The notes under the pieces: generated by a model | Told to the model about the DNA's origin: nothing | What the model saw: the letters and a program-made list of their open reading frames with translations, nothing else | Database searches by the model: none | In this document: one piece after another, positions 1 to 64,000 of the stretch | Layout: every line of letters starts with the position of its first letter | How positions within the stretch are numbered: the first letter of the stretch is position 1 | Position numbers and translations under genes: made by a program | DNA from: Mariprofundus sp. KV | Lineage (GTDB): Bacteria; Pseudomonadota; Zetaproteobacteria; Mariprofundales; Mariprofundaceae | DNA length: 64,000 nucleotides | Assembly: GCF_013387475.1 (NCBI RefSeq) | Contig: NZ_VWNB01000009.1 | Span: 62,001 to 126,000 of the forward strand | Direction: 5' to 3'

Positions 1-86
1 TGCAGGGTGGGCATGCAGCGCACCTGCATGAAGATCATACCATCCATCCAACCGATTCCCTGGATCATCTTGATGAGAAAAGGTGA
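1..86 (+). CDS. 3' end of an unidentified upstream gene (partial)
   Basis: One frame is open from the window edge to a TGA at 84-86. It encodes a hydrophilic, His/Asp-rich tail (AHLHEDHT, DSLDHLDEKR). It stops eight bases before the glycosyltransferase start, and its last codons contain the AAAGGTGA ribosome-binding site of that gene, as expected inside an operon. A second frame is open to 120 but would overlap the next gene by 26 bases. Too little is visible to assign a function. Confidence 0.35.
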   Translation, partial: QGGHAAHLHEDHTIHPTDSLDHLDEKR

Positions 87-94
87 TTTGAGGT

Positions 95-2164
95 ATGAGC
101 CAGCCGGAAGCGGGCGCTAAACTCCGCATTGGTGAACTGCTGGTGAGCCGCGGGCTCATCAGCAGTGACCAGTTGCAGGAGGCGCTTGATCAGCAGCAGG
201 CGGAGGGAGGACGGCTTGGAGATATCCTGCTTTCCCGCCGTGCCATCACAACTGTCGCATTTTACGATGCCCTGACAGATCACTTCCGTCGCGGACGGAT
301 TGGTGATCTGCTGGTTGAGAGGGAGCTGATCACTGAGTACCAGCTACAGGATATTCTTGAAACCCAGAAGCAGTGGGGTACTCGCTTTGGTGACATTATT
401 CTGGCCAAGGGGTTGGTGAAACCCTTCTTTCTGAGTCAGGTTCTGGCCGATCACTTCGATAAACCGAATATCGATATGCTTAAAGAGAGGCTGGACACGA
501 GCATTCTTGATCGTGACAACCTCTCCACCTATTCAGAGAACCTGTTTGTGCCGTGGCGCAGAGAGAATGGATTACTGAAGGTGGCCGTGGTTGATGTCAC
601 CCCTGAGCTGTTACAGATCGTCGACCGTGTGGTTGGCGAGCCGTTTGATTTTGTTATCACTTCAAAATTTGACATTATCTGGACGCTGCAGGAGATCGGT
701 AATCAGTTCTATACGGAAAAAGCTGTACATGAGCTTGCCAATATTATGCCGCAGTTCTCAGCCAGTGAGGTGTTTACGCCCAGACAGCTGATCTTTGTCT
801 TTATCTGGATGACCCTGAGTGTGGCTGCACTGGCACTCTGGCCGATCAACTCCATCATTGCCCTGAATCTGGCGATTTCGATCTTCCTGCTGCTCAACTT
901 TGCGCTACGTATGGTGTTGACCTGGGTGGGTGGCGATAAGTACTTTGATAATCTGGTAACCGATGAAGAGGTGAATGCGATTGATGAGCGGACGCTGCCG
1001 GTCTACTCCATTCTGCTGCCAATGTACCATGAGTCGGCAACACTGCCGAATATCGCACAGGCACTTCGCTCCCTCGATTACCCGCTCTCCAAGCTCGATA
1101 TTAAACTGATTCTTGAGCAGGATGATGATGAGACTATTGAGACGGCAAAAGAGCTCGGTCTTGAGGGAATCTTTGAGATTATCCGTGTGCCGGAGTCATT
1201 CCCGAGAACCAAACCCAAAGCGTGTAACTATGCCCTGCACTTCTGCCGAGGTGAGCTTGCCACAATTTACGATGGTGAGGATGCACCGGAGCCTGATCAG
1301 CTGAAAAAGGTTGTGATCGCCTTCCAGAAAGCTCCCGAGAATACGGCGGTGATTCAGGCCAGGCTCAACTACTTTAATGTGGCAGAGAACTGGCTGACCC
1401 GTATGTTCACCATGGAGTACTCCCTCTGGTTTGATTTCTATCTGCCTGCTCTTGATGCACTGCGCATTCCAATTCCGCTTGGTGGCACCTCCAACCACTT
1501 CAAGATGAATGTTCTGCGTGAAATGCAGGGCTGGGATCCCTATAACGTAACCGAGGATTGCGATCTTGGCGTGCGTCTGACCCAGCGTTTCTATCGTGTG
1601 GGTGTTGTGAATTCGACCACCTATGAAGAGGCCAACAACTCCATTCCTAACTGGATTCGCCAGCGTTCGCGCTGGTTGAAGGGTTATATGCAGAGTTATC
1701 TGGTGCATATGCGCGCGCCGCTAAAACTCTATGGCGAGTTGGGTCATATCGGCTTCTGGGGGTTCCAGTTCTTTATCGGCGGAACGATTGTGAGTGCGCT
1801 GGTGACCCCGATCCTGTTCCTCATGTATATCCTCTGGCTGATCACGCAGACGATGGTGTTTGACCCCTATTTCCCCTCCATGGTGCTCTACATCAATCTG
1901 TTTAATCTGCTTATCGCCAATGGTTTCCTGATCTACCTGTTTATGCTCAGTGGCTTTAAACGCAGATATTTCGATCTGATTCCATGGGCTCTTACCGTTC
2001 CTTTCTACTGGATTCTGCAATCATGGGCCGGATACAAGGGGCTCTGGCAGTTGATCCATAACCCCTTCTACTGGGAGAAGACCCATCATGGTCTGACCAC
2101 CTTTGAGGTGGGGCATGAGAAGTCAGATGTGAAACCTGCCCCTGCAGCCGGTGGTGCCAAATGA
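95..2164 (+). CDS. Processive family-2 glycosyltransferase with MshEN-type N-terminus
   Basis: Probable inner-membrane polysaccharide synthase. Residues 1-115 carry four copies of the MshEN-type motif (RIGELLVSRGLI, RLGDILLSRRAI, RIGDLLVERELI, RFGDIILAKGLV). MshEN domains of MshE-type ATPases bind cyclic di-GMP. Membrane segments lie at about 235-285. The GT-A domain starts near residue 301 and shows the processive signatures DGED (about 393), TEDCD (about 486) and QRSRW (about 523). Further membrane helices span 545-655. The architecture resembles XagB-like exopolysaccharide synthases. Its stop overlaps the next start (ATGA), so it is translationally coupled to it. The sugar polymerised cannot be read from sequence. 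Family call is firm; c-di-GMP control is inferred. Confidence 0.9.
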   Translation: MSQPEAGAKLRIGELLVSRGLISSDQLQEALDQQQAEGGRLGDILLSRRAITTVAFYDALTDHFRRGRIGDLLVERELITEYQLQDILETQKQWGTRFGDIILAKGLVKPFFLSQVLADHFDKPNIDMLKERLDTSILDRDNLSTYSENLFVPWRRENGLLKVAVVDVTPELLQIVDRVVGEPFDFVITSKFDIIWTLQEIGNQFYTEKAVHELANIMPQFSASEVFTPRQLIFVFIWMTLSVAALALWPINSIIALNLAISIFLLLNFALRMVLTWVGGDKYFDNLVTDEEVNAIDERTLPVYSILLPMYHESATLPNIAQALRSLDYPLSKLDIKLILEQDDDETIETAKELGLEGIFEIIRVPESFPRTKPKACNYALHFCRGELATIYDGEDAPEPDQLKKVVIAFQKAPENTAVIQARLNYFNVAENWLTRMFTMEYSLWFDFYLPALDALRIPIPLGGTSNHFKMNVLREMQGWDPYNVTEDCDLGVRLTQRFYRVGVVNSTTYEEANNSIPNWIRQRSRWLKGYMQSYLVHMRAPLKLYGELGHIGFWGFQFFIGGTIVSALVTPILFLMYILWLITQTMVFDPYFPSMVLYINLFNLLIANGFLIYLFMLSGFKRRYFDLIPWALTVPFYWILQSWAGYKGLWQLIHNPFYWEKTHHGLTTFEVGHEKSDVKPAPAAGGAK

Positions 2165-3660
2165 GGGGTATGACCCGCCGTACCGGCCTGGAAGGGCAGC
2201 TGTTTCTGGCGTTAATGACCGCCATTCTGGTGTTCATGACGATCTGGATTCTCTCCAACGGTTTTATGCTCGATTCAGCTACCATTCGCTGGACTCGTGT
2301 GGTCAGTGCGCTCGATGCCGAAGAGATTCTGGTGGAGAATCTCTCTTTCCTGATGCCGCATCTGCCGCTCTATCTGCTGATTCCGTTCTACTATATACCC
2401 GGCCTTGCCACCGGCGCGGCGCCCTATCTGCTTTCGGTAATCGTTGCTGTATTCCTGCTGCATCTGTGGGCGAAAAACCTGAAAGAGGTGGAGCTCAGTG
2501 AGCACAGGCTGGTTATTCTCGGACTGCTGGTGGTGCTGCATCCTGCATTTCTCTGGAGTGCAACTACAGGCAGCCATATCGCACTGAGTATGCTCGCCTT
2601 CTATCTGCTTTACCGTGCAGCTCAGCACATTATTTCAGAACATGACCTGCACTCCTATATCTCGCTTGCCGTGGTGTTCGTTTTCTATTTCTTTATCGAT
2701 GGCTCGGCGATCTTCATCTTTGTTGCACTGATTCCGCTGCTGGTGGTGATTGCACCGATTCGAACCATCATGGTATCACCGATGAGTCTCTATCTCATCG
2801 TCGGTACCCCCTTTGCTTTTGCACTGTTCAGCTGGGCCTATCTGAACTGGATCTTTGAAGGTTCGTTTATCAACTTCATTACCGATGCCGACTCAGACTT
2901 CCTCGGTGGTATGCTGCATGTGTTCGATTATCCCTGGCTTCTCGATTATGGCGGGGAGTTTTTCATGCCGCTTCTGGCTGCCACCGGATATCTGCTGATT
3001 GCCTTCCCTGTATCGGTCTATCTGCTGCTCGATACCATTAACAACAGTTATCGTTTCCGTGCCTCTTTTGTGCTGCTGCTGCATCCTCTGATCGCCATTG
3101 CTATTGCGACCAGTCAGTACTATCTGACCCATCCGTTTGAGATTCTGACGCTGGTGAGTGCAGGTCTGATGGCGGAGCTTACCTATGTGAAGATGCAGAC
3201 CAAACGAGAGTTTGTGTTCCTTGTTATCTTCATGATGGTCAGTGTGGTTGGTGGCTGGTGGCTGTTTATTGAAACGGCCAGTCCGCAGATGGCGCAGTGG
3301 GTGCAGGCCTTGAAAGGGGAGCAGCTGCACAGTGCACAGAGTGATGGTGATCTGCAGCTGGGCCTGTGGTTGAAAGAGCATCGTCAGCAGACCATGATGT
3401 ATGAGCGCAGTGCTTTCAGGGTGATTGCTGCCAGAGGCGATGCCAAAGGGCTGGTGCTCTCTTTTTCGCATGACTTTAAAGCTGCCATGCGTTCAAGAAT
3501 CCCCGATGTTGAACAGATTGCTGTGCCGGAACCGGACACGCTTATCGGGCGCAGAGACTGGCTGAATATCAGGCACCCTAATCTCTACGCTTACGGCATG
3601 AAGGGATTTGATCTGGTTTACGACTATATGGGTTGGCGGGTGTACCGTAAGCATGGGTAA
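2161..3660 (+). CDS. Polytopic membrane protein of exopolysaccharide cluster, unknown function
   Basis: A 499-residue integral membrane protein with roughly ten hydrophobic helices across residues 15-400 and a soluble C-terminal part of about 100 residues. It starts four bases inside the glycosyltransferase and overlaps the next lipoprotein by eight bases, so it belongs to the same operon. I recognise no catalytic motif. The many-helix layout with a soluble tail resembles GT-C-type glycosyltransferases or polysaccharide-modifying membrane enzymes, but that is only a suggestion. A role in polymer synthesis, modification or export is inferred from position. Confidence 0.8.
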   Translation: MRGMTRRTGLEGQLFLALMTAILVFMTIWILSNGFMLDSATIRWTRVVSALDAEEILVENLSFLMPHLPLYLLIPFYYIPGLATGAAPYLLSVIVAVFLLHLWAKNLKEVELSEHRLVILGLLVVLHPAFLWSATTGSHIALSMLAFYLLYRAAQHIISEHDLHSYISLAVVFVFYFFIDGSAIFIFVALIPLLVVIAPIRTIMVSPMSLYLIVGTPFAFALFSWAYLNWIFEGSFINFITDADSDFLGGMLHVFDYPWLLDYGGEFFMPLLAATGYLLIAFPVSVYLLLDTINNSYRFRASFVLLLHPLIAIAIATSQYYLTHPFEILTLVSAGLMAELTYVKMQTKREFVFLVIFMMVSVVGGWWLFIETASPQMAQWVQALKGEQLHSAQSDGDLQLGLWLKEHRQQTMMYERSAFRVIAARGDAKGLVLSFSHDFKAAMRSRIPDVEQIAVPEPDTLIGRRDWLNIRHPNLYAYGMKGFDLVYDYMGWRVYRKHG

Positions 3661-4657
3661 TAGTGTTGTGAAATGGAGTCTGCTGGCCGTGGCAGTGGCA
3701 CTGCTTGCCGGTTGCGCCAGTGAGGCGCTTGTCCAGAACAAGAGTATGAAGCGCGGCTTTAATGCACTGCAGCATGAGAGCTTGCCGTGGGATCAGCCCG
3801 CGGCGAGAAAATCGATCAGCAGGCTTACTTCTCTTGGTGCCAATGCGGTGGTGTTTATCGCTTTTATGGAGCAGCAGGAGCCAAGCTCACATCAGGTGAG
3901 GCGCTCCAATGCCGTGACCATGCATCAGCTAAAAAAAGCAATCTCCTATGCAAAGGCAGACAAGTTGCATGTGGCGTTGAAACCGCAGATGCTGGTACAT
4001 AATTCATGGGCAGGTGAGATCAATCATCGCACTGCTTATGATTGGGATCTCTGGTTTGCCAACTACTCCAGAGAGATCATGGAGTACGCAATTTTTGCCC
4101 AGCAGCAGGGAGTGGATACATTCGTTATCGGCACTGAGTTGTCCAGGGCATCCGCACATGTCAACTGGCCCCGGCTTATTCGTCAGGTGCGTCGAGTCTT
4201 TCGCGGTCAGTTGACCTACGCAGCGCATAATGTGGAGGGGGTGAGAGCATTTCCGAACTGGGATCTTCTTGATGCCGTTTCACTGACTTTTTACCCGTCA
4301 CTGGGAGCAAGTAGTGACAGGGCATCGCTGCAGGCTCGCGTGGATATTGCCGTTGAGGAGTTGCGTGTTGCAGCAGCGGCGATCAAGCGGCCACTGTGGG
4401 TGATGGAGGTGGGTATCCCGTCTGCTAAAGGGGCCTCATTAAAGCCCTGGGAGTGGCAGGGATTAAAGCATAGAAGCGTGGATTTGGCACTTCAGAGTGA
4501 GGTGCTCGATATCTGGTTAAGGGCACTGGATCAACCGTGGGTTGATGGCATTTATATCTGGGCGTGGTACAGCAATGCCCGTGCAGGTGGTCAGCGCGAC
4601 ACCGATTACACACCGCAGAATAAACCTGCAGAAGATGTGATCGGACGTTACTGGTGA
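3653..4657 (+). CDS. Glycoside-hydrolase-like (GH113/TIM-barrel) lipoprotein
   Basis: The chosen start gives MGNSVVKWSLLAVAVALLAGC, a lipoprotein signal with an LAGC lipobox; an in-frame start at 3608 would spoil it. The mature part is a TIM-barrel-like domain. Its two candidate catalytic glutamates are in GTELSRAS (near residue 162, end of a strand) and MEVGIPS (near residue 252), the pattern of clan GH-A enzymes such as family 113 mannanase-like proteins. It overlaps the preceding gene by eight bases. Probable role: trimming the polymer made by the cluster at the cell surface or in the periplasm. Substrate unknown. The family is recognised from pattern only. Confidence 0.75.
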   Translation: MGNSVVKWSLLAVAVALLAGCASEALVQNKSMKRGFNALQHESLPWDQPAARKSISRLTSLGANAVVFIAFMEQQEPSSHQVRRSNAVTMHQLKKAISYAKADKLHVALKPQMLVHNSWAGEINHRTAYDWDLWFANYSREIMEYAIFAQQQGVDTFVIGTELSRASAHVNWPRLIRQVRRVFRGQLTYAAHNVEGVRAFPNWDLLDAVSLTFYPSLGASSDRASLQARVDIAVEELRVAAAAIKRPLWVMEVGIPSAKGASLKPWEWQGLKHRSVDLALQSEVLDIWLRALDQPWVDGIYIWAWYSNARAGGQRDTDYTPQNKPAEDVIGRYW

Positions 4658-4665
4658 GGGGTTGA

Positions 4666-5631
4666 ATGATGGGTTTTTTAAATATTAGAAAGAGACTGAT
4701 TCTATCTGTTATGGCAATGCTGTTTGCTATGGGGCTGACTACTACGACTTCATATGCCGGTGTTGGTATCCTCGAGGAGGATGAGAACTCTATCTCTGCA
4801 AACCTCTCATTTTCCGGTAGTAACAAGCAGTGGGATAGTAACAGGAATGTGCTGACCTCAATCTGTCAGAGACGCAATGTCGATCTCTCTCTCGGATATG
4901 AGTATGGCTGGTCCTATTTCCATACCGTCTACAGCAGTGTGAACTTGGCTTACCGCAAGTGTGGTGTGGGTACTGTTCGTACTGCTATTCCAGGAGCGCC
5001 TGCCGGTTTTACGATAAACACCCAGTACGCCTCCGGCAGAGCATGGGGTTTAGGTGATGTCGAACTGGGTATCCGTACCCGCTTTGGTGGGAACTATATT
5101 AATAATGCGGCATGGGAAACTTTTCTGATTATTCCAACCGGTTACGACAACAACAGCCCCTCTGCACTTGGCCGGGGAGCTCTTGGTGCTGGTCTCGGTT
5201 TGATTTTCTCATCAGATGCATCTGACAGATATCCTAATAAGTGGGGATACAGTCATAAGAAGTGGGGTTGGAAGGCGGGCACTAAATTCACCTACTTCTT
5301 CTCCTCCAAAGGTAATTCACTCTCTACATTTGCGGCAGTTCAGTATGCCTTCACAGCCAGTGACTTTGAGCAGACGGGTGATTATTTAGAGTTCCGCATT
5401 GATAACTCCATCGGCTTTCAGAATGGTGGCGTTCAGCAGCAGGTCTTTATTAATCAGGCACCAACGGCCATGACCAGCTCTGATCAGACCTCGTTCAAGA
5501 TAAAATACAGCCACGCCTTTATTGGTACGGGCTGGTCAGGAAGTATCAGCCTTGGCCACGCCTTCTTTGGTCGTAATGCAGCAAAATCCACCTCTATTGC
5601 AGCCGGTGCAAACTACCGGTGGAGAGACTAA
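4666..5631 (+). CDS. Outer-membrane beta-barrel-like protein of exopolysaccharide cluster
   Basis: A 321-residue exported protein. Its signal peptide ends near SYA|GVG (about residue 31). The mature protein alternates polar and aromatic or aliphatic residues, is rich in Gly, Ser, Tyr and Phe, and ends with an aromatic strand (NYRWRD), as in outer-membrane barrels. ATG codons lie at 4666 and 4669 behind GAGGGG. It sits eight bases after the hydrolase and three bases before the SH3/CotH gene, so it is inside the operon. It may be a porin or export channel for the polysaccharide. No named family is recognised. Confidence 0.7.
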   Translation: MMGFLNIRKRLILSVMAMLFAMGLTTTTSYAGVGILEEDENSISANLSFSGSNKQWDSNRNVLTSICQRRNVDLSLGYEYGWSYFHTVYSSVNLAYRKCGVGTVRTAIPGAPAGFTINTQYASGRAWGLGDVELGIRTRFGGNYINNAAWETFLIIPTGYDNNSPSALGRGALGAGLGLIFSSDASDRYPNKWGYSHKKWGWKAGTKFTYFFSSKGNSLSTFAAVQYAFTASDFEQTGDYLEFRIDNSIGFQNGGVQQQVFINQAPTAMTSSDQTSFKIKYSHAFIGTGWSGSISLGHAFFGRNAAKSTSIAAGANYRWRD

Positions 5632-5634
5632 ACA

Positions 5635-8600
5635 ATGATTAAAACGGTAACCTTCGTTCGCCTGCTGGCGCTGTCATGTGTGACGGCAGCCAGTGCTGTT
5701 GCGTTTGCAGCAGAGGGGGACCTGTACCGTTTAGTTGATGACTCAAACCTTCGTCAGGGGCCGGGCAGCTCTTATGCGGCTGCCGCGATGGCACACAAGG
5801 GTGATGAGGCAGTTGAGCTGAGTAGAAATAGTAGCTGGTTGCAGGTACGCCTGCAGAATGGAACTACAGGCTGGTTATACAGTGCAGCACTGACGCCTCA
5901 GACTCCTGCCAAGGCAGTGAAAACAGATCAGTTACCCGATGCACAAGCCGTCTCAGAGGCAGTTCAACGTGAAGCTTTGTCCGTGAGCGAAGTGCAACCC
6001 CTTTCAGATGAAAACAGCGTTATCGTATCCGCACCAGTGAAGCCGGCAGCGCATCGTGCTGTTATCAAGCAGGGTGAAGTGGCCGAAGCTTTTGTGCTTA
6101 ATGGTTACGGTGCTGCTCCTGAAAAAACAGAAACAGCGGTAGTAGCGGTTCAACCGTCAGCAGAGCCCAAGCCTGTAGTTGAAACCAGGGTGCAGCCGGT
6201 CAAAGCTGCGCAGACACCGGTCGCTGATAAAACAGTCAAACCGGCAGCGCATCGTGCTGTTATCAAGCAGGGTGAAGTGGCCGAAGCTTTTGTGCTTAAC
6301 GGTTATGGTGCTGCACCCGAAGTTGATATCAAGCCGGTTATGCTGTCTGAACAGCCAGTGATGAAAAGTGAAGAGCCTGTGGTTTGGCAGCTCTCGTCTG
6401 AAGAGACTACAGCAACCGATTCCGAGGTAACATCTGCAGCCCCTGCTGAGATAAAACAGGTGGGTGACGTTGCCATTGTAGATCTGCTTGCGGCTGAAAC
6501 GGCACTTGCGCCAGTTCCGGCAGAGAAGGTGGCGGCAGAGAAGGCGGCGGCAGAGAAGGCGGCGGCAGAGAAGGCGGCGGCAGAGAAGGCTGCGGCAGAG
6601 AAGGCTGCGGCAGAGAAGGCTGCGGCAGAGAAGGCTGCGGCAGAGAAGGCTGCGGCAGAGAAGGCAGCGGCAGAGCAGGCAGCAGCAGAGAAGGCAGCAG
6701 CAGAGAAGGCAGCAGCAGAGAAGGCAGCGGCAGAGAAGGCGGCGGCAGAGAAGGCGGCGGCAGAGAAGGCGGCGGCAGAGAAGGCGGCGGCAGAGCAGGC
6801 AGTTGATGTTCAGATTGAGGCTACACCTTTACTGACGATGGACGAGTCTGAGGTGGCTGTTGCCCCCGTTGCAATCCAATCGGGCGAAACACAGCAGATT
6901 ATTCAGACAACAACCATTCGTTCAGGGCCGGGAGCACTGTTTGAAGTTCTCGGCTGGGTTGGTGCCGGTGCTGATATCATTGCGCTTGAGCAGCAGGGAC
7001 AGTGGTTGAAGGTGCAGATGAAACAGAGCGGGCGCATCGGCTGGATTGAGGCGGAAGCTTTAACTCAGGGGGCTGTAGCTGATCAGCCTGCTTATACTGT
7101 GCAAGAGAGGGCCGCTGGCTCACCGGTAACTGCTACTGGGGCGCTTGCTCCATCACCACTAACACCAGTTGTTGAGCAGCAGCCGTTGGTAGAAGAGACG
7201 GTTGATGCCATGCCAGTTTCTTTGGCTACTGATCAGGACAGAGGCAGGGCTCTCTATCGTTTTGAAAAGAATGCGAATCTGCGTGCCGGTCCGGATGCAG
7301 GGTTTGATGTGGTCTCCTGGGCAACTACCGGTGCCTATGCCGTTGGGTTGGCGCAGCAGGGTAACTGGTATCGTGTTCAGATGCAGGAGAGTAAGCTGAT
7401 CGGTTGGGTCTATAAGAGCTCTGTTGCAATGGTAAAAGCAGCAGCACCAGTGGTTGTTGAGCGTGCTGCACAGGTGCAGGAGCAGCCTGCAATGGCTGCT
7501 GTAGAAACAACTGCACCGGTAATACCGATGCGGCCAGCCGTGGTGGCGACCTCTCCGGCAGAAGAGAAACGCTACCTGTTTACTGCAAACACAGGACTAA
7601 GGGCTGGTCCCGGCAATCAGTTTGATGTGGTTGCCAATGGCGCAGCCAGTGAGACAGCGACTGAGATTGATCGTCAAGGTTCATGGAGCCGGGTTCGCAT
7701 GACCCTGAGTAACAAGGTGGGCTGGGTGGAGAGCTCCCTGCTTGCAGCTGTTGCAGAGGGTTCTTCAGCTGTTGTGGCTGTTTCTGATGCTACGCCTGCA
7801 GTGAAAGAAGGTGCTGTGTCTGAAGCCGCTCCGGAGCCTGCGGTCATAGCGTTGAAAACGGACATGCGTGAATCTGAGCCGGTTGTTAAGCCTGCACCTG
7901 TGCAACTGGTTACCGATAACAGGCCTCTCTATTTTTTCAAGGAGACCAGTAAGCTCAAAGCCGGCCCCGGTAATCAGTTTGATGCTGTGGCCTGGGGAGC
8001 GCGTAATGAGACAGCCAGTGAGATTGATCGCAAGGGTGACTGGTCGAGGGTTCGCCTGACCCTGAGCAATAAGGTTGGCTGGATAGCCAATGCACTGTTG
8101 ATTCCGGCTGAAGTCGTGACCCACACCGCAGCAGCTCCGGCACTGCTGGCATCAGCAGAGTTGCCACAGGAGGGAGGCCTCTATGAGGTGATCAAAACCT
8201 CCACCCTGCGTGTTGATGCAAAAGACAGTGCCGAGGTCAATGGCTGGATCGGAAAAAGTGAACCTGTTGTAGTGCTTGAGCGCAGGAGTAACTGGGCGCG
8301 AGTCAATCCGCAGGCTGCCAATAATCATGTCGGCTGGATCAAAGCGGATGTATTGAAGGAGATCTCTGCAACAGCAATGATTATGCGCGATGGAGAGCAT
8401 TTTATCAGCAAGCGTAATCTGAAAACTACGCTGAAAAGAGTCTCCCATGGCGAGGCATTTAACTTCTCCTACGCAGCCCTTGAGCAGGCTCTCTACAGGG
8501 TGCCTGTTGAGGAGTTTTATATCAATATCGACAGGGATGATCTCGAAGCGGTCTTCCGCAAAGATGTGTATGATAAATCCTCCTTTGATATTGAACTGAA

Positions 8601-10158
8601 AACCAAAGGATTGACGCTGAACAGAACGATGATTGGTCGTATCAGTGTGTTGGGAAGTTCGACGCGAGTGTTTGAAAAGAAATCGCTGCTCATCAAACTG
8701 GATAAGGATGGCGGCCGCTCCTATGGACGGCGCAGGATTGCCTTGCGATCGATGGCCACTGATAAGGCGATGATGCGTGAGTGGATGACCTGGAAGATGC
8801 TGGCGGCACTGGGTATGAAGGTGCCTGAGGTTCACTTTACCCGCGTCAATTTTAACAATGGTGAAAAGGTTGGCATCTATCTCTCGGTTGAGTGGATGGG
8901 CGAGAATTTCCTTGCCGGCAACGATATGGATGTAAATGGCGAGTTCTTCCAGCCCGAAGATGCATTTCACTGTGGTGATCTGCATACCACCGATGAGGAG
9001 CAACTGGCCCTCTGCTTCAACAAGATTACACCACCGGATGCCGATTACAGTTCACTGAGCAAGATGGCAAAAGCTGTCAAAAATGCCTCCAATGAAGAGA
9101 TGCATAAGGTGTTGGCAAAACACTTTGACGATGAGACTGTTATCAACTGGATCGTTACCAACTCACTTGTAACCAATGGTGACACCTACAATAAAAACTA
9201 CTGGTTATACAGGGATCCGAAGAAGGATAAGTGGACGGTTGTACCATGGGATTACAACCTGACCTTCGGCCGCACCTATGATGCCTTTGTTGAGAGTCCC
9301 TACACGATCTTTAATGATAACTTCCAGTACTGGTATCCACCTGATGTTGGTGCGAGTAATCCGATCAAAGATAAAGCGTTGCAGAATCCGCAGTTGCGTA
9401 GTCGTATTGAGAAGAGAATCCGGCATCTTCTGGGACTGGAACCCAATGGTACCGAGTCAACTTATGGCTGGTTCTCACCTACGGTTATGCATGCGCGTAT
9501 CGGCAATCTGGCTTCGGTGATGGGTAAAGAGTTGTTCAAGGATAACATGCTCTCCTATGGCGAAGAGGATTTCAAAAAGATTTATGAAACGCTGATGTAT
9601 TATGTCACCTCACATGCCAATTTCCTGAATGTGAAGCTGTTCGGCGAGTATAAATGGGTGCCGGCAGATCCGAATGCACCAGTCGTATTTGATCCGCCAC
9701 TGCCGACACATCTGATTGGCGATGGTGAGATCAAAAAAGGCGGCGATTCTCTGCGCATGACCGATCAGAGCTGGGGGCTGCTTGCCGGTTATCTGTTGCT
9801 CGACCGGCCTGTTGAAAGCGCAACGAAATTCACACTTGAAGTGGAAGGTGGACAGCGGCCGAAATCACTGCCAACCGGACAGCAGGCAAAACGCTGTGTA
9901 CAGCGCTCATGGGTGCTCTCCACGAAAGGAAAAGCGGTGAATGGCGACCTGCAGGTCGAATATACGCAGGAGAACTCAAGGCGGACTGAGGTTCCTGAGA
10001 CGCTGCATGAGAATCAGCTGGAGCTCTGGATGTATAACGGAGACCGCTGGAAACCGATGAAGACTGAAGTGAATGAGTATGCCAACACGCTTACTGCAAA
10101 AGGTGTGCGCTTTGCTTCCGGAAAACCACAGAGGTTTGTGGCCTGTAGCCCGTTTTAA
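5635..10158 (+). CDS. Giant secreted protein: six SH3-like domains plus CotH-kinase-like domain
   Basis: 1507 residues with a signal peptide ending near AFA|AEG. Bacterial SH3-like domains (LRQGPGSSY, LRAGPDAGF, LRAGPGNQF type motifs) lie at about 30-88, 421-475, 539-595, 646-702, 764-820 and 849-905. Between the first two are a duplicated 25-residue segment (137-161 and 203-227) and an Ala/Glu/Lys helical repeat (297-389). Residues about 959-1330 match the CotH kinase fold, with KVGIYLSVEW, NYWLYRD and VVPWDYNLTFG; the last is the metal-binding loop region. A C-terminal region of about 180 residues follows. SH3-like domains often bind cell wall or glycans, and CotH proteins phosphorylate spore-coat proteins. 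A role anchoring or modifying an extracellular structure is inferred. Confidence 0.85.
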   Translation: MIKTVTFVRLLALSCVTAASAVAFAAEGDLYRLVDDSNLRQGPGSSYAAAAMAHKGDEAVELSRNSSWLQVRLQNGTTGWLYSAALTPQTPAKAVKTDQLPDAQAVSEAVQREALSVSEVQPLSDENSVIVSAPVKPAAHRAVIKQGEVAEAFVLNGYGAAPEKTETAVVAVQPSAEPKPVVETRVQPVKAAQTPVADKTVKPAAHRAVIKQGEVAEAFVLNGYGAAPEVDIKPVMLSEQPVMKSEEPVVWQLSSEETTATDSEVTSAAPAEIKQVGDVAIVDLLAAETALAPVPAEKVAAEKAAAEKAAAEKAAAEKAAAEKAAAEKAAAEKAAAEKAAAEKAAAEQAAAEKAAAEKAAAEKAAAEKAAAEKAAAEKAAAEKAAAEQAVDVQIEATPLLTMDESEVAVAPVAIQSGETQQIIQTTTIRSGPGALFEVLGWVGAGADIIALEQQGQWLKVQMKQSGRIGWIEAEALTQGAVADQPAYTVQERAAGSPVTATGALAPSPLTPVVEQQPLVEETVDAMPVSLATDQDRGRALYRFEKNANLRAGPDAGFDVVSWATTGAYAVGLAQQGNWYRVQMQESKLIGWVYKSSVAMVKAAAPVVVERAAQVQEQPAMAAVETTAPVIPMRPAVVATSPAEEKRYLFTANTGLRAGPGNQFDVVANGAASETATEIDRQGSWSRVRMTLSNKVGWVESSLLAAVAEGSSAVVAVSDATPAVKEGAVSEAAPEPAVIALKTDMRESEPVVKPAPVQLVTDNRPLYFFKETSKLKAGPGNQFDAVAWGARNETASEIDRKGDWSRVRLTLSNKVGWIANALLIPAEVVTHTAAAPALLASAELPQEGGLYEVIKTSTLRVDAKDSAEVNGWIGKSEPVVVLERRSNWARVNPQAANNHVGWIKADVLKEISATAMIMRDGEHFISKRNLKTTLKRVSHGEAFNFSYAALEQALYRVPVEEFYINIDRDDLEAVFRKDVYDKSSFDIELKTKGLTLNRTMIGRISVLGSSTRVFEKKSLLIKLDKDGGRSYGRRRIALRSMATDKAMMREWMTWKMLAALGMKVPEVHFTRVNFNNGEKVGIYLSVEWMGENFLAGNDMDVNGEFFQPEDAFHCGDLHTTDEEQLALCFNKITPPDADYSSLSKMAKAVKNASNEEMHKVLAKHFDDETVINWIVTNSLVTNGDTYNKNYWLYRDPKKDKWTVVPWDYNLTFGRTYDAFVESPYTIFNDNFQYWYPPDVGASNPIKDKALQNPQLRSRIEKRIRHLLGLEPNGTESTYGWFSPTVMHARIGNLASVMGKELFKDNMLSYGEEDFKKIYETLMYYVTSHANFLNVKLFGEYKWVPADPNAPVVFDPPLPTHLIGDGEIKKGGDSLRMTDQSWGLLAGYLLLDRPVESATKFTLEVEGGQRPKSLPTGQQAKRCVQRSWVLSTKGKAVNGDLQVEYTQENSRRTEVPETLHENQLELWMYNGDRWKPMKTEVNEYANTLTAKGVRFASGKPQRFVACSPF
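6043..6315 (+). repeat. 75-bp in-frame direct repeat, two copies
   Basis: A near-identical 75-base segment occurs at 6043-6117 and 6241-6315, 198 bases apart and in frame. It encodes PAAHRAVIKQGEVAEAF... twice. The two copies differ at only a few silent positions near the 3' end, so the duplication is recent or kept uniform by recombination. Confidence 0.9.
6525..6800 (+). repeat. 15-bp tandem repeat encoding an AAEKA-type helix
   Basis: About 18 head-to-tail copies of a 15-base unit (gcggcggcagagaag and close variants) encode alternating Ala-Ala-Ala-Glu-Lys. Neighbouring units often share the same third-base choice in blocks (gcg, gct or gca), a sign of expansion by slippage. Two units carry Gln for Lys. 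The protein product should be a rigid, highly charged helix of about 90 residues separating SH3-like domains. Confidence 0.92.
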
Positions 10159-10333
10159 CCGCTTACAGGTGTCAGATCGGTAGGCTTAAGCGCGATACTT
10201 ATCGGTTAACAGTTGCCGTCTGATGAAGTCATGGCGGTTTTACGATAGCCTCCGGATAAGTCTGAACTCCGGCGTGGCTGGAGCAAACTGAATCTTCTGC
10301 TTGTGAAGATGGAGCTTGATTGAATGGTGAGAC

Positions 10334-11593
10334 ATGAAAAATCTGATCGCTAAAGTATGGGACGACTTCCGCAGCCCTGAGGGTGTTGCCACCATGCGTT
10401 TTGCCATCCGCCTGTTTCTGATTCTATTGGCCTACTATCTCATGAAACCGGTGCGGGAAGAGCTGATTCTTGATGGCGGTAGTGCAGAGATCAGGAGTTA
10501 TGCGCTGGCTACGCAGGCGGCGTTGTTGCTGGTGATGGTGCCGATCTATGGTCACATTATCAAACATCTGCATGGCGACAGACTGTTCCATATTGTTACT
10601 ATTTTTCTGGCTGCCAATATCGGCCTGTTCTATCTGCTTGGCTCTTCAGGTATGGATATCGGAGTGCCGTTCTTTATCTGGCTGGGCATCTTCTCAGTGG
10701 TTCAGATATCACAGTTCTGGACTATGGTCAGCGATTACCACTGCGTGGAGAAGGGCAAGCGACTCACCTCCTATATTGCGATTGGCGGCTCACTCGGTGC
10801 GATGATCGGTTCGATGGTGGCCAAGGGACTCTACCTTGAGCTTGGTGCATACGGACTGATGTTGATGGCTATTGGCATGCTGGTGGTGGCTGTGATTATC
10901 CCCGGTGCCAACGTTGAGATGCGCAAGGATGTTGATGAAAAAGTTGATGATGAGTCACTCAAACATCTGTTGGGTGGCCTCAAGCGTGTTCTGGATGTCC
11001 CCTACCTGCGCTGGATTGCCGCATCGGTTGTGCTGCTGAATCTGATTAATTCCACGGGCGAGTTTGTGCTGGCCGATTTTGTTACGGCTGAGAAAAGTGG
11101 TAAGGAGATCGGTGAGTTCTACTCGACCTTCTATCTCTATGTAAATATCGCCACACTGGTATTGCAGGCGTTTGTGGTGCGCCCTCTCTATCAGGCTATC
11201 GGTGTGGGTGGTGCGTTGATCAGTCTGGCAGTGATCAATCTATCGATGTATATCTCTGTGCTTGCCTTTCCTGTTCTGGCCTGGTTTGCCATTGTTAAGA
11301 TGGCTGATAACAGTATCGACTACTCAGTGGCCAATACGACCAAGCAGATCCTCTTTCTGCCGCTGGATCGCTTCACACGTTATGAAGGGATGCTGGCTGT
11401 AAATACCTTTTTCACCCGTTTTGGTGACCTGATTCAGGGTGGTCTTATTTTTCTTATTGTTTCGGTGCTGGCGCTGCCAACGATGGTTCTTGTCGGGACC
11501 AATATCGTACTCTGCCTGTTATGGCTGTTTGTTACCTATAATGTGAGCAAACGTTTTAAGGAGTGGAGTAAGCGCTCTGAAGAAGTGAAGTAG
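10334..11593 (+). CDS. NTP/NDP-exchange-type (ATP:ADP antiporter family) transporter
   Basis: A 419-residue polytopic membrane protein. YYLMKPVREELIL near residue 35 and DNSIDYSVANTTKQILFLPL near residue 325 are hallmarks of the ATP:ADP antiporter (Tlc/Npt) family. Family members in intracellular bacteria and plastids exchange nucleotides; homologues in free-living bacteria are common and their substrate is unknown. It lies 175 bases after the SH3/CotH gene and just before manC, so it may supply or clear nucleotides or another small molecule for envelope synthesis. That link is inferred. The ribosome-binding site (GGTGAG) is unusually close to the ATG. Confidence 0.8.
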   Translation: MKNLIAKVWDDFRSPEGVATMRFAIRLFLILLAYYLMKPVREELILDGGSAEIRSYALATQAALLLVMVPIYGHIIKHLHGDRLFHIVTIFLAANIGLFYLLGSSGMDIGVPFFIWLGIFSVVQISQFWTMVSDYHCVEKGKRLTSYIAIGGSLGAMIGSMVAKGLYLELGAYGLMLMAIGMLVVAVIIPGANVEMRKDVDEKVDDESLKHLLGGLKRVLDVPYLRWIAASVVLLNLINSTGEFVLADFVTAEKSGKEIGEFYSTFYLYVNIATLVLQAFVVRPLYQAIGVGGALISLAVINLSMYISVLAFPVLAWFAIVKMADNSIDYSVANTTKQILFLPLDRFTRYEGMLAVNTFFTRFGDLIQGGLIFLIVSVLALPTMVLVGTNIVLCLLWLFVTYNVSKRFKEWSKRSEEVK

Positions 11594-11640
11594 GAAGTTA
11601 AAAGTTACACGGAATCTGATTTTATTATGGTGGGGATCAT

Positions 11641-13053
11641 ATGAGCTCAACAATTAAAGCGATAGTTCTGGCTGGCGGTTCGGGAAGCCGCTTATGGCCG
11701 CTTTCCAGACAGCAGTTGCCCAAGCAGTTTCTCAACCTTAATGGTGTTGACAGTATGCTGAGTGCGACCATTGGCCGCCTCGCACCGATGGTCAAAAAAG
11801 AGGATGTATGGGTGGTGACCGGGGAGTCACATGCAACCGGTGAAGCGTTCTCCGAGTTGGATGGGTTGAACAAGATTCTCGAACCTTGCGGCCGTAATAC
11901 GGCACCTGCGATTGCTATTGCTGCCGCCCTGATGCAGGACATGAGCGGTGAGGATCCGATTATGGTGGTTCTTCCTGCTGACCATATCGTAGCCAAGAAA
12001 GAGGCATTTCAGGCGTGTCTGCAGCAGGCTGTGAAAGTGGCTGAAGAGGGTCGACTGGTCACCTTCGGTATCGTGCCGACAGATCCTGAAACCGGCTTTG
12101 GTTATATTCAGGCCGATGCTCCCGGAGAGAATGGAGTTCGCAACGTTCTGCGTTTTGTTGAGAAACCGAACCTTGAGAATGCCCAGCGCATGCTTGATGA
12201 CGGTAACTATTACTGGAACTCAGGGATGTTTGTCTGGAAGTCCTCAGTGATTCTTGAAGAGGTAGAGCGCTATATCCCTGAACTGGCTGAGCTTCTGAAT
12301 GCGATGCGTGAGCGCTGGAATGGTGATGAATCGTGGCAGAATGTGGTGCGTGAATGTTTTGCCCAGATGCCGGATATCTCGATTGATTATGGTGTCATGG
12401 AAAACTCCCAGCGTGTATCACTGGTTTCGGCAGATATCGGCTGGTCGGATGTTGGCAGTTGGGATGCAGTTCATGAGATGGCCGACCATGATGAAAATGG
12501 TAATGATATTGTTGGCAATGTTATGGCTATTGATTGCCACAATACACTCCTGCGCAGTGAAAAGAGTCTGATCGCAGCGGTAGGTTTGAAAGATATTATT
12601 GCCGTGGAGACGCCCGATGCGATTCTGCTCTGCAAGGTGGGTGATAGTCAGCGTGTGCGGGAGATCGTCGATACCCTGAAAACAGGAAAAGAGAGTTATC
12701 ACCTTGAACATGTGACCGTACGCAGACCTTGGGGCAGCTATACTGTTCTGGAGGGGCGTGCAGAGGGCTACCAGATCAAGCGCATTGTTGTGTTGCCGGG
12801 GGCCAGTCTGAGTCTGCAGTCGCATCAGCATCGTTCCGAGCACTGGGTTGTTGTAGCCGGTACAGCAACGGTAACCTGCGGTGAGATGGTCAGAACGGTA
12901 GCCAAAAATGGCAGTGCCTATATACCGATTGGAGAAGTGCATCGCCTTCAGAATCTTGGCAAGATGCCACTGCAGCTGATTGAGGTGCAGGTGGGTGATT
13001 ACCTTGGTGAGGATGATATTCAACGATTTGAGGACAACTACGGTCGTCAGTGA
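11641..13053 (+). CDS. manC: Mannose-1-phosphate guanylyltransferase / mannose-6-phosphate isomerase
   Basis: Makes GDP-mannose from mannose-1-phosphate and GTP. The N-terminal nucleotidyltransferase domain shows GGSGSRLWPLSR near residue 12 and FVEKPN near residue 170. The C-terminal cupin domain (HQHRSEHWVV near residue 395) is typical of the bifunctional type II phosphomannose isomerase. The length of 470 residues is normal for ManC/AlgA/CpsB. Its place beside an exopolysaccharide cluster and a GH113-like hydrolase hints at a mannose- or fucose-containing polymer; this is inference. Confidence 0.93.
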   Translation: MSSTIKAIVLAGGSGSRLWPLSRQQLPKQFLNLNGVDSMLSATIGRLAPMVKKEDVWVVTGESHATGEAFSELDGLNKILEPCGRNTAPAIAIAAALMQDMSGEDPIMVVLPADHIVAKKEAFQACLQQAVKVAEEGRLVTFGIVPTDPETGFGYIQADAPGENGVRNVLRFVEKPNLENAQRMLDDGNYYWNSGMFVWKSSVILEEVERYIPELAELLNAMRERWNGDESWQNVVRECFAQMPDISIDYGVMENSQRVSLVSADIGWSDVGSWDAVHEMADHDENGNDIVGNVMAIDCHNTLLRSEKSLIAAVGLKDIIAVETPDAILLCKVGDSQRVREIVDTLKTGKESYHLEHVTVRRPWGSYTVLEGRAEGYQIKRIVVLPGASLSLQSHQHRSEHWVVVAGTATVTCGEMVRTVAKNGSAYIPIGEVHRLQNLGKMPLQLIEVQVGDYLGEDDIQRFEDNYGRQ

Positions 13054-13101
13054 ATATGAAGCGTTGCTGATCGCTGCCTTTACAGGAAGTATTGGCTTAC
13101 G

Positions 13102-14316
13102 ATGAAATCGATCATGCTCATAATCAAACTTGTTGTGCTACTGCTTTTACCCGCCGTTGTGTTTGCAGCTGAGGGTGAGGTACGTGATGTGCGCTTGTGG
13201 ACTGCTCCTGATCACTCACGCGTGGTCTTTGATCTCAATCAGAAGGTCGAATACAAAGTATTCCGTCTGCATAATCCTGAACGTATTGTCATTGATATTG
13301 AGCATGCAAAGATCACCTCTGATTTAAAGAATCTCAATCTGCCCGATCCGGTTGTACAGAGTATGCGTCATGGTAAACCGACACCGGCAACGCTGCGCAT
13401 TGTTATGGATGTGAAGGAGAAGGTGCAGCCGCGCTCTTTTCTGCTTAAACCGATGCAGGGCAAACCCTACCGGCTGGTCGTTGATCTGACGCGACCGGAT
13501 CAGGCTAAAAAAGAGGCGGTCACGGCAGGCGAGTCGAAGTCGAAAAAGGGACTTGTTGTCGCTATCGATGCAGGTCATGGCGGCGAGGATCCCGGCGCAG
13601 TGGGGCCGCGCAAGCTCTATGAGAAAGAGGTGACGCTGGCTGTTGCCAAAGAGCTGGCCAAAATTATTGATGCAACACCGGGCATGAAAGCGGTACTGAT
13701 TCGTAAAGGTGACTATTTTGTGCCGCTGAAGAAACGGGTGATTCTGGCGCGCAGATCCAAGGCTGATCTGATGATCAGTATTCACGCCGATGCGGTGCGT
13801 CAGCGCAATGTTGAAGGTGCAAGTGTTTATACCCTCTCTGAACGCGGAGCGACGCAGGATAAAGCTGCTCGTGCGCTGGCTGCCAAGGAGAATGCGGCTG
13901 ATGAGATTGGTGGTGTTGAGATCGATGAGGTGGATGATCCGATGGTGAATATGATCCTCGGTGATATGTTCCGTCGCGACAGCCTCAACAGCTCCCAGAT
14001 CTTGGCCGAATCGATTATTGGTAAGTTGAAGGACGCCGGTCCGATTAAGTACTCCACCCCGAAGCGGGCCCGTTTTGTGGTGTTAGGAGCGATGGAGATT
14101 CCCAGCGTTCTGGTTGAGTTGGACTATATCTCCAATCCGGCCAGGGAGAAAAAACTGAAAAGCAGGGATCATCAGAGGCGCCTCGCCTCCGCCCTGTTTG
14201 GAGCCAGTATGAGCTTCTTTGAGAAGATGGGGCGCATCAAACAGTCCAGTAGTCAGGCAAGATCAGAATCCGTGGCTGATCAGAAACAGTTTGCAGCAAA
14301 CAGTCCGACACTCTGA
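13102..14316 (+). CDS. amiC: N-acetylmuramoyl-L-alanine amidase with AMIN domain
   Basis: Periplasmic peptidoglycan amidase used in daughter-cell separation. A signal peptide (to VVFAAEG), an N-terminal AMIN domain (about 25-110) and an Amidase_3 zinc domain (about 150-375) are visible. Zinc and catalytic residues are in DAGHGGEDPG, YEKEVTLAV, ISIHAD and VLVELDYISNP. The tail after 380 is short and lacks a LysM domain, so it is AmiC-like rather than AmiB-like. The msbA start follows its stop by two bases. ATG codons at 13102 and 13114 are both possible starts. Confidence 0.9.
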   Translation: MKSIMLIIKLVVLLLLPAVVFAAEGEVRDVRLWTAPDHSRVVFDLNQKVEYKVFRLHNPERIVIDIEHAKITSDLKNLNLPDPVVQSMRHGKPTPATLRIVMDVKEKVQPRSFLLKPMQGKPYRLVVDLTRPDQAKKEAVTAGESKSKKGLVVAIDAGHGGEDPGAVGPRKLYEKEVTLAVAKELAKIIDATPGMKAVLIRKGDYFVPLKKRVILARRSKADLMISIHADAVRQRNVEGASVYTLSERGATQDKAARALAAKENAADEIGGVEIDEVDDPMVNMILGDMFRRDSLNSSQILAESIIGKLKDAGPIKYSTPKRARFVVLGAMEIPSVLVELDYISNPAREKKLKSRDHQRRLASALFGASMSFFEKMGRIKQSSSQARSESVADQKQFAANSPTL

Positions 14317-14318
14317 TT

Positions 14319-16103
14319 ATGAATAACTCTACCGCTCTCTACCGTCGCCTGCTGGCGTTTTTGCTCCCCTATAAAGGACGTCTGGGTATCGCTGTGATCT
14401 GCATGGTTGTACTGGCGGCCTGTACGGCGGCAGTAGCATGGATGCTTAAACCTGTACTGGATGAGGCGCTCAGTGGCAAAAATCAGGAGCTGATCTACCT
14501 TATTCCTCTGGTCATTATCGGCCTCTACCTGCTCAAGGGCATCGCCTATTTCGGGCAGGCCTACATGATGGGTTATATTGGTCAGCGGGTGATCTTTGAT
14601 CTGCGCAACATGCTCTATGAACGGCTGACATCACAATCACTGGCATTCTTCTCACACCGCAAAACCGGCGAATTGCTGGCACGCCTTTCCTATGATGTCA
14701 CCCTGGTTCAGGCAGCAGTAAGTACCGCTGTCACAGCACTGATGCGCGATGCGATCTCTATCGTATTCCTGCTTGGCGTGGTGTTTATTCAGGACTGGAT
14801 GCTTGCCCTGATCGCTATGCTGGTATTTCCTGCCGTGATCTACCCGATTGCCCGCTTTGGTCGCAAGATGCGTCATGCAACGCTGGATGGTCAGGCCTCC
14901 ATGGGAGAGTTGACCACGCTTCTGGAAGAGACTGTTGGTGGCATACGGGTGGTGAAAGCCTTCGGTATGGAGGCCTATGAGCAGAGCAGGTTCCGTAAAT
15001 TTACCGGTGATTTCCTGGCCCATCAGCTCAAGGTGTTCCGGGTGCATGCCCTGTCGTTTCCAATCATGGAGTTGCTGGCCGGTTTCGGTATTGCCGGTGT
15101 GCTCTTCTACGGCGGTATTCGCGTCGCTTCTGGTGAGACCACACCGGGTACACTGGTATCCTTCCTGGCTGCACTGCTGATGCTTTACGAGCCGGTTAAA
15201 CGTCTCTCCCGCGCCAATAATGAGATTCAGCAGGGGCTGGCTTCGGCTGAACGCATCTTTGAAGTGATGGATGAGCCGATTCTCGTTCAGGATAAGCCTG
15301 GTGCTGTTGAGTTGGCACCCTTTGCCGACACGATTGTTTTTGAAAATGTCGGGCTGCAGTACCCCGGTTGTGAGCAGAAGGTGTTGCAGCAGGTTGATTT
15401 CACCGTTGCTGCCGGTCAGGTGGTGGCACTGGTCGGGCGCAGTGGATCAGGTAAAACATCACTGGCCAATCTTGTGCCCCGGTTTATCGACAGCACAGAA
15501 GGACGCATTCTGATTGATGGTTTGGATGTTCGTGATCTCACTCAGCAGTCACTGCGTAATCAGATCGCGCTGGTGACACAGGAGATCATTCTCTTTAACG
15601 ATACCATTTTGAATAATATCGCTTACGGTCTTGAAAATGTTGATCTCAAACGTGTGGAAGAGGTGGCGCGAGCAGCCAATGCGCATGAGTTTATCGAGTG
15701 TCTTCCCGATGGTTATCACACACTGGTAGGTGAGCGTGGTGCAATCCTCTCCGGTGGTCAGCGCCAACGTCTCTCTCTTGCCCGTGCACTGCTTAAAGAC
15801 TCGCCGATTCTGATTCTTGATGAAGCGACCAGCGCACTGGATACAGAGTCTGAACGGTTGGTACAGCAGGCGATTGATCTGCTGATGCAGAACCGTACGG
15901 TGATCGTCATTGCCCATCGCCTGAGCACCATTCGCGATGCCGATTGCATCGTTGTGCTGGATCAGGGGCGGGTGGTTCAGAGCGGTAAACATGATGTGCT
16001 GCTTGAAGAGGGTGGTATCTATGCCGAGCTCTATCAGTTGCAGTTCAGTGAGAGTGAATCCAGCGAGATCGCGCAGGGCAATGCCCCTGAGATGTTGATC
16101 TAA
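14319..16103 (+). CDS. msbA: MsbA-type lipid/lipid A ABC exporter
   Basis: A half-transporter with six N-terminal transmembrane helices (about 18-310) and an ATPase domain. Walker A is GRSGSGKTSL, the signature is LSGGQRQRLSLARAL, and Walker B is ILILDEATSALD. At 594 residues it matches MsbA (about 580), which flips core-lipid A across the inner membrane. It is tightly coupled to the amidase gene and converges with the small gene at 16111, seven bases away. Another type of ABC exporter cannot be excluded without a tree. Confidence 0.85.
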   Translation: MNNSTALYRRLLAFLLPYKGRLGIAVICMVVLAACTAAVAWMLKPVLDEALSGKNQELIYLIPLVIIGLYLLKGIAYFGQAYMMGYIGQRVIFDLRNMLYERLTSQSLAFFSHRKTGELLARLSYDVTLVQAAVSTAVTALMRDAISIVFLLGVVFIQDWMLALIAMLVFPAVIYPIARFGRKMRHATLDGQASMGELTTLLEETVGGIRVVKAFGMEAYEQSRFRKFTGDFLAHQLKVFRVHALSFPIMELLAGFGIAGVLFYGGIRVASGETTPGTLVSFLAALLMLYEPVKRLSRANNEIQQGLASAERIFEVMDEPILVQDKPGAVELAPFADTIVFENVGLQYPGCEQKVLQQVDFTVAAGQVVALVGRSGSGKTSLANLVPRFIDSTEGRILIDGLDVRDLTQQSLRNQIALVTQEIILFNDTILNNIAYGLENVDLKRVEEVARAANAHEFIECLPDGYHTLVGERGAILSGGQRQRLSLARALLKDSPILILDEATSALDTESERLVQQAIDLLMQNRTVIVIAHRLSTIRDADCIVVLDQGRVVQSGKHDVLLEEGGIYAELYQLQFSESESSEIAQGNAPEMLI

Positions 16104-16110
16104 CCAGGGT

Positions 16111-16518
16111 TTATTGCGCTGTTATCAGCGCTGATTTTATTTTTGCCAGATTGCTTTCAACAAACTGCAGTGTCTCCTGACACTTCTCATCGTTCAGTAG
16201 TCCGAGGCCGTAGTGGGCAAGGATGTAGCAGAAGGCAAAAGCCATGATCGGATCGTTGAGGTTGCGGTTGCCCGCCTCCTGATTGGCGATATAGCTGCCG
16301 ATAGCGGCATTGCGCGCATTGCTCAGGCTCTCTTCCGAGCCGATCAGGCCGCGAAACTTCACACAGACCAGTGGCGCCATATGAAACAGGTCAGCTTCAG
16401 TCATCGTTTTGCCTGCAGCCTCAGCAAACGGGATCGCCGCTTTGGCATCCTCATACGCATCCATCATTTCAATCACCCAGCCTTCACTGGATGTCGCAAG
16501 CGCTCTTGAATCTGTCAT
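16111..16518 (-). CDS. Hypothetical protein, 135 residues
   Basis: A soluble, mostly helical, mildly acidic protein with no signal peptide and no motif I recognise. It has conserved-looking Cys residues in PLVCVKFRG and FAFCYILAHYG. It lies after the Ppx/GppA gene on the same strand with a 44-base gap that includes its own AGGAAGT ribosome-binding site. It could be the last gene of the argC operon or separately expressed. Function unknown. Confidence 0.6.
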   Translation of the reverse strand: MTDSRALATSSEGWVIEMMDAYEDAKAAIPFAEAAGKTMTEADLFHMAPLVCVKFRGLIGSEESLSNARNAAIGSYIANQEAGNRNLNDPIMAFAFCYILAHYGLGLLNDEKCQETLQFVESNLAKIKSALITAQ

Positions 16519-16562
16519 TTGAAAACTTCCTTTAAAATACTGAACTTGGTTAGACCAAAATA

Positions 16563-17501
16563 TTAAATCTTGCTGGCGATATGTAGCCAGAGACCTTCGA
16601 GAAGGCCTGCATCGACGGTGATCAGTTCTTCATAGCTCCAGCGTTGCATGACGGCATCGACAATAGCCAGACCGGCAATGATCAGGTCGGCCCGGCCCGG
16701 TTCGATGGTGCGAATCTGCTGGCGCTGTTCGTGAGTCATGGCCAACAGACGATCACGAAGGGTGATAAAAGCGGCTCTGCTCATGCGGTAGTTGTTGATC
16801 GTCTCTGCATCATAGGGGAAGAGATCAAGTGCAGCTGCGGCCAGCGTGGTCACTGTGCCCGCTGTGCCGACCAGATGCTTTGGAGCGCGATGATCTGGCC
16901 AGTGGGCTTCAACACGCTGCAGATGGTCGTTGGCGGTGGCTTTAAGGGCCTCATAATCATGCTCTGATGGCGGATCGGAGTGCAGATGTGCTTCAACCAG
17001 TCGTACCACACCGAGTTTGCGGCTGATATCATCAATGCGGTTTTGATTGCGGGCGCGGATGAATTCGGTGCTGCCGCCACCGATATCAAAGAGCATCATA
17101 TCCTCTTGCGTCGCATTATTGAGAACCGAACAGGCACCATTGAGTGACATGCGAGCTTCATCGACTCCGCTGATGATCCGGATGTCGATGCCGGTTTCAG
17201 CTTTTACACGTTCAGCGAACGCTTGCCCGTTTTCAGCTTCACGCATGGCGGCGGTTGCAGCGGCAAAGGTGCGCTCGGCTGGAATGTTATGCTTGCTCAA
17301 CAGTCCGGCAAACTCACTGAAGTTTGCCAGAGCGCGATCCATGCCCGCCTCTGAGAGGCGCCCTGTGTGATGCAGCCCTTCACCAAGGCGGGTGATGCGG
17401 TGAGCATAATCGATCCGTTGCCAGGGCAGAGGGCCATCTGATGGTTCGGCAATGAGCAGGCGAAAGGTGTTGGAACCGATATCAATGGAGGCGTAGTTCA
17501 T
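16563..17501 (-). CDS. Ppx/GppA phosphatase family protein (short form)
   Basis: A 312-residue member of the exopolyphosphatase/guanosine-pentaphosphatase family. It contains the ASKHA-fold phosphate loops DIGSNTFRLLIAE (residues 5-17) and MLFDIGGGSTEF (near 135), but stops after the catalytic half and lacks the HD-like C-terminal region of the long form at 48.6-50.2 kb. The start at 17501 is one base after the stop of the gamma-carbonic anhydrase gene. It could cleave polyphosphate or pppGpp; short forms of both kinds are known, so the substrate is left open. Confidence 0.88.
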   Translation of the reverse strand: MNYASIDIGSNTFRLLIAEPSDGPLPWQRIDYAHRITRLGEGLHHTGRLSEAGMDRALANFSEFAGLLSKHNIPAERTFAAATAAMREAENGQAFAERVKAETGIDIRIISGVDEARMSLNGACSVLNNATQEDMMLFDIGGGSTEFIRARNQNRIDDISRKLGVVRLVEAHLHSDPPSEHDYEALKATANDHLQRVEAHWPDHRAPKHLVGTAGTVTTLAAAALDLFPYDAETINNYRMSRAAFITLRDRLLAMTHEQRQQIRTIEPGRADLIIAGLAIVDAVMQRWSYEELITVDAGLLEGLWLHIASKI

Positions 17502-17502
17502 T

Positions 17503-18012
17503 TCAGCTGCCACCGTGATTCTTCGAGACTTCAACATAGTTTCTGGCTGAGCGGTTAAGGAACTCCTTCTCCTCCGGCGTCAGCTTCCTGCGCTCTTTGG
17601 CCGGGCTGCCGGCATAGAGATAACCGCCACGCAGTATTTTGCGTTCGGTGACCAAGGAGCCTGCGGCGAGAAAACAGCCCTCTTCCAGAACGGCCTGATC
17701 CATAATGATCGAACCCATGCCGATCAGGCATCGATCCTGAATCTCACAGCCGTGCAGAATCACACGGTGGCCGACAGTGACATCGTTACCCACGATGCAG
17801 GGTGAGACACCACCACTGGTATGCAGAATCGAGTGATCCTGGATATTGGAGCGCTCACCAATCTCGATATCGTGCACATCACCGCGCAGCACGGCCTGAT
17901 ACCAGATGCTGGAGTCGGCACCGATTTTCACGCGGCCAATCACATCGGCTGATTCGGCGATAAATGCCGATGCATCAATCTCAGGGTTCCAGTGCAGATA
18001 GGGTTTAATCAT
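17503..18012 (-). CDS. Gamma-carbonic-anhydrase-family protein (YrdA/PaaY-like)
   Basis: A 169-residue left-handed beta-helix protein of hexapeptide repeats (VIGRVKIGADSSIW, IGERSNIQDHSILH). Candidate zinc-binding histidines are in QDHSILH and GHRVILHGC, the spacing of the gamma-carbonic anhydrase family. Some family members hydrate CO2; others, such as PaaY and CaiE, have different activities. It starts three bases after the stop of the coiled-coil gene in the argC operon. For an autotrophic iron oxidiser a CO2/bicarbonate role would be sensible, but this is inference. Confidence 0.88.
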   Translation of the reverse strand: MIKPYLHWNPEIDASAFIAESADVIGRVKIGADSSIWYQAVLRGDVHDIEIGERSNIQDHSILHTSGGVSPCIVGNDVTVGHRVILHGCEIQDRCLIGMGSIIMDQAVLEEGCFLAAGSLVTERKILRGGYLYAGSPAKERRKLTPEEKEFLNRSARNYVEVSKNHGGS

Positions 18013-18015
18013 TTA

Positions 18016-18759
18016 TCACTCCTGAGCCGGCTGAATCCTGGCTTGGCTTGAGATCGGGATGCTGAAGCGGTCTGTGTTGCGGTTGGTCAAATCCACGATG
18101 GTGATGATCAGATTCTCTGGTTGCCATGACTCTGCCCAGACCAGAGACCCGGAGACAAACTGCTGGGTTGTCATATCAAATTTGTATTTCTCTCTGCCTT
18201 TCAGGTTGCGAAGTGGTAACTCTTCACCCTCCGGATTCATCACGGAAAAGCTGAGTTCGCCCTTCTGCCAGCGCGGGAAGTTTTGACCTTTAACCAGTAT
18301 CAGGCTGTAGCTGATCTGGTCACTCTGTTTCCAGTAGGCTGCAGGTTTGAGCATGTGCAGCCCCTTCTTTTTACGGGCAGCAAGGACATCATCAAACATA
18401 TCCAGTCGTTTCTGCATGTTTATGTTTTTATGCTCAAGCTGCTTCTGCTGCTGCTTCATGGCCTCAATCTGGGCATCGCGCAGAGAGAGTTGCGCTTCAA
18501 CTTTAGAGTTCTGCTGGCTAAGCAGGCTCTGTTGATGCTGCAGTTCACTGATCTGATGCTGCTGGGAAACAAGCAGCTGTTTATCCAGAGCCAGCATGGT
18601 AATGGTGCCCACAGAGATGATGATAAACAGTAGGGCTGCCGCCAGCAGCAGAACTATTGGATAGAGGCGGAAGCTTAAGGTGCGCTTGCCATTGGATTGC
18701 GTCAGCTTGAAATGAACAGGGGCAGTGAATGCCTCATACAGCGATTTCATCAAAGCCAA
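18016..18759 (-). CDS. Membrane-anchored coiled-coil protein (DUF6776-like)
   Basis: A short cytoplasmic N-terminus is followed by one transmembrane helix (residues about 33-58), then a Gln/Leu-rich coiled coil (about 60-125), then a beta-rich periplasmic domain (about 145-240). The layout resembles the uncharacterised DUF6776 family of proteobacteria. It starts three bases after the argC stop. ATG codons at 18759 and 18750 are alternative starts. It may be a cell-envelope or division-associated scaffold; no activity can be named. Confidence 0.72.
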   Translation of the reverse strand: MALMKSLYEAFTAPVHFKLTQSNGKRTLSFRLYPIVLLLAAALLFIIISVGTITMLALDKQLLVSQQHQISELQHQQSLLSQQNSKVEAQLSLRDAQIEAMKQQQKQLEHKNINMQKRLDMFDDVLAARKKKGLHMLKPAAYWKQSDQISYSLILVKGQNFPRWQKGELSFSVMNPEGEELPLRNLKGREKYKFDMTTQQFVSGSLVWAESWQPENLIITIVDLTNRNTDRFSIPISSQARIQPAQE

Positions 18760-18762
18760 TGA

Positions 18763-19797
18763 TCAGGGCCAGAGTGCGTGGGTGGCCAGACCCGCTGTCT
18801 CGTTAAAACCGAACATCAGATTGGCATTCTGGATCGCCTGACCCGCAGCACCTTTAAGCAGATTGTCGATACAGCTGACAATCACCGCCTCTGTGTCACT
18901 AAGCAGGGCGATACCGATGTCACACCTGTTGCTGCCACTGATGCCTGCCGTGGAGGGCAGCGTTCCCTGCGGAAGCAGTTTAATAAATGGTTCACCAGCA
19001 TAGGCCTGCTGTAGAAGTTCAAACCAGCTTGCAGTGTTGCTGCCGGAGAGATGCAGGGTGCTGAGCATGCCTCTGTTCATCGGCAGGATATGCGGAACAA
19101 ACCGAATCTTTGTTTCACTGCCTGCAAAACCTAGTGCCCACTCTTCCATCTCCCAGGCATGCCTGTGCCTGGGCAGGCCATAGGCTTTAACCGACTCATT
19201 GATTTCACAGTAGAGCAGATCGGTTTTGGCACTGCGGCCGGCACCGGATGTGCCCGATTTGGAATCGATAATGATCGATGAGGTCGTATCGATCACAGCT
19301 GCTTTGAGCAGTGGAATCAGAGGCAACAGTACAGAGGTGGGGTAGCAACCGGGGTTGGCAACCAGTCTGGCAGACGCCACCTGATCACGGGCGTGTTCTG
19401 TCAGTCCGTAAACCGCTTCATCAAAGAGCTCAGGGTGGGGATGATCAGCCCCGTATGCCGCTCTGTAGATATCATGGGTTTTATGCCGGAAGTCAGCCGA
19501 CAGATCGACCACCTTTTTCCCGGCCTCAAGCGCAGTGAACACACTGGCTGCAGCCGCGCCATGCGGCAGGGCGGTAAAGACCAGTTCCACACCATCGGGC
19601 AGTTCTGCATCGGCAGCCTGCAATGTCATGGCTGCAATATCAGCCCCTACACCGGGCAACACCTCACCGGCCAGCTTGCCGGCCTGTGAGTGAGCGCCGA
19701 GATGGGTGACTTCAAAATGGGGGTGGGCATCAATAAGCCGAATAAGTTCAGCACCGGTGTAACCGGTTGCTCCGAGAATGGCGACAGATATCTTCAT
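18763..19797 (-). CDS. argC: N-acetyl-gamma-glutamyl-phosphate reductase
   Basis: Third step of arginine biosynthesis: NADPH-dependent reduction of N-acetylglutamyl phosphate to the semialdehyde. The N-terminal Rossmann motif AILGATGYTGAELIRL and the active-site cysteine motif NPGCYPTS (near residue 150) are present. The 344-residue length is typical. It heads a minus-strand operon with the coiled-coil protein, the gamma-carbonic anhydrase and Ppx/GppA genes. Confidence 0.96.
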   Translation of the reverse strand: MKISVAILGATGYTGAELIRLIDAHPHFEVTHLGAHSQAGKLAGEVLPGVGADIAAMTLQAADAELPDGVELVFTALPHGAAAASVFTALEAGKKVVDLSADFRHKTHDIYRAAYGADHPHPELFDEAVYGLTEHARDQVASARLVANPGCYPTSVLLPLIPLLKAAVIDTTSSIIIDSKSGTSGAGRSAKTDLLYCEINESVKAYGLPRHRHAWEMEEWALGFAGSETKIRFVPHILPMNRGMLSTLHLSGSNTASWFELLQQAYAGEPFIKLLPQGTLPSTAGISGSNRCDIGIALLSDTEAVIVSCIDNLLKGAAGQAIQNANLMFGFNETAGLATHALWP

Positions 19798-19928
19798 AGT
19801 GCAGGCATGCTACGCAATGGTTGCACGCCTTCAAATGATTTTACTCCGCCAGCAGTTTCCTTTAAGCGGTAAATATAAATTCGTGCTGGATTATGAGAGC
19901 GAAATCAGCAGGTTTCCCTCTCTCTTGA

Positions 19929-19957
19929 TTGCACCTGAAACAGGCTTGCGATATCAT
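19929..19957 (+). promoter_or_regulatory. Candidate sigma-70 promoter of the DUF1538 operon
   Basis: TTGCAC (19929-19934) and TATCAT (19952-19957) are separated by 17 bases, close to consensus. It lies 36 bases before the AAAGGGGAG ribosome-binding site at 19981-19989, in the space between the divergent argC and DUF1538 operons. Confidence 0.45.
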
Positions 19958-19992
19958 GGGATAGGCATCAATTAAACCATAAAGGGGAGCGC

Positions 19993-20025
19993 ATGATTCA
20001 GCCGACAGAGCAGGTGACAGTGTGA
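19993..20025 (+). CDS. Ten-codon upstream ORF coupled to the first DUF1538 gene
   Basis: ATG at 19993 follows a strong ribosome-binding site (AAAGGGGAG) and encodes [10 protein letters not shown] before a TGA at 20023-20025. That stop overlaps the GTG start of the first DUF1538 gene by four bases (GTGA). It could be a coupling leader. Alternatively the real DUF1538 start is elsewhere and this ORF is meaningless. The main reason to record it is that the good ribosome-binding site belongs to this ORF, not to the annotated gene. Confidence 0.4.
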
Positions 20026-20759
20026 ATCTCCGTTATCTGGCTCAGCCGTTTCGGCCACTGTTTGAGGCCGCCCGGGATTTGATGCCTATTATCCTGGTCA
20101 TCCTCTTCTTTCAGGAGCTGGTGCTCAAACAGCCGATTCCCAATATGGAAGAGATGTTGATTGGCATGTTGATGGTACTGCTGGGTTTGGCACTGTTTGT
20201 GCGCGGTCTTGAAATTGGCCTCTTTCCGCTCGGTGAATCGATGGCCTTTGCCTTTGCCAAAAAGGGTAATGTCTTCTGGTTGCTGTTGTTTGCCTTCCTG
20301 CTTGGTTTCGGCACCACTGTCGCTGAACCGGCGCTGATCGCGGTAGCCGGCAAAGCGGCTGAGATTGCAGCTCAGGGTGGTGTCATAGAATCTACTCAGG
20401 AGGCGGTGGAGAGCTATGCCGATGGATTGAGGATGACAGTTGCGCTCTCTGTGGGTACAGCCATTGTGCTGGGGGTGTTGCGTATTCTCAAAGGCTGGCC
20501 GCTGCACTTCTGCATTATTGGCGGTTATTTCGTTGTCGTGGCGATGACCTATTTTGCGCCGGATGAGATTATCGGAATCGCTTACGACTCCGGTGGTGTG
20601 ACCACCTCAACCATTACCGTACCGCTGGTGACAGCACTTGGTGTCGGTCTGGCCTCCTCGATTCGAGGCCGCAATCCGATGCTCGATGGTTTTGGTCTGA
20701 TCGCCTTTGCCTCACTGCTACCGATGATTTTTGTCATGCTCTACGGCATTATGATATGA
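20022..20759 (+). CDS. DUF1538 membrane protein, first of pair
   Basis: A 245-residue hydrophobic protein with about six or seven helices. It carries the family signatures [19 protein letters not shown] and [18 protein letters not shown]1538 proteins are uncharacterised, transporter-like membrane proteins often encoded as pairs. It uses GTG at 20022, with ATG at residue 21 as an alternative. Its stop overlaps the next start (ATGA). With the PII-like and CBS proteins downstream it probably forms a regulated transporter; the substrate is unknown. Confidence 0.85.
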
Positions 20760-21562
20760 GCCATCTCGAACTGTTTCAGGAGACCTTACAGTCCACGCTA
20801 CGTGATGTGATTCCGATTGCCCTGGTGCTGATCGGTTTCCAGATGTTCGTCTTGCGCCAGAAGATCGCCCATGCCTGGCGGGTACTGCGTGGTTTTGTCT
20901 ATGTGCTACTGGGGCTGGCGCTGTTTTTGATGGGGTTAGAGGAGGCGATCTTTCCGCTTGGTGAGGTGATGGCAACCCAGCTGACCAATCCTGCTTTTCT
21001 TTATGGCGATCTCTACAAAGATGGTGTTGCCGTGATAGAGACTATTCGCTGGCAGGATTATGGCTGGGTTTACGCCTTCGCTTTCGCTATTGGGCTGGCA
21101 ACCACGCTTGCTGAACCCTCCCTGATTGCAGTGGGCATGAAAGCCCAGCAGGTATCCGGTGGTGCGATCTCGGCATGGGGGCTAAGGCTTGCTGTATCAC
21201 TTGGTGTTGCCATTGGTGTCTCGCTGGGCTGTTTTCGTATTGTCACCGGCACCGATCTCTGGCTCTATATTGTGGTGGCCTATGTGCTGGTGATCCTGCA
21301 GACGATGCGGGCACCTAAAATGATTATTCCACTGGCCTATGATTCCGGTGGTGTTACCACTTCAACTGTAACAGTTCCGTTGCTAGCAGCCCTTGGCCTT
21401 GGGTTGGCGGCAACAATCCCGGGCCGAAGCCCTTTGATTGATGGCTTCGGTCTGATCGCCTTTGCCAGCGTTTTTCCAATCATGAGTGTGATGGGTTATG
21501 CCCAGATTAGTCGCTGGTTGGAAAACAAGAAGAAGAATACAGGAGGAGAAGATGCGCTTTAA
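20756..21562 (+). CDS. DUF1538 membrane protein, second of pair
   Basis: A 268-residue paralogue of the preceding gene with matching signatures ([18 protein letters not shown] and [15 protein letters not shown]) and the same C-terminal [15 protein letters not shown]. It differs by an inserted loop around residues 75-100. The conserved polar Gly/Thr/Ser stretches within helices look like pore or substrate-site elements, as in transporters with internal pseudosymmetry. A heterodimer of the two paralogues is plausible. Its end overlaps the PII-like gene start by 11 bases. Confidence 0.85.
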
Positions 21563-21902
21563 ACTTTTGATTGCACTCGTCGCGGATGACAAAACAGATG
21601 AGATTATGCGTGTTGCCAGAGAGGCCGGAGCCACGGGAGCCACGGTTGTTGGTGATGCCCGTGGAGAGGGGTTGAATCCGAAAAAAACCTTCTTCGGGCT
21701 GACGCTGGAGTCACAGAGGGATATGCTGCTGTTTCTTGTGGAGGAGCATCTGAGCCGGAAAATTCTCGAACGCATTGCAGAAGAGGCCGGATTTGAAAAA
21801 AACCCCGGTTCGGGCGTAGCATTTCAGGTGGATGTGGAGGATGCTATCGGTATGGGGGGGCAGATCATGTGTCTGCTTGATGAAGTGGAGGATCAGCTAT
21901 GA
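21552..21902 (+). CDS. PII-like signalling protein
   Basis: A 116-residue protein of the PII (GlnB-like) ferredoxin fold. [10 protein letters not shown] forms beta-1, GATGATVVGDARG leads to the T-loop region, and the C-terminal half retains the alpha/beta repeat. The ATG at 21552 follows a perfect AGGAGGAG. The classical T-loop uridylylation tyrosine and the usual PII motif around it are absent, so it is not GlnB/GlnK. PII-like proteins generally bind adenine nucleotides and control a neighbouring transporter, here most likely the DUF1538 pair. Confidence 0.82.
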   Translation: MRFKLLIALVADDKTDEIMRVAREAGATGATVVGDARGEGLNPKKTFFGLTLESQRDMLLFLVEEHLSRKILERIAEEAGFEKNPGSGVAFQVDVEDAIGMGGQIMCLLDEVEDQL

Positions 21903-22306
21903 GTGAGAAATCATTTGTTAGAGTTCGTGATGTGATGAAACAGAACTACGACATTGTTGAGGGCGTGGCAACAGTGCGTCAGGCACTGGAGGTGATGCGC
22001 TACGTTGACACCAAAAGCCTGATTGTAGATAAGCGGCATGAGCATGATGAGTACGGTATCGTGCTGCTCTCAGATATTGCGAAAAAGGTGCTGGCGGCAA
22101 ACAAATCTCCGGACCGGACAAGTATCTATGAGGTGATGACCAAACCTGCCCTCACGATTCATCCTGATATGGATATTCGTTATGCCAGTGCCCTGTTTGG
22201 CCGTTTTGGTATTTCGCGTGCGCCGGTAGTTGATGGTTCGGGAACCATTATCGGCATTGTCAGCCATACCGATATGGTGATGAAAGGCTTGATGAATCTG
22301 CTCTGA
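21899..22306 (+). CDS. CBS-domain-pair protein
   Basis: A 135-residue protein composed of two CBS domains: VRDVMKQNYDIVEGVATVRQ at the start and VMTKPALTIHPDMDIRYAS for the second. CBS pairs bind AMP, ATP or S-adenosylmethionine and gate transporters or enzymes. The start overlaps the PII-like stop by four bases (ATGA), so the four-gene operon is translationally coupled throughout. It is probably an energy-state sensor for the DUF1538 system; this is inference from context. Confidence 0.88.
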   Translation: MSEKSFVRVRDVMKQNYDIVEGVATVRQALEVMRYVDTKSLIVDKRHEHDEYGIVLLSDIAKKVLAANKSPDRTSIYEVMTKPALTIHPDMDIRYASALFGRFGISRAPVVDGSGTIIGIVSHTDMVMKGLMNLL

Positions 22307-22388
22307 TATTCATGATACGATCTGGCTCCATCTTCAAGCAGGCCTGACGATGGTCTCTAAAAATCAGGGATAATGTGAGGGGGTAACG

Positions 22389-22532
22389 ATGCGTTTAATG
22401 ATTGCTTTGATTGTTTCACTATTTATGTTGAGTTCATGTGCAACCATGGAGTCAGCTTGGAATAGCACTGTAACTGCCACCGGCGATGCCTATGACTGGG
22501 TTGTCGGCAACGATGAAGAAGAGACGAAATAA
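22389..22532 (+). CDS. Small lipoprotein, 47 residues
   Basis: ATG at 22389 is preceded by GAGGGGG with good spacing and encodes a lipoprotein signal (MRLMIALIVSLFMLSSC, lipobox LSSC) followed by about 30 mature residues ending in EEETK. It resembles entericidin-type and other very small lipoproteins in size and layout (aromatic/small residues then an acidic tail), but I see no definite family match. It stands alone between the CBS gene and the ElyC-like gene. Probable outer-membrane lipoprotein. Confidence 0.7.
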   Translation: MRLMIALIVSLFMLSSCATMESAWNSTVTATGDAYDWVVGNDEEETK

Positions 22533-22541
22533 ACGTTCAGG

Positions 22542-22570
22542 CTATCCAAATCAGTAACTATCCAAATCAG
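22542..22570 (+). repeat. 13-bp direct repeat (ctatccaaatcag), 16-bp period
   Basis: Two exact copies at 22542-22554 and 22558-22570 lie between the small lipoprotein stop and the ElyC-like start. They could be a regulator site or a simple duplication. Confidence 0.6.
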
Positions 22571-22578
22571 GGTTCTGC

Positions 22579-23349
22579 ATGAGTTTGCTGCTGGGTAAAG
22601 CAGTATCACAACTTCTTCTGCCACCGGGTGGACTGATTCTTCTGGCCCTGCTGGGGCTTGTTTTCTACAGACGTTTTTGGGCGCGGCTGCTTATTTTTCT
22701 GGCCCTGACTCTGTTCTGGCTGCTCTCTACCGAACCTGTTCGCGATGCCCTGCTCAATCCGCTGGAGCAGGCCTATGCACCGCTTCAGTTGGACCAACTT
22801 CCCACAGATGAAAAGCTGGTCATCGTACTGCTTGGCGGAGGCCTTTATGAGAAGGCTCCGGAGTATGGAGGCAGGGATAGCCTTAGCAGCTTTGCCATGA
22901 TGCGCACCCTCTATGCGGCTGATCTGGCATTGAAAAGAGGTCTGGATATCTACCCAACCGGTGGTGCCGTACTCTCTGAGACAACTGAACCCGAAGGGGT
23001 GGTGATGCATCGTTGGCTGAAAAGATTTGGTGTTGCTGAATCAGCCATCCATGTTGAAGCAGCAGCCAGAAACACCTGGGAAAATGCCACAAAAATCAAA
23101 GAGAAAGTTGCAGCGCAGGGCATTTCTGCGGTGGTTCTGGTCACCACCGCATGGCATATGCCACGCTCTGTCTGGTCATTTGAGCGTCAGGGTCTGAAGG
23201 TGATAGCAGCTCCTTGTGACTACAAGGTTGAGAGAGATGCGTACGATCTGCGCAGTTATCTGCCGCGCTGGAATGTCTTCTCTGAAAGCTGCGATGGTCT
23301 GCATGAATATATGGGGCTGCTCTGGTACAGGTTAAAGTCGCTGCTGTAG
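22579..23349 (+). CDS. YdcF/ElyC-family envelope protein (DUF218)
   Basis: A 256-residue protein with two N-terminal membrane helices (about 12-30 and 34-50) and a DUF218 domain (about 80-235) containing VIVLLGGGL, TGGAVLSE, NTWENA and VTTAWHMPRS. This is the architecture of ElyC, an envelope biogenesis factor that affects peptidoglycan and shared lipid-carrier pathways in E. coli. Its upstream ribosome-binding site is weak (AGGGTT). Exact biochemical activity of this family is unknown. Confidence 0.85.
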   Translation: MSLLLGKAVSQLLLPPGGLILLALLGLVFYRRFWARLLIFLALTLFWLLSTEPVRDALLNPLEQAYAPLQLDQLPTDEKLVIVLLGGGLYEKAPEYGGRDSLSSFAMMRTLYAADLALKRGLDIYPTGGAVLSETTEPEGVVMHRWLKRFGVAESAIHVEAAARNTWENATKIKEKVAAQGISAVVLVTTAWHMPRSVWSFERQGLKVIAAPCDYKVERDAYDLRSYLPRWNVFSESCDGLHEYMGLLWYRLKSLL

Positions 23350-23402
23350 GAGATAAACAGTTCTGGTCAACACAGCGTTGTAGGTCTATAAATGGGTATA
23401 AC

Positions 23403-26252
23403 ATGTCTGGAGGTTTTGTGAGTCAATCGAAGACAAAGGATGCCGGTATTCAGGATGAGCTGTTCAGTGCCGGAGGCTCCTATCTTGAAGAGCTCTATGA
23501 GCAGTTCCTCCGAGATCCCGAATCGCTGGATCAGCAGTGGGTGACTTACTTTTCTGAACTGGAAGAGCGGGGCTATGCAACAACATCGCATCAGATGATG
23601 CTGGATAAGATGCGGCCACAACCGCGTACGGCGCAACGCTATTTTGATGATATCCCTTCACTTGCCGGGCGTGGCGATATTGAGTATCCATCACGCTCAA
23701 TCTACCTGATTCACGCCTACCGTATGCATGGCCATCTGCATGCCCGGCTTGATCCCCTGCGTCTGGATCCGCGTCCGAACAGTCCTGAACTTGAACTGGC
23801 CTATTACGGGTTGACCGAGGCCGATCTGGATCATGAATTTCCAACCGGAGATCTTACCGGTGATCGGCAGATGCCGTTGCGTGATATCATTGATCTGCTC
23901 AAACAGACCTACTGTGGCCATATTGGTCCGGAATTTATGCATATCACCGATTCAGCACGCCGGCACTGGATTCAGTCGCGCCTTGAACGCATTCGCTCCC
24001 GAGCCGATTACGATGCCGATACGCGAAGACATATCTTTGGCCGAATTATGCATGCCGAGGAGATGGAGCGTTTTTTGCATACCCGTTATGCAGGTCAGAA
24101 GCGCTTCTCCCTTGAAGGTGGTGAGAGCCTGATTCCGATGCTCGATGCGCTGATTCAGCGGGCCGGAAGCAATGGTACCAAAGAGATTATTATGGGCATG
24201 GCCCATCGCGGTCGCCTGAATGTTCTGGCCAATATCATGGGCAAGTCACTCTCTAATATCTTCTCCGAATTTGAGGGTACTCAGCTTGAGGAGAGCGCTC
24301 ATGGGCAGGGCGATGTGAAGTATCACATGGGGTTCTCCTCTGATGTGCGCACCCCCGGGGGCACGCTGCATCTCTCCCTCGGATTTAATCCATCACATCT
24401 GGAGATTATCACACCTGTGGTGCTGGGTAGTGTGCGGGCACGCCAGTGCCGCCGAAAGGATAAGTCGAAAACTGAAGTAATGAGCGTATTGATGCACGGC
24501 GATGCTGCCTTTGCCGGACAGGGTGTGGTGGCTGAATCCCTGCAGCTCTCCAAATTGCGCGGTTTCCGTATCGGTGGCACCATCCATATTGTTGTGAACA
24601 ATCAGATCGGTTTTACCGTCAACCCTTTTGATGCCCGTTCAACCACCTACTGCACCGATATTGCCAAGATAGTGCAGGCTCCGATCCTGCATGTGAACGG
24701 CGATGATCCTGAGGCCTGCTGTCTGGCGGCTGAGATTGCTGTGGAGTATCGCAACACCTTCCACGAAGATATCGTCATTGATCTGATCTGTTACCGCCGC
24801 CACGGTCATAATGAGACCGACTCACCGGAGGTGACACAGCCGGTGATGTATCGCCGTATCAATGAGCATCCGACCGTGGAGCAGGTCTATCGTGACCGTC
24901 TGATTGAAGATCGCATTCTCACTGCGCAGGCATGTGACGATATGATCACGGCCTATCGCGACTGCCTGGAGAAGGTGCGCAGGGCCAATGACCTCAGGGC
25001 ACCAAACCCGGTCAATAGTCTGCAGGGACGCTGGGATGGTTTTGTTAATGAGAGTGCCGAAGAGCCTGATACAACCGTCGATGCAGAGCTGCTTGCTGAT
25101 CTGGCTCGACGGGTACATCGACTGCCTGCCGGTTTCTCGGTGCATCCGAGGGTCGAGAAAATCTACGATGGGCGCATTCAGATGATGGATGGCAAAACAG
25201 ATGTCGATTGGGGTTGTGGCGAGGCGATGGCTTATGCATCGCTGGTGCATGAGGGGGGCTGGGTTCGCCTGACCGGTGAGGATTCAGGACGCAGTACATT
25301 CTTCCATCGTCATGCCGTGGTTTATGATCAGAAAACAGGTAAAAGCATGATTCCACTCAGACAGGTGGAGAATGGCGAACTCTCACACTTTATTGTCGTT
25401 GATAGCATGCTCTCCGAGATGGCTGTGATGGGCTATGAGTATGGCTACTCTGTGGCTGAGCCAAGGGCTCTGGTGATCTGGGAGGCGCAGTACGGCGACT
25501 TTACCAACATGGGGCAGGTGGTAGTGGATCAGTTTATTGCAGCCGGTGAGACAAAGTGGAACCGCATGTCCGGGCTGGTGCTCTGGCTGCCGCATGGTTT
25601 TGAGGGACAGGGCGCGGAGCACTCCTCTGCCCGTCTGGAGCGTTTTCTGCAGCTCTGTGCTGAAAACAATATGCAGGTGGTCTATCCCACCACACCTGCG
25701 CAGCTGTTCCATATGTTCAGGCGTCAGCTGATGAGTCGGGTACGCAAACCGATGATTATGATGGGCCCCAAAAGTATGTTGCGCCAGAAGCTCTCCTTCT
25801 CAAAACTGGAGCATTTTACGCATGGCAAGTTCCTGCCGGTGATGGGGGAGCGGCATCTGCCTGCTGGCCCGATGCGCCGCGTGATCCTCTGTTCAGGTAA
25901 GGTCTATTATGATCTTCTGGCTGAACGGCAGGAGCGGGGAATTGATGATGTTGTGTTGTTGCGTATTGAACGGCTCTATCCATTCCCGGCACAAGAGCTT
26001 ATCTCCGAGCTTGAGCCATATGCCGCAACGCATGAGATATTCTGGGTTCAGGAAGAGCCTGCCAATCAGGGGGCCTGGCCATTCCTGAATAGTCCGATTC
26101 GACAGATTCTTTCACCGGATCAGAAGATCTATTGCGTCAGCAGACCTGCCTCAGCTGCACCGGCCGTTGGGTCAATAAAACGGCACAAAAAAGAGCTGGA
26201 GACACTACTTGAGGCCGCCTTTGCCGAGGGCACGGAAGGAGTGCTGATGTGA
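23403..26252 (+). CDS. sucA: 2-oxoglutarate dehydrogenase E1 component
   Basis: A thiamine-diphosphate-dependent decarboxylase of the oxoglutarate dehydrogenase complex in the TCA cycle. At 949 residues it is full length. It has the N-terminal helical extension (SYLEELYEQFLRDPESLD), MAHRGRLNVLANI, the ThDP site HGDAAFAGQGVV, and RRHGHNETDSP. The C-terminal half retains GYEYGYSVAEP and WEAQYGDFTNMGQV. sucB follows after 42 bases. No lpd (E3) gene is seen nearby. Confidence 0.97.
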   Translation: MSGGFVSQSKTKDAGIQDELFSAGGSYLEELYEQFLRDPESLDQQWVTYFSELEERGYATTSHQMMLDKMRPQPRTAQRYFDDIPSLAGRGDIEYPSRSIYLIHAYRMHGHLHARLDPLRLDPRPNSPELELAYYGLTEADLDHEFPTGDLTGDRQMPLRDIIDLLKQTYCGHIGPEFMHITDSARRHWIQSRLERIRSRADYDADTRRHIFGRIMHAEEMERFLHTRYAGQKRFSLEGGESLIPMLDALIQRAGSNGTKEIIMGMAHRGRLNVLANIMGKSLSNIFSEFEGTQLEESAHGQGDVKYHMGFSSDVRTPGGTLHLSLGFNPSHLEIITPVVLGSVRARQCRRKDKSKTEVMSVLMHGDAAFAGQGVVAESLQLSKLRGFRIGGTIHIVVNNQIGFTVNPFDARSTTYCTDIAKIVQAPILHVNGDDPEACCLAAEIAVEYRNTFHEDIVIDLICYRRHGHNETDSPEVTQPVMYRRINEHPTVEQVYRDRLIEDRILTAQACDDMITAYRDCLEKVRRANDLRAPNPVNSLQGRWDGFVNESAEEPDTTVDAELLADLARRVHRLPAGFSVHPRVEKIYDGRIQMMDGKTDVDWGCGEAMAYASLVHEGGWVRLTGEDSGRSTFFHRHAVVYDQKTGKSMIPLRQVENGELSHFIVVDSMLSEMAVMGYEYGYSVAEPRALVIWEAQYGDFTNMGQVVVDQFIAAGETKWNRMSGLVLWLPHGFEGQGAEHSSARLERFLQLCAENNMQVVYPTTPAQLFHMFRRQLMSRVRKPMIMMGPKSMLRQKLSFSKLEHFTHGKFLPVMGERHLPAGPMRRVILCSGKVYYDLLAERQERGIDDVVLLRIERLYPFPAQELISELEPYAATHEIFWVQEEPANQGAWPFLNSPIRQILSPDQKIYCVSRPASAAPAVGSIKRHKKELETLLEAAFAEGTEGVLM

Positions 26253-26294
26253 TTGAAAATGGATTTGTGATGAACAGATGCAAGGGAGTGAAGC

Positions 26295-27416
26295 ATGCAA
26301 GTTGAGATCAAAGTACCCAGCCTCGGAGAGTCCGAGACCGAAGCGACATTGATCGCCTGGCTCAAGCAGGAGGGTGATGTTGTCGCCGTTGATGATGTGC
26401 TGGCTGAGATTGAGAGTGACAAGATCACCATGGAGATCACAGCTCTGGATAGCGGTGTGCTGACCGGGATATTGAAACAGGTTGAGGATATTGTCGAACC
26501 CGGTGAAGTGATCGCGTATATCGATGATAGTGCAGAGGTTGCTGCCGGTGCGAAAAAGGTTTCGGCTGCAGTGGAAGAGGCTGTCACCGCTGCACCTGAG
26601 AAGGTTGATACGGTTGATGAGATTCCGGTTCAGGCAGAGCCGGAGCCAGCAGCTCCGCCTCCTGCGGCAAAGGTTTCTGAGGCTCCGCCACGCGGAGTTG
26701 CTGTCTCCTCTTCGGGCCGTAAGCAGGAGAGGGTGCCGATGAGTCGTCTGCGTCGCAGAATTGCCGAGCGATTGAAACATGCCCAGAACACCGCAGCGAT
26801 GCTGACTACCTTTAACGAGGTCAATTTGCAGGCGGTGATGGATCTGCGTAGCCGCTATGGCCAGAGCTTTCAGGACAAACATGGTGTGAAACTCGGTTTC
26901 ATGTCCTTCTTTGTGCAGGCTGTTAGCCATGCCATCTCGAAATATCCGGCACTCAATGCCTATATCGAAGGTGATGATATTGTCTATCACGACTATGTTG
27001 ATATCGGAATTGCCGTCAGTACAGAGAAGGGGTTGGTTGTACCTGTGCTGCGCGATGCCCATCTGTTGAGTCTGGCTGAGGTGGAGAAGGGGATTCTCGC
27101 CCTGGCTGGCAAAGCCCGAAGCGGAGGTTTGAGCCCGGATGATCTGAAGGGAGGAACCTTCTCGATCACCAATGGCGGCATCTATGGTTCGATGCTCTCA
27201 ACACCTATTCTGAATCCGCCCCAGAGCGGTATTCTCGGTATGCACACCATTCAGAAACGGGCTGTGGTGGAGAACGATGCCATTGTGATCAGGCCGATGA
27301 TGTATCTGGCACTCTCCTATGATCATCGTCTGATTGACGGCTCTGATGCGGTACGTTTTCTGGTGGCAGTGAAAGAGGCACTCGAATATCCGGCCAGTCT
27401 TACGCTGGATCTGTAA
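26295..27416 (+). CDS. sucB: 2-oxoglutarate dehydrogenase E2 component, lacking the E3-binding domain
   Basis: Dihydrolipoyl succinyltransferase. The lipoyl domain (1-77) has the lipoylated lysine in ESDKITMEI. An Ala/Pro-rich linker (about 78-148) runs straight into the catalytic domain ([14 protein letters not shown] to the end), whose active site is [13 protein letters not shown]. The small peripheral-subunit-binding domain that recruits E3 in typical bacterial E2 proteins is missing. This accounts for the short length (373 against about 400 residues). Mammalian E2o also lacks it. Frame is intact, so this is a real architectural feature, not a frameshift. Confidence 0.93.
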
Positions 27417-27430
27417 TCGCTGACAGTCAG

Positions 27431-27886
27431 ATGGATGAGGCCAGGTTTGAACTTTTGCAGTCGATGCCGGTTTTTGGCGGCGTTAGTCGGGAGGGGCTGG
27501 AGTTCCTGATGCAGCGCGCATCTCTTCTCAATCTGGAGAAGGGCGAGTTTTTCTTTCACGAAGGTGACCCTGCAGTTTCGATGTTTGTCGTTGAGTCAGG
27601 TGTTGTTGCAGCCCTGAAACTGCGAGATGGTCAGGAGCTTGTAGCCAGAGAGCTGGGGCAGGGTGACTGCTTCGGTGAGATGGCGCTACTGGATCTCTAT
27701 CCCCGCAGTGCATCGGTCATAGCCAGAACGCGCTGCAGGGCGATAGAGATTAGTCAGGTATCCCTGTTCGCGCTGCATCAGGAGAACCTCGAGCAGTTCA
27801 CCATTATTCAGATGAATATCGGTCGCGAAATCAGCCGTCGCCTGCGCCTCTCTGATGAGAAGCTGTTCCAGATCGGCAGCGTTTAA
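27431..27886 (+). CDS. Cyclic-nucleotide-binding (CRP-like effector) domain protein
   Basis: A 151-residue single cNMP-binding domain with the phosphate-binding cassette FGEMALLDLYPRSASV (about residues 80-95), including the Glu and Arg that contact cAMP. There is no helix-turn-helix domain, so it is not a transcription factor by itself. It starts 14 bases after sucB and converges with the coiled-coil gene at 27913. Partner and ligand are unknown. It may sense a nucleotide for a neighbouring metabolic or transport function. Confidence 0.85.
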   Translation: MDEARFELLQSMPVFGGVSREGLEFLMQRASLLNLEKGEFFFHEGDPAVSMFVVESGVVAALKLRDGQELVARELGQGDCFGEMALLDLYPRSASVIARTRCRAIEISQVSLFALHQENLEQFTIIQMNIGREISRRLRLSDEKLFQIGSV

Positions 27887-27912
27887 AGGAGATCTAATGA
27901 GGCGCAGAGCTC

Positions 27913-30456
27913 TTAGTGACGTATACGATTCTCATCAATCTGAATCGCTATGGTATCGTTATCCACCTGCTTGGGCAGGTTAACCTTCACCTTTGAATAG
28001 CCGGACATCTGATAGAGGCTGATGACATCATTTCTAATCTGATTGATGTCGGAACGGGAGCGTTCATCTCCGTAGTAGTCTCTGAGGCTGATCAGAATAA
28101 AGTCGGTAGGTAGCAGTTTATTGCCGCTAACCTCGAATCTATTGATGGTAAATGATTGTGATTCAATGGCCGTCCAGATATCCCGTGCCACCACCTTTTT
28201 GGTCGGCGTAATATTGCGATAGAGCTTGATGTTGGCAAAATGGTTGTCGGAAATGGGGCCTGATCTGAATTTTTTACTTTCACAGGCCAGCAGGAAGCCG
28301 GAGATGCCTGCCGCTTTTTTCAGACTTTTGAGCTGCTCCTGACGATCAAAAATATCGACAGGTACTTCGGTTGCAGAGAGTACATAGTAGATATCCCGAC
28401 CATTCATGCTCGATCGGATAATGATGGCATTGTGGTCGGGTCCGATTTTTTGCAGACGATTTACAGCATTGCCCAGCTGGGAGAAGGCACCCAGTGTAGC
28501 AAGCAGTCGATCACCGTTTAATCCATTGAGGCCACGCTGCCATTTGAGCAGGGCTGTTGCATAATCCTGCTGCTCGAAGTAGTGCCACCCATCGTTGATC
28601 CACTCCTGGGGCCCTCCTGCTTCAATCAGCGCACTCTTAAGCGCCGTATCAGTGGGATTGACAGTCTCATACACCGTCACATCCAGTTTTTGAGCTGCAA
28701 CTGAGGCAGGGGTCAAAACCTGTTGAACTTGCTCTTTCTGAGTCATCTGTTTCAGAGGAGGCTGCTTTTTTTCATTGATGGTGCCAGCACTGGCTTGAGC
28801 TGCGGCTTTTTTCTTTAATGCTGCAGCCTCCGCTTCAGCGCGGGCGCGCTGCTTTGACGCCCTCGCTCTGGCTTCGGCTTCGATCTTCAACGTTATAGCA
28901 TTAGCTTCTGCCTCTGCTCGCTCTCGCATGGCTATGGCACGCGCTTCAGCTTCTGCCTGTCGTTCTGACGCTGCCTGTTTTGCATCATTTAGAGCTTTTT
29001 GTTTGAGTGCAATAGCCTCTTTCTCAGCCTGCTGTTCCAGGGCTATGATTCTCTTTTCAGCCTCAAGCTGCTGCTTTATTGTCGCGGCTTTTGCTTCACG
29101 CTCAACTTTTTGCTTCAATGCAGCCACTTCAGCTTCGGCCTTTTTTTGCATCGCTATGGTCAGTGAATTTGCTCTGGTTTTATGTTGCATGGCTGTAACT
29201 TTTGCTTCTGCTTCTGCATGCCGCTTCATGGCACTGATTTTTTTCTCGGCTATCGACGTTTCTCTTAATGCAATGACTTGCGCCCGTGCTTCAGCCTTCT
29301 GTTTTAGAGCCGCAGCCTCTATCTCCGCATCTCTCTTCATAGCGGCGATCTTTATCGCTGTCTCTGCTTCCTGTCTCTCAATTGCAGCTTTTGCCTCTGC
29401 CTCAGCTTGCTGTTTCAGTGCTGCAGCCTCTATCTCCGCGTCTCTCTTCATGGCGGCGATCTTTGCTGCAGCCTCTCTCTTCTCTCTTTCGATTGCAGCT
29501 TTTGCCTCTGCCTCAGCTTGCTGTTTCAGTGCTGCAGCCTCTATCTCCGCGTCTCTCTTCATGGCAGCAATCTTTGCTGCAGCCTCTCTCTTCTCTCTTT
29601 CGATTGTAGCTTTTGCCTCTGCTTCAGCTTGCTGTTTTAGCGCCGCAGCCTCTTTCTGCGCAGCACTCTTCATGGCAGCAATCTTCGCAGCAGCCTCTGC
29701 CTTCTCTCTTTCGATTGCAGCTTTCGCCTCTGCCTCAGCTTGCTGTTTTAGTGCCGCAGCCTCTTTCTGCGCAGCACTCTTCATGGCAGCAATCTTCGCA
29801 GCAGCCTCTGCCTTCTCTCGTTTTGCGGTAGCTTTTGCCTCTGCTTCAGCCTGCTTTTTCAGAGCAGTAGCTTCTGCAGCTGCCTGTTGTTTCAAGGCGG
29901 CGATGCTTCTTTCTCTCTTGGCCTCTTCCCTGGCTATGGCTTCTGCATCTGCTTTTGCAGCGCGCATTTTCGCGGCTTCGGCCAGGGTCTGCTGTTTAAT
30001 TGTTGCCAGTTTTTCAGGTGACAGCGGTGATTTGAATTTGCGTGATTCATTGGCCAGCAGTTTGCCCTGCATGCCCGTTCGCTGTTTTAGTGCGGCCAGC
30101 TGGATCTGTCGGAGGTGGATATCCTTGAGCACCTCCTGCGCCGTCAGCAGGTGGTAACCTCTGCTCTCCTGTGGGTCATGAATGATGAACACTTGTTCCT
30201 GACGACCCGCCAGTTTCAGACGCTCAAGGGCGTTGGCAAATTCTGAAAAGAATCCCAGTGAACCCAGTAGTTGCTTGTCAGGCAGTCTGTTAACGCCCTC
30301 CTGCCAGATGGCGATTGCCGCTTCATGCTGGTTCTGCTCGATCTGTCTCCAGCCTTCATCCAGCCATGTCGGGCTGGTTGCATTGGCAGAAACGAAAAAG
30401 GGAACAACGAGGCAAACAGCCCCGAAAAGTGTCACGGTCACCTTTTTTATAAGCAT
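27913..30456 (-). CDS. Secreted protein: duplicated globular domain, long Ala-rich helix, POTRA-like end
   Basis: 847 residues with a signal peptide ending near ANA|TSP. A domain of about 130 residues occurs twice, at about 29-155 (WLDEGWRQIEQ, LLGSLGFFSEFANALERL, ANESRKFKS) and 612-745 (WINDGWHYFEQ, LLATLGAFSQLGNAVNRL, ACESKKFRS). Between them lies about 430 residues of Ala/Glu/Lys-rich helix built partly from 37-residue repeats. The last 80 residues (INRFEVSGNKLLP, DVISLYQMSGY, IAIQIDE) resemble a ShlB-type POTRA domain. The repeated domain begins with a TPR-like helix pair but its family is not recognised. Likely periplasmic or surface-associated; function unknown. Confidence 0.8.
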   Translation of the reverse strand: MLIKKVTVTLFGAVCLVVPFFVSANATSPTWLDEGWRQIEQNQHEAAIAIWQEGVNRLPDKQLLGSLGFFSEFANALERLKLAGRQEQVFIIHDPQESRGYHLLTAQEVLKDIHLRQIQLAALKQRTGMQGKLLANESRKFKSPLSPEKLATIKQQTLAEAAKMRAAKADAEAIAREEAKRERSIAALKQQAAAEATALKKQAEAEAKATAKREKAEAAAKIAAMKSAAQKEAAALKQQAEAEAKAAIEREKAEAAAKIAAMKSAAQKEAAALKQQAEAEAKATIEREKREAAAKIAAMKRDAEIEAAALKQQAEAEAKAAIEREKREAAAKIAAMKRDAEIEAAALKQQAEAEAKAAIERQEAETAIKIAAMKRDAEIEAAALKQKAEARAQVIALRETSIAEKKISAMKRHAEAEAKVTAMQHKTRANSLTIAMQKKAEAEVAALKQKVEREAKAATIKQQLEAEKRIIALEQQAEKEAIALKQKALNDAKQAASERQAEAEARAIAMRERAEAEANAITLKIEAEARARASKQRARAEAEAAALKKKAAAQASAGTINEKKQPPLKQMTQKEQVQQVLTPASVAAQKLDVTVYETVNPTDTALKSALIEAGGPQEWINDGWHYFEQQDYATALLKWQRGLNGLNGDRLLATLGAFSQLGNAVNRLQKIGPDHNAIIIRSSMNGRDIYYVLSATEVPVDIFDRQEQLKSLKKAAGISGFLLACESKKFRSGPISDNHFANIKLYRNITPTKKVVARDIWTAIESQSFTINRFEVSGNKLLPTDFILISLRDYYGDERSRSDINQIRNDVISLYQMSGYSKVKVNLPKQVDNDTIAIQIDENRIRH
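29266..29820 (-). repeat. 111-bp tandem repeat in the coiled-coil gene
   Basis: Five consecutive units of 111 bases (37 codons) encode variants of AAAKIAAMKRDAEIEAAAL plus a QQAEAEAKAAIERE tail. Adjacent copies are almost identical at the DNA level (for example 29401 onward and 29512 onward), which points to recent expansion. A 37-residue period is not a multiple of seven, so the helix would not be a simple heptad coiled coil. Confidence 0.88.
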
Positions 30457-30574
30457 TTTAGATCCATATTTCCAGCATCCCCAGCAGTTAATGTTGAGGC
30501 TTACGCATAAAGAATGCCAACACTATTTGATTTTGGATCGGACGCTCAGGGGCGTTGAACAGATTTATAAATAG

Positions 30575-30608
30575 CCCGGCCCCTGTTTATCTTCAAACAG
30601 GGGCCGGG
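30575..30608 (-). terminator. Rho-independent terminator of htpG
   Basis: A perfect 14-bp inverted repeat (CCCGGCCCCTGTTT at 30575-30588 with its complement at 30595-30608) encloses the loop ATCTTC. It is just downstream of the htpG stop on the minus strand and is followed by a moderately T-rich stretch (CTATTTATAAAT). Confidence 0.85.
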
Positions 30609-30619
30609 ATAAATGCGTT

Positions 30620-32512
30620 TTACTGCGTCAGCAGTGCGTTGATTTTGCGGACAAAACCGGCCGGATCTTCCGGCAGAGCACCTTCTGCCAGTACCGCCTG
30701 ATCAAACAGGATACTGGAGAAATCGCTGATTTTATCTTTGGAGCGCATCTTGGCCAGACGCTGAATCAATTCATGATCCGGATTGATCTCAAGGATCGGT
30801 TTGATATCCGGCACATCCTGACCAGCCTGCTTAAGGATACGCTCAAGATTGCTGCTCATATCGAAGGTATCGGAGATCAGGCATGCGGGTGATTCGGTAA
30901 GACGATCAGTGGTACGAACATCTTTTACCTTGTCACCGAGTGCTTCCTTGATCTTCTCAACGGCAGGTTCGGCAGCTTTTGCCTTCTCTTCGTGAGCCTT
31001 TTTCTCCTCTTCGGCATTTTCACCGATAGATGAGAGATCGAGCTCACCTTTGGCAATCGATTGCAGCTTTTTGCCATCGAACTCACTCAGATGCGAGGTT
31101 AGCCACTCATCGATACGATCATGCAGCAGCACCACTTCGATGCCCTTCTTGCGGAATACCTCAAGATGAGGGCTGTGTTTGGCGGCAGCCAGTGATTCGG
31201 CCGTAATGTAATAGATGGTATCCTGACCCTCTTTCATACGTGCGATGTATTCAGTCAGAGATACGCTCTGCTCTTCTGTTTCTGTGGTGGCAAAACGCAG
31301 CAGAGAAGCGATCTTGTCTTTGTTGGCCGAATCTTCGATCACACCCTCTTTGAGGCAGTTGCCGAACTCGCCCCAGAAGGTGGCGTAATCTTCCGGTTTA
31401 TCTTTGGCCAGCTCTTCAAGCAGGCCAAGAACGCGTTTGGTTGCTCCCTTCTTCATGGCATCCATCGCAGGGCTCTTCTGCAGGATTTCCCGCGACACAT
31501 TCAGCGGCAGATCGTTGGTATCCATTACACCGCGCACAAAGCGCAGGTAACGCGGCAGAAGCTCTTCATTGGCTTCCATGATGAAGACACGGCGAACATA
31601 GAGTTTTACGCCATGTTTGGCTTCAACCTGCCAGAGGTCGAACGGGGCACGCTTTGGCAGGTAGAGCAGCAGTGAGTACTCATATTTGCCTTCAAGTTTC
31701 TGGTGCAGGCGGGCCAGTGGATCATCAAAGTCATGGCCGATGTGCTGGTAGAAGTTGTTGTACTCCTCATCAGTGAGCTCTGATTTCGGACGTGTCCAGA
31801 GGGCAGAAGCCTGATTTACTGTTACAATTTCAGCCGGTTTTACCTCTTTACCTTCAGCTGCGGCAGCAGGGGCACCCATCATGCGGATAGGGAAAGGGAT
31901 ATGATCGGCATATTTGTGGATGATGGTTTTCAGGCGCCAGTCATCGAGATACTCATCCGCCTCTTCACGCAGGTGCAAGGTGATCTCGGTGCCGCGACTC
32001 TCCTTGTGCACCGTCTCCAGCTCATATTCGCCATCACCCTTTGATTCCCAGCGAACGCCATGTTCATGTTCCAGGCCTGCACGACGGGTAGTCAGGGTAA
32101 CCTTGTCAGCAATCAGGAAGGATGAGTAGAAGCCGACACCGAACTGGCCGATCAGGTGTGCATCCTTCTCCTGATCACCCGATAGCTGGCCGAAGAACTC
32201 TTTCGTGCCGGAGCGGGCGATGGTACCGATGTTGGCAATCACCTCATCCCGGCTCATGCCGATACCGTTATCACGGATGGTGATGGTGCGCGCCTCTTTA
32301 TCTACATCGATGAAAACATTGAGATCGGAATCGCCTTCAAACAGGGCATCATCCGTGGTTGCCTCAAAACGCAGTTTATCAGCAGCATCAGAAGCATTGG
32401 AGATCAGCTCGCGCAGGAAAATTTCCTTGTTCGAATAGAGCGAATGGATCATCAGATCCAGAAGTTGTTTTACTTCCGTCTGAAAGGCACGGGTCTCTTT
32501 TGTTGCAGTCAT
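30620..32512 (-). CDS. htpG: Molecular chaperone HtpG (Hsp90)
   Basis: Cytosolic ATP-dependent chaperone. At 630 residues it is full length. The N-terminal GHKL ATPase motifs are [37 protein letters not shown] and [11 protein letters not shown]. The middle domain and dimerising C-terminal domain follow. No coding gene is coupled to it; a strong terminator follows. Regulation by heat-shock factor is usual in proteobacteria, but I could not pick out a convincing promoter. Confidence 0.97.
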
Positions 32513-32618
32513 GTGTTCTCCTTAAGTCTTGTTAAAATCAGAACCTTTCACCGCAGAGTACGCAAAGGTACGTAGTGGCAAGGCATAAATAGTGTGAAGT
32601 GAATAGATAGGGGCGGGT

Positions 32619-33134
32619 TTAGCTGTTTTCAAGGGTGTCGCGGACTTTTTTCCAGCTTGTAAGTTTTTGTGTGCGATTCATAGCTGCATTGGCCGGACTG
32701 GTGGAGGGCAACAGATGTGCCCCTATCTGTTTGCATTCCGGTGACAGATTGGGCTGTACCAGCCTGCGATAAAGCTCTTCGGCCTTGCGCCCGTTAAAGA
32801 AGATAGCCCGGATCTGCGGATATGTTTTGAAAAACAGCTCAAAATCATTGGCAACAACCGATTCGATTTCAATCGCACTGTCCAGACTGCCCTGTCGCAC
32901 ACATTGATAAGCCACATCCCAAAGCGCTACGCCGCTCTCTCTGAGCAGAGCAAGCCGCTTTTCATAGGTGACTGCGGTATCGAATCCGAACAGCGCTGCC
33001 ATGATCGGCCAGAAGCTGTTTTGTGGATGTGCGTAATACTGGTTCAACAGCAGTGATTTTCGACCTGGCATCGATCCAAGTATTAGAATTTGGGCGTCAG
33101 GACTTGCAGAGCATGGGAATCCGGTGTCAGACAT
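32619..33134 (-). CDS. DNA-deoxyinosine (hypoxanthine-DNA) glycosylase, UDG superfamily
   Basis: A 171-residue member of the uracil-DNA-glycosylase superfamily, family 6. Motif 1 is ILGSMPGRKSL, followed by YYAHPQNSFWP. The C-terminal loop is LPSTSPANA, which replaces the HPSP-type loop of other families. GVALWDV and FFNGRKAEELY are also typical of hypoxanthine-DNA glycosylases. It removes deaminated adenine (hypoxanthine) from DNA in base-excision repair. It appears monocistronic, with the terminator at 33172-33205 immediately upstream insulating it from the next transcript. Confidence 0.85.
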   Translation of the reverse strand: MSDTGFPCSASPDAQILILGSMPGRKSLLLNQYYAHPQNSFWPIMAALFGFDTAVTYEKRLALLRESGVALWDVAYQCVRQGSLDSAIEIESVVANDFELFFKTYPQIRAIFFNGRKAEELYRRLVQPNLSPECKQIGAHLLPSTSPANAAMNRTQKLTSWKKVRDTLENS

Positions 33135-33171
33135 TGCTGAAGCGTTACAGCGAATTGATCATAGGACAAGA

Positions 33172-33205
33172 TGAAAAGAAAAAGGGCCCCGTATAGGGGC
33201 CCTTT
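33172..33205 (-). terminator. Strong Rho-independent terminator, minus strand
   Basis: A 10-bp perfect stem (AAAGGGCCCC at 33181-33190 and GGGGCCCTTT at 33196-33205, loop GTATA) is followed on the minus strand by TTTTTCTTTTC. The T-run is only on that side, so it ends a minus-strand transcript although no ordinary gene stops there; the nearest gene end is 236 bases away. Confidence 0.85.
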
Positions 33206-33226
33206 GTTGAACTTTGTCCGGAGGAA

Positions 33227-33271
33227 CTAAGGGAGGGGAGGGAGGGTGTTCGCCCCGGACAGGTCAAACAT
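33227..33271 (-). CDS. 14-codon ORF inside the candidate small RNA
   Basis: ATG at 33271 is preceded at five bases by GGAGGG (33277-33282) and encodes MFDLSGANTLPPLP before a TAG. The Pro-rich codons (CTC CCT CCC CTC CCT) coincide exactly with the C-rich loop, so translation would open or occupy the stem-loop. It could be a leader peptide whose Pro-Pro motif stalls ribosomes, or an accidental ORF in a structured RNA. Confidence 0.4.
   Translation of the reverse strand: MFDLSGANTLPPLP
33231..33246 (+). other. G-quadruplex motif
   Basis: GGGAGGGGAGGGAGGG holds four G-tracts with single-base loops, the most stable intramolecular G-quadruplex pattern. It lies on the strand opposite the candidate small RNA and is flanked by the TGTCCGG/CCGGACA inverted repeat. 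Confidence 0.75.
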
Positions 33272-33440
33272 TAGCGCCCTCCAGTTAGAATCAAATTAAT
33301 TGACAATGAAAACTTATTAATATTTGATAATATACTGATGACTACTTGTCGGCGCATAGTGACTTTGCGTATGAGTCAGGCAGCTAAAGAAGCTGGCGAA
33401 CCCTGTAATGGCTTGTGAAACATGCCAAAGAATGAAGTCG

Positions 33441-33905
33441 TCACTTCTTTTTACCTTTCTTCTTTGCAGATTCGCATGTCTTTTTTGAAGCTTTTTTGGC
33501 TGCTTTTGCTGCAGCTTTCGTACTTTTCTTCTCACGCTTTAATGTGGCTTTCTTTGCCGCTTTATCCGCCTTGCCAGCCTCTTTTGCAGCATGCTTGGCA
33601 GCTTTTTTCAAGGCCTTGTCAGCTTTGGCTGCTATGGCATTAGCCTTTTTACTCTTCTTGGCTGCTTTTTCTGCTGCCCGGGCCTCCTGTTTAGCGGCTT
33701 TTCCGGCAGCTTTGTCACCATCCTTTAGCACCCTGGCAGCGGCAAGTATCCTGGTGGCACGTGCTTCTCCAAATCCTGGCACAAGGCATAACTTCTTCAC
33801 TCCTCCCTTGCGCAGCGCTTTGATTGAATCAATACCGTGCTCGGCCAGCAGTGCGGCAGTGCTCTCGCCGATGCCTGATACGTCTGTAATCGAATGCTTC
33901 ATCAC
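33441..33905 (-). CDS. Helix-hairpin-helix protein with histone-H1-like Lys/Ala tail
   Basis: Residues 1-60 form a helix-hairpin-helix pair (DVSGIGESTAALLAEHGI and LVPGFGEARATRILAAAR), a DNA-binding fold found in RuvA and Rad51-type proteins. Residues about 62-154 are almost entirely Lys and Ala (AAEKAAKKSKK and similar), like the tails of bacterial histone-H1-like proteins (AlgP, Hc1). The protein is strongly basic. ATG at 33905 follows AGGAGA. Probable nucleoid-associated DNA-binding protein; no specific role can be assigned. Confidence 0.75.
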   Translation of the reverse strand: MMKHSITDVSGIGESTAALLAEHGIDSIKALRKGGVKKLCLVPGFGEARATRILAAARVLKDGDKAAGKAAKQEARAAEKAAKKSKKANAIAAKADKALKKAAKHAAKEAGKADKAAKKATLKREKKSTKAAAKAAKKASKKTCESAKKKGKKK

Positions 33906-34024
33906 TTTCTCCTAGGCGAGACTTGCTTGCCATCAGCACTGTTTTCGCTGCTGTATCGGTCAATATGCTTCTCAAGGCTGGGATACTCAAGTGATACGTG
34001 AAAATGTGATCGTTCAGACCCTCA

Positions 34025-35041
34025 CTATTGATTCCCTCTCTCTACTGCAGGGGTTACATTGCTCTTGAGTTTGGGTGCCAGATAGGCGAGCTGGCTCATG
34101 CCCATCAGACCGACCAGTTCGACAGGCACCTGCCAGAGTGCACCATCAAGAATGCTTTTGGAGACAAAGATTCCGAGTGTGATGACCGTCCAGAATACCA
34201 TCTGAGCCCGTGCCAGCGACAGGGTGCCTGAGGTGCCATCGCTGATCAGGTCATACCAGCGCGACTCTACCTTTACACCGCTGTATCTCTCTTCCGACTG
34301 ATTGTAACTGATGCCTGTGGTGAGCAGTGAGGCCCCCATCAGCGCCAGCAGGGTGCCGGGAATCTCGGGAACTTCGAAACGGGCCAGTCCGAAGGCGGTC
34401 ACTACGCCACCAATGGCCAGTGTCCAGAGCGCCATCTGTGTGCGTGATAGCGATAGCTTGCCTCTGGCATCACAGATCAGGTGGATCGCTTTGTCGTGGG
34501 TTTTTGTCGACATCAGGCCGATCAGTAATATGAGGAATAAGAGGGATCCGGCAGCCCAGCTGTATGCACCGGTGGAGTTGGCAAGGTAGATCTCCCTCTC
34601 CCCGATTGCATAGCAGTCTTCCCCGTCCGGTCTTATTTTGCTGTCACACCAGCTTAATTCAGGGAGCACACGGATGGCACTCATGTAATTTGGGATCGGA
34701 TAGTCGGCCAGATCAAACAGTAGCAAAGTTCCATGTTGCCGGATCGAGCTCTCCCTGACCTTCATCTCCCAGCTATGGTTGTTATCCATTGCAATTGGAT
34801 GAATCGGTTGAGCATGGCTGGGCACGTTATCCTGCATGCCGTGGGTGCCAAACAGTCGCAGGGAGATCTGCGTTACAGGAATATCACCCAGATTCTTGTT
34901 GGTATAGATACGAACCATATGACTCTGCAGTTGACCATCGGGCATATACATTTTGGTCACAGTGCCGGATTCATCGGCCCGGGCTGTAGTGATGGAAGCA
35001 GTCGCAAGCATTAGAGTGAATGCAAAAAACGTTTTATTCAT
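34025..35041 (-). CDS. Exported membrane protein with two-fold repeated helix pair, unknown
   Basis: The start at MNKTFF gives a clean signal peptide (to TARA|DES). Residues about 25-155 are a soluble beta-rich domain with a Cys pair (SWCDSK, EDCYAI). Membrane helices follow from about 160. Two related segments, KLSLSRTQMALWTLAIGG and TLSLARAQMVFWTVITLG, each lead into a helix pair with an LMG motif, indicating internal duplication. Similar LSLARxQM segments occur in various uncharacterised bacterial membrane proteins. An upstream in-frame ATG at 35053 is less likely. Confidence 0.7.
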   Translation of the reverse strand: MNKTFFAFTLMLATASITTARADESGTVTKMYMPDGQLQSHMVRIYTNKNLGDIPVTQISLRLFGTHGMQDNVPSHAQPIHPIAMDNNHSWEMKVRESSIRQHGTLLLFDLADYPIPNYMSAIRVLPELSWCDSKIRPDGEDCYAIGEREIYLANSTGAYSWAAGSLLFLILLIGLMSTKTHDKAIHLICDARGKLSLSRTQMALWTLAIGGVVTAFGLARFEVPEIPGTLLALMGASLLTTGISYNQSEERYSGVKVESRWYDLISDGTSGTLSLARAQMVFWTVITLGIFVSKSILDGALWQVPVELVGLMGMSQLAYLAPKLKSNVTPAVERGNQ

Positions 35042-35165
35042 GATGATCCCCAACGTCCTTGATCGTCAGGCTCTTATTGCAACTCAGCCTGAGTATCAGC
35101 AACTTTATGGGTTTGCGTTGAAGCTGTATGTCCCATAAATATGGGTCATGAATCGGGTGTGAGCG

Positions 35166-35555
35166 TTACCAGCGGATAGTCACTTTGCGCTTGCCCCAAC
35201 TGCGGGCGGCTTTGATATCACGTCCCATGTAGATATCGATCTTGCGGCTCCAGCGTTTGTTCATCTTGTCTTTGACCAGAAAGGTGCCGGGCAGGCCGTC
35301 AATCTTTACGCGCGTATTATGCTTTAAACCCATACGAAGCAGATCACGCGAGACAGCAATCACCTTCATACCGGGTTTGAGATGATCGCCCCATGCCCCG
35401 ATGGAGGGGTTACCCTGCGTCTGCGCTTTGACCGAATTGTAGGCGGTTGCCGTGACCGTGAGCGAGTGGCCGGAAAGTGATCCAGAGTGGGCAACACTGC
35501 AGCTTGCCAGCGTTAGAAACAGCAGGGCTGAAAAAAGTCGTTTAAATGATCTCAT
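35166..35555 (-). CDS. 3D-domain (double-psi-barrel) lipoprotein
   Basis: A 129-residue lipoprotein (lipobox LASC) with a small double-psi beta-barrel: VTATAYNS, PSIGAWGDHLKPGMKVIAVS, GTFLVKDKMNKRWSRKIDIYMG. This matches the 3D domain found in MltA and Gram-positive resuscitation-type lytic enzymes. The usual catalytic-looking Asp triad is only partly evident (KDKMN, KIDIYM), so activity on peptidoglycan is uncertain. It lies 26 bases after the FAD protein gene. Confidence 0.78.
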   Translation of the reverse strand: MRSFKRLFSALLFLTLASCSVAHSGSLSGHSLTVTATAYNSVKAQTQGNPSIGAWGDHLKPGMKVIAVSRDLLRMGLKHNTRVKIDGLPGTFLVKDKMNKRWSRKIDIYMGRDIKAARSWGKRKVTIRW

Positions 35556-35581
35556 GGTGCCCGAGTTTGATCGATTCAGTG

Positions 35582-37198
35582 CTATAAGCTGTGATGCTGC
35601 TCAATAATGGCAGCGGCGGCTTTCATGCCATCAACAGCAGCACTGACAATACCACCGGCATAACCGGCACCCTCACCGACAGGGTAGAGCCCGGCCACAT
35701 TGACCGACTGCATCGATTCGTTGCGCTCAATGCGGATCGGTGAACTGGTACGACTCTCTGTGGCCAGAAGGTTGGCTTCATCAGTAATAAAACCGCGCAT
35801 CTTGCGATCAAAACCCAACAACCCTTCCGCCAGAGGATTGGCAATCCAGTGTGGCAGCAGCTGCCAGAGGTCAGTGGCGATCGCTTCGGGTTTGAAACGG
35901 GTAGGGGCGAGGTTGCCTGTAGCCTTACGGTTCACGAAATCGGTAAGCCGCATGGTCGGGGCTGCATAGTGATCACCGGCTGCTTTGAAGGTGGCGACCT
36001 CCAGTTCACGCTGGAAGGTGATGCCCATCAGCGGGTCACTCTTGATGCCGTGACGTACAATATCCTCCGGTGTGACCTGCACAACAATGCCTGAGTTGGC
36101 CCATCTGCCTCCCCGTTTGGCATTGCTCATACCGTTGACTGCCATGGCACCGGCTTCAGTGGGTGAGGGTACAATCAGTCCACCGGGGCACATGCAGAAT
36201 GAGTAAACGCCACGTTGACCGAGATGCTTGTCGGCCACCTGATGGGTCAGTGCATATTCGGCGGCAGAGAGTTTGGCATGACCAGCCCTGTTGCCGAACT
36301 GGATGGCATCGATCAGGGCCTGTGGATGTTCGGCACGCACACCGACAGCAAAGGCCTTGGCCTCCATTTTGATGCCGAGCTGTTGCAGCCGCTTGAAGGT
36401 GTCGCGGGCCGAGTGGCCGGTAGCAAGAATGACATGATCCGCGTTGATCTCATCGCCACAACCTGTGCGTACAGCGCAGACCTTTCCGTTTTCAATGAGC
36501 AGATCATCGACACGCGTCTCGAAACGGTAATCCACCCCCAACTCAAGCAGATGATGACGCATATTGCGCACAATGCGCACCAGTTTGTCGGTGCCCAGAT
36601 GCGGATGCGCATCAATAAGAATATCTTCTCTGGCACCGAAACGGACGAACTCGGCCAACACCCAGCGCAGGAAGGGGTGTTTGATGCGGGTATAGAGTTT
36701 GCCATCGGTATAGGTGCCTGCGCCGCCTTCACCGAAGCAGATGTTACTCTCAGTATCAAGTTCACCACGAGAGCGCAGGCGACCGATATCACGCATGCGC
36801 GTCTCCACCGGTTTGCCACGTTCCAGCAGGGTGACGCGGATACCGGATTCAGCCAGTGCCAGGGCAGCAAAGAGACCGGCCGGGCCAGCTCCGATGATTA
36901 CAGCATGATGCTGCGCAGTAACCTTTCTGGTGAAAACTTCGGGTCGTGGCGGGGAGAGGGTGGAGTGTTCAAGTTTGCGGCAGTTGTTGGGTAGCGGATC
37001 GATGATTTGATCGACCTCAATCTCATAACTGCAGACAAAATGGATGTTCGTTTTTTTGCGCGCATCGATGGCACGGCGTGAACAGGTCGATGATAAAATC
37101 GCCTCTACAGTCAGATTCAACTGCTGCGCAATGCGGCGGGTTACGCTCGCATCACTCTCATCAAGTCCGACCTGAATATTGGAAATGGCATAAAGCAC
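35582..37198 (-). CDS. NAD(P)/FAD-dependent oxidoreductase (COG2509-like)
   Basis: A 538-residue flavoprotein. A 90-residue N-terminal domain is followed by the dinucleotide-binding motif VIIGAGPAGLFAALALAESG (about 98-117), then FGEGGAGTYTDGKLYTR and a C-terminal NAGYAGGIVSAAVDGM-like FAD contact (GEGAGYAGGIVSAA). The arrangement matches the widespread, uncharacterised FAD-dependent dehydrogenase family. Substrate unknown. It follows panD by 13 bases and is probably co-transcribed with panBCD. Confidence 0.88.
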   Translation of the reverse strand: MLYAISNIQVGLDESDASVTRRIAQQLNLTVEAILSSTCSRRAIDARKKTNIHFVCSYEIEVDQIIDPLPNNCRKLEHSTLSPPRPEVFTRKVTAQHHAVIIGAGPAGLFAALALAESGIRVTLLERGKPVETRMRDIGRLRSRGELDTESNICFGEGGAGTYTDGKLYTRIKHPFLRWVLAEFVRFGAREDILIDAHPHLGTDKLVRIVRNMRHHLLELGVDYRFETRVDDLLIENGKVCAVRTGCGDEINADHVILATGHSARDTFKRLQQLGIKMEAKAFAVGVRAEHPQALIDAIQFGNRAGHAKLSAAEYALTHQVADKHLGQRGVYSFCMCPGGLIVPSPTEAGAMAVNGMSNAKRGGRWANSGIVVQVTPEDIVRHGIKSDPLMGITFQRELEVATFKAAGDHYAAPTMRLTDFVNRKATGNLAPTRFKPEAIATDLWQLLPHWIANPLAEGLLGFDRKMRGFITDEANLLATESRTSSPIRIERNESMQSVNVAGLYPVGEGAGYAGGIVSAAVDGMKAAAAIIEQHHSL

Positions 37199-37211
37199 TT
37201 AGAGCGGCTGC

Positions 37212-37589
37212 TCAGACTGCTGCCAGGTGACCATGGCTGGTGTGGGTGATGGCGTTGTCCCCATTCACATAGACCAGTGCCGGATTGAAATGTTCAGCCT
37301 CTTTGGCTTCCAGTTCAGCATAGGTGCAGATGATCAGCAGATCACCGGGGCTGGCTTTATGAGCTGCAGCGCCGTTTACACCGATGGTGCCGGAACCGCG
37401 AGGTGCAGTGATGGCGTAGGTGGTGAAACGCTCACCATTATTCACATTATAAATATGCAGCTGTTCAAAGGGTAAGATGTTGGCTTTATCCATCAGATTC
37501 AGATCGATGGCGCAGGAGCCTTCATAATCGAGCTCTGCATGCGTCACGGTGACGCGGTGAATCTTGGACTTCAGCATTGTTAATTTCAT
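37212..37589 (-). CDS. panD: Aspartate 1-decarboxylase
   Basis: Makes beta-alanine for pantothenate. The pyruvoyl precursor cleavage site is the Gly-Ser in [10 protein letters not shown] (Gly24-Ser25). The conserved [15 protein letters not shown] is also present. At 125 residues it is of normal length. It overlaps panC by four bases (ATGA). Confidence 0.97.
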
Positions 37590-38446
37590 GGGTTCACTCC
37601 ATCAGCAGTCAGGGGAAGCGGCATATTATCGATCAGGCGGGTATTGCCAACTTTGGCGGCAATAAAAGCGCGGGCCGGTTGTCTGTTCAGTTTGCGTTTT
37701 ATTTTAAGCGAGCTTGCACTACGGATATCAAGGTAGTCAGGTGTAATGCCGGCGTTATGCAGGATTCTGGTCGCGACAGCTTTCACCGCTTCGATATCGG
37801 ACTCGCCACTGGCGGCCATCTTTTGCATGGCGATAAGCGATTTAGAGATGGCCAGAGCAATAACGCGTTCACTCTCGCTGAGGTAGCGGTTGCGACTGCT
37901 CAGCGCCAGCCCGTCGGATTCGCGCAGGGTAGGGCAGCCAATGATCTCAATGGCCATCTGCAGATCGGAGACCATACGTTTGATAATTGCCAGTTGCTGC
38001 CAGTCCTTCTCACCGAAGATGGCGATATCGGGCTGCACAATATTGAAGAGGATATTCACAACGGTGACCACACCATCAAAATGGCCGGGGCGGGAGTCGC
38101 CGCAGAGGCACTCCGATAGCTTGGTTGCTTTCAGGGTGACTTTCGGGCCGCTCTTGGGATAGAGCGTGCTCGGATGAAAGATGAAATCCACACCGGCGTC
38201 GGCACACAGTCTGGCATCGTTTTCAAAGGTGCGCGGGTAGCGATCCAGATCCTCGTTGGGTCCGAACTGCAACGGATTAACATAGATGCTGACAACCACG
38301 ATATCAGCCATCTGCCTGGCCTTGCGGATCAGGCTCATATGACCTTCATGCAGGCAGCCCATGGTCGGTACAAAAGCGATAGAATTAGAGCCGCGCAGTG
38401 ATTTAAGCTGGCGGCGTATTTCGGCTGTGGTGTTGGCTACTCTCAT
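37586..38446 (-). CDS. panC: Pantothenate synthetase
   Basis: ATP-dependent joining of pantoate and beta-alanine. It has [16 protein letters not shown] (the nucleotide-binding HIGH-like motif), [32 protein letters not shown] and IFGEKDWQQ. Cys replaces the common Ala/Asn in MGCLHEGH. The length of 286 is typical. It overlaps panB and panD by four bases each, so all three subunits of the pathway are translationally coupled. Confidence 0.97.
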
Positions 38447-39231
38447 TTCGGAAACTGACCGGCTTTAACATCGGCGCTCCAGCGGCTGATGGCGTCAGAC
38501 ATTACTTTGCGCACATCGGCATAGGCCGGAGCAAACGGTGGATTGGATTCGGAGATACCGACCAGATCATTGAAGACCAGCACCTGTGCATCGCACTCGG
38601 CACTTGCACCGATGCCAACCGTTGGAATCTCCACATGCGAGGTGATGGCGGTTGCCAGCTCAGCAGGGATATTCTCCAGCACCAGTGCCACAGCACCGGC
38701 TTCAGTCACGGCTCTGGCATCGGCAATCAACTGCGCCTGTTCACTCTCGCTCTTGCCGCGTTTGCCATAGGAGCCGAACTTCTTCACCGATTGCGGGGTA
38801 AGTCCGATATGGGCAACCACAGCGATACCGCGCTCAGCCAGAAAACGGATGGTTTCGGCCATATGTTCGCCACCCTCGATTTTCACCGCATCACAGCCGC
38901 TCTCCTGCAGAACACGAACGCTGGAGTCAAAGGCCTGCTCGGCAGATCTCTGATAGCTGCCAAAGGGGAGATCGCAGACCACCCATGCAAACTTGCGGCC
39001 GCGCACAACAGCGGCGGTGTGGTGAATCATCTGATCAAGGGTAACGGGAAGGGTGGAGTCGTAGCCAAGGGATACCATGCCAAGGGAGTCGCCAACCAGC
39101 AGCACTTCGGCTCCGGCCATCTCGGCGATGGCGGCTGATGTCGCATCAGTAGCGGTCAGCCATACACTTTTTTCGTCACGCTGCTTGGCGCGCAAAAGCG
39201 TCGCTGCGGTGACCGGTTTAGTTATTGTCAT
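38443..39231 (-). CDS. panB: 3-methyl-2-oxobutanoate hydroxymethyltransferase
   Basis: First committed step of pantothenate synthesis, using methylene-tetrahydrofolate. It has VGDSLGMVSLGYDSTLPVTLD, DLPFGSYQ, VKIEGGEH, AHIGLTPQSV and FNDLVGIS. Its 262 residues match the family. It heads panB-panC-panD. A short gene-poor gap separates it from the deoxynucleoside kinase upstream. Confidence 0.97.
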   Translation of the reverse strand: MTITKPVTAATLLRAKQRDEKSVWLTATDATSAAIAEMAGAEVLLVGDSLGMVSLGYDSTLPVTLDQMIHHTAAVVRGRKFAWVVCDLPFGSYQRSAEQAFDSSVRVLQESGCDAVKIEGGEHMAETIRFLAERGIAVVAHIGLTPQSVKKFGSYGKRGKSESEQAQLIADARAVTEAGAVALVLENIPAELATAITSHVEIPTVGIGASAECDAQVLVFNDLVGISESNPPFAPAYADVRKVMSDAISRWSADVKAGQFPK

Positions 39232-39533
39232 CTCATTCCTTTCTGCTTCGGTCCGCCTCGTAAAAGGGTAGGTACCGTCTTTCAGGATGCGCGCATACTA
39301 TGTGGATGAGCCGACGGCGGCAAATTGACAGTTTTTGGAGCTTTCAGGATGGCGCTTGGATCATTATTGAATTCGACAGACCTTCTAGTTCGAGTCCTGG
39401 ATGGCTCCGCTAACAGAACTCGAACCGGCCGGGATGACGAGTGTCCGAGATTGGCGGTTGCAGCCATTTGTTATGGCAAGCTTAGGGTTGATCTGCTGGT
39501 CTGTATCTCCCCCGAATGGGGGCAAGTTTGATG
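39232..39533 (-). other. Gene-free interval of 302 bases
   Basis: No ORF with a ribosome-binding site was found here. The interval holds an 8-bp inverted repeat (GTTCGAGT at 39388-39395 and ACTCGAAC at 39418-39425) and a CCCCC-GAAT-GGGGG hairpin (39509-39522) just downstream of the deoxynucleoside kinase stop. The hairpin lacks a clear T-run and might be a weak terminator. The panB promoter should lie between about 39240 and 39320. Confidence 0.6.
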
Positions 39534-40205
39534 TTAGCTGTAATCAGCCCAGAACTCGTTGTGGGATTGCATGTTGCCGATGCGTTCGATCAGGGCATCG
39601 ATTGTTTTATCGTTTTCGGCGAAGTTCATACGGTCGGTCTGCACGATCAGCAGGGGAGTCTCCTGATAGTGGAAGAAGTACTGATCGTAAGCGCTCATCA
39701 CCTTCTGCAGGTAATCGGAGTTGATGCCGCGCTCCATCGGGCGATTGCGGCCACGGATGCGCTCCATAATCACACGCGGATCGGATTGCAGGTAGATCAC
39801 CAGATCCGGTTTATAGATGTCGACAGCTACAAGTTTGGCGACCTGCTCATAGAGGGCCAGCTCCTCATCGGAGAGGGTGACGGTGGCAAACAGGTGATCT
39901 TTGGCGAAGATAAAGTCACTGACGATGCCCTGTGTGAAGAGATCCTGCTGATGCAGTGATTGCCACTGCTTCAGGCGTGAAAAGAGGAAGGAGAGCTGAA
40001 CAGAGAGGGCGTGGCGGGAGGGGTCCTGATAGAAGAGTTCGATAAACGGGTTGTCATCGACCTGCTCAAAAAATGTAGTGCTACCGAGCTTGTCGGCAAG
40101 CTTCCGGGTTAGTGTGGTTTTGCCCACACCGATCGCCCCCTCAATGGCGATATGACACTGATCCAGTGGCCTCTTGCCAAAACGCTTGTCCATCAGTGTT
40201 ACCAT
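39534..40205 (-). CDS. Deoxynucleoside kinase family protein
   Basis: A 223-residue P-loop kinase of the deoxyadenosine/deoxyguanosine kinase family. The P-loop is IEGAIGVGKTTLTRKL, and the family motif at FAKDHLFA and RIRGRNRPMERGI holds the Arg-rich lid. It salvages deoxynucleosides, or may act on another small substrate. Its ATG at 40205 overlaps the folK end by seven bases; a second ATG at 40193 would avoid the overlap. Neighbouring folK and pan genes are a common grouping in proteobacteria. Confidence 0.87.
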   Translation of the reverse strand: MVTLMDKRFGKRPLDQCHIAIEGAIGVGKTTLTRKLADKLGSTTFFEQVDDNPFIELFYQDPSRHALSVQLSFLFSRLKQWQSLHQQDLFTQGIVSDFIFAKDHLFATVTLSDEELALYEQVAKLVAVDIYKPDLVIYLQSDPRVIMERIRGRNRPMERGINSDYLQKVMSAYDQYFFHYQETPLLIVQTDRMNFAENDKTIDALIERIGNMQSHNEFWADYS

Positions 40206-40696
40206 GCTTCCCCCTCAGGTAGTGGCGATTCGCCAGCCGCGATGATCTTCTCCAATCCTTCGGCTGCACTTAGCTTCAGCTGTGGATGTTGCCACTCCGG
40301 AGCCAGATCGCAAAGAGGGCGTAACACAAACTGACGCTCAAACATCAACGGGTGCGGTACAGAAAGTCTTTCCAAACTGATGATCTCCTGCTCAATGGCA
40401 ACGATATCGAGATCAAGGGTGCGTGCTCCCCAATGCTCTTTGCGCTCTCTGCCATGTTCCAGCTCAATGGCCTGTAGTGCATCAAGCAGCTCAATCGGCT
40501 GCATCTCCGTTGCAATGGCAATGACGGCGTTCAGGTAGTCGGGTTGTCCGGCAGGCCCGATAGCCGGGGTACGGTAGCGTTTTGATGATTCAGTTACACG
40601 TGTGTCGGGCAGTGCTGCAATCATGCTGCGGGCAGAGATGAAGGCGGCTTTGACGTCATCGAGATTGCCGCCAAGAGCAATATAAACAGTCATCAT
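40199..40696 (-). CDS. folK: 6-hydroxymethyl-7,8-dihydropterin pyrophosphokinase
   Basis: Folate pathway enzyme transferring pyrophosphate from ATP to hydroxymethyl-dihydropterin. YIALGGNLDD at the N-terminus, GPAGQPDYLNAV and the signature WGARTLDLDIV (near 95-105) followed by VPHPLMFERQFVLRPL identify it. The 165-residue length is normal. It overlaps ggt upstream by four bases and the deoxynucleoside kinase downstream by seven. Confidence 0.95.
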   Translation of the reverse strand: MMTVYIALGGNLDDVKAAFISARSMIAALPDTRVTESSKRYRTPAIGPAGQPDYLNAVIAIATEMQPIELLDALQAIELEHGRERKEHWGARTLDLDIVAIEQEIISLERLSVPHPLMFERQFVLRPLCDLAPEWQHPQLKLSAAEGLEKIIAAGESPLPEGEAW

Positions 40697-42300
40697 GCGA
40701 AAGCGATGGCGCCGCCGCGGCGGGGATCGCCGCAGCCATGCAGGTTACCAGCGGGCGAGCGGGTGATGGCATGTACGCCACCGAAATAGACACTCTGTTT
40801 CCGCCAGTCGCGTAGTTTCCAGCCCAGACGCATTAACAGCTCCCGTTCATGGTCATTCAGGAATTCAGGCTCAATATCGAGCTGGTCACCTTCATTGTGC
40901 AGGCGTGGTGCATGCACTGCCGACTCAATATCCTGACCGAGCAGACGATGGCGCAGCAGTGATTGCAGAATTGCACCGCGCAGGCGATTGGAGCCTCCGC
41001 TGCCGAGAACCAGTGCGGGTTTATCGTGCTCAAGAAATATTGAAGGCGCCATCATCGAGGAGAGTGTGGCACCACCGGGCAGGGCGTGGAAGCCCAGCGG
41101 ATTGATATCCTCCTCTCCGAGCATGTTGTTCAGGTGAATGCCGGTGCCGGGCACAACAATACCTGACCCCTCACCATTACTGCTGGTCATCGAGACCGCC
41201 AGCCCATCTTTGTCGATCACACTGATGTGGGTGGTGCTACCGTGGCGATTATCCGGTTCTTTTGCCTGCTCATCACCGATGCCCAGTAAGCGAGCCCTGA
41301 TTCTGGCTGCTGCTTTTTCAATATGCTCCGGCTCAAACATCTGCTGCGCGATCTCAGCATCATGGATACGGGAGTCAAAACCCTCCCGTCGCAGCAGGCT
41401 TGCTGCCCGCAACCCTTCAGCCACGAGAACCGGCCACGGCAATCCGGATGTCTCATGGTTGCGATAGAGGTGGTCGAGCATGCTGGCAGCAAAGCCGATC
41501 AGCAGGCCGCCGGAGCTTGGGGGCGGATTGGTCAGCAGCGTGCCGCCAAGCAGTTCGATATTTAGAGGTTTACGCTCAAATACCTGCTGAGCCCGCAAAT
41601 CCTCCATGCCGAGCAGGCCGTAGGGGGAGCAGCTTTTAACAATCTCCCTGGCCAGATCACCATGGTACATCTCATCGATGCCCTCAATAGTTAACATCTC
41701 CAGTGTATTGGCCAGATCAGGATTGCGGAAGGATTCACCCTCACGCCACAACGCTTCTGAGCTCTCCCCACCCCTCATCGGTTTGTGCAGTGCTCTGCAG
41801 GCGTCGGTATCGGTGAGAATCGGGGTGAGCAGTTTGATGAAGGAGGCTTGCAGTTGATTAAGGCGAATGCCGCTTCTGGCTGCATCCAGCCCCGGTGCAA
41901 GCACCTCGGATAACGGCAATTTGCCATGCACCTTGTGGGCATGAAACAGCATCGCCAGCAGGGAGGGGGTGCCGACCGATGCCTGGCCGATATGGAAGGT
42001 TTGTATGGTGTCGCCGAAATCGATGGGTACCGCTTTCAGTTCAGGCTGGATACCGGTCAATGCTTTGCCAAATGGCATGCGGGCAAAACCGTCATAGAGG
42101 ATGGCACGAGATGCCGAGTCGGCAACCAGCATAAAACCGCCACCACCGGCAGCAGTAAGCACAGGCTCTGCAATAAAGGATGTAGTGATGGCGGCAATGG
42201 CTGCATCAACAGCGTTGCCACCGGCTTGAAGGGTGAGTGCGCCCGCTTCAGCGGTGGCAGGATGACCAGCGGCTACAACCCCGTGACTGTTTCTGCTCAT
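40693..42300 (-). CDS. ggt: Gamma-glutamyltransferase family protein without signal peptide
   Basis: An Ntn-hydrolase that self-cleaves before a Thr in HGSTTHISVID (near residue 355), leaving it as nucleophile. The large-subunit motif is AGGNAVDAAIA and GGGGFML. PSSGG and GSGGSNRLRGAILQ in the oxyanion and substrate regions are present. The 535-residue length is normal, but there is no signal peptide, so a cytoplasmic enzyme is expected, unlike periplasmic E. coli Ggt. A glutathione hydrolase or another gamma-glutamyl hydrolase role is possible. It overlaps the SPOR gene by four bases. Confidence 0.88.
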   Translation of the reverse strand: MSRNSHGVVAAGHPATAEAGALTLQAGGNAVDAAIAAITTSFIAEPVLTAAGGGGFMLVADSASRAILYDGFARMPFGKALTGIQPELKAVPIDFGDTIQTFHIGQASVGTPSLLAMLFHAHKVHGKLPLSEVLAPGLDAARSGIRLNQLQASFIKLLTPILTDTDACRALHKPMRGGESSEALWREGESFRNPDLANTLEMLTIEGIDEMYHGDLAREIVKSCSPYGLLGMEDLRAQQVFERKPLNIELLGGTLLTNPPPSSGGLLIGFAASMLDHLYRNHETSGLPWPVLVAEGLRAASLLRREGFDSRIHDAEIAQQMFEPEHIEKAAARIRARLLGIGDEQAKEPDNRHGSTTHISVIDKDGLAVSMTSSNGEGSGIVVPGTGIHLNNMLGEEDINPLGFHALPGGATLSSMMAPSIFLEHDKPALVLGSGGSNRLRGAILQSLLRHRLLGQDIESAVHAPRLHNEGDQLDIEPEFLNDHERELLMRLGWKLRDWRKQSVYFGGVHAITRSPAGNLHGCGDPRRGGAIAFA

Positions 42301-42872
42301 CTACCTTTCTGGTGAACGATAAAGCCTTTGGTTTTCATCTTCTTTTCAATGGCGATTTGAAGTTTGTCTGCCTCGGTACGCTGCTGCTCAGGGCCAGCCC
42401 AGACTGCATAGAACCCATTGTTTTTTTGAGAGAGAACACCACTCCAGCCGTGACGCTTGAGTTGATCGATCAATCCCTGTGCTCGTGGCCTCTCCTTGAA
42501 TGCACCCAGCTGCACGTAATAACCACTGCCGGGCTCATCTGCAGAGGGGGTAGCTTTGAGCACAGGCTTTTTGGCAACCTCTTGTTTAACGACCGGCTTG
42601 GCCGGTGCGACAACTGTGCCGGGGTTGACCGGTTCAACTACCGGTTCCGGCTCAATCTGTTCCGGCTCCTCGATAATGGCAGCTGGCAGATGTTTAGCCT
42701 GCGATTTGGCGCGCTCTAGCTTGGTCACCGTTTCATTGGCCTGTTCAGGAGATGGTGTGAAAAGATCAGGTTTTAGTGAAGCTGTGAGGATAAGCAGCAG
42801 GCAGCAGGCAGCTACAATCCATGCCGCACGGTGCTCCATCACTGATGCTTGCCAGTTTGTCTCTCCACTCAT
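42297..42872 (-). CDS. Single-pass SPOR-domain protein
   Basis: One transmembrane helix (about residues 17-35) is followed by a Pro/Glu/Val-rich linker (about 55-110) and a C-terminal SPOR domain (about 115-190, YYVQLGAFKERPRAQGLIDQL). SPOR domains bind denuded septal peptidoglycan, so the protein probably localises to the division site like FtsN or DedD. It lies 17 bases after the receiver gene and four bases into ggt. Confidence 0.88.
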   Translation of the reverse strand: MSGETNWQASVMEHRAAWIVAACCLLLILTASLKPDLFTPSPEQANETVTKLERAKSQAKHLPAAIIEEPEQIEPEPVVEPVNPGTVVAPAKPVVKQEVAKKPVLKATPSADEPGSGYYVQLGAFKERPRAQGLIDQLKRHGWSGVLSQKNNGFYAVWAGPEQQRTEADKLQIAIEKKMKTKGFIVHQKGR

Positions 42873-42889
42873 GTCAGAAGCCTCTGCAG

Positions 42890-43273
42890 TCAGCCGAGCA
42901 CTTCATCCAGCTTTTCAGCAAAGCTATTGTAGCGGAACGGTTTCTGCAGAATATTGAACGGTTTATCAGGGAAACGATCATGGAGATCTTCAGGGTAACC
43001 GGTGACAAACAGAATGCGATTGAGAATGTCGGGATTGACCTGTTCAAGTGAGCTGTAGATTTCATCACCGCTAAGTTTGGGAATGCGGACATCCAATAAA
43101 ATCAGCTGGTAGCGATCGCCATGTGTGGTCAACTCAAAAAGAGACTGAACGGGATCGCTCATGCTGGTGATGGCACCCTGCATCCCTTTTTCACTGACAT
43201 AGCGGTTGAGAAATGCGGTCAGAATACTCTGAACGCTATCTTCATCATCGATAATGAGTGCTTTCATTTCCAT
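42890..43273 (-). CDS. Single-domain response regulator (CheY-like)
   Basis: A stand-alone receiver domain of 127 residues: acidic pocket IIDDED, phospho-acceptor Asp in LILLDVRIPK, switch Thr in LFVTGYPED and Lys in ILQKPFR. There is no output domain, so it acts by protein contact or as a phosphorelay member. The start at 43273 follows AGGGGA; a start at 43267 is possible. The partner kinase is not in the window. Confidence 0.88.
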   Translation of the reverse strand: MEMKALIIDDEDSVQSILTAFLNRYVSEKGMQGAITSMSDPVQSLFELTTHGDRYQLILLDVRIPKLSGDEIYSSLEQVNPDILNRILFVTGYPEDLHDRFPDKPFNILQKPFRYNSFAEKLDEVLG

Positions 43274-43346
43274 CACTTTTCCCCTGTGAGAAGCAAGGTT
43301 TCGCTGCTGTATGAATCCCATCCATGGCTCTGGATCGGCTATCTGA

Positions 43347-44153
43347 TTATAGCAGGCTTTCCGGATTTACGCGAGCCATGTTAAACCGGACGCCCCAGTG
43401 CAGGTGAGGGCCGGTTGCCCTTCCCGTAGCTCCTACTTCACCGACAAGCTGGTGTGTCTCTACCCATGCCCCTTCTTTGACATCAATTTTGCGCATATGC
43501 GAAAAGACGGAGACTAAACCATTTCCATGGCCGATGGCTACCGTATTGCCATTAAGATACATCTCTCCGGCGAACAGCACTTTACCCGCCAGCGGTGTCC
43601 TGATCGCTGTACCTGAGGCTGCTGCAATATCGATACCTGAGTGCGGCGAGCGGGCGGCACCGTTAACATAACGCTGGGCACCGAACGGGGTGGACTCTAT
43701 CCCCTCAGTCGGTTTGCCGAACATCTTCACATCCGGTGTTGCTGCCACAGGTTCAACATAGGTGGCTTTCAGCGCTTTTACCTCTTTGCGGATGCGGGCC
43801 AGCGTAGGTGCATCAAACTCAGCCATCTTCTTCTTCACCTGAATATGGGAGATGCGGAACTCCCCCTTGCTGACGTTGAGCGTGTCTCTGGCGATCACCT
43901 GTTTGCCATCGGACCACTCAATGGGCAGTTCCCCCGGTTTGGTATTAAGATCAACGCCAATCCAGCCGCGCCATCTGCCGTCTGCCTGTTGTTTGGCAGG
44001 CCAGCGCTTGCCGAAACACCAGAGCCGCAGATTGCTGCTTTCGGATACGGTCTCAACGGTGACTACATCACCCTGCACGGCCTGCCATGCGGCGGCCTGA
44101 GTTGTGCCAGCCATGCCGCAGATTAGCAGCAGACTATAGATCAGATATCTCAT
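43347..44153 (-). CDS. M23-family peptidoglycan endopeptidase
   Basis: A secreted zinc metallopeptidase with a signal peptide (to TQA|AAW). A beta-rich N-terminal part (about 20-115) precedes the LytM/M23 catalytic domain, with zinc ligands in HSGIDIAA (HxxxD) and HLHWG near the C-terminus (about 255). All ligands are intact, so it should be an active D,D-endopeptidase rather than an EnvC-type activator. It overlaps the xseA stop by four bases, an operon link seen in other proteobacteria. Confidence 0.9.
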   Translation of the reverse strand: MRYLIYSLLLICGMAGTTQAAAWQAVQGDVVTVETVSESSNLRLWCFGKRWPAKQQADGRWRGWIGVDLNTKPGELPIEWSDGKQVIARDTLNVSKGEFRISHIQVKKKMAEFDAPTLARIRKEVKALKATYVEPVAATPDVKMFGKPTEGIESTPFGAQRYVNGAARSPHSGIDIAAASGTAIRTPLAGKVLFAGEMYLNGNTVAIGHGNGLVSVFSHMRKIDVKEGAWVETHQLVGEVGATGRATGPHLHWGVRFNMARVNPESLL

Positions 44154-45562
44154 GCATTGTTCTCCTTCACACTTTTGACCTCGGTTTCTGCACTGCCATC
44201 ATGGAAATGGATGAAAACCTGATCGCCTGCAGTGAGGCCACTGGCGGCTGTGATCAGTTTGCCACTACTGCCATAACTGAGGCTGTAACCGCGTTTGAGT
44301 ACGCCCGTCGGATCCAGCTCTTTAAGCTTGCCGGCCAGCAGTTCAAAGCGGTGGCGTTTTAGGCCGATTTGGGACTGCTCAGCTTTAAGATTGCGCTGCT
44401 GGCTCTCCAGTCGCTGCCGCTGTTTTTGCAGGCCGTTGTGCAGTGACTGTCCGAGCAGCGTCGCATGTTTAGACCAGTCGGCGCGCTGCTGCTGCAGTCG
44501 TGCGCCCGGCTGCAGTGGCGCCAGCCGTCTCTCTATCGTGCGTAGTGGCGAACGCAGTTGACTGATATTGATCTGCGCTGCGTGTTTCAGACGTGTGCGC
44601 GCCTGTTCGCTTCTATGGTGGCGCGCATCAAAATGGCGCTGCCACGCCGATCTCTCCCTGCCGCGCATGGTCTGCAACTGCTCAGAGAGCCTGCTCAACT
44701 GCTGTTGCATTAGGCCTGCCAGAGCAGCGAGACGGGGTAGCTGTTTGCGCAGCTCATCACGCGATGGAATGGCGATCTCCGCAGCATTGGAGGGGGTGGC
44801 GGCACGAACATCGGCAGCAAAATCAGCCAGCGTGGTATCGATCTCATGGCCGACGCCTGAGATGATCGGAATGGGGCAATCAACCACAGCTTTGACGGTG
44901 ATCTCATCATTAAAACACCAGAGATCTTCGATACTGCCGCCGCCGCGTACCAGTAGAATCAGATCCGGTGGTGATTCCATGCTGCTCAGTCGCCTGATGG
45001 CAGCCGCAATGGCAGCCGGTGCGCTGCTTCCCTGCACCAGCGCAGGGGAGAGGGTCAGTTGCAGCCAGGCAGGGCGCGTGGCCAGAACCTTTTTGACATC
45101 CTCAAATGCAGCGGCGGTGGGGGATGTGACGATTCCGATATGTCGGGGTAGAGCAGGTGGTGTACGTTTGCTTTGTGGATCAAACCAGCCGCGTTCGCTA
45201 AAGAGCTGCTTTCTGCGTTCAAACTCGGCCGCCAGTGCGCCAGCACCGGCAACTTCAATGCGTGTTACCACCAGCTGGTAGCTGCCACGCGGCTCATAGA
45301 GCGAGAGATGGCCGGTAAAGGTAAATTCACCACCCTCTTCGGGAAGGGTTTTCAGGCGCAGGGCAGCCGAGCGCCAAACCACTGCAGAGATCGCAGCATG
45401 TGCATCTTTGATGGTGAAATAGAGGTGGCCGGAAGAGGGGCGGGTCAGGCGTGAGACCTCACCGGTCACCTCCACATGCGCAAAACCCTGCTCCAGCATC
45501 TGTTTGATACGGGCAGTAAGTTCGGTAACCGAGAATACCTTGTGATCAGAAGCTGTAGACAC
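44150..45562 (-). CDS. xseA: Exodeoxyribonuclease VII large subunit
   Basis: Catalytic large subunit of ExoVII, which degrades single-stranded DNA. An N-terminal OB-fold (about 8-105, VTGEVSRLTRPSSGHLYFTIKD) is followed by the catalytic core with VVTSPTAAAFEDV, LLVRGGGSIEDLW and ISGVGHEIDTTLADFAADVRA. Then come a coiled coil (about 290-400) and a C-terminal segment, LKRGYSLSY. It is 470 residues long. xseB is not adjacent. It is the first gene of a long minus-strand run reaching at least to ggt. Confidence 0.96.
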   Translation of the reverse strand: MSTASDHKVFSVTELTARIKQMLEQGFAHVEVTGEVSRLTRPSSGHLYFTIKDAHAAISAVVWRSAALRLKTLPEEGGEFTFTGHLSLYEPRGSYQLVVTRIEVAGAGALAAEFERRKQLFSERGWFDPQSKRTPPALPRHIGIVTSPTAAAFEDVKKVLATRPAWLQLTLSPALVQGSSAPAAIAAAIRRLSSMESPPDLILLVRGGGSIEDLWCFNDEITVKAVVDCPIPIISGVGHEIDTTLADFAADVRAATPSNAAEIAIPSRDELRKQLPRLAALAGLMQQQLSRLSEQLQTMRGRERSAWQRHFDARHHRSEQARTRLKHAAQINISQLRSPLRTIERRLAPLQPGARLQQQRADWSKHATLLGQSLHNGLQKQRQRLESQQRNLKAEQSQIGLKRHRFELLAGKLKELDPTGVLKRGYSLSYGSSGKLITAASGLTAGDQVFIHFHDGSAETEVKSVKENNA

Positions 45563-45653
45563 CTGGATATTGTGTCGTGCTTAACTACAGGGTCAACAGA
45601 ATGATTGCGGTCAGGATATCATCTGCTTAAAGCCTGTCAGAAACCACTGGCTG

Positions 45654-45812
45654 CTATTTAGACTCTTCATTTTCAGACAGGCTACGATCGTTATCGTTTT
45701 CAGTTTCATAGGGTGTGTCCATGAAGCAACCCAGCTCCGAGTGTGCAATATGAGGGCTCATAAATGCATAACTTCTCATTAATTTACAAAGATCAATATC
45801 GTCATTGAACAT
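45654..45812 (-). CDS. Small acidic protein, 52 residues
   Basis: ATG at 45812 follows a near-perfect AGGAGGAG ribosome-binding site. The product begins MFNDDIDLCKLMRSYAF and has an acidic, hydrophilic tail (ETENDNDRSLSENEESK). There are two Cys residues and no signal peptide. It may be co-transcribed with the receiver-like gene upstream (135-base gap) or stand alone. No family recognised. The strong ribosome-binding site and complete frame are the main support. Confidence 0.55.
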   Translation of the reverse strand: MFNDDIDLCKLMRSYAFMSPHIAHSELGCFMDTPYETENDNDRSLSENEESK

Positions 45813-45946
45813 CGTTCTCCTCCTTATAGATTATAAGAGAGTGCAGATAGATGGCTTTTGCCAGAAGACGGCACTCAGGGTGGATGCAATATTAATCTTC
45901 AATTGTGTGATGGCTGTGTCAGGAGCATGTCATGGATGTGACATGG

Positions 45947-46393
45947 TTATGTGGGCGATGTGGCGTGATGAGTCTGTGGGTGTATATGATCGATACCCTC
46001 CGCAAGGCAATCGCTGATCTTATGGTGATGAAACGACGTGGCTACACCTTGCCGGTGATCAAGCCCCTGACCGCAACTGTTCAGATAGAAAAAGCCGCTC
46101 ACCCCTCTGGTTCTGGCCAAGCGCATCACCGGTGAATTGCCACCTCTGCAGAGTGCATAGGTGATGGCCGCCGGGTTGGATTTTTTAAACCACTCGAGCA
46201 GTGCGATGCCGCGACAACAGGGATCATCAATATCAGCAATAAATATCTCAGGTTGCAGTTTGCAGAGATTGTGAAAGCCGCTATTGGGATGGAGAATAGT
46301 CATTTGCCAGCCATGTTGATGTAAAAGTTCGCCAATCTGATGGCAGGCTTGAGATGGTTGTGCAATGATGACGGCTTGCTTTTGCGGCTGCAT
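45947..46393 (-). CDS. Degenerate receiver-like protein
   Basis: A 148-residue protein whose first 110 residues follow the CheY pattern: hydrophobic VIIAQ for strand 1, then IFIADIDDPCCRGIALLEWF for strand 3 with an Asp at the phospho-acceptor position, then ITYALCRGG. The usual acidic pair after strand 1 is replaced by AQP, so normal phosphorylation is doubtful. The tail is His-rich (SFHHHKI, DHIHPQTHHAT). ATG at 46393 follows AGAGGAG. It is divergent from ppk1 across about 135 bases. Confidence 0.6.
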   Translation of the reverse strand: MQPQKQAVIIAQPSQACHQIGELLHQHGWQMTILHPNSGFHNLCKLQPEIFIADIDDPCCRGIALLEWFKKSNPAAITYALCRGGNSPVMRLARTRGVSGFFYLNSCGQGLDHRQGVATSFHHHKISDCLAEGIDHIHPQTHHATSPT

Positions 46394-46453
46394 AGATTGT
46401 TACTCCTCTGCAGTGATGCTGACAGGATAACATGGCATCTTGAGGGCAATGAT

Positions 46454-46483
46454 TAGTCACGGTTGTGTCATGGTTATTATGAT
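46454..46483 (+). promoter_or_regulatory. ppk1: Possible Pho box upstream of ppk1
   Basis: TAGTCAC (46454-46460) and GTGTCAT (46465-46471) are spaced 11 bases apart as in PhoB sites (CTGTCAT repeats). TATGAT (46478-46483) could be a -10, but it is closer to the half-sites than in classical Pho promoters, so this is weaker than the two sites near 57.6 and 58.1 kb. Confidence 0.35.
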
Positions 46484-46528
46484 ACGCTCTGCACAACTGC
46501 AATGAACCATCTACAGTGAGGAGATATT

Positions 46529-48616
46529 TTGAGCGAACAGCCAACTATTGAACTTGATCATAGCGACCTCTATCTGAATCGTGATATGAGTATTTTGCAG
46601 TTCAACCGGCGTGTGTTCGAGATGGCAGCTGACAGCATGCAGCCGTTGCTGGAGCGCTTGAAGTTTCTCTGCATCAGCAGTACCAATATGGATGAGTTTT
46701 TCGAGGTGCGCGTGGCAGCACAGAAGCATCGCCTTGCCATGGGCTCACTCGCTACGGCTGCTGATGGGCTGACTGCCGGTGAGATTCTCTCACAGGTACG
46801 TGGCCGTGTGGATGCACTGGTGGCTGATCAATACCGGCTGCTTAATGAATCGCTGCTGCCTGCTCTGGAAGAGGAGAATATCCGGATTCTGCGTCGAACG
46901 GATTGGAGTGAAGCGCAGGCCGTCTGGATTCGCCGCTTCTTCCGTCGTGAACTGCTGCCTCTGTTGACCCCGATCGGGCTGGATCCGGCTCACCCCTTCC
47001 CGCGTCTGCTCAGCAAGATTCTAAATTTCGTTGTTTCGCTGGAGGGCAAGGATGCCTTTGGTCGCGAAGCTCATTACGCCATTGTGCAGGCACCGCGCTC
47101 GCTGCCGCGGGTGATCCGCTTGCCAGAGGAGATTGCCGGTGCCGGAGATCATTTTGTACTGCTCTCCTCGATCATTCATGCCCATGTCGGTGACTTTTTT
47201 CCCGGCATGGAGGCCAAAGCCTGTCATCAGTTCCGCATTACCCGAAACAGTGGCCTGCTGGTCGATGAGGAGGAGCTTGTTGATCTGAAACAGGCGGTTG
47301 CCGGTGAGTTACTGGAGCGCCGTTTCAGTAAAGAGGTACGTCTTGAGGTATCACAGCGCTGTCCGCAGGAGCTGGTTGAGTTTCTGCTAGAGCAGTTTTC
47401 ACTCGGCCATCAGGATCTCTACCGCGTGGATGGACTGGTTAACCTCTATCGACTTGCAGCTATTTATGATGAGGTCGACAGGCCCGATCTGAAATACCCG
47501 GTATTTGAGGCGGGTACGCCAGCGCAGTTGCGCGATGAAGAGTCCGGTGTGTTTGAGATAATCCAGCAGGGTGATCTGCTGCTCCACCACCCCTTCCAGA
47601 GCTTTGCACCGGTGGTGGAGCTGCTTAATCAGGCAGCCGCTGATCCGAATGTGCTGGTGATCAAGCAGACGATGTACCGGGTGGTGCCCGATTCACCGCT
47701 GGTGGATGCGCTGGTGCGTGCGGCGCGTGCCAACAAAGAGGTGGTGGCAGTTATCGAGCTGATGGCGCGCTTTAATGAAGAGGAGAATATTGCTCTGGCC
47801 AACAAGCTCTCCGCTGCCGGTGTGCAGGTGGTTTACGGGGTAGTGGGTTACAAAACCCACTGCAAGATGCTGATGGTGGTGCGTCGGGAAGGTCGCAAAC
47901 TGCGCCGTTATGTGCATCTGGGTACTGGCAATTATCACACCGTGACCAGCCGTTTCTATACCGACTTCGGGCTGCTTAGTTGTGATCCTGAACTGGGCGA
48001 AGATGTGCATAAGCTGTTCCAGCAGTTGACCGGACTTGGCAAGGCTACGCGCCTGAAAGCGATGCTGTCGGCACCATTCACGCTGCATAAGGGTGTGCTT
48101 GAACGCATCAACCGCGAGGTGGAAACAGCACGTGCCGGAGGCGAGGCGAGAATTCGCGCCAAGATCAACGGGCTTGAAGAGCCTGAGGTGATCAGGGCGC
48201 TCTATCGTGCCTCGCAGGCCGGTGTGAAGATTGATCTGGTGGTGCGCGGCATCTGTTGCCTGCGGCCGGGTATTCCCGGCATCTCAGAAAATATTCGTGT
48301 GCGCTCGGTATTGGGGCGTTTTCTTGAGCACACCCGTATCTACTACTTCCACAATGGCGGTGATTCAGAGGTATTCTGTGCCAGTGCCGACTGGATGAGC
48401 CGCAATCTGCTCAGGCGCGTGGAGACCTGTTTCCCTGTACGTGATCCGGCCCTGAAAAAAGAGGTGATTGCGCAGGGGCTATCCCCCTATCTGGCTGATA
48501 ATGCCGGCACATGGCAGCTGAAGTCAGATGGCTCCTATCAACGTGTGCAGAGCCGTACCCGATCCAGCAACGCGCAGCTGATGCTGATGCGCAAGCTCGG
48601 AACATTGAAGGAGTAG
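46529..48616 (+). CDS. ppk1: Polyphosphate kinase 1
   Basis: Builds long-chain polyphosphate from ATP. At 695 residues it is full length. The N-terminal helical domain has LNRDMSILQFNRRVFEMA and STNMDEFFEVR. The first catalytic histidine is in HLGTGNYH (near 466) and the second in FLEHTRIYYFHNGG (near 600). The start is TTG behind a good GAGGAG; the next in-frame Met is at residue 20, within the conserved N-terminal motif. It converges with the long ppx gene, three bases apart, so synthesis and degradation genes share a 3' border. Confidence 0.96.
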   Translation: MSEQPTIELDHSDLYLNRDMSILQFNRRVFEMAADSMQPLLERLKFLCISSTNMDEFFEVRVAAQKHRLAMGSLATAADGLTAGEILSQVRGRVDALVADQYRLLNESLLPALEEENIRILRRTDWSEAQAVWIRRFFRRELLPLLTPIGLDPAHPFPRLLSKILNFVVSLEGKDAFGREAHYAIVQAPRSLPRVIRLPEEIAGAGDHFVLLSSIIHAHVGDFFPGMEAKACHQFRITRNSGLLVDEEELVDLKQAVAGELLERRFSKEVRLEVSQRCPQELVEFLLEQFSLGHQDLYRVDGLVNLYRLAAIYDEVDRPDLKYPVFEAGTPAQLRDEESGVFEIIQQGDLLLHHPFQSFAPVVELLNQAAADPNVLVIKQTMYRVVPDSPLVDALVRAARANKEVVAVIELMARFNEEENIALANKLSAAGVQVVYGVVGYKTHCKMLMVVRREGRKLRRYVHLGTGNYHTVTSRFYTDFGLLSCDPELGEDVHKLFQQLTGLGKATRLKAMLSAPFTLHKGVLERINREVETARAGGEARIRAKINGLEEPEVIRALYRASQAGVKIDLVVRGICCLRPGIPGISENIRVRSVLGRFLEHTRIYYFHNGGDSEVFCASADWMSRNLLRRVETCFPVRDPALKKEVIAQGLSPYLADNAGTWQLKSDGSYQRVQSRTRSSNAQLMLMRKLGTLKE

Positions 48617-48619
48617 ATT

Positions 48620-50173
48620 CTATTCCTGTTGTTCGAGGTCGATGTGCAGGGTCAGGCCAAAGGCCTCTTTGAAATAGTCTGCGGTCTGAAGGGCTGCCCA
48701 GCGTTCCAGCAGCATGTCACCGCTGCCTTCGATATGCAGGGCGGCGGCCTCCGGTGTTACACTTAAACTCAGGCGGCTGATGCGGTTGCGGCGCTCCTTG
48801 TTCAGGGCGATGGCCAGGCGCAGCAGGGCGCTGAGTTGCCACACCTTCAGTTGTGCGCTTTTGCTTAGTTCGGCGAACTCTTTATGCGAATCAGAGGGGC
48901 TGCCTTTGCGCTGATAACGGACAAGCTGAGCGAGCAGGCTTTTTTCGTTGTCGTTCAGACCAAGCAGCGGTGCTACCGAGATCAGATAGGCGGCATGGCG
49001 GTGGTGACCACCTACGCGCACATACATGCCGATCTCATGCACCATGGCCGCGACCTCAAGCAGCAGTCGATCGCGATGATTCAGGGCATGCAGTTCACGA
49101 CTCTGGTCGAACAGCACCAGTGCCAGACCGGCAACCTCTTTACCATACCTGCGATCGACATGGTATTTGCTTTTCAGGCTGCGTGCCCAGGCGATCAGAT
49201 TGCGGCGCTGTGAGTGGAAGGTGAGCTCTTCACTGTCCATCATATCAAGCACGATACCATCCATCAGGCTGGCATCGGGCATCACCATCTCTTTTGCCTT
49301 TGAAAGCTTCATAATCTCATGGAATACCATTGCGGCAGGCAGAATCACGTCAGCCCGATCAGGCCTTAGTCCCAGATCGCGAATGCGCTCCTCAAAGCTG
49401 AGTCCGGAGAGTTTTTTAATCAGTTTTTTCAACTGCTTGCGGCTGATGGCGGTGGCTGATGCCGTACCTAGGATCTGAAAGGCCAGATCACCAATGGCGG
49501 CGGCATTGCCGCCGGTTGCCACGCAGAGATCTGCCTTGTGGCGTCCGATCTGCTCACGCAGTTTCTTACGTGTACCGTCAAGGTACTCCGATAGCAGGGT
49601 GTTGAAGTCACCCTCCTGACCGAGCATCTCCAGCAGACGAACCGTGCCGATCTTAAAGCTCTGGGCAGCGATTACTTCCCCATCATCACATATGGTGACC
49701 TCTACGCTGCCGCCACCCATATCGATCAGAACAGTGAACTTATCATCCAGATCTACACGGCGGCTGATCGAGTAGTGCACCAGTCTCGCCTCCTCTTCAC
49801 CACTGATCAGCTGCAGGTCGATACCTGTCTCATCAAGAATACGTCTGGCCAGCTCCCTGCCATTTCGGGAGTCACGCATGGCACTGGTGGCTGTGGCGCG
49901 GTACCTATCAATCTGATGCTGATCGAGAATGCGGCGGAATTGCCGGAATGCCTCCAGCGCATCTTCCATGGTTTGCGGGCTGAAAGTGCCGCTGGTAAAG
50001 GCATCATGGCCAAGGCGAACCGGTTCCCGGTAGCGCTGAACCAGTGTTGGTGTGCCGCTGGCATCATGTATGGCGATGCCTAGGCGCATGGCATTGGAGC
50101 CGACATCAATAGCAGCAACCAGAGCGCTGTGGTCGGGAAGGGCATCATCGGCAATAAGGCTGGTTAGTTCCAT
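48620..50173 (-). CDS. ppx: Exopolyphosphatase, long Ppx/GppA form
   Basis: Removes terminal phosphate from polyphosphate, and may also act on pppGpp. A 517-residue protein with the ASKHA phosphate loops AIDVGSNAMRLGIAI and VLIDMGGGSVEVTI, then the HD-like helical domain (about 320-500, including MVHEIGMYVRVGGHHRHAAYL). It has the length and domains of E. coli Ppx. It is the second Ppx/GppA homologue in this window. Position next to ppk1 favours polyphosphate as substrate. Confidence 0.92.
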   Translation of the reverse strand: MELTSLIADDALPDHSALVAAIDVGSNAMRLGIAIHDASGTPTLVQRYREPVRLGHDAFTSGTFSPQTMEDALEAFRQFRRILDQHQIDRYRATATSAMRDSRNGRELARRILDETGIDLQLISGEEEARLVHYSISRRVDLDDKFTVLIDMGGGSVEVTICDDGEVIAAQSFKIGTVRLLEMLGQEGDFNTLLSEYLDGTRKKLREQIGRHKADLCVATGGNAAAIGDLAFQILGTASATAISRKQLKKLIKKLSGLSFEERIRDLGLRPDRADVILPAAMVFHEIMKLSKAKEMVMPDASLMDGIVLDMMDSEELTFHSQRRNLIAWARSLKSKYHVDRRYGKEVAGLALVLFDQSRELHALNHRDRLLLEVAAMVHEIGMYVRVGGHHRHAAYLISVAPLLGLNDNEKSLLAQLVRYQRKGSPSDSHKEFAELSKSAQLKVWQLSALLRLAIALNKERRNRISRLSLSVTPEAAALHIEGSGDMLLERWAALQTADYFKEAFGLTLHIDLEQQE

Positions 50174-50315
50174 CTGCTTATGCTGCCGTGGCGATTTGTA
50201 AATCGCTATCTAATTTCAACACACTCTTAAATTAGTCTCTGTTTATTCCGGAATTGCAGTGTAGGATATTTCGTCTTCTGCGCATTGGGGACGATACTAT
50301 ACTCAGGGAGTATGC

Positions 50316-51230
50316 ATGATGGATGCACTGGCAAATAGTGAAGATCAGAAGGTAGAAGCGTCACGGCAGCGCTCAGACGGGCAACCAAGGGCTTACGATG
50401 CCCTGATCGAGAAGCATGGCTTTGACGATAGCAAGGTTGAGAAAATACTCACCGCCTATCTGCAGGAGCAGGAGCTCAAACCCTATCAGGCTGAGTTGAT
50501 TAACCTTCAGCAGTATCTTGAACAGACCAAACAGCGCATGATTATCCTCTTTGAGGGCAGGGATGCGGCAGGTAAGGGCGGGACCATTCGCAGTGTGACT
50601 CGTTATATGAATGAGAAGCACTATCGCGTCATTGCACTGGGCAAACCGACCGAAGAGCAGCGCACGCAGTGGTTTTTCCAGAAGTATGTCTCGCAGTTCC
50701 CCCGCGGTGGTGAGATCGCCATGTTTGATCGCAGCTGGTACAACCGTGCGATGGTGGAGCCGGTGTTCGGCTTCTGCACGGAAGAGGAGTATAACAACTT
50801 CATGAAGGGTGTGGTCGGTTTTGAGAAGGATCTTGTACGTCAGGGTACTATTCTGGTGAAGATCTACTTCAGCGTTACCAAAGAGATGCAGCAGAAACGC
50901 TTTGAGCGGCGTAAGGATGATCCGCTGCGGCAGTGGAAGCTCTCTGAGGTCGATGTGCAGGCGCAGGAGCGCTGGGACGATTTCGACAAGGTGAAGTACG
51001 AAATGCTCAAACATACCCATACTGCAGCGGCTCCGTGGACGCTTATCCGCTCTGCCAATAAGCATCTGGCTCGCCTCAACGCCATTAAAGTGATCCTGAA
51101 TGCTGTTGACTATGAAGCCAGTAATCCCGATCTTGATTATGCACCGGATGACACGATTGTGATTTCCGGAGCAAGAGAGATCGAGCTGATGCAGAAAGAG
51201 AAGTTGCGCAGGAAAGGGAAATTAAAATAA
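50316..51230 (+). CDS. ppk2: Polyphosphate kinase 2, copy 1
   Basis: A 304-residue class I-like PPK2 that uses polyphosphate to phosphorylate nucleoside diphosphates, or makes polyphosphate from GTP or ATP. Walker A is EGRDAAGKGGTIR (near 86), the Asp-containing Walker B is MFDRSWYNRAMVEPVFGF (near 140), and the lid is FERRKDDPLRQWKLSEVD (near 195). GGGAG lies before two candidate ATGs (50316, 50319). First of three tandem paralogues; a hairpin separates it from copy 2. Confidence 0.94.
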   Translation: MMDALANSEDQKVEASRQRSDGQPRAYDALIEKHGFDDSKVEKILTAYLQEQELKPYQAELINLQQYLEQTKQRMIILFEGRDAAGKGGTIRSVTRYMNEKHYRVIALGKPTEEQRTQWFFQKYVSQFPRGGEIAMFDRSWYNRAMVEPVFGFCTEEEYNNFMKGVVGFEKDLVRQGTILVKIYFSVTKEMQQKRFERRKDDPLRQWKLSEVDVQAQERWDDFDKVKYEMLKHTHTAAAPWTLIRSANKHLARLNAIKVILNAVDYEASNPDLDYAPDDTIVISGAREIELMQKEKLRRKGKLK

Positions 51231-51256
51231 GAGTATGAAGGTCTGTATCCGCTAAG

Positions 51257-51288
51257 CAGGGCAGGGGCTTTATCACCCCTGCCTGTTT
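51257..51288 (+). terminator. Probable terminator after PPK2 copy 1
   Basis: A stem formed by CAGGGCAGGGG (51257-51267, one bulged G) and CCCCTGCCTG (51276-51285) with an eight-base loop is followed by TTTAT. It is a moderate Rho-independent terminator. Confidence 0.55.
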
Positions 51289-51361
51289 ATGGCGGAGAGG
51301 ATTCGGCAGCAGTTGTGAAAACTGCCCTGCTGTAATTTGATCCTTCAAGATTTGATCAGGG

Positions 51362-51371
51362 TGTGTATAAT
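51362..51371 (+). promoter_or_regulatory. -10 element of PPK2 copy 2
   Basis: TGTGTATAAT contains a perfect TATAAT at 51366-51371. The identical 10-mer lies upstream of copy 3. No good -35 is present, so an activator may be needed. Confidence 0.5.
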
Positions 51372-51427
51372 GCTACCCCTCTTGCGGAACCGCTTCTGTA
51401 TGAGTAAATCAATCTCTGGAGAATACA

Positions 51428-52375
51428 ATGACGACCGTGGTTAACACTGATTTCACCCCTAACACAGATGAAGCCGAGAGCTCAGGCGGGCAGGCTAAAT
51501 GTTATGACCGGTTGGTTGAGAAGCATGGGCTGACAGATGAGAAGGTGAAGAAGGTTCTCACCAAATATCTGCAGGAGCAGGAGCTTAAACCTTTTCAGGC
51601 GGAACTGATCAATCTGCAGAAGCATCTGGAGCAGACCAATCAGCGCATGATTATTCTCTTTGAGGGCAGGGATGCAGCAGGTAAAGGCGGCACTATCCGC
51701 CGTGTTACCCGTTACATGAATGAGAAGCACTATCGTATTATTGCACTGGGTAAGCCGACCGAAGAGCAGCGTACACAGTGGTTTTTCCAGAAGTATGTAT
51801 CCCAGTTTCCGCATGGTGGTGAGATCGCCATGTTTGATCGCAGCTGGTACAACCGCGCCATGGTGGAGCCTGTGTTCGGCTTCTGTACGGATGCCGAGTA
51901 TAAGAACTTCATGAAAGGTGTTGGCGGTTTCGAGAAGGATCTGGTGCGTCAGGGCACCATTCTGGTGAAGATCTACTTCAGTGTGACCAAGGACGTGCAG
52001 CAGAAACGTTTTGATCGCCGTAAAGATGATCCACTGCGTCAGTGGAAACTCTCTGAAGTCGATGTGCAGGCGCAGGAGCGCTGGGACGATTTCGATAAGG
52101 TGAAGTATGAGATGCTGCGCCGCACCCATACCGCATCTGCACCGTGGACTGTGATCCGCTCTACCGATAAACATCTTGCTCGTCTGAATGCCATCAGGGT
52201 GATTCTTAACGCTGTCGATTATGACAAAGTGAACATGGAGCTTGATTATGTGCCGGACGATAATGTGGTGATTTCTGGGGCACGAGAGATTGAGTTGATG
52301 CAACGCGATCGCCTGCGCAACAAGGGTAGAAAAAAAGTAGCGGATGATCTGTCAGAAGAGGATCAGTCAGCATAG
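51428..52375 (+). CDS. ppk2: Polyphosphate kinase 2, copy 2
   Basis: A 315-residue paralogue very similar to copy 1 throughout the core: Walker A EGRDAAGKGGTIRR, MFDRSWYNRAMVEPVFGF, RRKDDPLRQWKLSEVDVQAQERWDDFDKVKYEM. It differs mainly in the N-terminal 35 residues and a longer acidic C-terminus (VADDLSEEDQSA). It has its own promoter-like element and terminator, so it is transcribed separately from its neighbours. Confidence 0.94.
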   Translation: MTTVVNTDFTPNTDEAESSGGQAKCYDRLVEKHGLTDEKVKKVLTKYLQEQELKPFQAELINLQKHLEQTNQRMIILFEGRDAAGKGGTIRRVTRYMNEKHYRIIALGKPTEEQRTQWFFQKYVSQFPHGGEIAMFDRSWYNRAMVEPVFGFCTDAEYKNFMKGVGGFEKDLVRQGTILVKIYFSVTKDVQQKRFDRRKDDPLRQWKLSEVDVQAQERWDDFDKVKYEMLRRTHTASAPWTVIRSTDKHLARLNAIRVILNAVDYDKVNMELDYVPDDNVVISGAREIELMQRDRLRNKGRKKVADDLSEEDQSA

Positions 52376-52380
52376 TGATG

Positions 52381-52405
52381 AAAGGGCGGTTTTCCGCCCT
52401 TTTTT
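52381..52405 (+). terminator. Rho-independent terminator after PPK2 copy 2
   Basis: AAAGGGCGG (52381-52389), loop TTTT, CCGCCCTTT (52394-52402), then a run of T to 52405. A compact, strong terminator six bases after the stop codon. Confidence 0.9.
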
Positions 52406-52468
52406 CTGCGTATCATCTGTATGAAACAGCCACAATCGAGTTTATTCACATTTTAATGGGGCTGCTTT

Positions 52469-52478
52469 TGTGTATAAT
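52469..52478 (+). promoter_or_regulatory. -10 element of PPK2 copy 3
   Basis: TGTGTATAAT, with TATAAT at 52473-52478, is identical to the element before copy 2, while flanking bases differ. This indicates a conserved promoter core. No clear -35. Confidence 0.5.
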
Positions 52479-52542
52479 TCCCTGTCCGTTTGGTGATGCT
52501 GCCTGCCAGAGGGGAATTCAAATGTAAAAGGAGTAGAAAGAG

Positions 52543-53454
52543 ATGAATCTGTTGGCAAACCCTGAGGTTACCCTGGATGAGGGCCCGGAGGTCATGCCGC
52601 AAGAAAACCCGCCCTGCTATGAGCAACTCATAGAGGAGCACGGACTAAGCGACAGTAAAGTAGAGAGCATCATCAGCAAATATCTGCAGGAGAGAGAACT
52701 CAAGCCCTATCAGGCTGAGCTGATAAAACTGCAACAGCATCTGGATAAGACAAAACAGCGCATGATTATCCTTTTTGAAGGACGTGACGCTGCAGCCAAG
52801 GGCGGTACCATTCGCCGTGTTACCCGCTACATGAATGAGAAACATTACCGTATTATCGCCATGGGCAAGCCGACCGAAGAGCAGCGCAGTCAGTGGTTCT
52901 TCCAGAAGTATGTATCCCAGTTTCCACATGGTGGCGAAGTCGTGCTGTTTGATCGCAGCTGGTACAACCGGGCCATGGTTGAGCCTGTTTTCGGATTCTG
53001 CTCAGATGAAGAGTATAAAAACTTCATGAAGGGTGTGATTGGCTTTGAGAAGGATCTCATTCGTCAGGGAACTATTCTGGTTAAACTCTATTTCAGCGTC
53101 ACCAAAGATGCCCAGAAGGCCCGTTTTGAACGGCGCACCACAGATCCGCTGCGGCAGTGGAAACTCTCCGAGGTGGATATGCAGGCACAGGAGCGCTGGG
53201 ATGATTTTACCAGGACAAAGTATGAGATGCTCAAACGCACACATACCGCAGCAGCACCATGGACGGTGATTCGTTCGATGGATAAACAGAAATGCAGACT
53301 TAATGCCATCAAAACCATCCTCAATGCGGTGGATTATGAGGGTTATAACGAAGCACTGGATTTTGTGACGGATGAGAAGGTGGTGATCTCCGGAGCCAGA
53401 GAGATTGAGCTGATGAATAAGCAGCGCCTGAGAAGTGGAAAATTTATTGGCTGA
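52543..53454 (+). CDS. ppk2: Polyphosphate kinase 2, copy 3, with altered Walker A
   Basis: A 303-residue paralogue of copies 1 and 2 and the most divergent. The Walker A region reads EGRDAAAKGGTIRR: Ala replaces the Gly directly before the catalytic Lys. Walker B (LFDRSWYNRAMVEPVFGF) and lid (FERRTTDPLRQWKLSEVD) are intact; KD is replaced by TT in the lid. It may differ in nucleotide preference or rate. It has its own promoter-like element and follows the strong terminator of copy 2. Class assignment by eye only. Confidence 0.92.
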   Translation: MNLLANPEVTLDEGPEVMPQENPPCYEQLIEEHGLSDSKVESIISKYLQERELKPYQAELIKLQQHLDKTKQRMIILFEGRDAAAKGGTIRRVTRYMNEKHYRIIAMGKPTEEQRSQWFFQKYVSQFPHGGEVVLFDRSWYNRAMVEPVFGFCSDEEYKNFMKGVIGFEKDLIRQGTILVKLYFSVTKDAQKARFERRTTDPLRQWKLSEVDMQAQERWDDFTRTKYEMLKRTHTAAAPWTVIRSMDKQKCRLNAIKTILNAVDYEGYNEALDFVTDEKVVISGAREIELMNKQRLRSGKFIG

Positions 53455-53567
53455 TTGTTGATAAGGTTTAACCCTTCCCTGATTTGCGGAGGGGGTATCA
53501 TTTTCAGCCGGGCTCAATGGAATGGCTGAATCTCTGTTTGTTATATTAATCAAAGGATATTGAATAC

Positions 53568-55391
53568 GTGAAAGGCACCCTTCAAAAAGTAATGTTACCA
53601 ACCATCCTGGTGATTCTGGCTTACGGCTTCTGGATCAGTCCGGATTTTAAGGAGATTGCTGCAGGCGTAGCGATCTTTCTCTTTGGCATGCTGGCGCTGG
53701 AGGAGGGCTTTAAAGCTTTTACCGGTGGAACCCTCGAGAAGATTCTGAAAAAAACCACGAACAAACTATGGAAGAGTATCTCTTTCGGTGTGGTTTCAAC
53801 CAGTATCATGCAGTCCAGTTCACTGGTTTCGGTGATTACCATATCATTTCTGGGCGCAGGGTTGATTGGTCTCTCTGAGGGTATCGGCATCATTTTTGGT
53901 GCTAACCTCGGCACGACAACCGGAGCCTGGCTGGTGGCAGGCTTTGGTCTGAAGGTGAAAATCTCAGCTTATGCGATGCCGATGCTGGTGTTTGGCGTGA
54001 TCATGATATTCCAGAAGTCTCGCCACCTTAAAGGCATCGGTTATATTCTTACCGGTCTCGGTTTCCTCTTCCTCGGCATCCACCATATGAAGGAGGGGTT
54101 TGAGACCTTCAAGTCGGCGATTGATCTGGCTGAATATGCGGTAGCCGGATACCCCGGACTCTTCCTGTTTACCCTGATCGGTATCTTTGCCACAGTGGTG
54201 ATGCAGTCGAGTCATGCCACACTGGTTCTGATTATCACTGCGCTGGCTGCTCAGCAGATCTCGTACGAAAATGCTCTGGCACTGGCCATTGGTGCTAATG
54301 TGGGTACGACGATTACAGCCATACTTGGGGCTTTAAGCTCCAATGAACTGGGTAAACGACTGGCCGGCGCACACCTGATCTTCAATGTGGTTACCGGCCT
54401 GATTGCGATTGCCTTTATTCATCAACTGCTGGTGGCAGTGGACCTGATCAGTGCCTACGTCGGTATTGCTGAAGCTGACTACACATTAAAGCTGGCAGTA
54501 TTCCACACCCTGTTTAATCTGATAGGTATTGTCGTGATGATACCTTTCACCAATCATCTCGTAGGTTTTCTGGAGAGGGTGATCAAGTCGGAGCCGGATA
54601 AATATGCGCAGCCGAAATACCTGAATGAATCAGCGCTTGAATTCGCTGATGCCGCACTCGAAGCGATGCGTATGGAGACAGCTCGGGTCTATACGATGGC
54701 AACCGATGTAATAGCTAAGGGGTTATCTCTCGATAAGCAAAAGATTCTCTCTGATGCGAAACTTAAAACAGTGATTGCTCAGCATGCACGTGCGATTGAT
54801 TATGATATCGATGATGTCTATGAACATGAGATCAAACGCCTGTGCAGTGCGATTCTCGATTTTACCAACAAATTATCCTCGGCTGATCCAGTCATTGCCA
54901 GACAGATTAGTCGAATCCGTATGGCCAATCAGTCGATCCTCATTGCCCTCAAGGATGTAAAGCATCTTCAGAAAAATATGAAGCGTTATATCGCTTCGGA
55001 TAATCCGGAGATCAGTGCTGAGTATAACCGGCTGCGTCAGCGTATCGCCAAGGTGATACGCCGGCTGGAGAAGATTCGTGCCAGTGGTGAGACGAGTGTA
55101 ACCTCTATTCTTTCGCTGGATGCGCTGAAGCTGACACTGGAGAAAAATATGGGCCTGCTGCATGAGCGTATGAATGAATTGATTCGTGGTGGCAAAGTCT
55201 CAGCTGAAATGGCGATATCGTTGATGAATGACAGTAATTATACCTATAGTATTATCCATAATCTGATTCAGATTAACCATAACTATCTGAAATCCGAAGA
55301 GGGGACAGAGACAGAGGCCGAACATATGATCGCTTTGAACCGGGAAGAGATCGGCACTGTGCTGGCAGATAATCGGGAAACTGCAGAGTAA
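53568..55391 (+). CDS. Na/Pi-cotransporter family protein with PhoU-like tail, copy 1
   Basis: A 607-residue protein. The N-terminal half (to about 330) is a PNaS-type transporter with two QSS repeats (MQSSSLVSVITISFLGAG and MQSSHATLVLIITAL) and GANLGTTTGAW and GANVGTTITA. The C-terminal 250 residues are helical and PhoU-like. E. coli YjbB, a PhoU-domain Na/Pi-family protein, can export phosphate, so direction of transport is open. Start is GTG behind AAAGGAT. A small coiled-coil gene follows after 18 bases. Confidence 0.9.
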   Translation: MKGTLQKVMLPTILVILAYGFWISPDFKEIAAGVAIFLFGMLALEEGFKAFTGGTLEKILKKTTNKLWKSISFGVVSTSIMQSSSLVSVITISFLGAGLIGLSEGIGIIFGANLGTTTGAWLVAGFGLKVKISAYAMPMLVFGVIMIFQKSRHLKGIGYILTGLGFLFLGIHHMKEGFETFKSAIDLAEYAVAGYPGLFLFTLIGIFATVVMQSSHATLVLIITALAAQQISYENALALAIGANVGTTITAILGALSSNELGKRLAGAHLIFNVVTGLIAIAFIHQLLVAVDLISAYVGIAEADYTLKLAVFHTLFNLIGIVVMIPFTNHLVGFLERVIKSEPDKYAQPKYLNESALEFADAALEAMRMETARVYTMATDVIAKGLSLDKQKILSDAKLKTVIAQHARAIDYDIDDVYEHEIKRLCSAILDFTNKLSSADPVIARQISRIRMANQSILIALKDVKHLQKNMKRYIASDNPEISAEYNRLRQRIAKVIRRLEKIRASGETSVTSILSLDALKLTLEKNMGLLHERMNELIRGGKVSAEMAISLMNDSNYTYSIIHNLIQINHNYLKSEEGTETEAEHMIALNREEIGTVLADNRETAE

Positions 55392-55409
55392 AATTGAACG
55401 GGGATTAGC

Positions 55410-55682
55410 ATGAAATTTGACAATGCACTGAAAAAGAAGCTGTTGAAGAGGCTTAAATCGTACATGAATGCTGAGGCCGAGCAGCTGCAGCAGGAAGACG
55501 ATGGGCTCTCCAAAGTGCTTAAAAAGCTTAAAAAGAAAGAGAAACATCTTAAAGAGTTGATTGCGGCTGAGCGTGATGATGATGAACGCGAGATGCTGGA
55601 GCAGGAGTTGAAGGTGATTCGTTCACAACGCAAAAAGGGCATCACACTGCTCTCCTCTCTGCGTAAGAAGGGTAACAAATAA
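55410..55682 (+). CDS. Small coiled-coil protein linked to Na/Pi transporter, copy 1
   Basis: A 90-residue, highly charged helical protein without a signal peptide. It shares the core GLSKVLKKLKKKEKHLKE ... ERDDDEREMLEQEL ... SQRKKGITLL with the protein at 57724. It sits 18 bases after the first Na/Pi gene with GGGGATTAGC before the ATG. It may pair with the PhoU-like tail of the transporter or with polyphosphate; no family is recognised and this is only inferred from linkage. Confidence 0.75.
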   Translation: MKFDNALKKKLLKRLKSYMNAEAEQLQQEDDGLSKVLKKLKKKEKHLKELIAAERDDDEREMLEQELKVIRSQRKKGITLLSSLRKKGNK

Positions 55683-55776
55683 ACAGTTTGCGCTGCCACT
55701 AAACCTCTGCTTCAAACACTGTGCCTGAATTCCGGGTGCAGTTTTTTTATGAATAACAATTAAGGGTATATATAAC

Positions 55777-57600
55777 ATGAGAAATACACTGCGAAAGGTG
55801 ATTCTGCCTTCGATAATGCTGATTCTGGCTTATGGCTTCTGGGTTAGCCCTGACTTTAAAGAGATCTCTGCAGGCGTGGCGATTTTTCTATTTGGCATGC
55901 TGGCTCTTGAAGAGGGGTTCAGGGCATTCACCGGTGGTGTGCTTGAGAAGATACTTAAGAAAAGTACCGACAGAATGTGGAAAAGTCTCACCTTCGGGTT
56001 TACTGCAGCCACCGTGATGCAGTCAAGTTCTCTGGTCTCCGTTATCACCATCTCATTTTTAAGCGTGGGGCTGATTGGTCTGGTTGAGGGGCTGGGTATT
56101 GTCTTTGGTGCCAATGTCGGCACAACAACGGGTGCATGGCTGATTGCAGGCTTTGGCCTGAAGGTGAAGATCTCATCTTATGCCATGCCGATGCTGGTCT
56201 TTGGTGTGATGCTGATTTTCCAGAAATCGAAATCGATGAAGGGTGTCGGTTATATTCTGGTCGGTCTTGGTTTTCTCTTCCTCGGTATTCATCATATGAA
56301 AGAGGGCTTTGAGGCGTTCCAGAACAGTCTTGACCTGACCGCTTATGCGATGGAGGGGATAGCAGGCATCCTGGTCTTTACGCTGATCGGTATCATTGCC
56401 ACGATCATCATGCAATCGAGCCACGCCACGCTGGTGCTGATTATCACCGCACTCTCAGTGCAGCAGATCACCTATGATAATGCACTGGCACTGGCGATCG
56501 GTGCCAATGTGGGTACAACCATTACAGCGGTACTCGGTGCGCTCTCATCCAATGTTGTCGGCAAGCGACTGGCTTTGGCAGATGTGCTGTTTAAGGTGTG
56601 TGCGGGTATTGTGTTTATTGTCTTTATGGGGCCGGTAATGGGGCTTGTTGATGGTATCTCATCTGTGATTGGCCTGGCCGATGATGACTACACCATGAAG
56701 CTGGCGGTTTTCCATACCATCTTCAATGTTGCCGGTGTGATTATTATGGTGCCACTGATCAATCCGCTGATTGGACTGGTGACCCGCCTGTTCAAGTCTG
56801 AACCGGATATTCACGCTCAACCGATGTATCTCAATGAAGCATCACTTGAGTTCGGCGATACTGCCCTTGAAGCTCTGCGCAAGGAGACCGCGCGCATCTA
56901 TGAAAAAGCGATCGGTGTGATTGCCAAAGGGTTGTCTCTGGATAAGGAAGATATTCTCTCCGATGCCAAACTAAAGCAGGTGATCAGGGTGCATGGTAAA
57001 GCGGTCGAATATGATATTGATGAAGTTTACGAACATGAGATCAAGAGCCTCTGCAGTGCAATTCTTGATTATACCAACAGGCTCTCTGCCGATGAGGCCA
57101 CATCACGGCAGGTGAGCCGGATTCGTCTGGCCAATCAGTCGATCCTGATCACACTTAAAGATGTGAAACATCTGCAGAAGAATATGTTGCTCTATATCGA
57201 TTCGGAAAATCCACATATCAGTGCTGAATACAATCGTCTGCGTCAGCGCATTGCCAAGGTGATACGGAGACTGGAAAATATTCGCAGCCAGGAGGTTTCC
57301 TCCACATCGATTCTCTCTCTTGATGCCCTGAAGCTGACGCTGGAGAAAAATATGGGGCTGCTGCATGGACGTCTGGATGAGTTGATTCGCGAGGGCCACA
57401 TCTCAGCGGATATGGCGATCTCCCTGATGAATGACAGCAACTACACCTATAGCATCATTAACAGCCTGATTCAGATTAACCACAACTACCTGAAGTCTGA
57501 AGAGGGAACCGAGACAGAGGCTGAACATAGGATTGCCCTGAACAGAGAGGAGATCAATTCTGTCCTCAGTGATGAGCGGGAGGTAGCTGAGCGGCGCTGA
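55777..57600 (+). CDS. Na/Pi-cotransporter family protein with PhoU-like tail, copy 2
   Basis: A 607-residue paralogue of the protein at 53568, identical in length and closely similar along its whole length (MQSSSLVSVITISF, GANVGTTTGAW, MQSSHATLVLIITAL, then the PhoU-like helical tail ending in TEAEHRIALNREEI). Together with the preceding small gene it suggests tandem duplication of a transporter plus coiled-coil unit. No strong terminator separates it from the region upstream. Confidence 0.9.
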   Translation: MRNTLRKVILPSIMLILAYGFWVSPDFKEISAGVAIFLFGMLALEEGFRAFTGGVLEKILKKSTDRMWKSLTFGFTAATVMQSSSLVSVITISFLSVGLIGLVEGLGIVFGANVGTTTGAWLIAGFGLKVKISSYAMPMLVFGVMLIFQKSKSMKGVGYILVGLGFLFLGIHHMKEGFEAFQNSLDLTAYAMEGIAGILVFTLIGIIATIIMQSSHATLVLIITALSVQQITYDNALALAIGANVGTTITAVLGALSSNVVGKRLALADVLFKVCAGIVFIVFMGPVMGLVDGISSVIGLADDDYTMKLAVFHTIFNVAGVIIMVPLINPLIGLVTRLFKSEPDIHAQPMYLNEASLEFGDTALEALRKETARIYEKAIGVIAKGLSLDKEDILSDAKLKQVIRVHGKAVEYDIDEVYEHEIKSLCSAILDYTNRLSADEATSRQVSRIRLANQSILITLKDVKHLQKNMLLYIDSENPHISAEYNRLRQRIAKVIRRLENIRSQEVSSTSILSLDALKLTLEKNMGLLHGRLDELIREGHISADMAISLMNDSNYTYSIINSLIQINHNYLKSEEGTETEAEHRIALNREEINSVLSDEREVAERR

Positions 57601-57630
57601 TACCACACTAACCACACACCTCTTAGACCA

Positions 57631-57664
57631 TGGTCATACAGATGTCACAATTGAGTTGTAGCAT
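57631..57664 (+). promoter_or_regulatory. Pho box and -10 upstream of small coiled-coil gene 2
   Basis: Half-sites TGGTCAT (57631-57637) and ATGTCAC (57642-57648) are spaced 11 bases apart. A -10 element TAGCAT (57659-57664) starts 10 bases after the second half-site, the same geometry as E. coli phoA. There is no -35, as expected for a PhoB-dependent promoter. Confidence 0.7.
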
Positions 57665-57723
57665 CTATGGTCTACAGTGATGGGCACACTTATGCGGTAA
57701 GATGATCGCTGAGGGGGGTGGGG

Positions 57724-57978
57724 ATGACGCTGAAGAAGCTACTAACACGACTTAACTTTTTTGATACTCATGCCTTACAGCAGAGGGAGTCAGAAGAGGG
57801 ACTCAGCAAGGTGATCGAAAAGCTTCAGGAGAAAGAGAGGCAGCTCAGGGTAACGATAAGCCTGGAGAGAGATGAAGAGGAGCGCGAACTGTTGCAACAG
57901 GAGCTGAGTATTGTTGTTTCACAGACCCGAAAAGGTACTGAACTGCTTGCCAGGATTCGAGAAGAGGGAGACTCCTGA
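57724..57978 (+). CDS. Small coiled-coil protein, copy 2, probably Pho-regulated
   Basis: An 84-residue paralogue of the protein at 55410: GLSKVIEKLQEKERQLR, ERDEEERELLQQEL, SQTRKGTELLARIREEG. The ATG at 57724 follows GAGGGGG; a GTG at 57718 is less likely. Unlike copy 1 it has its own Pho-box promoter and its own terminator (58008-58038), so it is expressed alone under phosphate limitation. Cytoplasmic, helical, function unknown. Confidence 0.75.
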   Translation: MTLKKLLTRLNFFDTHALQQRESEEGLSKVIEKLQEKERQLRVTISLERDEEERELLQQELSIVVSQTRKGTELLARIREEGDS

Positions 57979-58007
57979 GTCAATCAGAGAGAAAAACGGA
58001 GTGAAGT

Positions 58008-58038
58008 AAAAAGCGCGCGGATATCCGGGCGCTTTTTT
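58008..58038 (+). terminator. Rho-independent terminator
   Basis: AAAAAGCGC with CGG, loop ATAT, CCG with GCGCTTTTT (one G/G mismatch) ending in a T-run to 58038. It closes the small coiled-coil gene and isolates the Pho-box promoter of the DUF47-pit operon. Confidence 0.85.
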
Positions 58039-58102
58039 GTTTCCGGGGCAAGCGATGGTCTGCTCTCCAACGGTTGTCACATTTGTCATGTTTATGACTC
58101 AT

Positions 58103-58136
58103 ATGTCACACAGATGTCACAATCGGCCTGTATCAT
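58103..58136 (+). promoter_or_regulatory. Pho box and -10 of the DUF47-pit operon
   Basis: Two identical half-sites ATGTCAC (58103-58109 and 58114-58120) are spaced 11 bases apart. TATCAT (58131-58136) follows after exactly 10 bases. Additional TTGTCAC (58074-58080) and TTGTCAT (58083-58089) copies lie just upstream. This is the strongest regulatory site in the window and predicts PhoB activation at low phosphate. Confidence 0.8.
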
Positions 58137-58185
58137 CAATCCGTTTTAACGCATAAGGCCGCAAGGCCAACAATCGGGAGTGAAT

Positions 58186-58866
58186 ATGGTTAGAAGAAGT
58201 CCAATTTCAAATATGTTTGCCGGTTCGCCGGTCAAGCCGCTGCAGGAGCATATCGGCAAGGTTCATGAGGCTGTGAAGAAACTCGAACCATTTTTCAAGG
58301 CTGTGATCGATAAAGATTACGACCAGGTGGCCGTTCTGGAGCGGGAGATTCACAGGATTGAGGTTGATGCGGATACTTTGAAGCATGAACTGCGTATTAA
58401 CCTGCCCAACTCCCTGTTTATGCCGATGCCGCGTGAGCGCATTCTGGATATTGTGACCCATCAGGATCATCTCGCCAACAGGGTCAAGGAAGTAACCAGT
58501 GTGGTTAATAGCCGCAAAATGCAGATTCCGGATGAGATCGCAGAGCTGCTTACACAATTTGTACTGGTCAATATCGCAGCTTCCCGGCAGGCGAAAAGGA
58601 TCGTCAATGAACTTGATGAGCTGGTGGAGGTCGGTTTTCGTGGCCGCGAGGTCACCAGTGTTGAGGAGATGATCGATGAGCTGCATAACATCGAATATGA
58701 GGCTGATAAACTCGGTCATCAGATCAATAATGCACTGTTTGTGATTGAGAAGAGTATGGATCCGATTGATGCGATATTTCTGTACCGCATGATTCGGGAG
58801 CTCGGTGCTGTGGCCGATGCTGCACAGCGCGTTGGCGCTCGTCTCGAACTGTTACTGGCACGATAA
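58186..58866 (+). CDS. DUF47 PhoU-like regulator of Pit transporter
   Basis: A 226-residue helical protein of the DUF47/TIGR00153 family (PhoU-related), with the conserved EREIHRIEVDADTLKHELR and ELHNIEYEADKLGHQI, each carrying the acidic metal-binding pattern of PhoU-like bundles. Such proteins are commonly encoded beside Pit transporters and are thought to control them. The ATG at 58186 follows GGGAG. pit starts 12 bases after the stop, and the pair is driven by the Pho-box promoter. Confidence 0.9.
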   Translation: MVRRSPISNMFAGSPVKPLQEHIGKVHEAVKKLEPFFKAVIDKDYDQVAVLEREIHRIEVDADTLKHELRINLPNSLFMPMPRERILDIVTHQDHLANRVKEVTSVVNSRKMQIPDEIAELLTQFVLVNIAASRQAKRIVNELDELVEVGFRGREVTSVEEMIDELHNIEYEADKLGHQINNALFVIEKSMDPIDAIFLYRMIRELGAVADAAQRVGARLELLLAR

Positions 58867-58878
58867 GGGGAGAAAATC

Positions 58879-60144
58879 GTGGAAATTCTTGTTGCAAATT
58901 CAACTATATTAATTGGCATGGCCGTTGTTTTCGGCCTCTTCATGGCCTGGGGCATCGGTGCGAATGATGTTGCCAACGCTATGGGAACATCGGTCGGCTC
59001 AGGTGCGCTGACCTTTAAGCAGGCGGTGATTATTGCTGCCATATTCGAGTGTGCCGGTGCTGTTCTTGCCGGTGGTGAAGTAACCAAAACCATCCGAAAG
59101 GGCATTGTTGATGTCTCATCACTGGGTAGTACGCCCGAGCTTCTGGTTTACGGCATGCTGGCATCCCTGCTCGCTGCAGGCATCTGGCTGCTGGTTGCTA
59201 CCCGTATGGGCTGGCCTGTTTCCACCACGCACTCCATTGTCGGTGCTATCGTCGGTTTCGGCGCTGTCGGTATCGGCATGGAAGCTGTGCAGTGGGGCAA
59301 GGTAGGTACTATTGCCATGAGCTGGGTTACCTCGCCGCTGATGGCCGGTGTGATTGCCTTTGCTCTTTTCAGAAGTATCCAGAAATTGATTATCGATACT
59401 GAAGAGCCGCTTGAAAGAGCCAAGAAATATGTACCTTATTACATCTTCATGGTTGGTTTTATCATGGCGATGGTGACCCTGCTTAAGGGGCTGAAACATG
59501 TCGGTGTGAATCTGCCGTTTGACCAGAATATGATGTATGCCGCGCTTATCGGTGTGGTCTTTGCGGTTATCGGAACGCTCATGATCAAGCGACTGAAGTT
59601 CTCCAAGAAAGAGGATAAGAAGTTCCATTATACCAATATGGAGAAGATCTTCGGCGTATTGATGATCTTTACAGCCATTGCCATGGCCTTTGCCCACGGC
59701 TCCAACGATGTGGCCAATGCCATTGGTCCGGTTGCAGCCGTTGTCGGCATTGTCAGCAGTGCCGGTGAAATTGCATCCAAGTCGGCTACACCTGTATGGA
59801 TTCTGCTGCTTGGCGGTGGCGGTATTGTCTTTGGTTTGGCGACCTATGGTCATAAGGTGATTGCAACCGTTGGTTCCGGTATCAGTGAGCTGACACCAAG
59901 TCGCGGTTTTGCTGCAACACTTGCTGCAGCCACGACCGTTGTTGTGGCTTCCGGCACAGGTCTGCCGATCTCTACCACGCATACGCTGGTAGGTGCGGTG
60001 ATCGGTGTTGGTCTGGCGCGAGGTATCGGTGCTTTGAATATGGGGGTGATCCAGACAATCTTCCTGTCATGGATCATCACGCTTCCGGCAGGTGCGATTC
60101 TGTCGATCCTGTTCTTCTTCTTCTTCAAAGGCGCATTCAGCTAA
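58879..60144 (+). CDS. pit: PitA-type inorganic phosphate transporter
   Basis: A 421-residue inner-membrane permease with about ten to twelve helices. It has the duplicated family signatures GIGANDVANAMGTSVGSGALT (near 32) and AHGSNDVANAIGPVAAV (near 272), and paired WPVSTTHSIVGAI and LPISTTHTLVGAV motifs. Pit proteins take up metal-phosphate complexes with protons. Start is GTG behind AAGGGGAG. In E. coli pit is not Pho-induced, whereas here a Pho-box promoter lies upstream of the operon. Confidence 0.93.
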   Translation: MEILVANSTILIGMAVVFGLFMAWGIGANDVANAMGTSVGSGALTFKQAVIIAAIFECAGAVLAGGEVTKTIRKGIVDVSSLGSTPELLVYGMLASLLAAGIWLLVATRMGWPVSTTHSIVGAIVGFGAVGIGMEAVQWGKVGTIAMSWVTSPLMAGVIAFALFRSIQKLIIDTEEPLERAKKYVPYYIFMVGFIMAMVTLLKGLKHVGVNLPFDQNMMYAALIGVVFAVIGTLMIKRLKFSKKEDKKFHYTNMEKIFGVLMIFTAIAMAFAHGSNDVANAIGPVAAVVGIVSSAGEIASKSATPVWILLLGGGGIVFGLATYGHKVIATVGSGISELTPSRGFAATLAAATTVVVASGTGLPISTTHTLVGAVIGVGLARGIGALNMGVIQTIFLSWIITLPAGAILSILFFFFFKGAFS

Positions 60145-60170
60145 GCAGAAGAGGATTGAGAGTGATGAAA

Positions 60171-60202
60171 AAAAAGCAGGGGCTTTATGCCCCTGCTTTT
60201 TT
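60171..60202. terminator. Bidirectional terminator between pit and phoU
   Basis: AAAAAGCAGGGGC (60171-60183), loop TTTAT, GCCCCTGCTTTTTT (60189-60202): a stem with A-run on one side and T-run on the other, so it can end both the pit transcript (+) and the pst-phoU transcript (-). Confidence 0.9.
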
Positions 60203-60234
60203 ATTGAGTAAAACAAGCGGTTGACCGGAAGGGC

Positions 60235-60939
60235 TTATTGCTGACGGTTTCCGGTAACCATTGCTGCAGCTTCAGAGTGATCGATATGGCGGACATCGCG
60301 CCCCTTAATCATATAGATCACCATCTCGGCAATATTGACGGCATGATCACCAATGCGTTGCAGGTTTCTGGCGATGTTGGTGGAGATCAGACCGGCTGTG
60401 ATCTGGCGTGCATCCTCCATCATGTAGGTGAGGTACTCACGCTGCATCGATTTGAACTTGCCGTTCACCTTATCGTGGTTTTCGAGGCAGACGATGGCTG
60501 CATCCAGATCAGCCTTGGCAAAGGCATTGAGTGCTAATGCTGTCTGGCTGAAGACCTGATCGGAAAGAGACTCCAGTGAGGAGACATGAATCAGCGGGTG
60601 CTCCTGAGTCTCCAGCATAAGCTCGGCAATGCCTTCGGCCAGATCACCCATGCGTTCAAGATCAGTCACCACCTTGATCGTCGTCATGACAAAACGCAGA
60701 TCACTGGCCGCAGGCTGACGCAGCGCCAGGATGGTTCGGGTCATCTCATCGATCTCTATCTCCATTGCATTGATCGCCTGATCACGTTCAATCACCTTGT
60801 AGGCACGTTTGGTGTCATGCTTGAACAGAGAGTTCATGGAGCGCTTGGTGGCTTTCTCCACCAGGCCGCCCATGGCGAGCACCTTCTCTTTCAACTCGTT
60901 GAGTTCATCTTCAAATCGTTTAATCGTATGCTGGTTCAT
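60235..60939 (-). CDS. phoU: Phosphate-specific transport regulator PhoU
   Basis: A 234-residue protein of two three-helix bundles with the conserved acidic motifs near QAINAMEIEIDEMTRTIL and DLERMGDLAEGIAELML, the latter repeated as NLQRIGDHAVNIAEMVIY. PhoU keeps the PhoR-PhoB system off and restrains Pst at high phosphate. It is the last gene of the pst operon, 10 bases after pstB, and ends near the shared terminator. Confidence 0.96.
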   Translation of the reverse strand: MNQHTIKRFEDELNELKEKVLAMGGLVEKATKRSMNSLFKHDTKRAYKVIERDQAINAMEIEIDEMTRTILALRQPAASDLRFVMTTIKVVTDLERMGDLAEGIAELMLETQEHPLIHVSSLESLSDQVFSQTALALNAFAKADLDAAIVCLENHDKVNGKFKSMQREYLTYMMEDARQITAGLISTNIARNLQRIGDHAVNIAEMVIYMIKGRDVRHIDHSEAAAMVTGNRQQ

Positions 60940-60949
60940 CGTGAGCTCC

Positions 60950-61723
60950 TTAACCGAAACGTCCGGTAATATAATCTTCAGTCTTCTGGTTCGCAGGTGC
61001 TGTGAAAATAGTGTGCGTATCGTTGAACTCCATCAGATCACCCAGATAGAAGTAGGCGGTGTAATCGGAGACGCGGGCTGCCTGCTGCATGTTGTGGGTG
61101 ACGATAACGATGGTGTACTCCTCTTTCAGCTCATCCATCAGCTCCTCAATCTTGGCTGTGGCGATAGGGTCGAGAGCCGAGCATGGTTCATCCATCAGAA
61201 TCACTTCAGGTTTCACTGCAATCGTGCGTGCAATGCAGAGGCGCTGCTGCTGGCCACCGGAGAGGGCAGTGCCCGGCTGCTGCAGTTTATCCTTCACCTC
61301 ATCCCAGATGCTGGCGCGTCTGAGGGCAGATTCGACCAGTTCATCCATCTCGGGACCATCTTTGACCATGCCGTGAATGCGCGGGGCATAGGCAACATTT
61401 TCATAGATACTCTTGGGGAACGGATTGGGCTTCTGGAAGACCATGCCGACGTAGCTGCGCAGCTGTACAACATCAACAGAGGGGGCATAGATATCCTGGC
61501 CATTGAGCAGGACTTCTCCCTCGACACGGCAGCCCGGAATGCGGTCATTCATGCGGTTGAGGGTGCGCAGGAAGGTGGACTTGCCACAACCTGAGGGGCC
61601 GATAAATGCGGTCACCTTGCCTTTCTGGATATCCAGATTGATGCCGTGCAGCGCTTCATAGTCGCCATACCAGAGCTTCAGATCCCGGACGGTAATAGTA
61701 TTTTCTACGTTTCTCTTATTCAT
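60950..61723 (-). CDS. pstB: Phosphate ABC transporter ATPase
   Basis: ATPase of the high-affinity phosphate importer. Walker A is [21 protein letters not shown], the signature is [15 protein letters not shown], Walker B is [13 protein letters not shown]. The start at 61723 (257 residues) lies just after the pstA stop at 61731; an upstream in-frame ATG at 61777 would overlap pstA and give an unusual N-terminus. Confidence 0.96.
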
Positions 61724-61730
61724 GATCTCA

Positions 61731-62909
61731 TTACCACGTGTTTTCAGAACGATTTCTAAACTTAACAGCGACTGCATTGAGGGTCAGCAGTACAGCCAGC
61801 AGCACCATAATGCCTGCAGCGGTTCTCTCTTCAAAGGCGCGCAGCGATTCCGATGACCATGTATAGATCTGGGCCGGCAGCACTGTTGTTGCTTCAAAGA
61901 TGGAGCCCGGCGCTTCGGGGATATAGGCCATCATACCGACAATCAGCAGCGGTGCGGTTTCACCCATCGCCTGCGCCAGACCGATGATTGAACCGGTAAG
62001 GATACCCGGCATAGCCAGCGGCAGCACATGGTGCCAGACCACCTGCAGGCTCGATGCACCTAGCCCGTAGGCCGCTTCACGGATGGAGTCCGGAACAGCG
62101 CGCAGTGCTGCGCGGGTGGCAATGATAATCACCGGCAGTGTCATCAGGGCCAGTGTCAAACCACCCACCAGTGCCGATGAGCGTGGCACCCCCATAAAGT
62201 TGATAAAGATCGCCAGCCCCAGCAGACCGTAGAGGATGGAGGGAATCGCAGCCAGATTATTGATATTCACCTCAATCAGCTGGGTGAGTTTGTTGTCCGG
62301 GGCGAACTCCTCCAGGTAGATGGCGGTCATTACGCCAACTGGAACGGCAAAGAGCATGGTCAGCAGCAGTACCAGAATAGAGCCGATGGCTGAGGCGAGA
62401 ATACCGGCATTCTCCGGTAGTTTTGAGTCACCCTTGCTGAAGAAGCCGCTGTTGAAGACAAGGCGCACGGTGCCCTCTTCCTGCATCTTATTGATCATCG
62501 TCTGGTATTTAGATTTCAGACGGTGCCCTTCGTTGCCTTTGAGATACTGATCCACGCGGTTCTCTCCCAGAACCCACTCCTCACGATCTGTCCCCATCAG
62601 TTCGGGGTTATCGCGCATCTGATTGGGTACCAGGCGCAGCCAGGTTTTACTGACCAGTGTCTTGTATTGCCTGTCGACGGCGTTGTTATAATTTTTCATC
62701 GTCGCTTCACTGTAGTGGACGGTGACCTTGATCTCCGCCTGCTGGAAGGCTGGTAAACCCTTGCCGATAATGTCTACGAAGAAGAAGAGAAGGAATGCCA
62801 GTGCAAAGGTGATGGCAGCCAGTCCATAAAGTTTGAATCGTTTGTCTGCCCGATCACGTTTACGTTTGCGGGCATCGGCCTGAAAATTATGTTGTGACAT
62901 CTTATTCAT
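61731..62909 (-). CDS. pstA: Phosphate ABC transporter permease PstA, long form
   Basis: A 392-residue permease. A basic N-terminus and one helix (about 28-50) precede a soluble insert of roughly 115 residues (about 55-170, [20 protein letters not shown]), the region annotated in long PstA proteins as DUF3333. The permease domain follows, with the EAA-like loop [21 protein letters not shown]. Short PstA forms of about 290 residues lack the insert. The ATG at 62909 overlaps pstC by eight bases; an ATG at 62900 is the alternative. Confidence 0.92.
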
Positions 62910-64000
62910 ACCTCTGCTTGAACTTGCGCACGACTACCGTGGATACAATGTTCAGTATCAGTGTGATAATCAGCAGTACAAAACCCAGCGCAAAAGCCGA
63001 CTGGGTAAAGGCGGAATCAAACTCCTGATCACCGGTCAGGGCTTCGACAATTTTCACGGTTACCGTGGTGATGCCCTCCAGCGGGTTGGCCGTGAGGTTG
63101 GGGCGAAGGCCTGCAGCCATCACCACAATCATCGTTTCACCGATAGCCCGGGAGGTGGCCAGCAGGAAGGCGGCGACAATGCCGGGCAGGGCGGCAGGCA
63201 GTACGATATGGCGAATGGTTTCGGCTTTGGTGGTTCCCAGCGCCAGTGAACCGTCGCGCAGCCCTTGGGGCACGGCAGTGATCACATCATCCGAGAGTGA
63301 GGAGACAAACGGGATAATCATCACACCCATAATCAGGCCGGGTGCCAGTGCATTGGTATAATCGGCTTCCAGGCCTAAGGCATGGGCAGCCTTTACGATC
63401 AGCGGACTGATGGTAATGGCTGCGAAGAAGCCGTACACCACGGTAGGAATGCCGGCGAGAATCTCCAGCATCGGTTTGAGTCTGCCGCGCGCAGCGTGAG
63501 ATGCGTACTCCGACATATAGATCGCCGAGAACAGCCCGACAGGAACCGCCACCAGCAGGGCGATGGCAGTAATCATGAAGGTGCCGGCAAAGATCGGCAC
63601 CGCACCAAAGGCTGGAGCTGCTATGCCGGTGGTATCACGGCCTGCACCAATCAAAAATGCAGTATCAGGTTCCCACTTGGTGCCGGTAATGAAATCCCAG
63701 AATGAGATGACCTGAAAAAATCTGACCGACTCAAATACCACCGATAGCACAATGCCGATTGTGGTAAGAACCGAGATGCTGGCAGCGATGATGAGCAGGA
63801 TGGTGGTAACCTTCTCCACCTTTTCACGTGCTCTGAAATCCACATTGATATGACGCACTCCATACCAGAGACCTGCACCACCAAGGGCGAACATAGCTCC
63901 CAGAAGCATCGGAGCAGGGATGGAGAAGAGCCCGAACATGTGCGCGAAACTGAAAAGAGTGCCGCTGATCATGGCAGGCAGTGCCAGCCAGATGACGGCA
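62902..64000 (-). CDS. pstC: Phosphate ABC transporter permease PstC (partial, 5' end outside window)
   Basis: The permease domain is complete at its C-terminus, with DGSLALGTTKAETIRHIVLP as the EAA-like ATPase contact and EILAGIPTVVYGFFA. An in-frame ATG at 63972 exists, but the frame stays open to the window edge (AVIWLALPA), and long PstC proteins have extra N-terminal helices, so the true start is probably beyond 64000. pstS is not visible. Confidence 0.9.
   Translation of the reverse strand, partial: AVIWLALPAMISGTLFSFAHMFGLFSIPAPMLLGAMFALGGAGLWYGVRHINVDFRAREKVEKVTTILLIIAASISVLTTIGIVLSVVFESVRFFQVISFWDFITGTKWEPDTAFLIGAGRDTTGIAAPAFGAVPIFAGTFMITAIALLVAVPVGLFSAIYMSEYASHAARGRLKPMLEILAGIPTVVYGFFAAITISPLIVKAAHALGLEADYTNALAPGLIMGVMIIPFVSSLSDDVITAVPQGLRDGSLALGTTKAETIRHIVLPAALPGIVAAFLLATSRAIGETMIVVMAAGLRPNLTANPLEGITTVTVKIVEALTGDQEFDSAFTQSAFALGFVLLIITLILNIVSTVVVRKFKQRYE

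Follow-up and report, generated by a model that had tools for sequence, protein, structure and literature searches.

Within the window (the whole 64,000-nucleotide stretch of Mariprofundus sp. KV analyzed here) lies a gene for an 847-residue protein in which two copies of a domain, here termed D, flank a long alanine-rich coil, and a ShlB-type POTRA domain closes the polypeptide (Table 1). The reading that we prefer, although tentatively, is that this protein is a soluble periplasmic adaptor, with D modules as anchors, a POTRA that docks in trans, and a coil acting as a free spacer. The observations behind it are an export signal recognized in the sequence, the folds of D and POTRA, the recurrent fusion of D to exporters, selection acting on both domains, and a spacer of hypervariable length. 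Much of the layout had been described in the first-pass annotation, namely the same 130-residue domain beginning and nearly ending the protein, an Ala-rich helix of about 430 residues, a C-terminal POTRA with no barrel behind it, and a hint of SPOR in the repeat. These features were recovered, the helix as a prediction from composition and the SPOR resemblance at the level of a modeled fold.

Table 1. Features of the D-coil-D-POTRA gene and its upstream flank, in window positions.
Feature	Residues	Position	Strand	Basis or remark
D-coil-D-POTRA gene, 847 aa		27913..30456	(-)	ORF; purifying selection versus G051 orthologue
Signal peptide, Sec type, without lipobox	1-25	30382..30456	(-)	Sequence read by eye
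D domain, N-terminal copy; TPR-like helix pair plus SPOR-like fold	26-155	29992..30381	(-)	
Ala-rich coil, predicted helical	159-588	28693..29982	(-)	Composition
Tandem array inside coil, 111-bp (37-aa) unit, 5.2 copies		29287..29859	(-)	Tandem Repeats Finder
D domain, C-terminal copy	614-742	28231..28617	(-)	
ShlB-type POTRA domain	769-840	27937..28152	(-)	PF08479 1.6e-9; POTRA fold match
Intrinsic-terminator-like hairpin after htpG, just upstream of the gene		30575..30608	(-)	15-pair stem, strong

The gene lies downstream of htpG, with a cNMP-binding gene and sucAB opposite it on the other strand. Directly upstream stands the strong terminator-like hairpin that follows htpG, and the gene probably forms a transcription unit by itself. 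No partner gene adjoins it, the neighbors htpG and sucAB being housekeeping genes. Signal-like N-terminal stretches are also found in intact family members. NCBIfam holds no family for the protein, and in the literature searched no paper was found on POTRA in Mariprofundus or on an orphan POTRA together with SPOR. Elsewhere in the window (33441-33905, (-)) a helix-hairpin-helix domain, extended by a long tail rich in Lys and Ala, resembles histone H1-like nucleoid proteins.

The two D copies share 42% identity across 126 residues (BLASTP E 2e-31), and their Smith-Waterman score of 236 compares with a mean of 27 and a maximum of 49 in 1000 shuffles; in the genome to which the window belongs, D was seen solely in this protein. 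An AlphaFold model of D based upon 27 related D sequences (mean pLDDT 91.8) predicts two helices followed by β-α-β-β-α-β, which is the order found in SPOR domains. Foldseek matched the model with the SPOR domains of CwlC, DedD, DamX, and RlpA (1x60, 6ztg, 2lfv, 6i05), the TM-score against that of RlpA being 0.70 by target length; the E-values of these matches are weak (0.05-0.6), and de novo and unrelated proteins are interspersed in the ranking. Alignment of D using hhalign with 27 genuine SPOR domains, drawn from the Zetaproteobacteria and some other Pseudomonadota, spanned 70 columns end to end with an E-value of 6e-4 and a probability of 28%, the latter compared with at most 0.5% for eight column-shuffled controls and 3.3% for an alignment to POTRA. 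The SPOR link of D rests on this predicted fold and on the hhalign result. At the level of Pfam, D scores 12.4 bits against a PF05036 cut-off of 21, and the profile matches one of the 27 copies at E<=1.

Two conserved SPOR residues are replaced in D. In place of the glycan-binding Gln (Q270 in RlpA; patch residues taken from PMC6895207), 27/27 copies have S, V, T, or F, and none of the 27 keeps a strand-3 Arg, for which Tyr is the usual substitute; the comparison covers this Gln and this one Arg of the basic patch. Since both residues are replaced throughout, canonical binding of denuded glycan by D appears unlikely, and from this loss, together with the score below the Pfam cut-off, D is best called SPOR-derived rather than canonical SPOR. 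Set beside the domains of PF05036 in FtsN, DamX, DedD, RlpA, and CwlC, it has the same fold and order of elements but differs in these respects and in the TPR-like helix pair that precedes the fold. A profile search of the PDB with D returned mainly TPR proteins and not SPOR; the first 30 residues align to consensus TPRs, with just one hairpin per D, and TPR_2 matches eight of the 27 members at E<=1 (best 6.5e-6). An ordinary SPOR-domain protein of 191 residues, carrying the canonical YVQLGAF motif and unlike D, is encoded at window positions 42297-42872 (-).

The C-terminus scores 37.9 bits with PF08479 (POTRA_2; cut-off 24) and 23.8 bits with PF07244 (cut-off 21.3), whereas POTRA_1 falls below its cut-off (16.5 vs 23 bits). 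AlphaFold modeling of residues 606-847 gave the β-α-α-β-β order of a POTRA, with a pLDDT of about 81-91 over the domain, and Foldseek matched it with the POTRAs of BamA, CdiB, and TpsB4 (2mhj, TM 0.69 by target length). The ORF stops at the POTRA, the next gene is the convergent one for the cNMP-binding protein, and Pfam reveals no ShlB or Omp85 profile match in the 847-residue protein. In TpsB proteins the POTRAs are N-terminal to a 16-strand barrel. By profile and fold the domain is like the ShlB-type POTRA of two-partner secretion (FhaC, ShlB, CdiB, TpsB4), but here it is single, C-terminal, and devoid of a barrel. FtsQ/DivIB also has a POTRA that acts without a barrel; it is, however, a membrane-anchored divisome protein with POTRA_1, whereas the protein described here has no evident transmembrane anchor and another layout.

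A second barrel-less protein of the same genome, 502 residues long, has the arrangement POTRA-disordered-POTRA (L064:6940-8448; G000:C25); its locus, which adjoins the aconitase gene, is conserved over several members of the genus. DUF992 proteins adjoin both the D-carrying relatives of this protein and the barrel protein of G059 described below, and are candidate clients.

As to the suggestion in the first-pass annotation that the protein docks an Omp85/TpsB machine, the accompanying search for orphan barrels yielded an Omp85 protein and no free ShlB. Among the 23 genomes of the genus, a ShlB barrel scored above cut-off in one (G059), where it is fused to D-D-POTRA, and a free one in none. 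The genome of the window encodes BamA, TamA-TamB, and a 440-residue Omp85 with one POTRA. The latter adjoins coaD (L073:7432-8754; G000:C1:93434-94753) and is present in 10/23 genomes of the genus. Its co-occurrence with orphan POTRA proteins (6/10 vs 4/13) gives p = 0.22, and as an obligate partner it was rejected, being missing in M. ferrooxydans PV-1, M. micogutta ET2, and other species with orphan POTRAs. With no free ShlB, and a small Omp85 that does not track the orphan forms, the docking candidates left for the POTRA are BamA or TamA, or a client other than a barrel.

The coil consists of 33.5% Ala, 15% Glu, and 14% Lys, and its first 399 residues contain neither Pro nor Gly, a composition from which it is predicted to be strongly helical. 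Compared with the G051 orthologue, its closest relative, the protein differs in total length by 74 residues, equivalent to two of the 37-residue units, a difference which the alignment distributes over several gaps. For this pair dN/dS is ~0.09 in D1, ~0.07 in D2, and ~0.04 in the POTRA, as against ~0.21 in the coil, which also shows many large indels; these values indicate strong purifying selection on D and the POTRA, with the coil free to change. Within the genus, proteins of this architecture, both orthologous and paralogous, have coils of 385, 458, 726, 1374, and 1626 residues between their D copies, which as single straight helices would measure 58-244 nm; the ends of these proteins are conserved.

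These lengths bear on the earlier proposal of a periplasm-spanning tether or ruler. A ruler that keeps a barrel machine of the outer membrane at a constant distance would accord with globular ends, a long helix between them, and a POTRA at one end. It is nevertheless very improbable, given a coil of 385-1626 residues among sister species, coil-less D-POTRA and D-D-POTRA proteins that occupy the same slot, a genus without any free TpsB barrel, and straight lengths that exceed the usual periplasm, which is tens of nm wide. Of the original proposal, a tether docking an envelope machine is still plausible, whereas the ruler, or a simple span of the periplasm, did not survive the comparison of coil lengths. 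Also highly unlikely is a TolA-like energized or mobile link, in which the Ala-rich helix would reach across the envelope with a binding domain at its end. Domain II of TolA is a long Ala-rich helix of variable length, and the coil resembles it in its richness in Ala, Lys, and Glu, its near lack of Pro and Gly, and its changing length; the 847-residue protein, however, has no TolA_C match in Pfam, would have no transmembrane anchor in the inner membrane if its signal peptide is cleaved, and bears globular domains at both ends.

D occurs in 17/78 genomes of Zetaproteobacteria, and none was found outside this class among the 398 Pseudomonadota genomes searched. A contig scan with the whole protein, in which four of the six search patterns fell outside the conserved D-POTRA end, found nothing; alignment with D-POTRA succeeded. 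The domain appears in a variety of architectures. D-coil-D-POTRA is found in five species, D-D-POTRA (393-419 residues) in three, D-POTRA (251-266 residues) in four, and POTRA-x-D-x-POTRA in two (L062, L063). Fusions to other proteins include a D-D-POTRA-ShlB barrel in one species (G059, L058; ShlB 3e-24), a D-TPR-PgaA barrel in two (L060, L061), beside pgaB- and pgaC-like genes, D-TcpQ, which is pilus protein-like, in one (L116; 2e-11), and D-CotH in one (G057, L059), where it forms part of the sfz stalk cluster. D-TPR proteins are found in M. erugo and in three genomes of the wider order. G059 additionally encodes a D-containing protein of 1892 residues (L115:6098-11776) for which neither Pfam nor NCBIfam gave a match at E<=0.01. 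At L058 the barrel protein is followed by a low-complexity secreted protein of 217 residues and two DUF992 proteins (2759-5323; 563-2664), and this may be a small two-partner-like secretion locus.

The slot between htpG and sucAB holds D-POTRA, D-D-POTRA, or D-coil-D-POTRA depending on the species. In trees, long forms have an N-terminal D that groups with the D of most single-D short forms, whereas their C-terminal D is placed, with moderate support, next to the second D of D-D proteins. A second, longer D-coil-D-POTRA is encoded elsewhere in three species whose slot holds D-D-POTRA, and it is these copies that are nearer in sequence (58-61%) to the protein of the window. One could regard the orphan proteins as what is left of a D-D-POTRA-ShlB exporter after loss of the barrel, with a minor function or none retained, as G059 possesses the full protein and the orphan forms are the same minus the barrel. 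This is quite improbable: the dN/dS values of the POTRA and of D denote continuing constraint, and orphan forms ending in a POTRA are present in many genomes of the genus, often at a conserved locus.

In the adaptor model, which we favor, the protein would first be exported by Sec into the periplasm, its presumed location. The two D modules would there anchor it to a partner in the envelope, likeliest a glycan and possibly a protein; among glycans, peptidoglycan or an exopolysaccharide under export are the candidate ligands. The POTRAs of TpsB and BamA act by adding a strand to a sheet. By such strand addition the ShlB-type POTRA at the far end may capture a polypeptide or dock an export component in trans, and the coil, presumably helical in the cell, would serve as a spacer, elastic or lateral, for which the exact number of residues is immaterial. 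This model is consistent with the fusion of D to envelope export proteins across the class (PgaA, ShlB, TcpQ, and CotH forms), with the SPOR-like fold of D, and with D and POTRA domains of low dN/dS next to a coil in which it is higher and indels are many. Against it stand the replacement of the Gln and strand-3 Arg in every D copy, the weakness of the SPOR E-values, the lack of an adjacent partner gene, and the absence of D proteins from about half of the genus Mariprofundus, from which it follows that their function is dispensable.

A candidate cluster for twisted-stalk formation, which includes Sfz6 (CotH), has been described in the Zetaproteobacteria (PMC8250860), and window positions 95-10158 (+) correspond to its sfz2-sfz6 in order, length, and domains. 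In Sfz6 of the window (1507 residues), a CotH kinase domain is combined with six SH3_3 stretches and with a helix of ~95 residues built from (AAAEK)n; it has no D. In the G057 stalk cluster (L059:4258-12257), the sfz2 of which is 66% identical, D instead replaces the N-terminal SH3_3 region of Sfz6. As D stands where the other protein has SH3_3, a type linked to cell-wall binding, an equivalent job is suggested for it. This fusion is the only direct tie of D to stalks: across 23 genomes of the genus the presence of D and of sfz2 show no association (Fisher p = 1.0), and a link to stalk formation by presence and absence was rejected.

Two further readings draw upon the same cluster. An extracellular protein of the stalk or biofilm matrix, with the coil as a fiber, D binding exopolysaccharide, and the POTRA as an assembly module, is unlikely; the fusions of D to Sfz6 and to the PGA exporter, the long AAAEK repeat helix of the window's own Sfz6, and a repeat-driven variation in length typical of surface proteins agree with it, but the protein lacks a signal for surface export, D does not track with the sfz cluster, and the gene is not beside matrix genes. 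Rather unlikely, too, is a scenario in which D is a zetaproteobacterial SPOR-derived module that gained a new ligand, for instance the stalk or PGA exopolysaccharide instead of denuded peptidoglycan. D would then sit on several exporters (PgaA, a TpsB protein, a helper of the pilus secretin, and the CotH protein of the stalk), and free D-POTRA adaptors with helical arms tuned by slippage would gather these at the stalk exit.

D constitutes a class-restricted domain, absent from Pfam and NCBIfam, that has repeatedly been attached to export machinery, and barrel-less ShlB-type POTRA proteins are documented here as a recurrent, selected kind within one genus. The fourfold shift in coil length among sister species, with fixed ends, provides a natural test of a coil as a ruler. 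The wider context is the export and orientation of twisted stalks in iron-oxidizing bacteria.

Follow-up and report, generated by a model that had tools for sequence, protein, structure and literature searches.

The alpha-r14 or NfeR1 small RNAs (sRNAs) of the Rhizobiales (SmelA075 and SmelA099) act in trans and independently of Hfq (PMC10746234, PMC3927594), with the NfeR1 loop blocking the ribosome binding site (PMC10746234). In Xanthomonas, the C-rich loops of sX13 repress G-rich leaders without Hfq (PMC3771888), and those of the mycobacterial 6C or B11 RNA repress leaders with G-tracts in hosts that have no known Hfq (PMC10470900). Here we describe a locus from Mariprofundus sp. KV, lying in a 64,000-nucleotide stretch of DNA (the window, to which coordinates refer unless a contig or locus is named), which appears to work like these RNAs yet to belong to a separate family.

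The family described here and alpha-r14/NfeR1 both have a conserved anti-Shine-Dalgarno loop motif on highly variable stems, a pattern seen in the 84–85 copies read. However, the rhizobial RNAs have three or four hairpins, each with an unpaired nine-base CCUCCUCCC, whereas here there is one C-rich hairpin plus a terminator and a longer CCCUCCC-type loop (CCCUCCCUCCCCUCCC in the window copy). A second, small hairpin, which may display UCCUCC, is present in some paralogues. The family also differs in being from another class, in its promoter control and in having no Rfam match, and it lacks the multi-loop CCUCCUCCC arrangement by which alpha-r14 is defined. Similarly, sX13 has C-rich apical loops, G-rich motifs near the starts of its target mRNAs and no need of Hfq (PMC3771888), but it is a 115-nt RNA whose three stems bear short CCCC loops, and it is not multi-copy as here, and we found no sequence or promoter common to the two. 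The 6C/B11 RNAs have C-rich loops like those of our family (PMC10470900), but with two loops per RNA and in the Actinobacteria, and none of our copies matches them in Rfam.

An earlier note on this DNA had proposed an undescribed small RNA at this position. The window and 18 copy-bearing loci fall in no Rfam family at the gathering score, the alpha-r14/NfeR1 family does not match the window even at E ≤ 5, and no description of a zetaproteobacterial sRNA was found in the literature searched, which leaves out most subscription journals. Two general traits of C-rich-loop, Hfq-independent sRNAs are found here, namely a conserved single-stranded C-rich loop on a compensatorily conserved stem and, as judged by sequence conservation, an own promoter and an intrinsic terminator.

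Layout of the sRNA locus

The sRNA gene, which is complete by sequence, occupies 33321–33173 of the minus strand. In it a four-repeat box and a −10 element precede a stem that bears a C-rich loop, and a terminator follows; the features are listed below (the basis of each assignment is given in brackets).

33284–33321, minus strand: predicted activator box of four direct repeats in 11-bp steps (alignment of 85 copies and whole-genome pattern scan)
33321–33317, 33310–33306, 33299–33295 and 33288–33284, minus strand: box repeat units ATTAA, TTCAT, TTAAT and CTAAC, respectively
33268–33273, minus strand: −10 element TAATGT, family consensus TAWWGTT (column frequencies in the aligned promoters)
33173–33261, minus strand: predicted sRNA transcript of about 85 nt (start placed by its distance from the −10 element and end by the terminator)
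33248–33261, minus strand: 5′ arm of the main stem, TGTCCGGGGCGAAC (fold and covariation)
33228–33247, minus strand: C-rich loop of 20 nt, ACCCTCCCTCCCCTCCCTTA (equivalent to CCCUCCCUCCCCUCCC), the presumed anti-Shine-Dalgarno seed (loop C+T fraction across copies)
33215–33227, minus strand: 3′ arm of the main stem, GTTCCTCCGGACA (fold and covariation)
33173–33205, minus strand: intrinsic terminator with a 10-bp stem, 5-nt loop and T-rich tail (letters and helix conservation)

The minus-strand letters of the box (33321–33284) are ATTAATAAGTTTTCATTGTCAATTAATTTGATTCTAAC. The stem TGTCCGG/CCGGACA and the loop CCCTCCCTCCCCTCCC it presents, both claimed by the earlier note, can be read in the letters of the minus strand, and the strong terminator said to follow is also there, with the 10-bp stem AAAGGGCCCC/GGGGCCCTTT placed before TTCTTTT (in full, from 33205 to about 33174, AAAGGGCCCC-TATAC-GGGGCCCTTT-TTCTTTT). 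A gene check of the locus bore out that the region holds no ordinary gene. In proposing an RNA the note was right, if understated. It missed the promoter box, the paralogues and a short open reading frame that overlaps the element by accident. The fold energy of −43.1 kcal/mol compares with −33.0 kcal/mol for shuffled sequences (z −2.96), which by itself is moderate evidence only.

The gene is flanked by a uracil-DNA-glycosylase-like gene (32619–33134) on the same strand as the sRNA, which starts 45 nt downstream, and by a gene for a helix-hairpin-helix protein (33441–33905). We also note that 27913–30456 on the minus strand encodes an 847-aa protein with a long, heptad-like repeat region rich in alanine, glutamate and lysine (AEAEAKAAIEREKAEAAAKIAAMK...).

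Conservation and covariation across the class

In a DNA search the element turned up in many congeneric genomes, and the genome of the window proved to have a second paralogue. A covariance model built from 21 copies (R1) gave matches at E ≤ 0.01 in 69 of the 78 class genomes, as many as eight in a single genome and in some genomes in tandem, and a refined model (R2) was used to compare the class with outgroups. With R2, the covariance search of the Zetaproteobacteria that the earlier note had recommended found the family in 72 of the 78 genomes (71 with a best E ≤ 5.7e-7), usually with one to eight copies each, and the six genomes without a match are all less than 90% complete. None of 320 other Pseudomonadota reached 1e-5 (best E 1.6e-5); matches near E 0.01 are frequent outside the class, so low scores there are meaningless. 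The window copy was matched by the covariance model over 33264–33179 at 88.8 bits.

We read 85 copies and analysed pair changes in 84 of them, using an alignment fitted to the model. All 21 modelled pairs had changed on both sides, with 275 doubly changed cells compared to 68 in shuffles, and 96.1% of cells were paired compared to at most 56% when the alignment was slid. In an unfitted MAFFT alignment of 21 copies there were 11 doubly changed pairs, a number equalled in none of 500 shuffles. The terminator helix is conserved, with both-side changes in 9 of 9 modelled pairs. The main stems diverge widely (e.g. TGTCCGGAGC/CTCCGGACA, GTCTGGTGTC/GACATCAGAC and CTTACGCATC/TGCGTAAG), and despite this the loop has a C+T fraction of 0.83–1.00 in all copies, being 12–28 nt in length across the family and of the CCCUCCC type. 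Covariation establishes the structure of the family, and the reality of the element is settled because 84 copies keep both helices through compensatory changes; the earlier note had staked its proposal on stem and loop being conserved in relatives, and they strongly are, throughout the class.

We searched 84,980 species genomes with a pattern combining the loop and the promoter box and found 51 matching stretches, 48 of them in Mariprofundus, Ghiorsea and other Zetaproteobacteria or in uncultured proteobacterial MAGs of the class. The remaining three (from Aromatoleum, a Prevotellaceae MAG and a Nitrospirae MAG) were rejected as chance matches, as by eye they have neither the family stem nor the T-tract terminator. 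We take the locus to be one gene of a real and apparently undescribed class-wide sRNA family.

Paralogues and genomic neighbourhood

The window's own genome has at least five family copies carrying the box (C28:95179–95264, which is the window copy, C25:94108–94212, C25:91057–91168, C24:137136–137219 and C24:189742–189822). Two weaker siblings in the same genome (G000) have no box (C24:137330–137410, locus L081 4331–4411, and C21:37037–37115, locus L083 3538–3616); these are hairpin-plus-terminator RNAs which score with the model and have a different promoter, the first having an orthologue at L097 2765, and they may be members of a second regulon. Copies that we refer to as type B (L036 6109–6213 and relatives in L032, L033, L020 and L022) have an extra small hairpin between the main stem and the terminator, which displays UCCUCC again in several relatives, and directly downstream of them is a conserved stretch (TTTCTTTCT...GGCTATAAACTGCCGCC).

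The most frequent neighbour is a gene for an AcrB-type RND pump, which adjoins 29 copies. Mostly the sRNA follows directly on the 3′ side of this gene in the same orientation, and the gap is often an identical 54 nt (e.g. L081, L097, L109, L132 and L133). This site may be the ancestral location. Further neighbours include Tex (10 copies) and a Na/H exchanger (8 copies).

Promoter box and candidate regulator

When aligned on the RNA start, 80 of the 85 copies have at least 12 of the 14 positions of TTMAY-N6-TTMAY-N6-NTMAY (57 of them perfectly), and in these the box, the −10 element and the RNA start keep a constant spacing. A fourth repeat (ATDAA) is found 11 bp further upstream in the aligned promoters, and the −10 TAWWGTT about 10 bp downstream. 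Five copies have no good box, so a minority would use another promoter. Across the whole of the window's own genome, the strict box pattern found four sites, all of them sRNA promoters, and none in a reversed control, and a four-repeat pattern allowing up to two mismatches added a fifth sRNA promoter at one mismatch and six further sites, all at two mismatches (compared to three sites in the control). At 0–1 mismatch the box sites are therefore exactly the five sRNA promoters, and so the regulator seems to be dedicated to these sRNAs.

Boxes that replace the −35 element are typical of OmpR-family response regulators, and the regulator here is probably of the OmpR type. There are only three such proteins encoded in the genome: PhoB, a CopR/CusR-type protein that passes the cut-off for heavy-metal regulators, and a protein most similar to CpxR, whose gene has genes for a CpxA-like kinase and a Spy/CpxP-like protein next to it. 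A Pho box had been suggested by the pst operon at the right end of the window; this was rejected, and PhoB is unlikely to be the regulator, because the repeats in the Pho boxes of pstS and the porins read TGTCAY, unlike the TTMAY of the sRNA box. Next to the CpxR-like gene the repeats read TTTAC, so that T takes the place of the A or C found in the sRNA box. On these motifs the candidates would be the CopR/CusR-type protein, the CpxR-like protein or some regulator from a different family. In the loci retrieved, none of the three types of response regulator is encoded beside an sRNA copy, apart from a single weak and partial match in L183.

Among published motifs the cre/blr-tag, TTCACn6TTCAC, comes closest (PMC3660660). 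The repeats described here (TTMAY-N6-TTMAY) share core and step with TTCACnnnnnnTTCAC of this CreB/BlrA regulon (PMC3660660), although there are two repeats in the tag and four here. A search for a CreB orthologue gave scores of 190, 166 and 164 bits for the three OmpR-type regulators of the genome, none of which passes the cut-off of 273.

Two observations concern the phosphate genes themselves. Long imperfect direct repeats (GCCCTGAATGGGTGGAGTGCAGGA...ACAATTGTACAGGATAGTACAATTG) lie upstream of pstS at L080 1821–2450, between a porin gene and pstS, and window positions 53568–60144 on the plus strand are a dense phosphate-uptake region, with two tandem Na/Pi-cotransporter-like genes and a Pit-type transporter (by sequence) beside a phoU–pst cluster in which PhoU was confirmed.

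Alternative explanations

Three alternatives would deny that the locus is a stand-alone RNA gene. It could be a cis-acting leader or attenuator of the uracil-DNA-glycosylase-like gene (33134–32619), with the terminator as a switch, since that gene starts so closely downstream on the same strand and is placed likewise in one further genome (L044); yet the gene downstream varies among copies and is convergent in 41 of 83, for which reason we take the copies to be stand-alone genes and reject the reading as very improbable, and the box accompanies the RNA at whatever site. Even less credit is due to a short coding gene for a leader peptide or small protein (ATG TTT GAC CTG ... TAG, 14 codons, MFDLSGANTLPPLP), which in the window has a good ribosome-binding site with GGAGG in front and is kept in the close relative L008. 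Its ATG, however, falls within the conserved −10 (TAATG), ahead of the predicted RNA start, and is missing from many copies. The GGAGG shows no conservation and the loop lengths cover all residues modulo 3, so the reading frame was rejected as an accidental overlap. We find it just as hard to credit a dispersed repeat or DNA-level element (a plus-strand G-quadruplex, GGGAGGGGAGGGAGGG): there are four G-runs on the plus strand and several dispersed copies, but the covariation is of the RNA type and includes a terminator with a directional T-tract, the promoter stands at a constant spacing and individual copies are in stable synteny.

A further possibility accepts the RNA but makes its loop a decoy or sponge that captures a protein or an RNA component, ribosomal or otherwise, instead of mRNA leaders. 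The long loop made purely of C and U, the presence of up to eight copies per genome and the weak general pairing signal at start regions fit this, but all of the characterised C-rich-loop RNAs we found act on G-rich mRNA sites, and G-rich sites near starts are present in the genome itself. We regard a decoy or sponge as unlikely, though less so than the three readings above.

Hfq, G-rich sites and a model of action

Instead, we think it likely that these are trans-acting, Hfq-independent sRNAs, activated through the box, whose C-rich loops act on G-rich Shine-Dalgarno leaders and whose siblings are additive. The Hfq Pfam model matched nothing above cut-off in any of the 78 Zetaproteobacteria genomes, a search by which a very divergent Hfq could be missed, and gave one sub-threshold match (in G062); in the control, E. 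coli and other Hfq carriers were detected and Synechococcus was not. The pattern AGGGAGGG-N3-12-ATG occurs at 11 sites in the window's own genome compared to one in the reversed control, and several AGGGAGGG sites are at plausible starts, including those of a hemerythrin-GGDEF protein, a homoserine O-succinyltransferase and a GH130 phosphorylase. Predicted duplexes between the loop and three such leaders are of −18 to −23 kcal/mol. Pairing of the loop to 48 start regions averaged −6.2 kcal/mol compared to −5.4 kcal/mol in coding sequence, a weak excess obtained with crude start calls, which suggests that the candidate targets are a subset of mRNAs rather than all of them.

We infer that the gene is transcribed, that an OmpR-type protein activates it and that the RNA represses by anti-Shine-Dalgarno pairing independently of Hfq, the pairing being suggested by the loop sequence and the characterised analogues. 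From the promoter architecture, an OmpR-family response regulator would bind the four tandem 11-bp repeats standing in for a −35 element and activate transcription from the −10 some 10 bp downstream. In the resulting RNA of about 85 nt, ended by the intrinsic terminator, the stem would keep the 12–28-nt CCCUCCC-type loop single-stranded, so that it could pair with G-rich, GGGAGGG-type Shine-Dalgarno regions in target mRNAs, blocking ribosome binding without Hfq. The paralogues are probably additive siblings under one signal, because box and loop are common to them and their stems differ.

We are more doubtful, and put forward tentatively, that the whole class has lost Hfq and has a two-component system whose direct regulon is essentially sibling anti-Shine-Dalgarno sRNAs. 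If this were true, a transcription factor would exert nearly all of its output after transcription, by way of a generic mimic of the 16S anti-Shine-Dalgarno sequence.

The family is apparently an independent case of C-rich anti-Shine-Dalgarno loops in a further bacterial class. In Rfam and the literature searched no sRNA family of these ecologically important iron oxidisers was found, and no Hfq was detected in the class. Being multi-copy and having a promoter code of its own, the proposed sRNA regulon allows their RNA-based regulation to be tested directly in Mariprofundus ferrooxydans PV-1, which can be cultured. What we describe looks like an undescribed gene-control system of the iron-oxidising Zetaproteobacteria, in which C-rich loops could cover ribosome-binding sites.
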